From: Opitutales bacterium
Lineage (GTDB): Bacteria > Verrucomicrobiota > Verrucomicrobiia > Opitutales > Oceanipulchritudinaceae
Assembly (NCBI GenBank): GCA_020831485.1
Contig: JAFIGG010000035.1
Coordinates: forward strand, 1-37,000
Length of the DNA stretch: 37,000 nt
Reading direction: 5' to 3'
Part shown: in pieces, positions 1-37,000 of the stretch
How the letters are laid out: each line of letters begins with the position of its first letter
Position numbering within the stretch: the first letter of the stretch is position 1
Notes under the pieces: generated by a model
Databases searched by the model: none
What the model was told of the DNA's origin: nothing
Seen by the model: only the letters and a program-made list of their open reading frames with translations
Made by a program: the position numbers and the translations under genes

Positions 1-96
1 TCGCACCTCCCGCGTCTACCAGTTGAACTGAACCACTTTATTGGAAATCATGCTGCCGTTGTCGATTTTCCAGAACCACAGACTACTCCCAGATAA
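1..96 (+). other. Possible 3' end of an upstream gene, or leader
   Basis: The frame beginning at base 1 stays open for 31 codons and stops with TAA at 94-96, six bases before the next gene. It could be the C-terminus of a gene cut by the window edge. The frame starting at base 2 is also open to a TGA at 29-31 and could equally be the real tail. I recognise no family in either peptide and cannot choose between them. Confidence 0.25.
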
Positions 97-101
97 ATAT
101 C

Positions 102-1616
102 ATGATAAAACCCACATTCTATATCTTATTGTTCCTGCTTATTGCTGGGCCGCTCGTCCACGCACTTGAACTAGGAAGCCCGTTTACCAGTCACATGGTT
201 CTGCAGCGGGACAAACCTGTCCCCGTATGGGGTTGGGCACCTGCTGGTGCACCTGTTACGGTTGAGTTCGCTGGTCAGCGGCAAATCGTTTTTGCCAATG
301 AATACGGCCGTTGGAGCCTGTCTCTGGAAAGCCTGGACACTTCAGCGGAAGGGAGGTCATTCAAAGTCAGTTCCGGCGACGACCATGTTATTCAGTTGGA
401 TGATGTCATGGTCGGTGAAGTATGGATAGCTTCGGGGCAATCCAATATGGATCAAACGGTTGCCCGAACACCGCGGCGTCCGTGGGCTGGCGTTGATAAT
501 GAAGAAGAAGAGATCGCCAGCGGTGACCATGCAATGGTTCGGCTGTTTACAGCAGAGCCTGTTCATTCCTACCAGCCACGCGAGTGTGTCGAGGGTCGTT
601 GGCAGGTTGCGTCACCAGAGACCGTTGGAGATTTTTCGGCCATTGGCTACTTTTTCGGACGGGATCTATCGAAAGAGTTGGATGTTCCCGTGGGTGTTGT
701 CGTGGTTTCTTACGGAGCGACTACGGCACATTCCTGGATACGGAGGGAGGCCATTGATACCGTTCCGGAACTCCGTTCTGTATTGGATCAATTTGACGAG
801 CAAGTTAAGCAATGGAACCCGCCGGGTTTGGATGAGTGGCAGAGCTTTGAATTGGCTTACAATGAAGCCCGGGCTGCCGGAGTCCGGCCTCCTAACCGCC
901 CCAATCCACACCCAGTCCAGAACCAGCGTAATCCGACCGTGAACTTCAACGGAATGTTCCTGGCTATTGTGCCCTATGCAGCGAGGGGGTTTCTCTGGTA
1001 TCAAGGGGAGTCCATTACTTCTCCGCGTGAACTTTTTCCTCGATTTAATGAGACCTTGATTAGGGATTGGCGCAAGCTGTGGGAAGAAGAGTTGCCCTTT
1101 TTGTTCTGTCAGTTGGCAGGCTTGAGGGCTAACAGTAACAGTCCGCAGGTCAGGGCGTGGCAGGCAGAGGCGCTTCAGCTGCCCAATACTGGAATGGCTG
1201 TCACCATCGACATAGGCGATGAGCACGACGTACATCCAAAAAACAAGCAAGCTGCGGCGGACCGCCTTGTCCGCTTGGCACTCGCGCGGGCATACGGTCA
1301 AGATGTTCCTCATACCGGACCAGTGTTCGCTAGGGCAGACAGGCTGGCAAATGAGGTAAATATAAGCTTTTACGGTGTTTCCGGTAGACTTGCAGCGCCC
1401 GATGGTTCGCTCGATTGGTTTGAGCTCGCTGGAGCTGATGGTGAGTTTTATCGTGCGAATGCGGAGATTGATGGGAACAAAGTGAGGGTAAGTCATCCCA
1501 AGGTTACTGAACCAAGCGCGATTCGCTATGCCTGGGTAAACTATCCGGAAGGTGGGGGCTTGCTGTTTGATGAGGCAGGCTTGCCGGCGCATCCATTTCA
1601 AACCGATATCGATTGA
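102..1616 (+). CDS. Secreted sialate O-acetylesterase-type SGNH esterase
   Basis: A predicted exported carbohydrate esterase that would remove acetyl groups from glycans outside the cytoplasm. Residues 1-21 form a signal peptide (hydrophobic run, cleavage likely after VHA). The block-I motif GQSNM at about 112-116 carries the catalytic Ser114. The family-typical FLWYQGES lies near residue 300, and DEHDVHP near 373-378 supplies the Asp and His expected late in the domain. At 504 residues it lacks the extra jelly-roll insertion of the longer family members. The substrate need not be sialic acid, because this Pfam family (SASA) also covers plant cell-wall acetyl esterases. Its stop overlaps the next gene's ATG by one base (TGATG), so the two are probably co-translated. 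It belongs to a glycan-degradation group. Confidence 0.85.
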   Translation: MIKPTFYILLFLLIAGPLVHALELGSPFTSHMVLQRDKPVPVWGWAPAGAPVTVEFAGQRQIVFANEYGRWSLSLESLDTSAEGRSFKVSSGDDHVIQLDDVMVGEVWIASGQSNMDQTVARTPRRPWAGVDNEEEEIASGDHAMVRLFTAEPVHSYQPRECVEGRWQVASPETVGDFSAIGYFFGRDLSKELDVPVGVVVVSYGATTAHSWIRREAIDTVPELRSVLDQFDEQVKQWNPPGLDEWQSFELAYNEARAAGVRPPNRPNPHPVQNQRNPTVNFNGMFLAIVPYAARGFLWYQGESITSPRELFPRFNETLIRDWRKLWEEELPFLFCQLAGLRANSNSPQVRAWQAEALQLPNTGMAVTIDIGDEHDVHPKNKQAAADRLVRLALARAYGQDVPHTGPVFARADRLANEVNISFYGVSGRLAAPDGSLDWFELAGADGEFYRANAEIDGNKVRVSHPKVTEPSAIRYAWVNYPEGGGLLFDEAGLPAHPFQTDID

Positions 1617-2704
1617 TGTGCAGAAACCTCAACAATTTTATCAATAGTTTGCCCCTTGAGAGCACGGACGAGGCTACTGAATTCCGTCTGGATTTTCCTA
1701 TCGCTGAGGGGCCGTTTGCGCCCAATTTGGGGTCGATTGAGAGCAACTATCCAGGGGCCCCTGATTGGCTCAGGGATTGCAAATTCGGAATCTGGGTTCA
1801 TCTGGGCCCACAGTCTATGGGCGAGAGTGGAGACTGGTATGCGACTTGGTGGGCCCAGCGGATCATTGATGTCATTGACCGCTATGATCCGGATTTCATT
1901 TATACGGATGGAACCGGAGACCAGCCGTTCAGCGGGGCTGATACCGGAACTGGATTCAAATGTGATGCCCTTCAACGGGTGCTGGCGCATTATTATAATC
2001 GCAGCCTGCAGACCAGAGCGAAGGTCGACGTGTTCAGTGTGATCAAGTTCCGTCCGAAAACCAACGGCACCGTCACAACCAAGGAGTTTGGGATCCCAGA
2101 GGATATCGTAAGTGATGAACCTTGGATCGCGGAGGTTCCTGTGGGCGATTGGTATTACAGGCCCGGCATTGTTAATGATTCTGGAATGGTCATTCGGTAT
2201 CTGGTCGAAGCCGCTGCTCGGGACGGCAATGCTGCGGTGTGTGTGTCTCCACAGCCAGACGGTTCCCTGGACCTGGGAAGCCGTCAGATGCTCGGTGAAG
2301 TTGGGCAATGGTTGGCTGTAAATGGATCAGGAATCTATGGTAGCCGGTCATGGAAATGTCCCGGTGAGGGCGAAGTCGTGGATGGTAAATTGAAGATGTT
2401 GCCCGGCGGAAAGCTTGATCGGGAACATGCCGATTTTCCTTTTGATGAAAATGACTTCAGGTTCACGCAAGGTTCTGACGGCGCAATCTATGCATTTTGC
2501 ATGGTTGTCCCAGAGCCAGGTGCCAAATTGAGGATACGTTCAATGGGGTCTTCCTCCCGACTGTTTGAAGCCGGGGTAAAGAGTGTGGAATTAATGGACG
2601 AACCCGGCCTGAAGCTGGACTGGCGTCAGGATGAGGATGCTTTGACAATTATTTGTCCCGACCAGTTCCGGTCTAAAACAGCAGTTGCCTTCAGGGTTTA
2701 TTGA
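1616..2704 (+). CDS. GH29 alpha-L-fucosidase-like protein with internal deletion
   Basis: The N-terminal part contains the GH29 hallmark CKFGIWVHLGPQS followed by GDWYA. The next residues, WWAQRIIDVIDRYDPDFIY, belong much later in the family barrel, at the strand that carries the nucleophile Asp (here YTDG). The stretch that normally lies between, including the HHD-type active-site histidines, is absent: roughly 130-180 residues are missing with no change of frame. From there to the C-terminal beta-sandwich the order is normal (DWYYRPG, then VNGSGIYGSRSWK). The protein is 362 residues, against about 450-600 for intact relatives. No signal peptide is visible, although relatives are usually exported. 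I chose ATG at 1616, which overlaps the esterase stop, over the TTG codon just before it. The protein is probably catalytically dead, or a remnant. Confidence 0.75.
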   Translation: MCRNLNNFINSLPLESTDEATEFRLDFPIAEGPFAPNLGSIESNYPGAPDWLRDCKFGIWVHLGPQSMGESGDWYATWWAQRIIDVIDRYDPDFIYTDGTGDQPFSGADTGTGFKCDALQRVLAHYYNRSLQTRAKVDVFSVIKFRPKTNGTVTTKEFGIPEDIVSDEPWIAEVPVGDWYYRPGIVNDSGMVIRYLVEAAARDGNAAVCVSPQPDGSLDLGSRQMLGEVGQWLAVNGSGIYGSRSWKCPGEGEVVDGKLKMLPGGKLDREHADFPFDENDFRFTQGSDGAIYAFCMVVPEPGAKLRIRSMGSSSRLFEAGVKSVELMDEPGLKLDWRQDEDALTIICPDQFRSKTAVAFRVY

Positions 2705-2736
2705 CAGTCCTGATGCTTTAGTTTCTTTCCAATCCT

Positions 2737-3945
2737 ATGTTCAAAAAAGCATTACTCACTTATTTTTCTGTTTCGTGTTTTACCCTTGGTCTCGCCGCCT
2801 CCGATGTCGGGCGGGTGTTCCCATCGGAAGCCAGTTCCTATGAGGATCCGGTTACCGGAGCAAAAGTTCAGGTGCTGACGCATTCGCCGGCGGTGGATGT
2901 GCGGATCTACCAGACCCATCCGCAATGGACGGCGGACGGGGAATGGATTGTATTTCGCACCGCTGACCGATCCCGTGATGGCTACCCGCAGATCTACGCG
3001 GTGCGTGAGTCGGATGGCACGCTGGTTCAGCTGACAGAGGGCCCGGGTTTGTCCTATCGCTCACTGCGCTTGTCGCGGAAGGAGAACATCCTGTATTTTC
3101 TACGGGATTCAGACGACGGTCAGGATTTTATAAAACTGGATCTGGATCCTCTGTTTGCCGACAGCGCAGCGGGTCAGATGCGGGAAGAAGGTTATGAAAC
3201 CATTTTGGCGACTTTTCCATACAGCCGCGGCATGCTGACCCTGGATTCGTCGGAACGGATCATGTATTATTCGGTCGAGCACCCCGAGGCCGAAAGCGGT
3301 GAGACGGTGAATACGATTGTGGCCTTTGACCTCGAGGAGGGGACACATGAGGAGGTGGTTCGCAAACCTTTCAGAATTGGACACATTCAGGCGAATCCCC
3401 ACCGCGACGGTGAGATTCTCTTTTGCCATGAAACCGGTGGCGACGCCCCGCAGCGGATGTGGATCTGGCGCGAAGGCATGGAGTCAGCCGAACCTTTGTT
3501 TGTCGAAGAAGAGCTGGACTGGGTGACCCACGAAGCCTGGGCGGACGAAGATCACGTGGTTTTCAATCTGATGGGGCATACCCCGCGTTTGCGCCAGCGT
3601 CCCACCGGAATCGCGCTGATCAATGTGCGCACGAATAAGGTGCGTATTTTCGGTCAACCGGAGCCGATCTCCGGTCTGCAAAACAACATGGGCTTCTGGC
3701 ACTGCAATGTTTCGCCGGATGGCCGCTGGATCGCGGGGGATACCTTTTCCGGCAACGTCTACCTGATCGATATCGAAACTCAGGCCCAGCACCTGCTGAC
3801 CACCGGGCATGTGATGCGCCCGGACCACGCCCATCCGAGCTTCAGCTCAGACAGCCGGCGTGTGTTTATTCAGTCCGGTCGACTGTCCGATGGCGAGAGT
3901 CTGGATCTGATGGTGGTGGAGATTCCCGAGGCCTTTAAGGAATAA
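2737..3945 (+). CDS. Secreted oligogalacturonate lyase-like (PL22) beta-propeller
   Basis: A 402-residue protein with a signal peptide (about residues 1-21, ending near GLAAS) and repeated blades of the WD40/TolB type, such as HPQWTADGEWIVF and CNVSPDGRWIAGD. Order and local motifs match oligogalacturonate lyase (PL22): an N-terminal DPVTGAKVQVLT, an internal ILFCHE, and the late DHAHPSFSSD, which corresponds to the family's metal-site His-x-His block. The Gln that I recall as another metal ligand just before that block appears to be Arg here, so activity and substrate are uncertain. Classical PL22 enzymes are cytoplasmic, and export is a difference. It would act on unsaturated pectin oligosaccharides or a related uronate-containing glycan. 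It lies 32 bases after the GH29-like gene, probably in the same transcript. Confidence 0.7.
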   Translation: MFKKALLTYFSVSCFTLGLAASDVGRVFPSEASSYEDPVTGAKVQVLTHSPAVDVRIYQTHPQWTADGEWIVFRTADRSRDGYPQIYAVRESDGTLVQLTEGPGLSYRSLRLSRKENILYFLRDSDDGQDFIKLDLDPLFADSAAGQMREEGYETILATFPYSRGMLTLDSSERIMYYSVEHPEAESGETVNTIVAFDLEEGTHEEVVRKPFRIGHIQANPHRDGEILFCHETGGDAPQRMWIWREGMESAEPLFVEEELDWVTHEAWADEDHVVFNLMGHTPRLRQRPTGIALINVRTNKVRIFGQPEPISGLQNNMGFWHCNVSPDGRWIAGDTFSGNVYLIDIETQAQHLLTTGHVMRPDHAHPSFSSDSRRVFIQSGRLSDGESLDLMVVEIPEAFKE

Positions 3946-3972
3946 GGCAAGCCATCCGATTCTGCAGAAAAA

Positions 3973-4058
3973 GGTAGGGCGCTTTCGCCGAAAGCGCCGG
4001 AGATAATGTAGAATCTTCCTGCCCTGAACAGCGGCTGCCTCGGCGAGGCTGCCCTACC
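3973..4058. repeat. 86-bp intergenic palindromic repeat, copy 1
   Basis: The element is bounded by GGTAGGGC (3973-3980) and its exact complement GCCCTACC (4051-4058). Inside are two hairpins: GCGCTTTC/GAAAGCGC with a 3-base loop (3979-3997) and GCCTC/GAGGC with a 3-base loop (4037-4049). Copy 2 at 32727-32812 has the same length, ends and hairpin order when read on the opposite strand. The element lies between the convergent PL22-like and GH43 genes and may also act as a transcription stop. The right end overlaps the GH43 stop codon (TAG at 4056-4054 on the minus strand). Confidence 0.8.
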
Positions 4059-5028
4059 AATGTTTCTGAGTTCGTTCGTATTCCTCATCAGTCAAAGGAA
4101 TCACCGAACCATGGCGAAAATGGAAGGGGACTGAGAGCTCGTCCATCGGTTCAAATTGAGCTCCGGACAGGTCGGAAGTGATGAAGGCCTGATAGCCGCG
4201 CTGGCGGGCGTAATTATCGAGAATCAGCATCCACTGCGTATTGCCTTCATCATCTACGAGTGGGAAACATTGCGGGCCTTCATATCCGTGCAAACCGGCC
4301 AGTGAAAAATCTTCTTTGAGTGACCAGCTTCCGCCGATGGAACTCGCGGACTCCATGATGATCCGCTTGTTGGTCTCATCTTTGGTGAAACGGTAGTAGC
4401 GGTCGTTGTCCTGCACGATTGTGGTGTCGATGACCGCATGATTCTCTTCGATGTAGATAAAGGGCTCGCCGAATTCTTTAAAATCCTCTGTGTAGGCGGC
4501 CCAGATGCGGTGCTTGGCGAAGTCATCTTCGGCTGTTGTGGAGCCCCAGAAAACCAGATAACTTTCCTTCTCCGGATCGTAGATGGCTTCGGGAGCCCAG
4601 GTGCAGCCTGCTGATTCAGGGGCGACTTCGACCCGTCTGGGTTCCGACCAGTTGATCAGGTCGGTAGACTCCCAGATGATAATCGCTCGGCTACCCTGGC
4701 GCACGGCGCGACCCCAGTTGGGATTGTGATAGATGGACAGGTCGGTGCCGATGAGGTAAAATTTTTCCTGGTCGTGGGAGCGAATGAGAAAAGGATCGCG
4801 AACCCCTTGTTCGCCCAGCGTGTTGACCAGCACGGGCTCAGCGTTGTTAACCGCTTTCCATTCGAGTCCATCCTTGCTCAAGGCAAAATAGACTTGTTCG
4901 CCCTGAGGGCCGCTTTCACTCTTAAAGGTGGCAAATAGGTATCCGCTGGTTTCTGGCATTGGTATTGATAGAAGGGTGGTTGGGAGGATGGATACAGCCA
5001 GCAGCAGATTACGAAAACAATTCATCAA
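4054..5028 (-). CDS. Secreted GH43-like glycoside hydrolase
   Basis: A 324-residue five-bladed propeller enzyme of glycoside hydrolase family 43, a clan acting mainly on alpha-arabinosides and beta-xylosides. A signal peptide covers roughly residues 1-21 (LLLAVSILPTTLLS). Conserved acidic sites are visible: RDPF (Asp78), WAPEAIYD (Glu147), AVIDTTI (Asp201) and GYEGPQCF (Glu250, the likely general acid). Which Asp is the catalytic base is not certain from the sequence alone. The ATG overlaps the NAD kinase stop by four bases (ATGA), so it is translated as the last gene of a housekeeping operon, which is odd for a secreted glycosidase. Its stop codon lies inside an 86-bp repeat. Together with the GH51 enzyme it suggests arabinan or arabinoxylan use. 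Confidence 0.78.
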   Translation of the reverse strand: MMNCFRNLLLAVSILPTTLLSIPMPETSGYLFATFKSESGPQGEQVYFALSKDGLEWKAVNNAEPVLVNTLGEQGVRDPFLIRSHDQEKFYLIGTDLSIYHNPNWGRAVRQGSRAIIIWESTDLINWSEPRRVEVAPESAGCTWAPEAIYDPEKESYLVFWGSTTAEDDFAKHRIWAAYTEDFKEFGEPFIYIEENHAVIDTTIVQDNDRYYRFTKDETNKRIIMESASSIGGSWSLKEDFSLAGLHGYEGPQCFPLVDDEGNTQWMLILDNYARQRGYQAFITSDLSGAQFEPMDELSVPFHFRHGSVIPLTDEEYERTQKHW

Positions 5029-5927
5029 GTTGACAGTTCGTTCGGAGTGTTTTTCTGCCGTGAGGGGGCATCGCCGGCCCAGGACAGCTTATTGCGGAGA
5101 AGATTGTAGTGGGAAAAGGCGCGGGGAAGAATTAACTCGAACTGGTGCTGAGGATCGATCCTTAGCTCGATCGGGAATGCCGCCTCGCCGTCAAAGGCCT
5201 CGCGGCCGTCGGCCGAGATGCGGATGTTGCCCGAATCGGTGTCGGCGGCAACTTTGATTTCGACCTGTCCATCGAGAACAATCGCACGGTTGGAAAGTGT
5301 GTGTGGATTGATGGGTGTCACCAGCAGGACCGAGGCCTTGGGGTGGACGATCGGTCCGCCTGCGGACAGGTTGTAGGCTGTTGAACCGGTAGGCGTTGAA
5401 AAGATGACGCCATCGGCGTAGTATTGATTAACAACCTCGCCGTCAGCCGAAAGCTCGAGGGGTACTAGACGGGATCCATTGGAGCGGACAACGACATCAT
5501 TCAGTGCAAGGCATTCATGGCCATCGTTGTCGCGACAGCGAATCAGAGTGCGCCTTTCGGAGCGGTAGTTTCCTTCCAGGATGTCGGGGAAAATGCGTTC
5601 AACCTCAGCGGCACTGTAATGGACCATGAATCCGAGACGCCCGAGGTTGATGCCCAACACGGGAACCTCGTTGAGTGATGCCGCTTCAACAATCCCAAGA
5701 ATGGTTCCGTCGCCGCCAATCACGCAACATAGGTCGGCGTCATTCAAGGCATCTGTGGGAACGGGGAAATCTCCGATGATGGTGACCGTTTTGCCTTGGT
5801 CGGTGGCAAGTTTTTCGATGCGCTGAGCAAGGCTTTCTGCGCCGGATTTGCTGCGATTGACGACAATCGTGATTTTCTGAATAGGGGCCATTGAGGAGAG
5901 TTTGTTCACTAAAGTAGTTTGGCTCAA
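5025..5927 (-). CDS. nadK: NAD kinase
   Basis: Phosphorylates NAD+ to NADP+ in the cytoplasm. The protein (300 residues) shows the two family signatures: GGDGTILG at 71-78 with catalytic Asp73, and the NAD-binding stretch [20 protein letters not shown] near 174-193. Length is normal. The ATG overlaps the tlyA stop by four bases, which supports the long start; an internal ATG 12 codons later (MAPIQK) would be a more typical N-terminus and remains possible. TlyA next to NAD kinase is a common bacterial arrangement. Confidence 0.95.
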
Positions 5928-6688
5928 GTGGATTTCACGCGTTTCCAGCCAGCAAGGAACTCCTGATTTCCGCTCATGCCGGCTATCGGCGAGGGACAGA
6001 AGCCGCTCAATTCAGCCTCTGCCAGGTTTTGTTTTACCCAATCGAGCACGGATTGCACAATTTGGTCCCTGAGTCTGGTGTCGCGGATGACCCCTCCTCC
6101 GGCATCGGCATCGGCTTTGCCCGCTTCAAATTGGGGTTTGATCAGGGCGATCAGGGTGCCGCCCGGCTCCAGCAGGGGCCAGACCGCCGGCAGGACTGTT
6201 TTAAGGGAAATGAATGACAGATCCATTACGATCACAGGGTAGCTGGGCTCCGGCAGATCGGCGGGGTTCAAGTGCCGGGCATTTACCCGTTCAAGATTGG
6301 TGACCCGTTCGTCTGTCTGCAATTTGTAATGCAGCTGCCCGTGGCCGACGTCGACGCAAACAGCCCGTGCGGCACCCCGTTGCAGGAGGCAATCGGTAAA
6401 GCCGCCGGTCGAAGCACCGACATCGAGAATGGTTTTGCCTTCAACTGAGAGAGGGAACTGTTCGAGAAAGCCATCCAGCTTTTCGCCCCCACGGCCGACA
6501 AACCGGGGCGGCTGCTCAATCTCAAGAGGAGTGTCCACGGGATAGACCTTCCCCGCTTTGTCCAGTATTGTGGTGCCCGAGCGTACTTTTCCCGCCATAA
6601 TCAATGCTTTGGCGCGGCTGCGGGAGTCGACCAGGCCCCGGTCGACCAGCAGTTCATCGAGGCGCAGCTTGGAGGTCGATTTAGCCAT
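5924..6688 (-). CDS. tlyA: TlyA family rRNA 2'-O-methyltransferase
   Basis: A 254-residue protein with an N-terminal S4 RNA-binding domain (about residues 8-70, starting [11 protein letters not shown]) and a FtsJ/RrmJ-like SAM methyltransferase domain. The SAM loop is [16 protein letters not shown], followed by the catalytic-type DLSFIS and KPQFEAG blocks, which carry Asp and Lys of the K-D-K-E scheme. Characterised TlyA proteins methylate 2'-OH groups of 16S and/or 23S rRNA; older annotations call them hemolysin A. It overlaps ybeY upstream by 8 bases and nadK downstream by 4, so translation is coupled with another ribosome-maturation gene. Confidence 0.93.
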
Positions 6689-7145
6689 TGTTGAGGGTGC
6701 AGGCGGGAAGCCCGCAGGTATTCAGGACATAGTTCATCAGACGTTCTTCCGCATCGCGCATAGCGGTGTGGCTGTTTTCGTTGAGGTCGTCGAATCCAGC
6801 CAGGTGTAGCCATGCATGGATCAAGTAGAGTGTGACCTCTTCTGGAAAGCTGGTGCCATGGTCAAGGCAGGCTTCGGCCGCGTATTGGGGGCAGATGGCG
6901 ATGTCGCCTGCATGCTCATCACCCGGATCCCCGGGAAAGGTCATTACGTCAGTGATGCTTGGATCGTCGAAGTGATCTTTATGCAGACTGCAGCAACGCT
7001 CATCGGTGACGTAGGCAATGTCGAGGTGGCCGGATGGGATGGAAAAGGCTTCGAATTCGTCGAGTGTCTGTATCAGTTTTTTAACTGCTGTATCGTCGAT
7101 GCGGAATCCGGGCACTTCGTTCAGGATTTCAACGCTCCTTGTCAT
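6681..7145 (-). CDS. ybeY: YbeY rRNA maturation factor (metal-dependent RNase)
   Basis: A 154-residue protein of the UPF0054/YbeY family, involved in 16S rRNA 3'-end processing and ribosome quality control. Family blocks are present: [17 protein letters not shown] and the metal site [11 protein letters not shown]. The canonical zinc motif is H-x3-H-x5-H. The first two histidines are present, but the third position is Asp (GFDD instead of GYDH). A nearby His a few residues later (NENSH) might substitute. The start overlaps the 3' end of the pgpH-like gene by 17 bases. The PhoH-PgpH-YbeY order is a widespread conserved cluster and supports the assignment. Confidence 0.92.
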
Positions 7146-9618
7146 CAGACTCTGCAGGTGGGTTCATCGGCTTGGGTGGCTCGGTTATGGACTCCGGTAA
7201 GGGTAGTCCAGGGGATGAAAAACGGGAATGACGGGTCATCTTTTTACGGGCTTTCTTTTCAGATCCCTGTGCTTCTTCCGGATATTCAACCCGGGCGTGC
7301 AGCATATTGAGGAGTGTGAACATGAAGCTTTCTTTCACCAGTTTGAGCTGGCTAAAGGTCAGGGGTGTGTCATCCAGTTGTCCGTCCTCCATGCGCGCGG
7401 TGACAATGCCATCTACCAGCTCCTCGATGCTTTGAGGAGTTACTTTGCGCAGGCTCCGGCTTGCGGCCTCCAGGGAGTCTGCGAGCATGATGATAGCGCT
7501 TTCGGTGAACTGGGGCACTGGCCCTTCGTAGCGGTAGGTGTCCTCATCGACCTTGTCCAATTCGATCCGCGGCGCATTGGGGTGGATAGCCTCTTGGGCG
7601 CCTTCGCCTTTTTGCTTCTCGAGAGCTTTGTAGTAAAAATACTGGATCAAGGATGTACCATGGTGTTGACGGATTACATCCTCGATAACTTGGGGAAGTT
7701 TGAATTTGCGCGCCAGTTGAACGCCTTCCTTGACGTGGCTTTTGATCACCAGTGCGCTCATTGAAGGATTGCGTTCGATGTGCGGGTTGTAGCCGGAGCG
7801 CTGATTCTCGGCGAAATACTCCGGCTTTACCATCTTTCCTATGTCGTGGAAAAGGGCACAGACTCTGCAAAGTAGAGAATTGGCACCGATGCTTGCTGCG
7901 GCATTTTCAGACAGGTTCGCAACCATCAAACTGTGATGATAGGAACCCGGTGCCTCGACCTGCATTTTTCTCAACAGGGGGTGGTTGAAATCGGTAAGTT
8001 CCAGAAGCGTGATATCCGTTGTGTCGTTGAAAAGGTTTTCCAGCAGCGGCAGCAGGGCGACGACAATCATACCGGTGAACAAGCCTGCAAGGATTGCGGT
8101 AAGAGTCTGGCCGAATACAGTGGATGGCTCTAGATTGTCGCGGATACCACTGAGCATCGCTGCTACGGCCAACAACACACCGGCAAGGACGCCGGCGCGG
8201 ACGACGCGGGCACGGAGTTGGATATTGCGGCTACAGTAGATTCCGACCAGCGCACTCAGCAGTGAGGCGATCAAAACCGACAGAGAGTTGCCTTGCATCA
8301 TGGCATTGAAAACACTGATGAGACCAGCTGCAATGACTGCCGGTCCTGCCCCGACCAGAACGGTCAGGATGATCGGACCGAGGGCAACCGGGATCATCCA
8401 TGGCAGCAGTTGCTGCAGCATGGGAATCATCTCAACAACCCGATTGCCGCCCAATTCCAGGATGAGTCGGGCCGCGACCAAGTTCGCCAGAATGAATCCG
8501 CCTGAGAGAATAAATACCCTGTGATTGGCTTGGATTCGGATCCGGCTGGTGCGGAGATAGAGGGCTGCGCCAAATATAATTGCAAGGGTCAGGATGAAGC
8601 GTTCCATCCAAACCGCATCGATGCGCCCGAGTTCGCGTTCTTCGGCGTCGCGCAGGGCCGCCCGGTATGCCTCGAGCTGTTCGTAGACGGCTGCGGTCAC
8701 CTGGCTGTTTGCTTCAACGATCGTATCCCCTGCCTGGACCTGGACGCGAACAGGTTGGACGGCTGCCTGGGCGCGTTGGATAAGTTCCTCGGTTTTGCCT
8801 TCGTCGAATTCAAGGTTTGGCCGAATTCCGGTGCGGAGAAGCCGAAAAAGGATCAGTGCTGTGTCGCGTGGAATATCGAGGGCAAGCAGGTTGATCCTCA
8901 GCGAGCGCAGGGCGTCCTCCTCGGAGAGAATTTCAACTTGACGGATATTGCCCGCCTCGTCGAGAACGTGAAACAGGCTCATGCTTTCGGCTGTTTCATC
9001 GATGAAGGAGGCGCTTGGATCGTGAATCCCCTGGTCGGTGATTTCTCCGAGGATAATCAGCGCTTCCTGAATGGCTTCTTTGGCCCGGGTAGGGCCCAGA
9101 CGATTGTAGAAGCTGGCCAAGTCAGAGCTGCGGAAATTATAAGGGTTGCCGGCGTCGTAGGTGTCCAGGAAGTGGCTGACCTCGTCGGTTTCCATTCGCA
9201 CTGCATCCTCTGGCGCGTCTTCAGGCACTTCAGCGTAAGCGATGAGGTCGTTGAAAAGCTGGGTCAGATAGCTTTGATAGCTCTGCATCGCACTTGGGTC
9301 CAGACGGTAGACTGGCGGCACACGCTGACGCTGCGCTTCCATCCGCTCTCTGGTCTGGATGTCGCTCGCGTATTCGAAGCTGATCTCCGAGATCACATGT
9401 ACGCGGGCAATCTGGTTCCGTTGCAGGGAAGGTCCGAGCGGGTCGAGGCCGGTGAAGCAAACCAGAATTACGGCGACAGTGAACAGCAGGTAAATTGCGA
9501 AATTGAGCAGGGAACGCCGTTCAAAAAGCGGGCGGACCAGGGAATCACGGTCAGAGCCGAGTCGTTTGACGCGGGATGATTCTGCCTGCTGGCGTTTGTT
9601 TTTGCGGATGACTCCCAT
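7129..9618 (-). CDS. PgpH-like 7TM HD-domain phosphohydrolase (c-di-AMP phosphodiesterase family)
   Basis: An 829-residue inner-membrane protein. A first membrane helix (about 36-58) is followed by a long extracytoplasmic 7TMR-HDED-type domain, a bundle of hydrophobic segments between about residues 325 and 530, and a cytoplasmic HD domain. The metal-binding residues lie in SYHHSLMVANLSE and CALFHDIGKM (HD pair near residue 590). Family members such as Listeria PgpH hydrolyse cyclic di-AMP, so by analogy it would lower this second messenger. I have not seen a diadenylate cyclase in the window. The charged C-terminal tail (KKARKKMTRH and a proline-rich end) overlaps ybeY. It sits between phoH and ybeY, as in many genomes. 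Confidence 0.9.
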   Translation of the reverse strand: MGVIRKNKRQQAESSRVKRLGSDRDSLVRPLFERRSLLNFAIYLLFTVAVILVCFTGLDPLGPSLQRNQIARVHVISEISFEYASDIQTRERMEAQRQRVPPVYRLDPSAMQSYQSYLTQLFNDLIAYAEVPEDAPEDAVRMETDEVSHFLDTYDAGNPYNFRSSDLASFYNRLGPTRAKEAIQEALIILGEITDQGIHDPSASFIDETAESMSLFHVLDEAGNIRQVEILSEEDALRSLRINLLALDIPRDTALILFRLLRTGIRPNLEFDEGKTEELIQRAQAAVQPVRVQVQAGDTIVEANSQVTAAVYEQLEAYRAALRDAEERELGRIDAVWMERFILTLAIIFGAALYLRTSRIRIQANHRVFILSGGFILANLVAARLILELGGNRVVEMIPMLQQLLPWMIPVALGPIILTVLVGAGPAVIAAGLISVFNAMMQGNSLSVLIASLLSALVGIYCSRNIQLRARVVRAGVLAGVLLAVAAMLSGIRDNLEPSTVFGQTLTAILAGLFTGMIVVALLPLLENLFNDTTDITLLELTDFNHPLLRKMQVEAPGSYHHSLMVANLSENAAASIGANSLLCRVCALFHDIGKMVKPEYFAENQRSGYNPHIERNPSMSALVIKSHVKEGVQLARKFKLPQVIEDVIRQHHGTSLIQYFYYKALEKQKGEGAQEAIHPNAPRIELDKVDEDTYRYEGPVPQFTESAIIMLADSLEAASRSLRKVTPQSIEELVDGIVTARMEDGQLDDTPLTFSQLKLVKESFMFTLLNMLHARVEYPEEAQGSEKKARKKMTRHSRFSSPGLPLPESITEPPKPMNPPAESDDKER

Positions 9619-9641
9619 GGGGGATTGGGTTGCCGGAGCGG

Positions 9642-10664
9642 TCAGTCTGACTGAACCTCTCGCGGTTGATGAGCGCCCGTGCGCTTTTCGTAATCGGCGT
9701 AGGCCTCAATTATGTTCTGCACGAGAGGATGGCGCACAACATCGCGGCCATCAAAATAGTGGAAGGCTATACCCTTGGTCTTCGCCAGAACTTTTTCAGC
9801 CTCCTTGAGACCTGAATATTTGTGGCGTGGCAAGTCGATTTGGGTGCGGTCGCCGGTGATGACCATCTGGCTCTTTTCACCAAGTCGTGTCAGGAACATC
9901 ATCATCTGCTCGGGCGTGGTATTCTGAGCTTCGTCCAGAATTACAAAGGCGTTCGACAGCGTTCGGCCCCGCATATAGGCTAGCGGCGCGATTTCTATCC
10001 GGGTGTTGTTGCGCTCTTCCTTGCGTTCGCTGTCGAGGCCGATCAGCTTGCGGCCATCGGCACGGCCCAGCATTTCGTAAATCGCATCGTATAAGGGCAG
10101 GAGATAAGGCTGGATTTTTTCCGTGAGATCTCCCGGCAGGAATCCCAAGGCCTCGCCGGCTTCAACCGCGGGACGGGTCAGGATGATACGCTCGACCCGG
10201 TTGTTGAGCAAGGCGTCCAGGGCGGCGGCAACGGCTAGATATGTTTTGCCGGTGCCTGCTGGACCTATGCCAAAAACGATGTCGCGGGTCCGGATGGACT
10301 GCAGGTAGCGTTTTTGGTTGAAGGTCTTTGGGACCACGCTGCTGCGGCGCAGGTTGATCACGAAATTTTCGTCAAAGAGATTCTTGAACTCTTCATCCCG
10401 GCCCTCGCTGAATGCTTCCAGTGTGTTTCGGAAGTCGGCCTGGGTGATTTTCAGACCCTGCCGGCGGCCTTTTTCGAGGGTTCTAAAAAACGTCTCACCG
10501 CGGTCGAGCTGGAGATCATTATTGCCTTCAAGACGCAGCCAGTCATCGCGGGTGACCGCGCGGATGCCGAGTGCGTTTTCAAGCAGATTGAGGTTGGATT
10601 CGTCTCCGCAGTACAGCTCGGAGAGCAGGTGCGGATTCGAAAAATGGAGGGTGCGGTCAATCAT
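9642..10664 (-). CDS. PhoH family ATPase
   Basis: A 340-residue cytoplasmic P-loop protein. The Walker A motif is GPAGTGKT, followed by the PhoH-typical LTRPAVEAGEALGFLPGD, and the Walker B-like block AFVILDEAQNTTPEQMMMFL. A C-terminal sensor-like TGDRTQIDLP is also present. PhoH-like proteins are thought to act in RNA metabolism or as helicase-like ATPases, and their exact reaction is not settled. The gene lies 23 bases upstream of the pgpH-like gene and overlaps the HIT gene by 8 bases. PhoH-PgpH-YbeY is a conserved block linked to RNA maturation. Confidence 0.93.
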   Translation of the reverse strand: MIDRTLHFSNPHLLSELYCGDESNLNLLENALGIRAVTRDDWLRLEGNNDLQLDRGETFFRTLEKGRRQGLKITQADFRNTLEAFSEGRDEEFKNLFDENFVINLRRSSVVPKTFNQKRYLQSIRTRDIVFGIGPAGTGKTYLAVAAALDALLNNRVERIILTRPAVEAGEALGFLPGDLTEKIQPYLLPLYDAIYEMLGRADGRKLIGLDSERKEERNNTRIEIAPLAYMRGRTLSNAFVILDEAQNTTPEQMMMFLTRLGEKSQMVITGDRTQIDLPRHKYSGLKEAEKVLAKTKGIAFHYFDGRDVVRHPLVQNIIEAYADYEKRTGAHQPREVQSD

Positions 10665-11148
10665 TCAGGTGTTGTTTGAGTACCTGCCAAGTTTGATCGA
10701 GAGCCTGAGGCAGGACTCTGGTTTTGCCAATCACTGGCATGAAATTCACGTCGCCATTCCAGCGTGGCACAATGTGGCAATGCAGGTGCTCGGGGATGCC
10801 GGCACCGGCAGTTTTGCCGAGGTTCAAGCCGACATTGAAGGAGTCCGGAGACATTGCCCGTTTCAGCAAGTTCTGGCCAAAGACTATCAGCTCCATCATC
10901 TCTGCGCGGGCTTCGGCCGAGAGGTCTCCAAGCTCGGGAACCGCCTCGTAGGGCACGATGAGCATGTGGCCTGGGTTGTATGGAAATTTGTTGAGCACTA
11001 TATAATGGGCCTCTCCCCTGTACACTATCAAAGCTGCCCGATCGTCTCCCATTTTGGGCAACGAGACAAACGGATTGTGCTCCGAAGGCGGTTTTTCGCC
11101 CTGAGATTGGACGTAATCCATTCGCCAGTATGCATTCAGAATATCCAT
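10657..11148 (-). CDS. HIT family hydrolase/nucleotidyltransferase
   Basis: A 163-residue protein of the histidine-triad superfamily. The triad HLHCHIVPRW is at residues 121-130, with His121, His123 and His125. The upstream core VLNKFPYNPGHMLIVPYEAV is typical of the Ap4A phosphorylase-like/Fhit-like bacterial branch, which acts on dinucleoside polyphosphates or adenylated substrates. The specific substrate cannot be read from the sequence. The gene overlaps phoH by 8 bases and follows the aminotransferase by 43 bases, so it is probably part of the same long minus-strand operon. Confidence 0.88.
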   Translation of the reverse strand: MDILNAYWRMDYVQSQGEKPPSEHNPFVSLPKMGDDRAALIVYRGEAHYIVLNKFPYNPGHMLIVPYEAVPELGDLSAEARAEMMELIVFGQNLLKRAMSPDSFNVGLNLGKTAGAGIPEHLHCHIVPRWNGDVNFMPVIGKTRVLPQALDQTWQVLKQHLND

Positions 11149-11191
11149 TTAGAGAATCCTTGGATTCAGGCTGAATTGTGAAAGCTCCTGT

Positions 11192-12484
11192 TCAGGTGTA
11201 AAGACTGGAATTCTGTGATCGGCTGAGGGCTGTTCCGAGGCGGCGGATGCCTTCGGGGATGTCGTCCATTGCAATGGCTCCGAAGCTGAGGCGCAGGGTG
11301 TTGCGGGGCGGATTGCTGCCGGCGAAGCAGAGGTCGCCGGGGACGTAGAGAACTTTATTTTGCAGGCACTTTTGCCAGATTGATGAGCCGATTCGGGTAT
11401 CGGCATCAGAGGGACCGTCCAGCCACATCAGCAGACCGCCCTCGGGACGTTGCCAGGACCAGCCCTGGGTCCGGATGTTACTGGCTTCCAGGGCAGCCGA
11501 CATGTGGTCCATTTTTGCCTTGTAGACCGGACGGGTGTTTTCGAGGTATTTGCTGTAGAATCCGTCGCGAAGAAGGATTTCAACGAGTGCCTGGCAAAAA
11601 TTGGCGGTGCCAAAATCCTGATGGCCTTTGATTCGGGCCAGAGCCTGAATCCAGTCATGGTTATGGCTGACGGCGAATCCGGTTTTGAGTCCGGTTGCCA
11701 GGGGCTTGGTAAAGGTCCCGGCGTAGAGCACGGGCATGCCCTGCCATGATTCCAGACTTAGGCAGCTTCGGGCAGGCCAGGGTTTGTCAAAATAGAGTTC
11801 GCGGTAGGCCATGTCCTCGATCACTGGGAGCGGTCGTTCGCGCCTGCGCAGCAACTCAGCGAGGGCGACCTTATCGGCTTCCGGGACACTGCGGGAGGAA
11901 GGGTTCGAATACGTTCCCATGAAGTAGAGCAACTTCAGGCTTTCGATTTGTCCATTTGAGTCCCATTGTTCCAGCAGTTGGGCCAGGGCTGGTATATCCC
12001 AGCGACCATTTGCAAGGGTAGGGATGGAGACGGCCTCGACGCCGAGACCGCTTAGGAGTTCGAGAAACACGAAATAGCTGGGTGCTTCGACCAGAACCCG
12101 GTCACCAGGGTTGCAGAGAAGTTGAACTGTAAGGTAGAGGCTCTGTTGGGACCCATTGCTTATAAGGCAGTTACGTGGGTCGATGTTGAGTCCTGTCTCG
12201 CCGTAAAAGCCGCGCAAGTGCTCGATTACTGCTTGGCGAAGGCCGGGTCTGCCGAGGCTGGTCCCATACTGCAGCCAGTTTCGGTCGGGCTGCTCGCTCG
12301 CAAGTTTCTCAGCGGCTGCCAAAACCTCACGGTCTGGCAAGAGGCTGTTGTCGGTGAATCCGGCCGCGAGCGAGATCAATCCTTCGGTCTCGAGCGCATC
12401 TTTCATGAGTCGGCTGATGACGGGTTCTTCGCGGTTGGCAAGTTGACCTGCCTCGGAGAATAGACTGGATAGGGCGGAAGCCAT
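11192..12484 (-). CDS. PLP-dependent class I/II aminotransferase
   Basis: A fold-type I aminotransferase of the 2-aminoadipate/aromatic aminotransferase group, without the GntR domain found in MocR regulators. Visible motifs: NRNWLQYGTSLGRPGLRQA, the NGSQQSL loop, YFMGTYSNPSS and the PLP-lysine block GTFTKPLATGLKTGFA. I place the start at the ATG at 12484 (MASALSSLFSEAG), which matches the usual family N-terminus. The frame is open further upstream to 12631, but that extension would run into the divergent rpmB gene. From 12484 the product is 430 residues, a normal length. The amino donor and acceptor are unknown. It is probably the first gene of the minus-strand operon reaching GH43. Confidence 0.85.
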   Translation of the reverse strand: MASALSSLFSEAGQLANREEPVISRLMKDALETEGLISLAAGFTDNSLLPDREVLAAAEKLASEQPDRNWLQYGTSLGRPGLRQAVIEHLRGFYGETGLNIDPRNCLISNGSQQSLYLTVQLLCNPGDRVLVEAPSYFVFLELLSGLGVEAVSIPTLANGRWDIPALAQLLEQWDSNGQIESLKLLYFMGTYSNPSSRSVPEADKVALAELLRRRERPLPVIEDMAYRELYFDKPWPARSCLSLESWQGMPVLYAGTFTKPLATGLKTGFAVSHNHDWIQALARIKGHQDFGTANFCQALVEILLRDGFYSKYLENTRPVYKAKMDHMSAALEASNIRTQGWSWQRPEGGLLMWLDGPSDADTRIGSSIWQKCLQNKVLYVPGDLCFAGSNPPRNTLRLSFGAIAMDDIPEGIRRLGTALSRSQNSSLYT

Positions 12485-12590
12485 TGAACGATCTATGGCA
12501 GGCCCTTCTGGAAATGAAAACGGAAAAAAGAACTTGCCATTCATCCCGTCCAATCTACGTTCTCCGGTTTTTCTTAACGGAGATTTTATT

Positions 12591-12821
12591 ATGTCACGCA
12601 TTTGCACAGTTACAGGAAAACGCCGTGTCACCGGCAGTATTATTCACCGTCGTGGTTTGACGAAGAAGAGCGGCGGCATTGGTACGCACGTTGCCAAAGT
12701 CAGCAAGCGTACGTTTAAGCCGAACGTGCAGAAGGTGCGTGTGCGCCTCGCGAGCGGTCAAGTCAAGCGGGTTTGGGTTTCGGCCAAGGCTCTGAAAGCC
12801 GGCAAGGTTACCAAAGCCTGA
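12591..12821 (+). CDS. rpmB: 50S ribosomal protein bL28
   Basis: A 76-residue basic ribosomal protein of the large subunit, beginning MSRICTVTGKRRVTGS and containing the family block KRTFKPNVQKVRVRLASG. A GGAG-type ribosome binding site lies about 8-10 bases before ATG 12591. The frame is open further upstream but adds 32 residues foreign to the family, so the short start is used. Only one Cys is present near the N-terminus, so this is not the four-Cys zinc-binding version. It is a single-gene transcript ending at the terminator at 12844-12879. Confidence 0.97.
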   Translation: MSRICTVTGKRRVTGSIIHRRGLTKKSGGIGTHVAKVSKRTFKPNVQKVRVRLASGQVKRVWVSAKALKAGKVTKA

Positions 12822-12843
12822 GTTTTGAATTTAGCTTCTTAGC

Positions 12844-12879
12844 AAAAAAATCCGTCCCTTTACCGGGACGGATTTTTTT
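12844..12879. terminator. Bidirectional intrinsic terminator between rpmB and pal
   Basis: A perfect 8-bp stem, TCCGTCCC (12851-12858) and GGGACGGA (12865-12872), has a 6-base loop. Seven A residues precede it and seven T residues follow it. The U-tract therefore exists on both strands, so it can end rpmB on the + strand and pal on the minus strand, which converge here. Confidence 0.93.
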
Positions 12880-12924
12880 GTGCCCCAAATACGGGGTGGA
12901 TAAAATATTTAGCTCGGTCCCGAC

Positions 12925-13485
12925 TTAGGGAACAACAATGATGTCGACCCGGCGGTCCCGCTGCATATCGGACTCTGAGCCTCCGGTGTTGGCTTCAAGG
13001 TCGCCTTTGGACACTGTGTCGATGCGGTCTTCGGAAACACCGATCTGGACGAGGTAAGCTTTGACAGCACCGGCGCGGCGGTCACCGAGCGCCATATTGT
13101 ATTCGGTGGTTCCGCGCCAGTCGCAGTGGCCCTCAAGAATCAGGCGGGCGGAACGGTTGTCGGACATGTAGCTGGCCACTTCCTGTAAAATCGGGCGGTC
13201 TGCCGGACGGACGAATGATTGGTCGAAGTCGAAGTAGACCGGATCGAACAGATTGGTGATGCGGCCGTCCATATCGGAGCCGAAGCGGCTATCGCGTTCA
13301 GTCAGGCCCAGTTGTTGGGCTCGGGCGATGTCTTCGGGGCTGATCCAGTCGGCCGAACCACCCCGTTGACCGCCACTCCCCGTGGCCGTCATCGATGGAT
13401 CCGGAGCCTGTCGCTGGGCGCAGCCCACCAAGGCTGCCAGTGAGATCAAAAGAATTAAAGAAAATGTCGTACGAATCCCGTTCAT
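12925..13485 (-). CDS. pal: Peptidoglycan-associated lipoprotein, OmpA C-terminal domain
   Basis: A 186-residue outer-membrane lipoprotein of the Pal/OmpA-like type. From ATG 13485 the N-terminus is MNGIRTTFSLILLISLAALV followed by the lipobox Cys (LVGC). A Ser/Gly-rich linker follows, then the OmpA domain with YFDFDQSFVRP, the peptidoglycan-binding LILEGHCDWRGTTEYNMALG, and a terminal QRDRRVDIIVV. Pal links the outer membrane to peptidoglycan and works with Tol proteins, none of which are in this window. The frame is open 20 codons further upstream, but that extension would spoil the lipoprotein signal. It lies 107 bases downstream of the response-regulator gene. Confidence 0.92.
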   Translation of the reverse strand: MNGIRTTFSLILLISLAALVGCAQRQAPDPSMTATGSGGQRGGSADWISPEDIARAQQLGLTERDSRFGSDMDGRITNLFDPVYFDFDQSFVRPADRPILQEVASYMSDNRSARLILEGHCDWRGTTEYNMALGDRRAGAVKAYLVQIGVSEDRIDTVSKGDLEANTGGSESDMQRDRRVDIIVVP

Positions 13486-13592
13486 TGCAAAAAATACCGT
13501 GTGCGTGTTGACCGTTAGAATTCCCTGACGGCCTTTGATAATCAAGGAAAATCTGGAATATTCGGTTAAAAATGAGGTGCGGCCTGAATGCG

Positions 13593-14261
13593 TCAGGCCC
13601 CGCCGGCCATCGGTCGGGTCGGTGCCTCGATAATGCCGTATTCGATGGCGAAGCGGGTGAGGCTGGCCACATCGTGAAGGTCCAACTTTTTCATCAAGTT
13701 GGTCCGATGGTTTTCGGCCGTCTTTACACTGATTTTTAGCTGCGCGGCAATTTCCTTGGTGCTATTGCTTTCGGCGATCAACTGGAGGATCTCGCGTTCG
13801 CGCGCGGTCAGCAGTTTTACCGCCGGATTGGTCGATGATTCAGGGTTCTTCATGACCTCTCTGAGGATATCGGCCACGTCCGGGCTGAAGTAGGTGCCGC
13901 CCGAGGCGACGATGCGAAAGCCTTTTTGCAGTTCGGACAAAGCTGAGGACTTGCCTATGTAGCCGTGAGCACCGGCTTCGAGTACTTCACGCAGCAGGAT
14001 GGGGTCTTGATAGCCGCTGAAGATCAGAACCCGACAGTTGGGTAGATGACGAGTGATACGGCGCAGCAGTTCGGTGCCGCTGAGACCGGGCAGCATCATG
14101 TCCAGAATAACGAAGTCCGGCTTTTCCTCCATGCAGAGTTCAAGCGCCTGGCGGCCATCGCCACTTTCAAGAACCACTTGCACGTCCGGTTCCTGCTTAA
14201 CGATTTGGGCGATCATCTCGCGCACAGCGGTTTGATCTTCTATAATTGCAACACGCTTCAT
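13593..14261 (-). CDS. NarL/LuxR family response regulator
   Basis: A 222-residue two-component regulator. The receiver domain begins [10 protein letters not shown] with the acidic pair, phospho-acceptor Asp54 in [12 protein letters not shown], and the conserved Lys in GYIGKSS. The C-terminal LuxR-type HTH is clear: [20 protein letters not shown] followed by [15 protein letters not shown] use ATG 14261 rather than an upstream in-frame start, because the receiver fold begins immediately there. No histidine kinase is adjacent, so it is an orphan in this window. Targets are unknown; the downstream pal gene is a possible but unproven one. Confidence 0.93.
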
Positions 14262-14376
14262 TAGATTGTTTCTTAGTATTCTAAATGCATCTGCCAACGG
14301 GTAATGCGGAGAAATTGATATTTTATCGAGATTTTCAAAGAAATATGTATTATTCCCGCGGGTGTCGATGCCAATT

Positions 14377-14415
14377 CTGTCAGGATATGCAAACGGAGAC
14401 CATTATACCTGACAG
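14377..14415. promoter_or_regulatory. Inverted repeat CTGTCAGG-N23-CCTGACAG
   Basis: A perfect 8-bp dyad (14377-14384 and 14408-14415) lies in the 223-base region between the divergent response-regulator and dapF-like genes. An AT-rich TTATACC sequence touches the right arm. It could be a spaced operator or the foot of a hairpin; the sequence does not decide. The remaining intergenic bases (14262-14376 and 14416-14484) show no further structure I can support. Confidence 0.35.
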
Positions 14416-14484
14416 CTGTGTTTTTAAAGGGTTCCCGATGCTGGGGCTGGACAACACCGGGGATGCGTGTTCAATCGCTGCCTC

Positions 14485-15324
14485 ATGAGTGTTTCATTCG
14501 AAAAATACCATGGATTGGGCAACGATTATCTGGTGCTGGATCCAACGAACTGGACGGGCGATTTGGACTCGGCGCGCATCGAACGCATTTGTCACCGCAA
14601 TTATGGCTTGGGATCCGACGGGATTTTGTTCGGGCCCTTGGCGAGTGAAAAAGCGGATTTCCGTCTGCAGATATTCAATCCGGATGGCAGTGAAGCGGAA
14701 AAGAGCGGCAATGGCCTGCGTATTTTCGCCCGCTACCTGCACGACACAGGGCGTGTTTCCGGAGAGGTTTTTACTGTGGAAACCCTGGGTGGAGTGGTCG
14801 AGTGCACGGTGACGGATCCGCGTTCTTCGATCACGGTAGAAATGGGACAGGTTTCTTTCGACGCTGCCCGAATCCCGGTGAAAGGGCTTGAAGGAGAAGT
14901 GATACAGCAGGAAGCCGAGTGGCAGGGGCGCAGCTTCAAATACTCGGCGGCAACAATTGGGAATCCGCACTGTGTGGTGTTGTTGGATTCGGTCAGCGAA
15001 GAGCTGGCGCGGCAGGTTGGGCCTCTGATTGAAAAGGACCCCCGGTTTCCGCACCGGACCAACGTTCAGTTTCTGAAGGTTTTGGATCGGAACCGCATCC
15101 AGATCGAAATCTGGGAACGCGGGGCAGGGTACACGCTGGCATCGGGTAGTAGTTCCAGTGCTGCAGGCGCGGTTGCGCGGCGCTTGGGCCTGGTGGATGA
15201 AGCTATTGAAGTGCACATGCCGGGCGGTGTTATCGAACTGAACATCGACGATGCCTTCAACGTTCGCATGACCGGTCCCGTTACTCGGGTTGGGCATTTC
15301 GATTTGGACCCTGAAGCGCTGTGA
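14485..15324 (+). CDS. Diaminopimelate epimerase-like protein with both catalytic Cys replaced by Ser
   Basis: A 279-residue protein with the full DapF fold and order of motifs: FEKYHGLGNDYLVLD, LGSDGILFG, FNPDGSEAEKSGNGLR, SAATIGNPHCVVL, and IWERGAGYTLASGSSSSA. DapF converts LL- to meso-diaminopimelate with two cysteines acting as a thiol/thiolate pair. Here both positions are serine: Ser74 (codon AGC, normally in CGNG) and Ser220 (codon TCG, normally in ACG). The family Glu in GxGET is Tyr216. Three coordinated changes argue against a sequencing error. It may be a related epimerase/isomerase with another substrate, or a weak or inactive homologue. ATG 14485 is chosen because the domain starts directly after it. 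Co-directional genes follow. Confidence 0.85.
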   Translation: MSVSFEKYHGLGNDYLVLDPTNWTGDLDSARIERICHRNYGLGSDGILFGPLASEKADFRLQIFNPDGSEAEKSGNGLRIFARYLHDTGRVSGEVFTVETLGGVVECTVTDPRSSITVEMGQVSFDAARIPVKGLEGEVIQQEAEWQGRSFKYSAATIGNPHCVVLLDSVSEELARQVGPLIEKDPRFPHRTNVQFLKVLDRNRIQIEIWERGAGYTLASGSSSSAAGAVARRLGLVDEAIEVHMPGGVIELNIDDAFNVRMTGPVTRVGHFDLDPEAL

Positions 15325-15387
15325 TTCGCGCGGAAAATCGATTCTGCGGTTGAGCTTCTGGTTTTTCAGGCTCAGTATCGCCTGACT

Positions 15388-16365
15388 ATGGAATACCGAC
15401 GTTTAGGAAAATCAGGACTTCAGGTCAGCGAGCTGTCTTACGGCAGTTGGGTCACTTTCGGCAATCAGATCGACGAAGACTTGTCGGAAAAGTGTATGCA
15501 CACGGCCTACGAGGCCGGAGTGAACTTCTTTGACAATGCGGAGGCTTACGCCAACGGGCGTTCAGAGGAAGTTATGGGGCGGATCCTGGCTCGCTCGGGC
15601 TGGAGTCGAGACAGCTTTATTGTGTCCAGTAAAGTGTTTTTCGGAACCGGCGGGGAATGGCCAACCCAACGGGGCCTGAGCCGCAAGCATGTGGTCGAAG
15701 CCTGTGATGCGGCCCTGCGGCGCTTGCAGGTGGACTACCTGGATCTGTATTTTTGTCACCGACCGGATTCGGAAACGCCGATTGAGGAAACGGTGCACGC
15801 GATGTCCCACCTGATCGATCAGGGCAAAGTGCTCTATTGGGGCACCAGCGAATGGAGTGCGGAAGAGATTCAGGAAGCGATGCGCATCGCGGACGAACGC
15901 CATTTGATTCCGCCGACGATGGAGCAGCCTCAGTACAACCTCTTGCACCGGAAACGGGTCGAGGAGGAATATGCGCCTCTTTATGACTCCAGGACGGGTC
16001 TGGGAACGACGATCTGGTCTCCTCTGGCGAGTGGATTGCTGACGGGTAAATATGTCGACGGGATTCCGGAAGGTTCCCGCTTGAGTCATGCCTCGAACGA
16101 GTGGTTAAAGGATTTGATGATGAAGGACAGGGAAGCCTGGGAGCGCAATCAGCAAAGGATTCGCAAACTGGCTGGATTGAGTGAAGAACTGGGCCTGCCG
16201 ATGGCGCATGTAGCCCTGGCTTGGTGCTTAAAGAATCCAAGGGTTTCGACGGTCATCATGGGCGCGAGCAAGGTCAGCCAGCTCGAAAGCAACCTCAAGG
16301 CGCTGGAGGCGGTTGACCGTTTGGACGACGGCCTGATGCAGCGGATTGAGTCAATTTTTTCCTGA
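15388..16365 (+). CDS. Aldo/keto reductase, K+ channel beta-subunit-like
   Basis: A 325-residue NADPH-dependent oxidoreductase with a TIM-barrel fold. The catalytic tetrad is visible: Asp49 (NFFDN), Tyr54 (EAYANGRSEE), Lys82 (VSSKVFFG) and His114 (YFCHRPD). The N-terminal MEYRRLGKSGLQVSELSYGS and the WSPLASGLLTGKY block resemble the KvBeta/YghZ branch of the family, which reduces aldehydes such as methylglyoxal. The natural substrate is unknown. It follows the dapF-like gene by 63 bases and precedes the S51 peptidase by 20. Confidence 0.92.
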   Translation: MEYRRLGKSGLQVSELSYGSWVTFGNQIDEDLSEKCMHTAYEAGVNFFDNAEAYANGRSEEVMGRILARSGWSRDSFIVSSKVFFGTGGEWPTQRGLSRKHVVEACDAALRRLQVDYLDLYFCHRPDSETPIEETVHAMSHLIDQGKVLYWGTSEWSAEEIQEAMRIADERHLIPPTMEQPQYNLLHRKRVEEEYAPLYDSRTGLGTTIWSPLASGLLTGKYVDGIPEGSRLSHASNEWLKDLMMKDREAWERNQQRIRKLAGLSEELGLPMAHVALAWCLKNPRVSTVIMGASKVSQLESNLKALEAVDRLDDGLMQRIESIFS

Positions 16366-16385
16366 GCCCGGATGTTTTTTTGCCC

Positions 16386-17087
16386 ATGAAAGGACAGGTC
16401 ATTGCTATTGGAGGCGGGGGTTTCACCGAGGGCCGGGATCCAGGATTGGATGCCTACGTTTTGCAACAAGCCGGCGTAAAGCACCCCCGAATTGGATTCA
16501 TCGGCACGGCCAGCGGGGATTCGGACCGCAACATTGCCAACTTCTACAGCCGACATGTGCAGCTGGATTGTCGACCCTCGCATTTGGCGCTTTTTCGGCG
16601 AACGCCCGATATCGCGGAGTGGATCGCGAGTCAGGACATCCTTTTCGTCGGAGGTGGAAATACCAAGAGCATGCTGGCTGCCTGGGCTGGCTGGGGTCTG
16701 GCCGATTTGCTTCGGGATGCCGCCGCGCGGGGCACGGTGCTGGCCGGTATCAGTGCCGGGGCGATTTGTTGGTTTGAGTCTGGCGTGACCGATTCGAATG
16801 CGGGGGTGTTGGGTCCTTTGCCCTGTCTGGGATTTCTCGCGGGCAGTTGTTGCCCCCATTACTCGCTGGAATTGGAGCGCAAGCCAACCTATCAGCGCCT
16901 GCTGTTGACGGAAGCTATTCAGCCGGGAGTTGCGATCGACGATGGAGCTGCGGTGCACTATGTTGATGGCAGGCCGGTTCGGGTAATCTCCGGCAGCAAG
17001 GGCATGTCCGCTTACGCTGTGGCACCCGTTGATGGAGCCTTACAGACAAATAGGATTCCGGAAACAGAGCTTGTCGAAGTATATTAG
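16386..17087 (+). CDS. S51 family peptidase (peptidase E / cyanophycinase-like)
   Basis: A 233-residue cytoplasmic serine peptidase-like protein. It starts MKGQVIAIGGGGFTEG, shows the FVGGGNTKSML loop, and has the nucleophile elbow GISAGAICWF with Ser123. A His is available in CCPHYSLE. PepE-type enzymes cleave dipeptides with N-terminal Asp, and cyanophycinase is the related branch. Length is close to PepE (about 230), so a dipeptidase role is more likely. ATG 16386 is preferred over a TTG two codons earlier. It lies 20 bases after the aldo/keto reductase gene. Confidence 0.88.
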   Translation: MKGQVIAIGGGGFTEGRDPGLDAYVLQQAGVKHPRIGFIGTASGDSDRNIANFYSRHVQLDCRPSHLALFRRTPDIAEWIASQDILFVGGGNTKSMLAAWAGWGLADLLRDAAARGTVLAGISAGAICWFESGVTDSNAGVLGPLPCLGFLAGSCCPHYSLELERKPTYQRLLLTEAIQPGVAIDDGAAVHYVDGRPVRVISGSKGMSAYAVAPVDGALQTNRIPETELVEVY

Positions 17088-17123
17088 ACTCCGCTTTATG
17101 GGAGTTTCTCGACTGCTCTGCTT

Positions 17124-18386
17124 ATGAATCCTTCCGTGCTCGAATCCCGTTCAAATCTCTGGAAAGCTATTGGCCCCGGAATTCTCGTCGCCTGCACTGC
17201 AGTGGGGGCTTCTCATTTGGTTTGGTCCACCCGAGCCGGTGCCGATTTTGGCTGGAGCCTCCTGGGTTTGGTGCTACTCGCCAACTTGCTGAAGTTCCCG
17301 TTTTTTCTTTACGGCCAGCGCTACACGGCGGCGACTGGTGAGAGTCTCCTGGCGGGCTATCACCGCCTGGGTGTTGGCTATGTGTATGTGTTTCTGACCA
17401 TCAATATCCTCACGGGGGCCATCAATATTGCTGGAATTGGAATGGTCACAGGAGCTTTGTTGTCCGGCTACGGATTTCTCAACCTGTCGGTTCCTGTGCT
17501 GTCGATCGCGGTGCTGGCATTCTGCGGGCTTCTGATTCTGTTGGGGCGCTATCGCTTTCTTGACGGAATGGCCAAGGTTGTCATGGGGGTGCTGATTGTG
17601 GCGACTTTCGCGGCTCTGGCCCTGGCAGCTATGAAGGGTGGTGTGGCTGAACCGGATTTTGTCGGGCCAAGCCCCTGGACCTGGGTTTCCTTCGCCTTTC
17701 TGATCAGCCTACTGGGTTGGATGCCGGCACCAGTGGACCTCTCGGCCTGGTCTTCCCTCTGGATGTTCAGCCGGGAAAAGCAGACGGGCCACTTCGCTAC
17801 GGTGAAGGAGAGTGGCATTGACTTTTACCTGGGCTATTCGATGGGGGTGCTTTTGGCCGTTGGCTTTGTTGGGCTGGGGGCACTGGTAATGTTTGGCTCG
17901 GGTGAGAGCTTCTCTGGAAGTGGTGTGGCCTTTGCCCAGCAATTGGTAAACCTCTACGCTCAGAACATTGGGGACTGGTCGCGGCCGTTGATTTTGACTG
18001 CGGCCTTTATCACCATGTTCAGCACCTCGATAACTGCTTTGGACGGCTATCCGCGCTCCCTCGCGGCCTGTTGCTCCTTGATCGGTGGCTTGTCGCACTC
18101 AGCCTTTAACCGGATTCATCAGGTATGGATTGTGATTTCCCTGGTTCTGGCATCTGGCGTTATTTTATTCTGGGCGCAAAGCCTGATTCACCTGCTTACC
18201 TTTGCCGCCGTGATTTCCTTTTTAACCTCACCGATTCTGGCAGCGATCAATTTCAAGGTCATGTGCGGCAAGAACGTGCCGAAGGCATACCGTCCGGGCT
18301 GGTTCCTGCACATCCTGAGCTGGTCCGGCCTGGCCTTTTTTCTCGTGATGACCCTGGGCTACTTGTACGTAGTGTTCTGGATGTAG
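17124..18386 (+). CDS. NRAMP-family-like membrane transporter lacking the DPGN motif
   Basis: A 420-residue integral membrane protein with about 11 hydrophobic segments. The N-terminal helix reads GPGILVACTAV then GASHLVW, and the following DFGWSLLGLVLLANL aligns with the canonical NRAMP GxxFGYSLL region. In metal-transporting NRAMPs TM1 carries DPGN, whose Asp and Asn bind the metal; here residues 28-31 are GASH. The TM6 MPHN block is MPAP (200-203), keeping only the Met-Pro. It therefore belongs to a divergent NRAMP-related branch whose substrate is unknown. It is the last gene of the + strand run and converges on the dGTPase gene with a 44-base gap. Confidence 0.78.
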   Translation: MNPSVLESRSNLWKAIGPGILVACTAVGASHLVWSTRAGADFGWSLLGLVLLANLLKFPFFLYGQRYTAATGESLLAGYHRLGVGYVYVFLTINILTGAINIAGIGMVTGALLSGYGFLNLSVPVLSIAVLAFCGLLILLGRYRFLDGMAKVVMGVLIVATFAALALAAMKGGVAEPDFVGPSPWTWVSFAFLISLLGWMPAPVDLSAWSSLWMFSREKQTGHFATVKESGIDFYLGYSMGVLLAVGFVGLGALVMFGSGESFSGSGVAFAQQLVNLYAQNIGDWSRPLILTAAFITMFSTSITALDGYPRSLAACCSLIGGLSHSAFNRIHQVWIVISLVLASGVILFWAQSLIHLLTFAAVISFLTSPILAAINFKVMCGKNVPKAYRPGWFLHILSWSGLAFFLVMTLGYLYVVFWM

Positions 18387-18430
18387 GGACAGATCGGTCT
18401 GATCCGACCTGATTCCCAGTGGTCGCACTA

Positions 18431-19732
18431 CTAGTGGTAATCCGTCAATGGCCCGAATTCGGGTTCGAAGAGTCGGCGATAGGCGCGGAGGGCCTGGCCA
18501 TCAGTCATTCCCGAAAGCAGGTCGCAAACAAGGCGCAGGCGTTCGTCTTCGCGGGTGGCGTTGCGCAGCCAGGCTGAGAAGGGTTCGGGTATGATGTTCA
18601 GGCTACGGGCGTGGCGGCCCAGTCCGTGATCGACATAACCGCGAAAGAGTTTTTCGAGGATGCGTCCGCCCTTGAATTCGATCTCCTGTAAAGGAGCGGA
18701 CTTGAAGATCAGGTCGATGGCAATGCGCTTGTGCAGCTGGCAGACGTCATTGACCGGCCGCTCGACGGTCAGCTTGAAACGGTAACGATTGGTTTGGCCG
18801 CCCAGGGGACCTTCGCAGGGTTGCAGTGAACAGGCGTGAATGAACTGGCCGATGCGGACACTGGCCATAGGCTCGAAACCGCCTTTGCGCGTTTCTTCTA
18901 TCAGGCGCTCGAGGACTTGAAGTTGATTGTCACTCAGGCTGCGCTCGTGCTCTTCTCCCCATTCGCGCAGGCGATCCGGCGTGATAAAGCCTGCCTTGAT
19001 GCCGTCGACAATGTCGTGCAGGGAGTAGGCGGTGTCGTCTGCCCAATCCATGATCTGGCATTCGATACTCTTGACAGAATTGAAGTCCTTTCCGCGAATA
19101 CTTTCAGGCAACCCTTGCTCGCCGAAAACAAAGCTGCGGAAGGGTTCCTGTTCGTCGTAGAGGAAATGATTGGCCGGGTAGACCAGGCGGCCGTCGACAT
19201 CGTTGCGGAGTTCCGAATACAAAGCTTTGTATTTGAGCACACCGTCGATGAAGGCCCGGGTGGGGTTCATGCCTTTGGGTTCCTTTGGGCGGGCGTATAT
19301 CAGGCGGGTCAGAATGCGCAGCGTTTGCGCATTGCCCTCGAAGCCGCCCTGGTCGCGCATCAGCTCATTGAGCTTGCGTTCGCCGATGTGGCCGAAGGGG
19401 GGATGACCGAGGTCGTGCGCCAGGCCGACTGCCTCTACCAGGTCCGGGTCGATGAAAAAATCACTTCGCAGCCGCTCGCAGCTGAGGTTGAGGTATTCGG
19501 CGATCGAGCGGGCAATGCGGGCAACCTCGATGGTATGCGTCAACCGGGTGCGGTAGAAATCGTACTCGCCTGATTGAAAAACCTGGGTCTTGGACTGCAG
19601 CTGGCGAAAGGCATTGGAGAACAATACCCGGTCGCGGTCGACCTGGAAGGGATTGCGCAGATCGCTCTCCGAGCGTTTGCTCGAAGGGTGCAGGTGTTCG
19701 TAGTCGAAATCGCCGTAAAACCGATTGGTCAT
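18431..19732 (-). CDS. dgt: dGTPase-type deoxyribonucleoside triphosphohydrolase
   Basis: A 433-residue cytoplasmic HD-domain enzyme that hydrolyses dGTP (or other dNTPs) to nucleoside and triphosphate. Metal ligands are visible: His66 (RLTHTIEVARI) and the HD pair His106-Asp107 in GLAHDLGHPPFGHIGE. The N-terminal RVLFSNAFRQLQSKTQVF is typical of the family. Length fits the long Dgt type. It starts 6 bases after the aspartate/aromatic aminotransferase gene, so the two are probably co-transcribed. Confidence 0.93.
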   Translation of the reverse strand: MTNRFYGDFDYEHLHPSSKRSESDLRNPFQVDRDRVLFSNAFRQLQSKTQVFQSGEYDFYRTRLTHTIEVARIARSIAEYLNLSCERLRSDFFIDPDLVEAVGLAHDLGHPPFGHIGERKLNELMRDQGGFEGNAQTLRILTRLIYARPKEPKGMNPTRAFIDGVLKYKALYSELRNDVDGRLVYPANHFLYDEQEPFRSFVFGEQGLPESIRGKDFNSVKSIECQIMDWADDTAYSLHDIVDGIKAGFITPDRLREWGEEHERSLSDNQLQVLERLIEETRKGGFEPMASVRIGQFIHACSLQPCEGPLGGQTNRYRFKLTVERPVNDVCQLHKRIAIDLIFKSAPLQEIEFKGGRILEKLFRGYVDHGLGRHARSLNIIPEPFSAWLRNATREDERLRLVCDLLSGMTDGQALRAYRRLFEPEFGPLTDYH

Positions 19733-19738
19733 ACTCCC

Positions 19739-20938
19739 TTAGGAAAGCACCTTGGCGATCGCCTGGCAAAGGCGTTCGACATTGTCTGAAGTAATTCCCG
19801 CTACATTGATGCGGCCATTGCCGATCATGTAGACTGCGTGTTCTTCACGGAGTTGCTCCACTTCCGCTGGCTTCAATCCGGAAAATGAAAACATACCGTT
19901 CTGCTCAAGAAGAAAGCCGAAATCCTTGCTAACCCCTGCGTTCTTCAGGTGCTGGACAAAGAGCTCCCGCATGCTGCGGATTCGGTTGCGCATGCCGGCG
20001 ACTTCCGATTCCCACTGTGCCCGCAGTTCGGTGCTGTTGAGGATTGTCGCCACGATGTGCGCGCCGTAGGCCGGCGGGTTGGAATACATCGTGCGCACAA
20101 GCACCTGAAGTTGACTCAATACCCGTCCGGCAGCCTGGCTTTTGTCCGCAACCACATGCAGGGCTCCGGTTCGCTCCTGATAGAGACCGAAATTCTTGGA
20201 GAAACTGCTGGCGACCAGGAATTCCAGGTCGGTCGCGGCAAAGGCTTGAACGGCGACTGTATCCTCGGCCAGGCCACGGTCGAATCCCTGATAGGCGAAG
20301 TCCACAATAGGGACCAGCTTGCGCTCGCGGCAGATTCCGGCAATTTGCTCCCAATCCGCTGCACTCGGGTCGACCCCGGTCGGGTTATGGCAGCAGCCGT
20401 GGAGCAGCACTACATCACCTTCGGGTATGGCCTTGAGCGCGTTGATAAAGGCTTCGCGGTCAAGTCCATGGTTTTTCGCATCAAAGTATGGGTAGTCGTG
20501 GATCTCGAAGCCTGCACGCGCAAAAATTGCGGGATGATTGGCCCAGGTCGGCTTGCTCACCCAGATGCTGCGCTTGTTGAGCACCTGCGCAATGAATTCA
20601 GCAGCCACCCGCAAGGCACCCGTTCCCCCAGGCGTTTGCAGGCTGGCAATGCGGCCGGTTCCAGGCAACAGGGAGCCTTCGCCGAAAGCCAGCGCCTGAA
20701 CCTGCTCATTGAAGGCGGGTAGGCCACTGATGGGCAGGTAGGAGCGGTTTCGGCCGGATTTGGTCAAGCGCAGTTCGGCCTCGGTGACCGAACGCAAGGC
20801 AGGAACCTTGCCAGCTTCATCCTGGTAGACGCCAACGGTAAGGTTGACCTTTTCCGGGCGCGGGTCGGCACGGAATGTATCGGAGAGACCGAGGATGGGA
20901 TCGGCGGGAGCGGGAGAGACCTGATCGAATAAGTGCAT
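19739..20938 (-). CDS. Aspartate/aromatic amino acid aminotransferase (class I-alpha)
   Basis: A 399-residue PLP enzyme of the AspC/TyrB type. It begins MHLFDQVSPAPADPILGLSD, has the substrate-side NLTVGVYQDEAGKVP, the HGCCHNPTGVDPS block, and the PLP-lysine stretch ASSFSKNFGLYQERTGAL. A C-terminal INVAGIT is also family-typical. It transfers amino groups between aspartate or aromatic amino acids and 2-oxoglutarate; AspC and TyrB cannot be separated by inspection. The 141-base gap to the divergent ndk gene (20939-21079) holds the promoters of both. I see only a TTGACG at 21025-21030 as a weak -35 candidate for ndk. Confidence 0.93.
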   Translation of the reverse strand: MHLFDQVSPAPADPILGLSDTFRADPRPEKVNLTVGVYQDEAGKVPALRSVTEAELRLTKSGRNRSYLPISGLPAFNEQVQALAFGEGSLLPGTGRIASLQTPGGTGALRVAAEFIAQVLNKRSIWVSKPTWANHPAIFARAGFEIHDYPYFDAKNHGLDREAFINALKAIPEGDVVLLHGCCHNPTGVDPSAADWEQIAGICRERKLVPIVDFAYQGFDRGLAEDTVAVQAFAATDLEFLVASSFSKNFGLYQERTGALHVVADKSQAAGRVLSQLQVLVRTMYSNPPAYGAHIVATILNSTELRAQWESEVAGMRNRIRSMRELFVQHLKNAGVSKDFGFLLEQNGMFSFSGLKPAEVEQLREEHAVYMIGNGRINVAGITSDNVERLCQAIAKVLS

Positions 20939-21079
20939 TTCTAAATTTCTAAAAACCGACTTCAGATTGGTTTATGAATATCTGGATGCAAGAACGCATT
21001 TTGAGAATAGTATCCGCTTACGGGTTGACGGACCTGATTTCAGCTGCCTTTGTCACAATTTTGTCAATCAATTACTCTC

Positions 21080-21493
21080 ATGGAAAAGACCCTAATTATC
21101 CTCAAACCGGATGCATTCCAAAAACGCAAGGTCGGTGCTACCATCGATCGCTTTGAACAGGCTGGCTTTAAAATCGTCGGGGCCAAGCTGACAAAGTTGA
21201 GCTCGGCAAAGTTGCGTGAGCACTATGCGCACATCGCGGACAAGCCCTTCTTTCCTGAAATCGAGGATTTCATGAGCTCGCGCTCGGTGCTGGTGATGGC
21301 GCTTCAAGGCAAGGGCGTGATCGATCGCGTGCGCAGCCTGGTGGGGCCGACCAACTCGATGCAAGCGGCCGCAGGGACGATTCGCGGCGACTGGGGGACC
21401 GATGTGATGCACAATATAGTGCATGCTTCCGACAGCCCCGAATCCGCCGCCGCGGAGCTGAAGCGCTTTTTTGCCGAAGGCGAAGTTTACTGA
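21080..21493 (+). CDS. ndk: Nucleoside diphosphate kinase
   Basis: A 137-residue enzyme that balances (d)NTP pools by phosphate transfer through a phospho-histidine. It begins MEKTLIILKPDAFQK, with the phosphate-binding stretch GTIRGDWGTD and the active-site block NIVHASDS, where His115 is the phosphorylated residue. ATG 21080 is chosen over an upstream in-frame TTG, because MEKTLIILKPDA is the standard N-terminus. A small membrane-protein gene follows after 3 bases. Confidence 0.96.
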   Translation: MEKTLIILKPDAFQKRKVGATIDRFEQAGFKIVGAKLTKLSSAKLREHYAHIADKPFFPEIEDFMSSRSVLVMALQGKGVIDRVRSLVGPTNSMQAAAGTIRGDWGTDVMHNIVHASDSPESAAAELKRFFAEGEVY

Positions 21494-21496
21494 GTC

Positions 21497-21688
21497 TTGT
21501 ACCTCGTCGTTGCCATCCTGTGTTTTCTGGGAGTGTTGATTCACATCCCGGGGATCCTGACCCAATACCGGATTGATCCAACCTCAGCCTGGCTGTGGAT
21601 TGATATCGGTTTTGCCGTCGTGGGTGTCTTCCTTGCATATTATTTCTGGCATCGGCACCACCAGAAAAAGCTGGAGAAACCGGACTGA
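21497..21688 (+). CDS. Small two-helix membrane protein, unknown function
   Basis: A 63-residue ORF starting with TTG at 21497, three bases after the ndk stop. It has two hydrophobic segments (about residues 2-20 and 33-51) separated by ILTQYRIDPTSAW, and a positively charged C-terminus (WHRHHQKKLEKPD), which by the positive-inside rule would lie in the cytoplasm. I do not recognise a family. Its close spacing behind ndk and the lack of a competing frame support a real gene. The non-ATG start is uncertain. Confidence 0.6.
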   Translation: MYLVVAILCFLGVLIHIPGILTQYRIDPTSAWLWIDIGFAVVGVFLAYYFWHRHHQKKLEKPD

Positions 21689-21709
21689 CCGGCAGTGGCG
21701 GTTCGGGGA

Positions 21710-22906
21710 CTACCGATGCATCAGCACGACTGCCTGTGCGGCAATGCCCGCGCCCTGGCCAAGGGCACCGATGCGCTCCTGAGTGGTGGCCTTGATGCCG
21801 ATGGAGCTGGCTTTCACCTTTAGCACCGGAGCAAGGCGCTGCTTCATTGCCTCCAAGTGAGGTGAAATCTTTGGGAATTCGGCGATCAACGCGCTGTCGA
21901 TGTTGCCGACCCGAAACCCCAGTTTGCCCGCTTCCTCGACGGCTTTTTCCAGGATTTTGAGACTGTCGATGCCTGCGATTGCAGGATCGTCGTTGGCAAA
22001 CCAGACTCCGATGTCAGGCAGGCCGCAGGCGCCGAAAATTGCATCGGCCAGGGCGTGCACCAGCACATCCGCATCTGAATGCCCGTCCAAACCTTTTGGA
22101 GAGGGTATTTCCACTCCGCCGAGAATGAGCGGACGGTCTTCGATAAAGCGGTGGATGTCATAGCCGAAACCAATGCGGAATGCGGGTTGAGAGGCCGATT
22201 TCTGACCGAGCAGGTGTTCCATGAGCTTGAGGTCCGCGGGAGTGGTAAGTTTGGGGTTGGGATCCGTGTTTGCGAGCAACTGCAGTGTGCCGCCGATAGC
22301 TTCGACCGCGGATGCATCGTCTGTCAGTGTGCCTTTGGCCTCTGCGTAGGCCCGTTCGATTAAAGTTCGGTCAAACCCTTGTGGGGTTTCCATCGCCCAG
22401 AGGCGACTTCGGTCGAGGGTTTCCGCTGGCAGAGCTCCGTCGGCCGGCTGGCTGGCCGCAGGCAATTGCTTGATTGTGTCGACCACCGGATGTGCCAGAA
22501 CGACTGCCGGATGCTTTGCGAGGCCTTTGCAGACCGCCTGTATGCTCTCAGCACGGATCAGGGGGCGGGCCGCGTCGTGGATCAACACTTGCGAAACTTC
22601 CGCAGGCAAGCTCGCCAGGCCATGGCGCACAGAATCTGCCCGACTGTGGCCGCCCTCCGCCCAGATGACATCGGTTGCCGGCAACTTGGACTGGATTATG
22701 TTTGAGAGCGCCCGGCGCTGGGCGCCATCGCGGTAAACGATGACCCAGGTGTGAATGCATTGGGCTGCGTGAAAGGCGTCCAGATTCCACGCGAATACCG
22801 TTTGACCTGCGAGCGGGGTCAGTACTTTGTCGCCAACCTCGCCGCGCATGCGTTCGCCGCTACCGCCGGCAAGCAGAATCAGAGCTGTTTGATTGGATCG
22901 AGACAC
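21710..22906 (-). CDS. ispDF: Bifunctional IspD/IspF (MEP cytidylyltransferase / MECDP synthase)
   Basis: A fusion enzyme of the MEP isoprenoid pathway. The N-terminal IspD domain makes CDP-ME from MEP and CTP: LILLAGGSGERM, IHDAARPLI and ETPQGFDR are visible. The C-terminal IspF domain (from about RIGFGYDIHRF) makes 2-C-methylerythritol 2,4-cyclodiphosphate. Its metal ligands lie in YDIHRF and GHSDADVLVHALADA, with KATTQERIG near the end. From GTG 22906 the protein is 398 residues, the usual size of IspDF. Upstream ATG starts would overlap the divergent ispE and add 20-38 non-homologous residues. The intermediate step enzyme, IspE, is encoded next door. Confidence 0.93.
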   Translation of the reverse strand: MSRSNQTALILLAGGSGERMRGEVGDKVLTPLAGQTVFAWNLDAFHAAQCIHTWVIVYRDGAQRRALSNIIQSKLPATDVIWAEGGHSRADSVRHGLASLPAEVSQVLIHDAARPLIRAESIQAVCKGLAKHPAVVLAHPVVDTIKQLPAASQPADGALPAETLDRSRLWAMETPQGFDRTLIERAYAEAKGTLTDDASAVEAIGGTLQLLANTDPNPKLTTPADLKLMEHLLGQKSASQPAFRIGFGYDIHRFIEDRPLILGGVEIPSPKGLDGHSDADVLVHALADAIFGACGLPDIGVWFANDDPAIAGIDSLKILEKAVEEAGKLGFRVGNIDSALIAEFPKISPHLEAMKQRLAPVLKVKASSIGIKATTQERIGALGQGAGIAAQAVVLMHR

Positions 22907-22908
22907 GG

Positions 22909-22914
22909 TATAAT
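22909..22914 (+). promoter_or_regulatory. Candidate -10 box for ispE
   Basis: A perfect TATAAT lies in the 46-base gap between the divergent ispDF and ispE starts, 38 bases before the ispE ATG. A -35 at the usual distance would be TGTTTG (22886-22891), which is poor, so the assignment is tentative. Confidence 0.3.
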
Positions 22915-22952
22915 TCTTTGACTTCAGGACTTGGAAAAGCAAACCTTTCGCG

Positions 22953-23843
22953 ATGCTCATTCCTGGTGACCGTTGCCGCATTGAATCTCCAGCAAAGATC
23001 AATCTGAGTCTGTCTGTCACTGGACGTCGACCGGATGGGTTTCACGATTTATGGTCGCCAGTCTGGAAGACCCGTTTTGCGGATTGGCTTGAAGTGGAGC
23101 TGCTCGAATCCGGACAGTCGGACCGCTTGGAATGTGACGATCCGACAATTCCGGTCGACCGAAGCAACCTTGTGCTGCGCGCTTTGGACGAGATACGGAC
23201 GAGGACAGAGCTTCCACATGGGTTCGCTATTCGCATCGAAAAACGCATTCCTGCCGGCGCTGGTCTGGGAGGTGGCAGCAGCAATGCCGCGGCCATACTG
23301 CGGTTTTTGGAATCCAGCTTTCCGGACCGGGTCGACCGTGGTTTAGCAGGGCAGGTAGCTGATGCCATCGGCTCAGATTGTCGCTTGTTTCTCGCCGACG
23401 GACCCTGCCTCATGTCCGGTCGGGGCGAACACTGTGAACCCTTGCCGGAATCGGTGCGGCGGCGCCTGAGTGGTCAGCCTATCTGGTTGATCTGCCCGGA
23501 TTTTTCAGTTTCGACACCCAAGGCCTATTCGCTGTTTGCCCGCGGTGATTTTTTTACCCCTCTAAGCCAGGCGCAGGCGGCAGTCGAGGGCTGGACCCGG
23601 AATGCTGGCGCGTGTTGGCCTCCGGTGGGCAATGACTTTGAGAAGGTGCTGGCCCTGTGGATGCCAAGTTACTCCATTGTGCTGGAGCGACTCAATGCTC
23701 TGGAAGGTGTTCAAGCCCGGTTGACTGGCAGCGGCAGCGCACTTTTCGCACAGGTTCCGAGGTATTGTGAAGCCGCTGTAACGGAAATCTTGCATAATGC
23801 TTGGGGTGATTTAAAACTCTTGGTCCGAACCTTGCTTGAATAA
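22953..23843 (+). CDS. ispE: 4-diphosphocytidyl-2-C-methyl-D-erythritol kinase
   Basis: A GHMP kinase of the MEP pathway that phosphorylates CDP-ME, the step between the IspD and IspF reactions. The N-terminus has SPAKINLSLSVTGRRPDGFH, with the Lys of the substrate site. The ATP loop is IPAGAGLGGGSSNAAA, and the C-terminal LTGSGSALFAQ is the third GHMP motif. The usual GADVPFFL segment is altered to GSDCRLFL. Length, 296 residues, is normal. It is divergent from ispDF and shares a 46-base regulatory gap with it. ptsI follows after 65 bases, in which I see no structure. Confidence 0.94.
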   Translation: MLIPGDRCRIESPAKINLSLSVTGRRPDGFHDLWSPVWKTRFADWLEVELLESGQSDRLECDDPTIPVDRSNLVLRALDEIRTRTELPHGFAIRIEKRIPAGAGLGGGSSNAAAILRFLESSFPDRVDRGLAGQVADAIGSDCRLFLADGPCLMSGRGEHCEPLPESVRRRLSGQPIWLICPDFSVSTPKAYSLFARGDFFTPLSQAQAAVEGWTRNAGACWPPVGNDFEKVLALWMPSYSIVLERLNALEGVQARLTGSGSALFAQVPRYCEAAVTEILHNAWGDLKLLVRTLLE

Positions 23844-23908
23844 TGACTTGCCTCAATGGCGTCAGCGCCTTGTCTCACACTGCGTAACCGCATTGAAGCA
23901 ACGAATCC

Positions 23909-25690
23909 ATGTCCTCTACAGTATCCACCGAACGTACATTCAAAGGCATCGCCGCCGCTCCCGGCGTCGCTCATGGGCCTGCGTTTATCTTTGTTAACGG
24001 GGAGGTCGACATTCCAAAACATTCGGTGCCTGCGGAACGTTTGGAGGAGGAAATCAGCCGGTTTGAACAGGGTTTGATGGAAACCCGCAGGCAAATCAGT
24101 GCCATCCGGGCCGAAGTGCAGGAGAAGGTGGGCGAAGATGAGGCCAGCATTTTTGACGCCCATCAGCTTGTTCTCGAAGACCGCGCACTGATTGAGGATA
24201 CCATCAAGGAGGTTAAGGAGACCTCGTTCAACATAGAGTATTGTTTTCAGACGGTGGCCAATCGTTACATCGATGCCTTCGCACAGATTGACGACGATTA
24301 CATCAAGGAACGCGTTTCAGACATCCGTGACGTGACCCGTCGCATGCTCTGCAATCTGGTGGGGCATCAGGACAAGCAGATCAGTGAACTGGTTGATCGG
24401 AACATATTGGTTGCAGACGACCTCAATCCGAGTGAGGCCGCGACCCTGGATGTGGAAAGCGTGGTCGCCATTGTTACCGAATATGGCAGCCGAACTAGCC
24501 ATGCGGTGATTGTAGCCCGCTCGCTCAACATCCCCAGTGTGGTGGGGGTGCATGGTCTGGTGGAGAAGGTCAATTTCGGCGATCAGATTTTAGTGGACGG
24601 CTTCGAGGGCGTTGTAGTCTTGAATCCGAGCAAGGAGACCCTCGAACGCTACGGCCAGATCCGCAGTCGCCGGGAAGCCAAGCTGGCGGAGTACTTTGCC
24701 GAGCGCAACCAACCCCTGATTACGAAGGATGACCGTTCGCTGCGGCTTCTGCTGAATGTTGAGGGAGTTGAAAGCGACGATATTCTGCGCAACAGCGGTG
24801 CGGACGGTGTCGGTCTTTTGAGAACCGAAATGCTGTTCCTCAGGGAAGAGAATTTTCCGGATGAAGAGGCGCAGTTGAAAGTGTATCGGCGCATTGCCGA
24901 GGCCATGGAATCAAAGCCAGTGACGATCCGGACCCTGGACTTGGGCGGCGACAAAAACCCCCACAACAGTCTGTATGGATACCAGGAGGCCAATCCTTTT
25001 ATGGGGTTTCGGGCCATCCGTTTCTGCCTGGAGCACCCCAAGGTTTTTAAGGAGCAACTGCGCGCCATTTTAAGGGCCAGCGCCTTTGGCCAAGTCCAGG
25101 TGCTTTATCCCATGATTTCTTCCTGTGAGGAGTTGGTTGCAGCCAATGCCCTGCTTGAGGAATGTAAGGAGGAACTGGCAGGGAAGGGCATTGCCTTTGA
25201 TCCGGCAATTCGCCGGGGCTGCATGATTGAAGTTCCGAGCGCTGCCGTCATTTCCGATTTATTGGCAAAACACTGTGACTTTTTCAGTATTGGGACCAAC
25301 GACCTGGTTCAGTACCTGCTTGCAGTGGACCGCATCAATGACCGGATTTCGCACCTCTACCAACCCAATCATCCTGCTGTAATGCGTGCCTTGAGCTTCA
25401 TTTTCGAGGCGGGCAAGCGCAATGGCATCCCGGTTTCGGTTTGCGGGGAATTGGCTGGTGACCCATTGTATGCGCCTTTGCTGTTCGGTCTGGGTGCGGA
25501 TGAACTCAGCCTGTCCTGGAGTTCCTTGCCGCAGTTGAAATTTCTGTTGCGGAGAATGCGCATGAAGGATGCCCGCCGATTGGCGGTCAAAGTGTTGCGC
25601 AGCGAAAGTGCGGACGAGATTCAGGCGCACTTGAAAGGTTTCTGTGAGGAGGTTATGGGTTTGCGGGCAAGCGAGTTTACCTCTGTTTAG
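23909..25690 (+). CDS. ptsI: Phosphoenolpyruvate-protein phosphotransferase (Enzyme I)
   Basis: A 593-residue cytoplasmic PTS Enzyme I. It takes phosphate from PEP and passes it to HPr. The N-terminal domain starts FKGIAAAPGVAHGPAF. The phospho-His domain has YGSRTSHAVIVARS with His198. The C-terminal PEP-binding domain shows LLRTEMLFL, RTLDLGGDK, GTNDLVQYLLAVDR and the active Cys in VCGELAGDP (usually CGEMAGD). All catalytic parts are present. No HPr or Enzyme II gene is adjacent. The system may be regulatory rather than for sugar import, but that depends on genes outside the window. Confidence 0.95.
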   Translation: MSSTVSTERTFKGIAAAPGVAHGPAFIFVNGEVDIPKHSVPAERLEEEISRFEQGLMETRRQISAIRAEVQEKVGEDEASIFDAHQLVLEDRALIEDTIKEVKETSFNIEYCFQTVANRYIDAFAQIDDDYIKERVSDIRDVTRRMLCNLVGHQDKQISELVDRNILVADDLNPSEAATLDVESVVAIVTEYGSRTSHAVIVARSLNIPSVVGVHGLVEKVNFGDQILVDGFEGVVVLNPSKETLERYGQIRSRREAKLAEYFAERNQPLITKDDRSLRLLLNVEGVESDDILRNSGADGVGLLRTEMLFLREENFPDEEAQLKVYRRIAEAMESKPVTIRTLDLGGDKNPHNSLYGYQEANPFMGFRAIRFCLEHPKVFKEQLRAILRASAFGQVQVLYPMISSCEELVAANALLEECKEELAGKGIAFDPAIRRGCMIEVPSAAVISDLLAKHCDFFSIGTNDLVQYLLAVDRINDRISHLYQPNHPAVMRALSFIFEAGKRNGIPVSVCGELAGDPLYAPLLFGLGADELSLSWSSLPQLKFLLRRMRMKDARRLAVKVLRSESADEIQAHLKGFCEEVMGLRASEFTSV

Positions 25691-25710
25691 AGCATCTGTG
25701 CATTGGTTTT

Positions 25711-26442
25711 ATGGACATCGTCAAGGACTACTTCACCTGCGATCCAGTGGTTCGCCACTATGAGAAGGCCGCCGTTCAGATCGGCCTTTGGGAATCCGAA
25801 AAAGAGGTCTTTTCGAGGCAATTCGGCCCGAATGACCGATTGATCGATGTGGGGACAGGAACAGGCCGGATCGCACTGGCGCTATGTGATATGGGTTATC
25901 GTTATGTGATGGGGATCGATCCGAGTAAGGAAATGATCAAGAGCGCCCGTCGGATTGCCCGCTTGCACGAATATTCCGTTGCATTCAAGGTCGGGGATGC
26001 GACCCGTTTGAAGTTTGAAGACAACCTTTTCGATGGGGCAATATTCGGCTTTAACGGCCTGATGCAGATCCCCGGGCGCGAGCAGCGGCGCATGGCCCTG
26101 CGCGAGATTCGACGGATTATCCGTCCTGGCGGAAGCTTCGTCTTTACCTCCCACGACCGCGGTCTCAATCGATGGAAGAAATTCTGGAAAGCGGAGCGGA
26201 AACGCTGGGACGAGGGCAGGCAGAATCCCCAGTTGCTTGAGTTTGGCGACCGCTGCGAAGAAACCGATCTCGGCCTCCTGTTCATTCATGTTCCCTCAAT
26301 AGAAGAGGTGAAAGAAGATTTGGATGCAACCGGATGGGTCCTTGAGACCGAACGCTTGCGCTCGCAGATATCGAATGAGTCTTTGCCCGTCAGAGAGTTT
26401 TCCGACGAGTGCCGATTTTGGATCGTTCGCAAACCGGAATGA
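25711..26442 (+). CDS. Class I SAM-dependent methyltransferase
   Basis: A 243-residue soluble methyltransferase. The SAM-binding motif I is LIDVGTGTGRIALAL, followed by the acidic motif II (VMGIDPSKEM), the VGDATRLKFEDNLFDGAI block and the post-IV segment IRPGGSFVFTSHD. This is the Methyltransf_11/25 pattern used for small-molecule and quinone substrates, but the substrate cannot be named. It lies 20 bases after ptsI and 61 before prs, all in the same direction. The basic central stretch (NRWKKFWKAERKRW) is unusual and could contact a membrane or nucleic acid. Confidence 0.85.
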   Translation: MDIVKDYFTCDPVVRHYEKAAVQIGLWESEKEVFSRQFGPNDRLIDVGTGTGRIALALCDMGYRYVMGIDPSKEMIKSARRIARLHEYSVAFKVGDATRLKFEDNLFDGAIFGFNGLMQIPGREQRRMALREIRRIIRPGGSFVFTSHDRGLNRWKKFWKAERKRWDEGRQNPQLLEFGDRCEETDLGLLFIHVPSIEEVKEDLDATGWVLETERLRSQISNESLPVREFSDECRFWIVRKPE

Positions 26443-26503
26443 TTTTATTTGTTTGCCCTGAAGCGAGGCTGAACCAAGATCAGTCCGCTTATCTCCGATC
26501 CGC

Positions 26504-27451
26504 ATGCAAATAGGTGAAATGAAAATCTTAATGGGTAGTGCCAATCCGGCGCTCGCCCGTGCCGTCTGTGATTTTATCGGGACGGAACCCACACATGTCA
26601 CGCTCAAGCGTTTCCCCGATCAGGAGGTCTTCGTCAAGATTGACGAGAACATCCGCGGTAAGGACGTTTTTATTGTCCAGCCCACTTGTCCTCCGGCCAA
26701 TGACAACCTGATGGAGCTCCTCATTATGATGGATGCGGCGCGTCGGGCCTCTGCCCAGCGGATTACGGCGGTGCTGCCTTTTTATGGCTACGCCCGTCAG
26801 GACCGTAAGGATCAGCCCCGGGTGCCCATCACGGCCAAGCTGGTGGCAAATCTGCTGGTGACGGCAGGAGCCAACCGGATTTTGACCATGGACCTGCACG
26901 CTTCGCAGATCCAGGGCTTTTTCGACATCCCGGTGGATCACCTCTACGCATCGACGATTTTCTATGATTACCTGCGCAAGTATCGAGACGAAAACCTGAT
27001 CATCATTTCGCCGGACGTCGGCGGTATTAAGATGGCTGCGGCGTATGCCGACATGCTAGGAACCGATTTTGGCTTCGTTGCCAAGCGCCGCAAGGATGCG
27101 ACTAATGTTGAGGCCGTTAGCGTGGTCGGAGATGTCAAAGGCAAATCGGTCTTGATTGTGGACGACCTCACAGAGTCCGCAGGCACCCTTCAGGCAGCTG
27201 CTCGGATCCTCAAGGAACATGGCGCCCAGTGTGTGCGCGCAGCGGTAAGCCACGCTGTCCTCAATGAAAAAGGTTACGAGCGCATGCGCGAAGGTTTTCT
27301 CGATGAGTTGATCACGACGGACTCGAATCCTGTCGATTGCCGTGGGCTGCCAATCACGGTCCTCAGTATCGCCCCTCTGATGGGCGAGGCCATGTTGCGT
27401 GTGAACAATCACCAGAGCGTGACTTCACTCTTTCGAATTAAGGGGTTCTGA
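26504..27451 (+). CDS. prs: Ribose-phosphate pyrophosphokinase
   Basis: Makes PRPP from ribose 5-phosphate and ATP for nucleotide, histidine and tryptophan synthesis. Family motifs: GSANPALA, RFPDQEVFVKIDENIRG, the flexible YGYARQDRKDQPRVPI loop, MDLHASQIQGFFDIPVDHL, and the PRPP loop VLIVDDLTESAGT. Usual bacterial enzymes have DDxIDTAGT with Asp-Thr, so the LTESAGT loop is a mild variant. Two starts are possible: ATG 26504, or ATG 26519 (MKILMGSANP), which is closer to the common N-terminus; AGGTGA lies just before the latter but unusually near. Length is 315 or 310 residues, as expected. Confidence 0.93.
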   Translation: MQIGEMKILMGSANPALARAVCDFIGTEPTHVTLKRFPDQEVFVKIDENIRGKDVFIVQPTCPPANDNLMELLIMMDAARRASAQRITAVLPFYGYARQDRKDQPRVPITAKLVANLLVTAGANRILTMDLHASQIQGFFDIPVDHLYASTIFYDYLRKYRDENLIIISPDVGGIKMAAAYADMLGTDFGFVAKRRKDATNVEAVSVVGDVKGKSVLIVDDLTESAGTLQAAARILKEHGAQCVRAAVSHAVLNEKGYERMREGFLDELITTDSNPVDCRGLPITVLSIAPLMGEAMLRVNNHQSVTSLFRIKGF

Positions 27452-27524
27452 CTTTCGGATCCAAACTGGGTCGGAACGCCGTGATCGTTCGTCCGCGACG
27501 GTCCTGCTGGACAGACCGCTTTTG

Positions 27525-27544
27525 TTTGAATGATTTGATTCAAA
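27525..27544. promoter_or_regulatory. Inverted repeat TTTGAAT-N6-ATTCAAA upstream of htrA
   Basis: A perfect 7-bp dyad (27525-27531 and 27538-27544) with a 6-base spacer lies 45 bases before the htrA-like start, in the 138-base gap after prs. Spacing and size fit a dimer-binding operator. No U-tract follows, so a terminator is unlikely. The bound regulator is unknown. A GTCC/GGAC mini-hairpin at about 27501-27512 is too weak to call a prs terminator. Confidence 0.35.
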
Positions 27545-27589
27545 GCCCGTCCAATGCTACTGGTTTGAATTATCGGTAATTTAAATCCT

Positions 27590-29086
27590 ATGCATATGAC
27601 TCACCGTTCCCTGTTTCTTTTCACCGCCATCTGCCTGGGGTGGCTTTCATTCACTGCCTGCGCTGCCGAGGCTGAGGTTGAGGAGCGTTTTCCGATCGAT
27701 CACTCCGAGTTGGATCGGACCAATACGCATACTTTCAGCAGCTACGCGGATGTTTTGGAGCCCGCGCAGAATGCAGTGGTGTCGGTTACAACCGCGCGAA
27801 TTGTCGAGACTATGCGCGGCGGTCGCGGAGGAGTAAATCCAATGGAAGAGTTTCTGCGTCGATTCTATGGGTTGCCGGAGAGTCCTTCCGGTTCGGACCG
27901 GCCATCTGGAGAACGGGAAGAACGGGTTGAACGACGGGTTCCAAGCGGTATCGGCTCCGGCGTGATCATTTCGTCCGATGGTTATATCCTGACCAACAAC
28001 CACGTGGTTTCTGACGATTCCGGACGTGCGGTAGACGAGATTAAAGTTCAACTGAGTGATGGCAGTCAAGTGGATGCAGAGTTGGTGGGGCGTGACCGCA
28101 GAACAGATATCGCCCTGATTAAGATAGCCCGGGAAGGACTGCCTTATTTGAATATGGCTGACAGCGAGCAACTGCGGGTAGGTGATGTCGTGTTCGCCGT
28201 AGGCAACCCGCTGGGTATTGGCCAGACCTCGACCATGGGCATTGTCTCCGCAGTTGGCCGTACGAATTTGGGGATTCTGGGTTCAGAGGGTTATGAAAAC
28301 TTTATCCAGACCGATGCCGCTATCAATCGCGGTAATTCGGGTGGCGCGTTGATTGATGCACAGGGCCGTCTGGTCGGAATCAATACCGCAATTATGTCCC
28401 AGACGGGTGGGAACATCGGAATCGGTTTTGCCATTCCGATCACAATGGCCCGTCAGGTGGTCATGGACCTGATCGATTCAGGCGAGGTCATGCGTGGCTA
28501 CCTAGGGGTTTCGATTCGGGATTTGGATTCCGATTTTGCCGAAGCATTTGAACTTCCCGGCACGGACGGGGCTCTGGTCGAGGTGGTGCAGGAGGGCAGT
28601 CCTGCCGCAAACGCCGGGATCCGCCGTGGGGATGTGATCCTACGGGTGGATGGGCGGGTGATCCGCAGTGTTTCGAGTCTGCGCCTGACCGTCGCCGGTC
28701 TGCGCCCGGGTAGCGAAATAGACATTGATGTTCACAGGGACGGCGAGCTGAAGACCATTCCAGTGGTCCTGGGAAGCCTGGATGATCCGGTTGCTGATTT
28801 GGATGCGCCGACCAGCCCGCTTGAAGGTGTGGAACTGAAGGAAGTGACGCCTGCTTTACGCGATGAAATGGATCTGCGCGAGGACCGTGGAATCCTTGTC
28901 GCCTCCGTGGATCCGCGCTCTCCTTACGCAAGCGCACTTTCTGCCGGTATGGTGATTCTCGAAGTCAACGATGAGCAGGTTGATGAGCTCGCCGATCTGA
29001 GATCAAAGCTCGTATCGGGGCGGGTAAATCGTCTGTGGGTTTCGTTCAGGGGCAACCGCGGATACATTGCCCTGCGTATGCCCTGA
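27590..29086 (+). CDS. DegP/HtrA family periplasmic serine protease with two PDZ domains
   Basis: A 498-residue Do-type protease for damaged envelope proteins. A signal peptide occupies about the first 25 residues (SLFLFTAICLGWLSFTACA). The trypsin-like domain has the full triad: His138 (LTNNHVV), Asp173 (RRTDIALIKI) and Ser250 (INRGNSGGAL). PDZ1 spans about 295-380 and PDZ2 about 400-495, the second ending LRSKLVSGRVNRLWVSFRG. A Glu/Arg-rich insertion (ESPSGSDRPSGEREERVERR) sits in the LA-loop region and precedes the His block. Length matches DegP/DegQ. ATG 27590 or 27596 are both possible starts. SurE follows after 19 bases; HtrA and SurE are both linked to stress survival. Confidence 0.94.
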   Translation: MHMTHRSLFLFTAICLGWLSFTACAAEAEVEERFPIDHSELDRTNTHTFSSYADVLEPAQNAVVSVTTARIVETMRGGRGGVNPMEEFLRRFYGLPESPSGSDRPSGEREERVERRVPSGIGSGVIISSDGYILTNNHVVSDDSGRAVDEIKVQLSDGSQVDAELVGRDRRTDIALIKIAREGLPYLNMADSEQLRVGDVVFAVGNPLGIGQTSTMGIVSAVGRTNLGILGSEGYENFIQTDAAINRGNSGGALIDAQGRLVGINTAIMSQTGGNIGIGFAIPITMARQVVMDLIDSGEVMRGYLGVSIRDLDSDFAEAFELPGTDGALVEVVQEGSPAANAGIRRGDVILRVDGRVIRSVSSLRLTVAGLRPGSEIDIDVHRDGELKTIPVVLGSLDDPVADLDAPTSPLEGVELKEVTPALRDEMDLREDRGILVASVDPRSPYASALSAGMVILEVNDEQVDELADLRSKLVSGRVNRLWVSFRGNRGYIALRMP

Positions 29087-29105
29087 CATTCCCCCGCTCT
29101 GAATC

Positions 29106-29906
29106 ATGCCTGAATCCAAACATTGCCGTCCGTCGGTCCTGGTCACCAACGACGACGGCATCAATTCCGGTTTTCTGAAGATTCTGGTGCAGCAACTTGC
29201 CAGGCACTTTGACGTGGTTGTGGCCGCGCCAGCGGAGGAGAAAAGCTGGATCGGTCGTGCTATGACGCGTCATGGTGAGGTGTCCGTCGATTTCGTGGAG
29301 GGTTGGCCTTCCGAAGCCTGGGCTGTAGGGGGGACGCCCACCGATTGCATCAATATCGCGCTTGGTCATCTGCTGGCCCGGCAGCCGGATTTGGTGATTT
29401 CAGGAATAAATATAGGCTATAACACCACAGTTCCACTGGTTTACAGCTCGGGAACGGTGGCTGGAGCGTTGGAGGGGGCCAGTTGGGGCTTGCCGGCAAT
29501 TGCCGTTTCCCAAGCTTTGGACCGGGATCATTTTCTGGCTGCGAGCGCTGCGAATGGTGAGCTTCCGGAGGCCCTTTCAGTGATGCTTCGTCAGACCGCG
29601 GATCAGACCGCCGGATTTGCACAGCGACTGCTAGAGGATGCCTCCCAAAGACCGAATACCGATCTGACTGTCCACAATATCAATTTCCCTTTTCCGTCAT
29701 CGGCGGAGCTCGAGTGGGCGCGAACGGTGCCGGCCCGTGCTCAGACCAGGTGTTATTTTCAGAAAAGCGAAGACAGCGAGGGCTTTCGCTTCGCCTATCA
29801 CAGGGCAGCCTGTGGCGAATCCGGGCCGCTGACGGACCGACAGGCGGTCGAGTCCGGTCGGATAAGTTGGTCGATTTTGAACTTCAGCGAAATCGGTCGG
29901 GTCTAA
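29106..29906 (+). CDS. surE: 5'-nucleotidase SurE
   Basis: A 266-residue metal-dependent phosphatase of the survival protein SurE family, which dephosphorylates nucleoside 5'- and 3'-monophosphates. The N-terminal VLVTNDDGINS carries the metal-binding Asp16-Asp17. The central block DLVISGINIGYNTTVPLVYS and the GTVAGALEGASWGLPAIAVS segment are diagnostic. The usual RxQSGVGHA loop is altered to EEKSWIGRAMT. It lies 19 bases after the htrA-like gene, so co-transcription is likely. Confidence 0.94.
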   Translation: MPESKHCRPSVLVTNDDGINSGFLKILVQQLARHFDVVVAAPAEEKSWIGRAMTRHGEVSVDFVEGWPSEAWAVGGTPTDCINIALGHLLARQPDLVISGINIGYNTTVPLVYSSGTVAGALEGASWGLPAIAVSQALDRDHFLAASAANGELPEALSVMLRQTADQTAGFAQRLLEDASQRPNTDLTVHNINFPFPSSAELEWARTVPARAQTRCYFQKSEDSEGFRFAYHRAACGESGPLTDRQAVESGRISWSILNFSEIGRV

Positions 29907-29956
29907 TCGGGCATTGATTCTTTATCCGAAGCTGCTAATTTAGTCACCTTATTTCA

Positions 29957-31105
29957 ATGAGACATTTATTCAGATACCTCTTTCTCAGCTCCTTTTTTGC
30001 CTTTTTGGTGGTTCAGGCCAATGTCGAACGCATGGATCCAGGTCCCTTCGATGGCTTCTGGGAAATTCAGGAACCCGCAGGTGACACCTTCGTGGTGATC
30101 GTTAAGCGGGGAGGCGATATTTCCGGCTTTTGGGCAGGATCGGGAACCACCCGCATTCAAAAAGGCCAGTGGGAACGCGAGGGCAATCGTCTGGTTGCCG
30201 AATGGGAGACGGGGCACCACGACATTCTCGAAATCACTTCCGAGAATGTGATTCGCCGCAAAGGTTTTGACCCGGGCGAATCGATCACCGGCAGCCCCAC
30301 CTTGACCGGTCGCGGTGCCAAAGTGGATCCACAACGCCCTGGCAGTATGGCGGTTGATCGCGATCCGTCACAACGTGGCAGACAGGAGTTGGGGCCGGAT
30401 GAAGATCCGCATGGAGCTCCTGCTATTCCCTTGCGCAATGCCTTTACCGGATTCTGGCGTGTTCGCGGTGGCTCCGGGATTATGGGTGGCGGTTCGGAAT
30501 TTTACCTGCAGCTTCAGCGCAATGGGCGTGCCATTACCGCCATGCGCGGCCGCGGAGATGACTTCGTGAATGGACGCTGGCGGATCGACAACGAGCGGGT
30601 CATTGTTCAATGGCCGGATGGCAGTCGCGACATTATACGGGATGAAGGCGATGGCGATTATCGTTTGCTTTACTACCGCTCCAGGGATGTAGCCTCCGGG
30701 CGCCCGCGTTTCTCCCGACGCGCGGAAAAAATTCCGGCTGCAGAGGCTATGCGCTACTTTCAGATCGGTGAGCACCAGATGTTGACCGCATCGGATATGC
30801 GCGGCATCTGGCACATTGAAGATGCTGAAGGCGATGAAAAGAGTTTCATTGAAATCGAAGGCTGGGGGAACGCCTTTCGCTACAATGTCAGTCGGACCAG
30901 CCGTTCCGAGTCGGGTAACTGGCGTCTTTTGAGTGACCGAATTGTGATCAACTGGATTGATGGGGGACGGGATATTATCCGCCTTACAGACAGTGGCTTC
31001 ATGTTGGAATCCTACGCGGACCGTGAGGACGAAGAACCGACCAGGGTCACATCCTCCATTTCGCGTTCATCCGCTGGTAGCAGTGGTGCTTCTATGGCGA
31101 ACTGA
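29957..31105 (+). CDS. Secreted protein with three internal repeats, unknown function
   Basis: A 382-residue exported protein with a signal peptide of about 21 residues (LFLSSFFAFLVVQA). I recognise no named family. Three copies of an approximately 75-80 residue unit are visible, starting near residues 31 (GFWEIQEPAGDTFVVIV), 165 (GFWRVRGGSGIMGGGSEFYL) and 283 (GIWHIEDAEGDEKSFIEI). Each ends in a G-x-W, then a W-x-x-G-x-x-DII/DIL block (WETGHHDIL, WPDGSRDII, WIDGGRDII). The pattern of alternating hydrophobic residues suggests small beta-barrel or beta-sandwich modules, like a lipocalin-type fold. Linkers are charged and proline-rich, and the C-terminus is Ser-rich. A strong terminator follows, so it ends the htrA-surE transcript or is its own unit. 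Confidence 0.75.
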   Translation: MRHLFRYLFLSSFFAFLVVQANVERMDPGPFDGFWEIQEPAGDTFVVIVKRGGDISGFWAGSGTTRIQKGQWEREGNRLVAEWETGHHDILEITSENVIRRKGFDPGESITGSPTLTGRGAKVDPQRPGSMAVDRDPSQRGRQELGPDEDPHGAPAIPLRNAFTGFWRVRGGSGIMGGGSEFYLQLQRNGRAITAMRGRGDDFVNGRWRIDNERVIVQWPDGSRDIIRDEGDGDYRLLYYRSRDVASGRPRFSRRAEKIPAAEAMRYFQIGEHQMLTASDMRGIWHIEDAEGDEKSFIEIEGWGNAFRYNVSRTSRSESGNWRLLSDRIVINWIDGGRDIIRLTDSGFMLESYADREDEEPTRVTSSISRSSAGSSGASMAN

Positions 31106-31135
31106 GTCAGCGGCTTTCCAGTCATTATTTCTTGC

Positions 31136-31167
31136 AAAGACCATTCGGCGAAAGCTGAATGGTCTTT
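31136..31167 (+). terminator. Intrinsic terminator after the three-repeat protein
   Basis: A 14-bp stem, AAAGACCATTCGGC (31136-31149) and GCTGAATGGTCTTT (31154-31167), closes on a GAAA tetraloop with one G-T wobble. A CGTTTATT tract follows. It ends the transcript coming from 29957-31105 and lies 33 bases before the GH51 start. Confidence 0.85.
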
Positions 31168-31199
31168 CGTTTATTACCTCCCAAATTCCTCAACTACCA

Positions 31200-32705
31200 A
31201 TGAGTAAAAAAAATCCCACCTCCCATAACTCCATCCTTATTAACGCGGACCAAGCGGTCCACAAAATCGATCGCCATATCTATGGCCAGTTTTCCGAACA
31301 CCTGGGCACCGGCATATACGGTGGCATCTGGGTCGGCGAAGATTCAAAGATCCCCAATAAAGAAGGCTACCGCAGCGATGTGCTCGATGCCTTGATCGAA
31401 CTCAAAATCCCAAATATCCGCTGGCCGGGCGGCTGTTTTGCGGATGAATACAACTGGCTGGACGGGGTAGGGCCCCGCTCGGAGCGTCCCGTCCGCATTA
31501 ATACCCACTGGGGAATGGCGCGCGAGGACAATAGCTTTGGCACCCACGAGTTCATGCGCCTGACTGAATTGCTTGGTGCGGAACCATACATTTCCGCAAA
31601 TGTCGGCAGTGGCACTGCAGAAAATATGTCGCGGTGGATTGAATACCTGACCTTCGATGGTGAGAGTGAAATGGCCGATTTGCGCCGTAAGCATGGCCGT
31701 GAAGCGCCTTGGAAAATCAAATTCTGGGGCATCGGTAATGAAAGTTGGGGCTGTGGTGGCAACATGCGCCCGGAATACTACGCCGACTTATACCGTCGCT
31801 TCGCCACCTATGCGAAGAACTATAGCGGGAACCTGCTCTACAAAATTGCCAGCGGGTTCTCCGATGCCAACTACGACTGGACCGATACGGTGATGAAAAT
31901 CAGTGGCCGGTTCATGGATGCACTCTCGCTCCACTACTACACTTTGCCGACGGGCTTGTGGAATGAAAAAGGCCCGTCCATCGACTTCGGTGAGAAGGAA
32001 TACTTTCAGAGCATGGAGGAAGCTCTGAAAATGGATGAATACGTGGCCCGCCACAAAGACCGCATGGATGTTTACGATCCGGAAAAACGCGTGGCACTGG
32101 CGGTCGACGAGTGGGGGGTCTGGACAGATCCGCTGCCCGGGTCAAAACCGGGTTACCTGCAGCAGCAGAACACCATGCGCGATGCCTTGGTGGCGTCGAT
32201 GACGCTCGACATTCTGCACCGCCACGCCGACCGGGTTCGCATTGCCAATATCGCACAGACGGTCAATGTGCTGCAGGCCATGATTTTGACTGAGGAAGAG
32301 AAGATGGTCCTGACGCCGACCTATCATGTTTTCCACATGTATCGCCCACACCAGGATGCGACCTTGCTGTCGATTAAGCTGGATTCCAGCGACTACAGTG
32401 AAGGCGACGGCTCCGTTCCGTCAATCAGCGCAACGGCCTCCAAGGATGGGTCGGGCGCGGTGAACCTTAGCCTGAGCAATATCCACGCGACCGAGTCCCA
32501 GGAAATTTCCTGCGACCTGCGTGGTATGGACCTCAAAAAGGTTGACTCCGGCCGCTTGCTGACTGCCGACGCAGTGGACGCTATCAATTCCTTCGACCAA
32601 CCGGACCGAGTGGCTCCAGTTACCTTTGAGGACTACAGCCTCAAGGGCAGCCGCCTGACCATCAAGATGCCGCCGATGTCGATCGCGACCCTGCGCATGC
32701 AATAA
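31200..32705 (+). CDS. Intracellular alpha-L-arabinofuranosidase, GH51
   Basis: A 501-residue exo-enzyme that releases arabinofuranose from short arabino-oligosaccharides. From ATG 31200 there is no signal peptide, as usual for AbfA-type GH51 enzymes, so it acts on imported oligosaccharides. Acid/base Glu181 is in FWGIGNESWGCGG and nucleophile Glu304 is in LAVDEWGVW. N-terminal GQFSEHLGTGIYGGIW and NIRWPGGCFADEYNW are typical. The C-terminal beta domain ends MPPMSIATLRM. The frame is open back to 30957, but that part overlaps the repeat protein and its terminator and has no homology. No clear ribosome binding site is visible. It complements the secreted GH43 enzyme. Confidence 0.95.
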   Translation: MSKKNPTSHNSILINADQAVHKIDRHIYGQFSEHLGTGIYGGIWVGEDSKIPNKEGYRSDVLDALIELKIPNIRWPGGCFADEYNWLDGVGPRSERPVRINTHWGMAREDNSFGTHEFMRLTELLGAEPYISANVGSGTAENMSRWIEYLTFDGESEMADLRRKHGREAPWKIKFWGIGNESWGCGGNMRPEYYADLYRRFATYAKNYSGNLLYKIASGFSDANYDWTDTVMKISGRFMDALSLHYYTLPTGLWNEKGPSIDFGEKEYFQSMEEALKMDEYVARHKDRMDVYDPEKRVALAVDEWGVWTDPLPGSKPGYLQQQNTMRDALVASMTLDILHRHADRVRIANIAQTVNVLQAMILTEEEKMVLTPTYHVFHMYRPHQDATLLSIKLDSSDYSEGDGSVPSISATASKDGSGAVNLSLSNIHATESQEISCDLRGMDLKKVDSGRLLTADAVDAINSFDQPDRVAPVTFEDYSLKGSRLTIKMPPMSIATLRMQ

Positions 32706-32726
32706 AATCACTTGCTCTCCTGCAAA

Positions 32727-32812
32727 GGTAGGGCAAGCCTCGCCGAGGCTGCCGCTGAGTGGGTAGGAAGTCCGTGTATCATCGCGGCGGTTTCGGCGAA
32801 ACCGGCCCTACC
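32727..32812. repeat. 86-bp intergenic palindromic repeat, copy 2 (inverted)
   Basis: Same architecture as the element at 3973-4058, in the opposite orientation: ends GGTAGGGC (32727-32734) and GCCCTACC (32805-32812), hairpin AGCCTC/GAGGCT with a 3-base loop (32736-32750) and hairpin CGGTTTC/GAAACCG with a 3-base loop (32788-32804). When reverse-complemented it matches copy 1 along most of its length, including a central CTTCCT and CAGCGGC, with two single-base gaps compensated by two in the middle. It lies between the convergent GH51 and chorismate mutase genes. Confidence 0.8.
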
Positions 32813-32819
32813 TCATAAT

Positions 32820-33371
32820 TTAGAATGCAAACGGCTGGGTCGCCGTTTCAGCCACTGCACGGGGAATGCCCTGTTCGCTCAGCCAGTGGATACACCAGGC
32901 GCGGAAGCCCGGTCGCCCGCCGTCCTGAAAGGGAACCAGGACTTCCATCAACTCCGCGCTAATCCGGTTTAGTTGCGGACGGATGTCTTCGCGCAGATCC
33001 GGCGTTTCATCCGCTGGCAGTTCCTCACCTCTACGCCAATCTTCAATCCGCAGGCGTTGCCACTGCCTGGAGGCACGGAATTGAGCATCAAAGAGGCTTT
33101 CGACAAAAGCGCTACCGAGCCCATGTGGCTCTGCTTGCTCGGTGAGGCTTTTCAGCAGCTCTGTCTCGCGCTCCGGGTCGTGAACGGGATCATCGGATAG
33201 GTATTTGCTCCAAGCCACATCGGGGGCGACCTGAAGGCGTTCTGCTATCAGCCCAGCCAGACGCTCTTCTTGCGGCGTGGGCTCATAGTCAGGAACCGGC
33301 GACTCAGACTTTGAGCAGCCCGCGAGCACAATACTAAGGGAGAGGACAGAAAGAGAAAGAAACCTGTGCAT
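32820..33371 (-). CDS. Exported chorismate mutase of the *AroQ (gamma) type, lipoprotein
   Basis: Predicted to convert chorismate to prephenate outside the cytoplasm. The signal MHRFLSLSVLSLSIVLAGC ends in a lipobox with Cys19. The mature part matches secreted *AroQ enzymes: ERLAGLIAERLQVAPDVAWSKY, then DPVHDPERETELL, AFVESLFDAQFRASRQWQ, and a C-terminal DLREDIRPQLNRISAEL. Candidate active-site residues are Arg45, Lys56, Arg68, Glu69 and Gln97. Length, 183 residues, fits. The lipid anchor is a variation, because the best known *AroQ proteins are soluble periplasmic. It lies 54 bases downstream of fur and may be co-transcribed. Assignment is from motif order, with no database check. Confidence 0.72.
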   Translation of the reverse strand: MHRFLSLSVLSLSIVLAGCSKSESPVPDYEPTPQEERLAGLIAERLQVAPDVAWSKYLSDDPVHDPERETELLKSLTEQAEPHGLGSAFVESLFDAQFRASRQWQRLRIEDWRRGEELPADETPDLREDIRPQLNRISAELMEVLVPFQDGGRPGFRAWCIHWLSEQGIPRAVAETATQPFAF

Positions 33372-33425
33372 TCTCTAAATGCGAATAACAATGCAATTTG
33401 GGGTCAATGGAAAAGGGCTGCGGCC

Positions 33426-33881
33426 TTATTTCGCAGGGTCTGCTTCTTTTTCGCAGGCTTTGCAGGTCCCGAAAACTTCGATCACGTGGTTGATCTCAGA
33501 GAAGCCGGCCCTTTGCGCGATGGATTCCAGTTCGTGGGCGGCGCAGAAATCGATGGGTTCCGCGTGGTGACAGTGGCGGCAGATAATGTGGTGGTGGTGC
33601 TGTTCGGCTTCGACCCATTCAAAGAGCTGAGTACCGTTTTCCAGAATTATGCGCTGGACCCGACCGAGCGAAAGCATCGACTCGAGATTGCGGTAGACCG
33701 TGACCAGGTCGGAGGGGCCGAAGCCCGCGTTCTGGCGGATCTCTTCGGCGGACTGGGGCTTTGAAGCCTCGTAGAGTTCGCGCAGAATGCGTTCACGAGG
33801 CTTGGTCATACGCATGCCCTGCTCGCGCATGATCTCGGCGATTTGATCGATGAACTGGTCAGTCTTTGCTTTGGAACTCAT
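33426..33881 (-). CDS. Fur family metal-responsive repressor
   Basis: A 151-residue winged-helix regulator. The DNA-binding domain contains MTKPRERILRELYEASKPQS and SDLVTVYRNLESMLSLG. The metal region is EAEQHHHHIICRHCHHAEP, with a CxxC pair, and a second CxxC (GTCKACE) sits near the C-terminus, giving the structural zinc site. Fur, Zur and PerR cannot be separated with confidence by inspection. The ATG overlaps the smc stop by four bases, so the repressor is translated from the smc transcript. Confidence 0.93.
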   Translation of the reverse strand: MSSKAKTDQFIDQIAEIMREQGMRMTKPRERILRELYEASKPQSAEEIRQNAGFGPSDLVTVYRNLESMLSLGRVQRIILENGTQLFEWVEAEQHHHHIICRHCHHAEPIDFCAAHELESIAQRAGFSEINHVIEVFGTCKACEKEADPAK

Positions 33882-36800
33882 CCCTCTGTCGTCGCTGGCG
33901 CTTCTTCGATCTCCAGCTTTTCGGCTTTGCCAGAGGACGCGTTGAAACGCATGCTGATCATCTTGGATACACCTTTTTCCTGCATCGTAGCACCGTAGAT
34001 GGTGTCGGCAACACTGATCGTACGTTTGTTGTGCGTGATAATGAGGAACTGGGAGAACTCCAGGAACTGCTCCAACATGTGCGTGAATCGGCCGATATTG
34101 GCGTCGTCCAGAGGGGCGTCGATTTCATCGAGCACACAGAATGGACTCGGCTTCACCATGTAGATGGCAAACAGCAGGGCGACCGCCGTCATCGTCTTCT
34201 GGCCACCGCTGAGCAATGCAAGGCTTTTCAGGCGGGTGCCGGGAGGCGAGGCGGTGATGTCGATGCCGGATTCCAGCACGTCTTCGTTGTCCACCAGGGT
34301 CAAGTCGGCTTTGCCGCCGCCAAACAGAGTGGTGAAGGTGTATTGGAAGTTCTTGCGGATCTGGGCAAAGGTATTGGTGAAGAGCTCATAGCTGGTGTTG
34401 TTGATCTCGTCGATCGCCTGCATCAGCTCTTCCTTGGCCGCCCAGAGGTCTTCGCTCTGGTTCTTGAGGAAGTCATGGCGCTCTTTCAGCTCCTTGTATT
34501 CCTCGATCGCCACCAGGTTGACCGGCCCCATTGCCTGAATTCGGCCCCGCAGGTTCTTCACTTCCTCCTCGATTTCCTTCCAGTCGGTATTGTCGAGTTG
34601 GGCCCGTTCCTCCTCGTTGGGTTCCGGGCGATCTTCTTCATCTTCAAAGTCCTCAGGGGATTCTTCCTCAATATCCACCTTAATGCGGTCTGGCAGCGAT
34701 TCACCGGCCTGCCACAGTTCGTTTTTCCAATCGATCTGGCTGGGCTCTACTTCGTATTCCCGCTGCAGCTCGTCGACGATGAATTGAAGTTGTGACTGCT
34801 GCCGCGCGACCTGTACATCCAGCTGGTTCAAAGTCTTGGATAACTGATCATGGCTTTCGCGTTTGTGAGAGAATCCGGATTCAACCGTCTCGATTTCCTG
34901 TTCGACCGCTTTAAGAGCGACGCGGTTCTTTTCGAGCTCGACCATCAGCGTTTTCAGCTGTTCTTCAATTTCCGCTGCCTTCTCACCCTGAATCTGAGTC
35001 TCTTCGTCGAGCTTGCGCTTCTGCCCCTGTAAACCTTGCTTTTCGCTCTGTCGCTTGGCGACGGTTTTTTCAACCTCAGCGTTTTTGGATTTAATTTCTT
35101 CGAGGCCCCGGTCGAGTAGTTCCAGCCGTTGGCGTTTTTCGGCGATCTCCAGCCGTGCTTCGTTAAAGCTCTCGCGCAGTGTTTCGCGTTGTTCCCGAAC
35201 AGCAGCTACCTGCTCCTCGCAAGCAGTGATCTTCTTCTTCTGGTTTTCGATGTCCGTCTCGGTTGCCGAAAGTTCTGCCTGTGCCTTTTCCAGGCGCTTC
35301 ATGGAATCGTCGCGACTTTGTTCCAGCTTCTCCAGGTCGCGCTGCTTGTTTTCGTTCAGGCCACGGTTTTGGGCGAGATTCTTGCGGGCGCTCTCGAGTT
35401 GGGCACTGATGGTCGACAATTCCTCTCTGGTTTCATCGATCCGCTTACGCTGGTCCTCCAGTCGGCGTTCGTTGGCGTCCATTTTCCCCTGTAGCTGCTC
35501 CGCCTGCAGTTTGGCCTTTTCCTGCTGGTCGGCCAGGTTTTCCAGCTCTTTTTTGAGGGTTTTGATCTGGTTCTCACGATCGAGAAAACTGCCGTCCTTG
35601 CCCTTGCGGTTGCCCGAAATAACCATGCCCCGGGAACTGACCAGGTCGAGTTGTTCGGTGACCACCCATTCGAAATCGAAATCGGGGTTTTCGGACCAGA
35701 ATGCGAGAAAGGCCTCGAGGGATTCAGCCAGGTAACAACCGTTGAGGTAACGTCCCAAAAAGGCATCCATCTGCGCGCTCTTGGAGCGTGCCACAGAGCG
35801 GGCAGCTTGAATGCCGGCTGGCAGGTCTTTGTCTGTAAATTGCTTGGGCTCCTTTGCCGATGGCGGCTGAAACAGCAGGCTGGCACGGCCAAGTTTGTCG
35901 TCCCGCAGTTTCTGGGCAACTGGCTCAATGCGGCGAAAGTCGTTGAGGTAAATACCGTCGGTGGCCGTGCCCAGCAGGCTTTCAATCGCGTGCGTCCAGC
36001 GCGCATCGACCTGTATCTGCTTCAGAAAGAGGGCGTAGCCATCGGCCTCGATGGTACCCTCCAGTTTGCCCTGGAGAATTGCGCGTGCGCCCTCTGAAAA
36101 GCCTTCGAACTTTGCCTGCAGGCCCTCGAGCACGCCGATGCGACCCTGCGAGGCGGCGTTCTGGCGGTCGCCCTCCTGAATCCGGCGTTGCAGCTCGCGG
36201 AATTCATTCAGCAGGGATTCGCCCGTCTCTTTGAGTTCCTGTAACCGGTTTTCCTGTTTCTCCCGGTCCTGCAGACGTCGTTCACGGGTGTGGTTGAGCT
36301 GCTGAACATCCTGATCGAGTAGTTCGGCCTCTTCCTTCAACCGATGTATCTCCTCCATCAGGTTGGCATGCCGGCTTTCGTAGGTTTTGAGGTCGACCTC
36401 AATAGTCGTGCAGCTCGAACGCAGGCGTGCAATTGAGCCCTCTTTGACCAGCAGGGTTTGGCGGCTGCGCGATAACTCCAGTTCTGCGGCTCCGAGTTGT
36501 TGCTGGAGTTCCGCCAGTTCGGCGCTTTTCTGTTGAAAAACTTCATCCGAATTGCCGAACAGGTTGAGCTGCTCCTGCTTTGCCTGAGTTTCACCGGCCA
36601 GACGCTCCTTGAGCATCTTCATCTGCTGTTGCAGCTCCCGGATTTCGTTTTCCAGCTCATCCTCGCGGCGGTTCAGATCTTCCTTGCGCACTGCCGCAAA
36701 TTCGGCCCGGTTTTGCGCGTTTTCCTTCTCGCTGCGGAGGTTGAAGACCTGCTGTTGCTGCTCCTGCAGGGCATAGTTGATGTCGTTGCGGCGATTGCGT

Positions 36801-37000
36801 TTGCCGCTGAGACTTGCCTCGGCGTTGGCCAACTCGCGCTCGAGTTTTTCGACCTGTTCACGCAGCACATTGGCTTTGCGCTCACTGTCGACCATCTCGC
36901 CGTTCAATTGTGCCCAGCGCCAGGCACCCCATGCCTGATCCAGCCGTGTCAGGCGCCGACGAATGCGCTTATAGCGCAGGGCTTTGGAAGCTTGCCTTTT
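33878..37000 (-). CDS. smc: Chromosome segregation protein SMC, 5' end beyond window
   Basis: The C-terminal roughly 1,040 residues of an SMC ATPase; the frame is open to base 37000 and the N-terminal Walker A head lies outside. From N to C: coiled coil, the hinge domain at about 36170-35800 (GVLEGLQAKFEGFSEG, then IESLLGTATDGIYLND), a second coiled coil, then the C-terminal head with the ABC signature LSGGQKTMTAVALLFAIYMV and Walker B block FCVLDEIDAPLDDANI. An acidic segment (EEESPEDFEDEEDRPEPNEE) lies near the second coiled coil and the head. SMC condenses and helps segregate the chromosome with ScpAB, not seen here. It is followed by fur with a four-base overlap. Confidence 0.96.
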   Translation of the reverse strand, partial: KRQASKALRYKRIRRRLTRLDQAWGAWRWAQLNGEMVDSERKANVLREQVEKLERELANAEASLSGKRNRRNDINYALQEQQQQVFNLRSEKENAQNRAEFAAVRKEDLNRREDELENEIRELQQQMKMLKERLAGETQAKQEQLNLFGNSDEVFQQKSAELAELQQQLGAAELELSRSRQTLLVKEGSIARLRSSCTTIEVDLKTYESRHANLMEEIHRLKEEAELLDQDVQQLNHTRERRLQDREKQENRLQELKETGESLLNEFRELQRRIQEGDRQNAASQGRIGVLEGLQAKFEGFSEGARAILQGKLEGTIEADGYALFLKQIQVDARWTHAIESLLGTATDGIYLNDFRRIEPVAQKLRDDKLGRASLLFQPPSAKEPKQFTDKDLPAGIQAARSVARSKSAQMDAFLGRYLNGCYLAESLEAFLAFWSENPDFDFEWVVTEQLDLVSSRGMVISGNRKGKDGSFLDRENQIKTLKKELENLADQQEKAKLQAEQLQGKMDANERRLEDQRKRIDETREELSTISAQLESARKNLAQNRGLNENKQRDLEKLEQSRDDSMKRLEKAQAELSATETDIENQKKKITACEEQVAAVREQRETLRESFNEARLEIAEKRQRLELLDRGLEEIKSKNAEVEKTVAKRQSEKQGLQGQKRKLDEETQIQGEKAAEIEEQLKTLMVELEKNRVALKAVEQEIETVESGFSHKRESHDQLSKTLNQLDVQVARQQSQLQFIVDELQREYEVEPSQIDWKNELWQAGESLPDRIKVDIEEESPEDFEDEEDRPEPNEEERAQLDNTDWKEIEEEVKNLRGRIQAMGPVNLVAIEEYKELKERHDFLKNQSEDLWAAKEELMQAIDEINNTSYELFTNTFAQIRKNFQYTFTTLFGGGKADLTLVDNEDVLESGIDITASPPGTRLKSLALLSGGQKTMTAVALLFAIYMVKPSPFCVLDEIDAPLDDANIGRFTHMLEQFLEFSQFLIITHNKRTISVADTIYGATMQEKGVSKMISMRFNASSGKAEKLEIEEAPATTEG

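Follow-up and report, generated by a model that had tools for sequence, protein, structure and literature searches.

DapF is the textbook cofactor-independent two-thiol epimerase; the alpha proton has a pKa of about 29, and inhibitors such as aziDAP alkylate the DapF cysteines. The catalytic cysteines lie at the N-termini of helices 2 and 4, the contacts to diaminopimelate (DAP) in the solved Anabaena DapF are made by N13, N66, G76, N77, N164, N197, E215, R216, G225 and T226, and no basic residue lies within 4 Å of the sulfurs in that enzyme (PMC12039745). When Cys is changed to Ser by engineering in DapF and related racemases, less than about 0.1% of activity is left (PMC8225329), and the activity of HisR C67S/C209S is greatly reduced (PMC11602996). 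Within the proline-racemase superfamily, a Ser/Cys 4-hydroxyproline epimerase still carries out two-base transfer, and a Ser/Thr trans-3-hydroxyproline enzyme, with both positions non-Cys, is a dehydratase (eLife 03275). No account of a DapF of the serine type came to light in the open full-text literature, most subscription papers lying outside this search.

Here we describe a DapF homologue with serine at both catalytic positions, encoded in a stretch of 37,000 nucleotides from an Opitutales genome (hereafter the window). It is likely to be the LL-DAP epimerase of that genome, converting LL-DAP to meso-DAP, and we propose, with less certainty, that it does so with a hydroxyl-based acid/base pair in place of the thiol/thiolate.

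The protein and its three substituted positions

The features of the gene are as follows; an alternative in-frame GTG start is possible at 14467.

14485..15324, + strand: dapF homologue of the Ser/Tyr/Ser type, 279 amino acids, from translation and family models
14701..14703, + strand: codon AAG of Lys73, the clade-specific residue adjoining Ser74
14704..14706, + strand: codon AGC of Ser74, aligned with catalytic Cys73 of E. coli DapF
15115..15165, + strand: ERGAGYTLASGSSSSAA, residues 211-227, containing the ER pair for binding the distal centre of DAP, followed by Tyr216, Ser220 and the start of the helix, which includes the clade-specific Ser223
15130..15132, + strand: codon TAC of Tyr216, aligned with E. 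coli Glu213
15142..15144, + strand: codon TCG of Ser220, aligned with catalytic Cys217 of E. coli DapF

The window protein matches TIGR00652 at 235.8 bits (cut-off 114.65) over residues 4-270 and Pfam DAP_epimerase (PF01678) at 188 bits. The original prediction had read Ser74 (AGC), Ser220 (TCG) and Tyr216 in place of the Cys, Cys and Glu of the family, and translation together with alignments to two reference DapFs, the solved structure 9mro and the E. coli enzyme, confirmed this reading. The alignment to 9mro upholds both Cys-to-Ser positions, and in that to E. coli DapF, Ser74 (within AEKSGNGLRIF) falls on C73, Tyr216 on E213 and Ser220 on C217, the last two both within WERGAGYTLASGSSSS. 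The Glu replaced is that of GxGET (E. coli E213), and the substrate-contacting Glu208 of WERG is kept as E211. Sequence, fold, ligands and context all place the protein with DapF; because it has Ser74 and Ser220 where DapF has its two catalytic cysteines (CGN, ACG), we file it as a variant rather than as an ordinary DapF.

An AlphaFold2 model built on 19 sequences (pLDDT 92, pTM 0.87) has the DapF fold, its best PDB match being DapF 8qzy (Z 37.1, rmsd 1.8 Å over 273 residues). O-ureidoserine racemase came close (Z 35.7), CntK was also matched, and the proline-racemase and PhzF families lay further off in the same structural search. In the predicted model, Ser74 and Ser220 stand immediately before helices 75-87 and 221-233, the positions that the catalytic cysteines occupy at the start of these helices in DapF. 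The protein is not a recognisable proline racemase or hydroxyproline epimerase, with PRK13970 scoring 14.5 bits (cut-off 442) and no proline racemase among its Pfam matches.

Two neighbouring genes in the window were also noted. An aldo/keto reductase near the Kv-beta subfamily (15388-16365, + strand; 329 bits, cut-off 365) begins 63 bases downstream of dapF, and a dGTP triphosphohydrolase (18431-19732, - strand) scores 351 bits against an anti-phage dGTPase model with a cut-off of 400.

The Ser-type clade and its active site

Our sample comprised 173 distinct DapFs, drawn across the phylum of the window (Verrucomicrobiota) together with homologues in genomes labelled as other phyla. There was no mixed state: 82 sequences were Ser/Tyr/Ser and 91 were Cys/x/Cys, with x being Glu in 75, Val in nine and Ile in seven. 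In a maximum-likelihood tree, built after the three trait columns had been masked, a single branch (SH-aLRT 100), with a stem of 1.02 changes per site, separates the Ser/Tyr/Ser sequences from all the others. Every homologue of at least 55% identity from the window's order carries the triple, as do such homologues from genomes labelled Planctomycetota, KSB1, Lentisphaerota, Desulfobacterales, Neomarinimicrobiota, Atribacterota, Myxococcota and Pseudomonadota, and it is kept in two strongly diverged members (42-45% identity) from reduced genomes of 0.9 and 1.3 Mb. The Ser type is an old branch of DapF, and its state is shared by the whole clade, including MAGs labelled as several phyla. The phylum labels of the Ser-type MAGs from outside Verrucomicrobiota may be wrong, horizontal transfer being the alternative to mislabelling.

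When the relatives were checked at the three positions, all 82 clade members agreed with the window protein, well beyond what chance would give. Both codon sets for serine, AGY and TCN, are used at each site (63 AGY and 19 TCN at position 74; 73 TCN and nine AGY at position 220), which indicates that serine itself is under selection. Sequencing error or a pseudogene is thus ruled out by the 82 relatives and the codon switching. The tyrosine is less surprising than the serines, because Cys-type DapFs of one Verrucomicrobiota family, f30, already have Val or Ile at the position of Glu213 (GxGVT/GxGIT; L095, L097-L099, L102, L105-L107, L109, L110, L113, L115, L116 and L118), so that even with the cysteines in place the enzyme probably does not need Glu213. 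Most of these f30 genes adjoin dapL.

The substrate ligands have been retained. The window equivalents of the Anabaena contacts (N13, N65, G75, N76, N160, N193, E211, R212, G221 and S/T222) are kept in essentially all 82 clade members, as are the equivalents of His159/Glu208, and the residue corresponding to Anabaena Thr226 is Ser in most of the clade. The DAP contacts N11, N64, N157, N190, E208 and R209 and the carboxylate-binding GN/GT are all present and essentially invariant. Around these ligands the site has been remodelled: Tyr8, Tyr15, Gly50, Gln195, Glu208 (window numbering), Ala214 and others are fixed in the Ser-type clade and not in the Cys type, Ile80 is fixed where Cys-type DapF has Cys, and Ser222/Ser223 stand against Thr/Ser and Gly. 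Lys73, which directly precedes Ser74 and would, if it faces the site, set the window protein apart from Anabaena DapF, is found in 81 of the 82 members, where Cys-type DapF has Met, Leu or another residue. Tyr216 is without exception; Lys73 is less likely to be indispensable, since it is Ile in one diverged member.

Pathway, copy number and replacement by Ddh

The presence or absence of genes in genomes was assessed by profile searches. The window genome (3.86 Mb, 96.8% complete) contains the Ser-type gene as its sole DapF-family protein in a PF01678 search, and no second, Cys-type DapF was found there. A true DapF elsewhere in the genome, one of the alternatives raised in the original prediction, was thus not found in this genome, nor in almost any of the remaining Ser-type genomes: within the window's order each of the Ser-type relatives searched has a single DapF homologue, and 16 of 19 named Ser-type genomes have no further one. 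Contamination is an unlikely cause of the single copies, since all sampled genomes at the level of the order agree. Two genomes, G038 and G041 (14.1 Mb), carry an added Cys-type DapF and may be mixed bins.

Other second copies were of different kinds. Beside the Ser-type DapF, two members of the window's phylum, G164 and G190, encode a Cys/Cys homologue (L230, L231) with Phe in place of the DAP-binding Arg209, which makes it unlikely to be a DAP epimerase. The FEFG that replaces the DAP-binding WERG/YERG in this paralogue recurs in L083 from G041, where N64 is also changed to Glu, and the paralogue is probably a racemase of another amino acid. In a Burkholderiales-labelled MAG, a broken second Ser-type dapF lies about 4 kb from the intact gene (L081/L084; G055:C19:90223-90895).

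DapL makes LL-DAP, LysA and MurE take meso-DAP, and a DNPR motif marks the DAP-adding MurE. The window genome has a DapL (589 bits, cut-off 365), a LysA-type decarboxylase for which lysA is the best-scoring model, and MurE homologues with the DNPR motif; the two over cut-off, L238 (G000:C130) and L240 (G000:C52), both carry it. Because the decarboxylase reaches 262 bits against an NCBIfam cut-off of 298, its substrate in the window's order is one that we infer. A profile search of the window genome for meso-DAP dehydrogenase (Ddh) found none, which excludes a Ddh bypass. With a source of LL-DAP, users of meso-DAP and no recognised bypass, the genome requires an LL-to-meso epimerase. The same arrangement is seen in a relative (G029) that has a single Ser/Tyr/Ser DapF, DapL at 576 bits, a LysA above cut-off at 448 bits and no Ddh.

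The divergent LysA-type decarboxylase (249-262 bits, cut-off 298; for example L085:1787-3052, - strand) is general in the window's order and reads EPGT where canonical LysA has EPGR. In the window genome, the Ser-type dapF does not adjoin other recognised lysine genes. Clusters were found in relatives, one of them in a KSB1-labelled MAG (L036):

4168-5055, - strand: dapA, 345 bits
5096-5794, - strand: dapB, 140 bits
5992-6861, + strand: Ser-type dapF, 233 bits
6885-8114, + strand: dapL, 563 bits
8116-9447, + strand: lysA-type gene, 249 bits

A Myxococcales-labelled MAG (L049) likewise clusters a Ser-type dapF with dapL (in two pieces) and a lysA-type gene (2449-3762). The lysA-type genes of the two clusters are related to that of the window genome (40-41% identity), a kinship that supports the window genome's decarboxylase as a real LysA.

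If the Ser type makes meso-DAP, then genomes without it are expected to have Ddh or a Cys-type DapF. In the same search, Ddh was present in 14 of 16 near-complete genomes lacking DapF and in three of 26 Ser-type genomes (Fisher P = 1.2 × 10-6, a value that overstates the evidence because the genomes are not phylogenetically independent). All searches together place Ddh in about 4 of 73 Ser-type genomes, and the exclusion runs in the same direction at the level of order, class and phylum. Within the window's order, three genomes (G032, G198, G224) have Ddh and no DapF, and a fourth (G023) has a Cys-type DapF in place of the Ser type. Four Ser-type genomes (G071, G133, G152, G051) also carry Ddh over cut-off; two genomes that are 90-91% complete (G150, G202) are without both DapF and Ddh, reflecting either gaps or another route to meso-DAP.

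Function, mechanism and known systems

Taken together, we consider it very likely that the window protein epimerises DAP. The serine-based meso-DAP variant put forward among the earlier alternatives thus finds support in genome content, exclusion with Ddh, operon linkage and conserved ligands, and the different isomerase offered beside it is disfavoured by the conserved DAP ligands, the dapF-dapL-lysA clusters and the Ddh exclusion. More broadly, the protein could be an enzyme of the DapF fold with another function, that is, a racemase, dehydratase or isomerase acting on a DAP-like or some other amino acid, the LL-to-meso conversion being left to an unrecognised enzyme. There are precedents for such a change, as members of the proline-racemase superfamily with a Ser/Thr or Cys/Thr pair are dehydratases (eLife 03275), and O-ureidoserine racemase, CntK and HisR (PMC11602996) are DapF-fold relatives with other substrates. 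We regard this as improbable, because the ligands of the distal DAP centre are all invariant, the gene clusters with dapL and lysA and excludes Ddh, and it is the single copy in genomes with LL-DAP synthesis, a LysA-type enzyme and MurE, every one of which would need an unknown epimerase.

Rather less probable is an enzyme that combines DAP epimerisation with a second racemase activity, such as that of glutamate racemase, the serine site broadening its specificity. PVC bacteria often lack MurI, and the DapF of C. trachomatis has both activities, but that enzyme keeps and needs both of its cysteines (PMC5885031), and its model, NF038284, scores only 64.7 bits on the window protein against a cut-off of 350. 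Although the two residues that catalyse the textbook reaction are both replaced, a catalytically inactive DapF retained for some structural or regulatory purpose is very hard to credit for an only copy that persists in reduced genomes and whose active site, including carboxylate-binding and substrate residues, is invariant across the clade.

If the window protein is a DAP epimerase, the odds lean slightly towards both serines taking part directly in proton transfer. Ser74 and Ser220, each at the N-terminus of a central helix, would then approach the proximal alpha-carbon from its two sides, one serine taking the proton and the other giving it. The poor acidity of serine might be offset by a clade-specific shell of Tyr216, Lys73, Ser223 (in place of a helix glycine) and Tyr8/Tyr15, which could lower the pKa of a serine or itself provide one base. 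As Cys-to-Ser mutants are nearly dead, serines placed in an otherwise unchanged Cys-type site would not be expected to work, and Tyr216 or Lys73 may act as one base; that either residue is one of the actual bases is a tentative proposal that we think rather unlikely. We give an even chance to the fuller picture of a widely distributed, cofactor-independent and thiol-free epimerase whose putative Ser/Ser pair is tuned by Tyr216 and Lys73.

If this is true, an enzyme essential for both cell wall and lysine would use a two-base mechanism free of thiols, and the accepted chemistry of DapF, a drug target, is probably not the sole route. A clade without either cysteine opens two questions to direct test, namely how weak bases take an alpha proton and whether the reaction depends on a thiolate, and the 82 and 91 sequences form a comparison set that pinpoints candidate compensating residues. 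Ser-type DapFs are predicted to resist thiol reagents and oxidation, and annotation or inhibitor logic built on the two cysteines would mis-call them.

Among described systems, the canonical DapFs of H. influenzae, E. coli and Anabaena (EC 5.1.1.7) share with the window protein the fold (Z 34-37, at 31-36% identity), the two-domain pseudosymmetry, the proximal and distal DAP ligands, the equivalents of His159/Glu208 and the position in the pathway. In the window protein, however, Cys73 and Cys217 are replaced by Ser, Glu213 by Tyr, Cys79 by Ile, Gly220 by Ser and the residue before Cys73 by Lys, and the protein falls in a clade of its own that has full support and a long stem. The DapF of Chlamydia (NF038284) is likewise that of a PVC bacterium, but unlike the window protein it keeps both cysteines. 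DcsC (O-ureidoserine racemase), PddB, CntK and HisR have the same fold and cofactor-independent chemistry, but as described they use Cys/Cys; CntK and HisR lie much further away (Z 23-26), whereas DcsC is structurally as close as DapF and acts on another substrate. In the Ser/Cys 4-hydroxyproline 2-epimerase, whose fold resembles that of DapF, Ser naturally stands in for a catalytic Cys (eLife 03275), but this enzyme belongs to a different family (about 15% identity by structure), has another substrate and has only one Cys replaced, whereas in the window protein both are serine.
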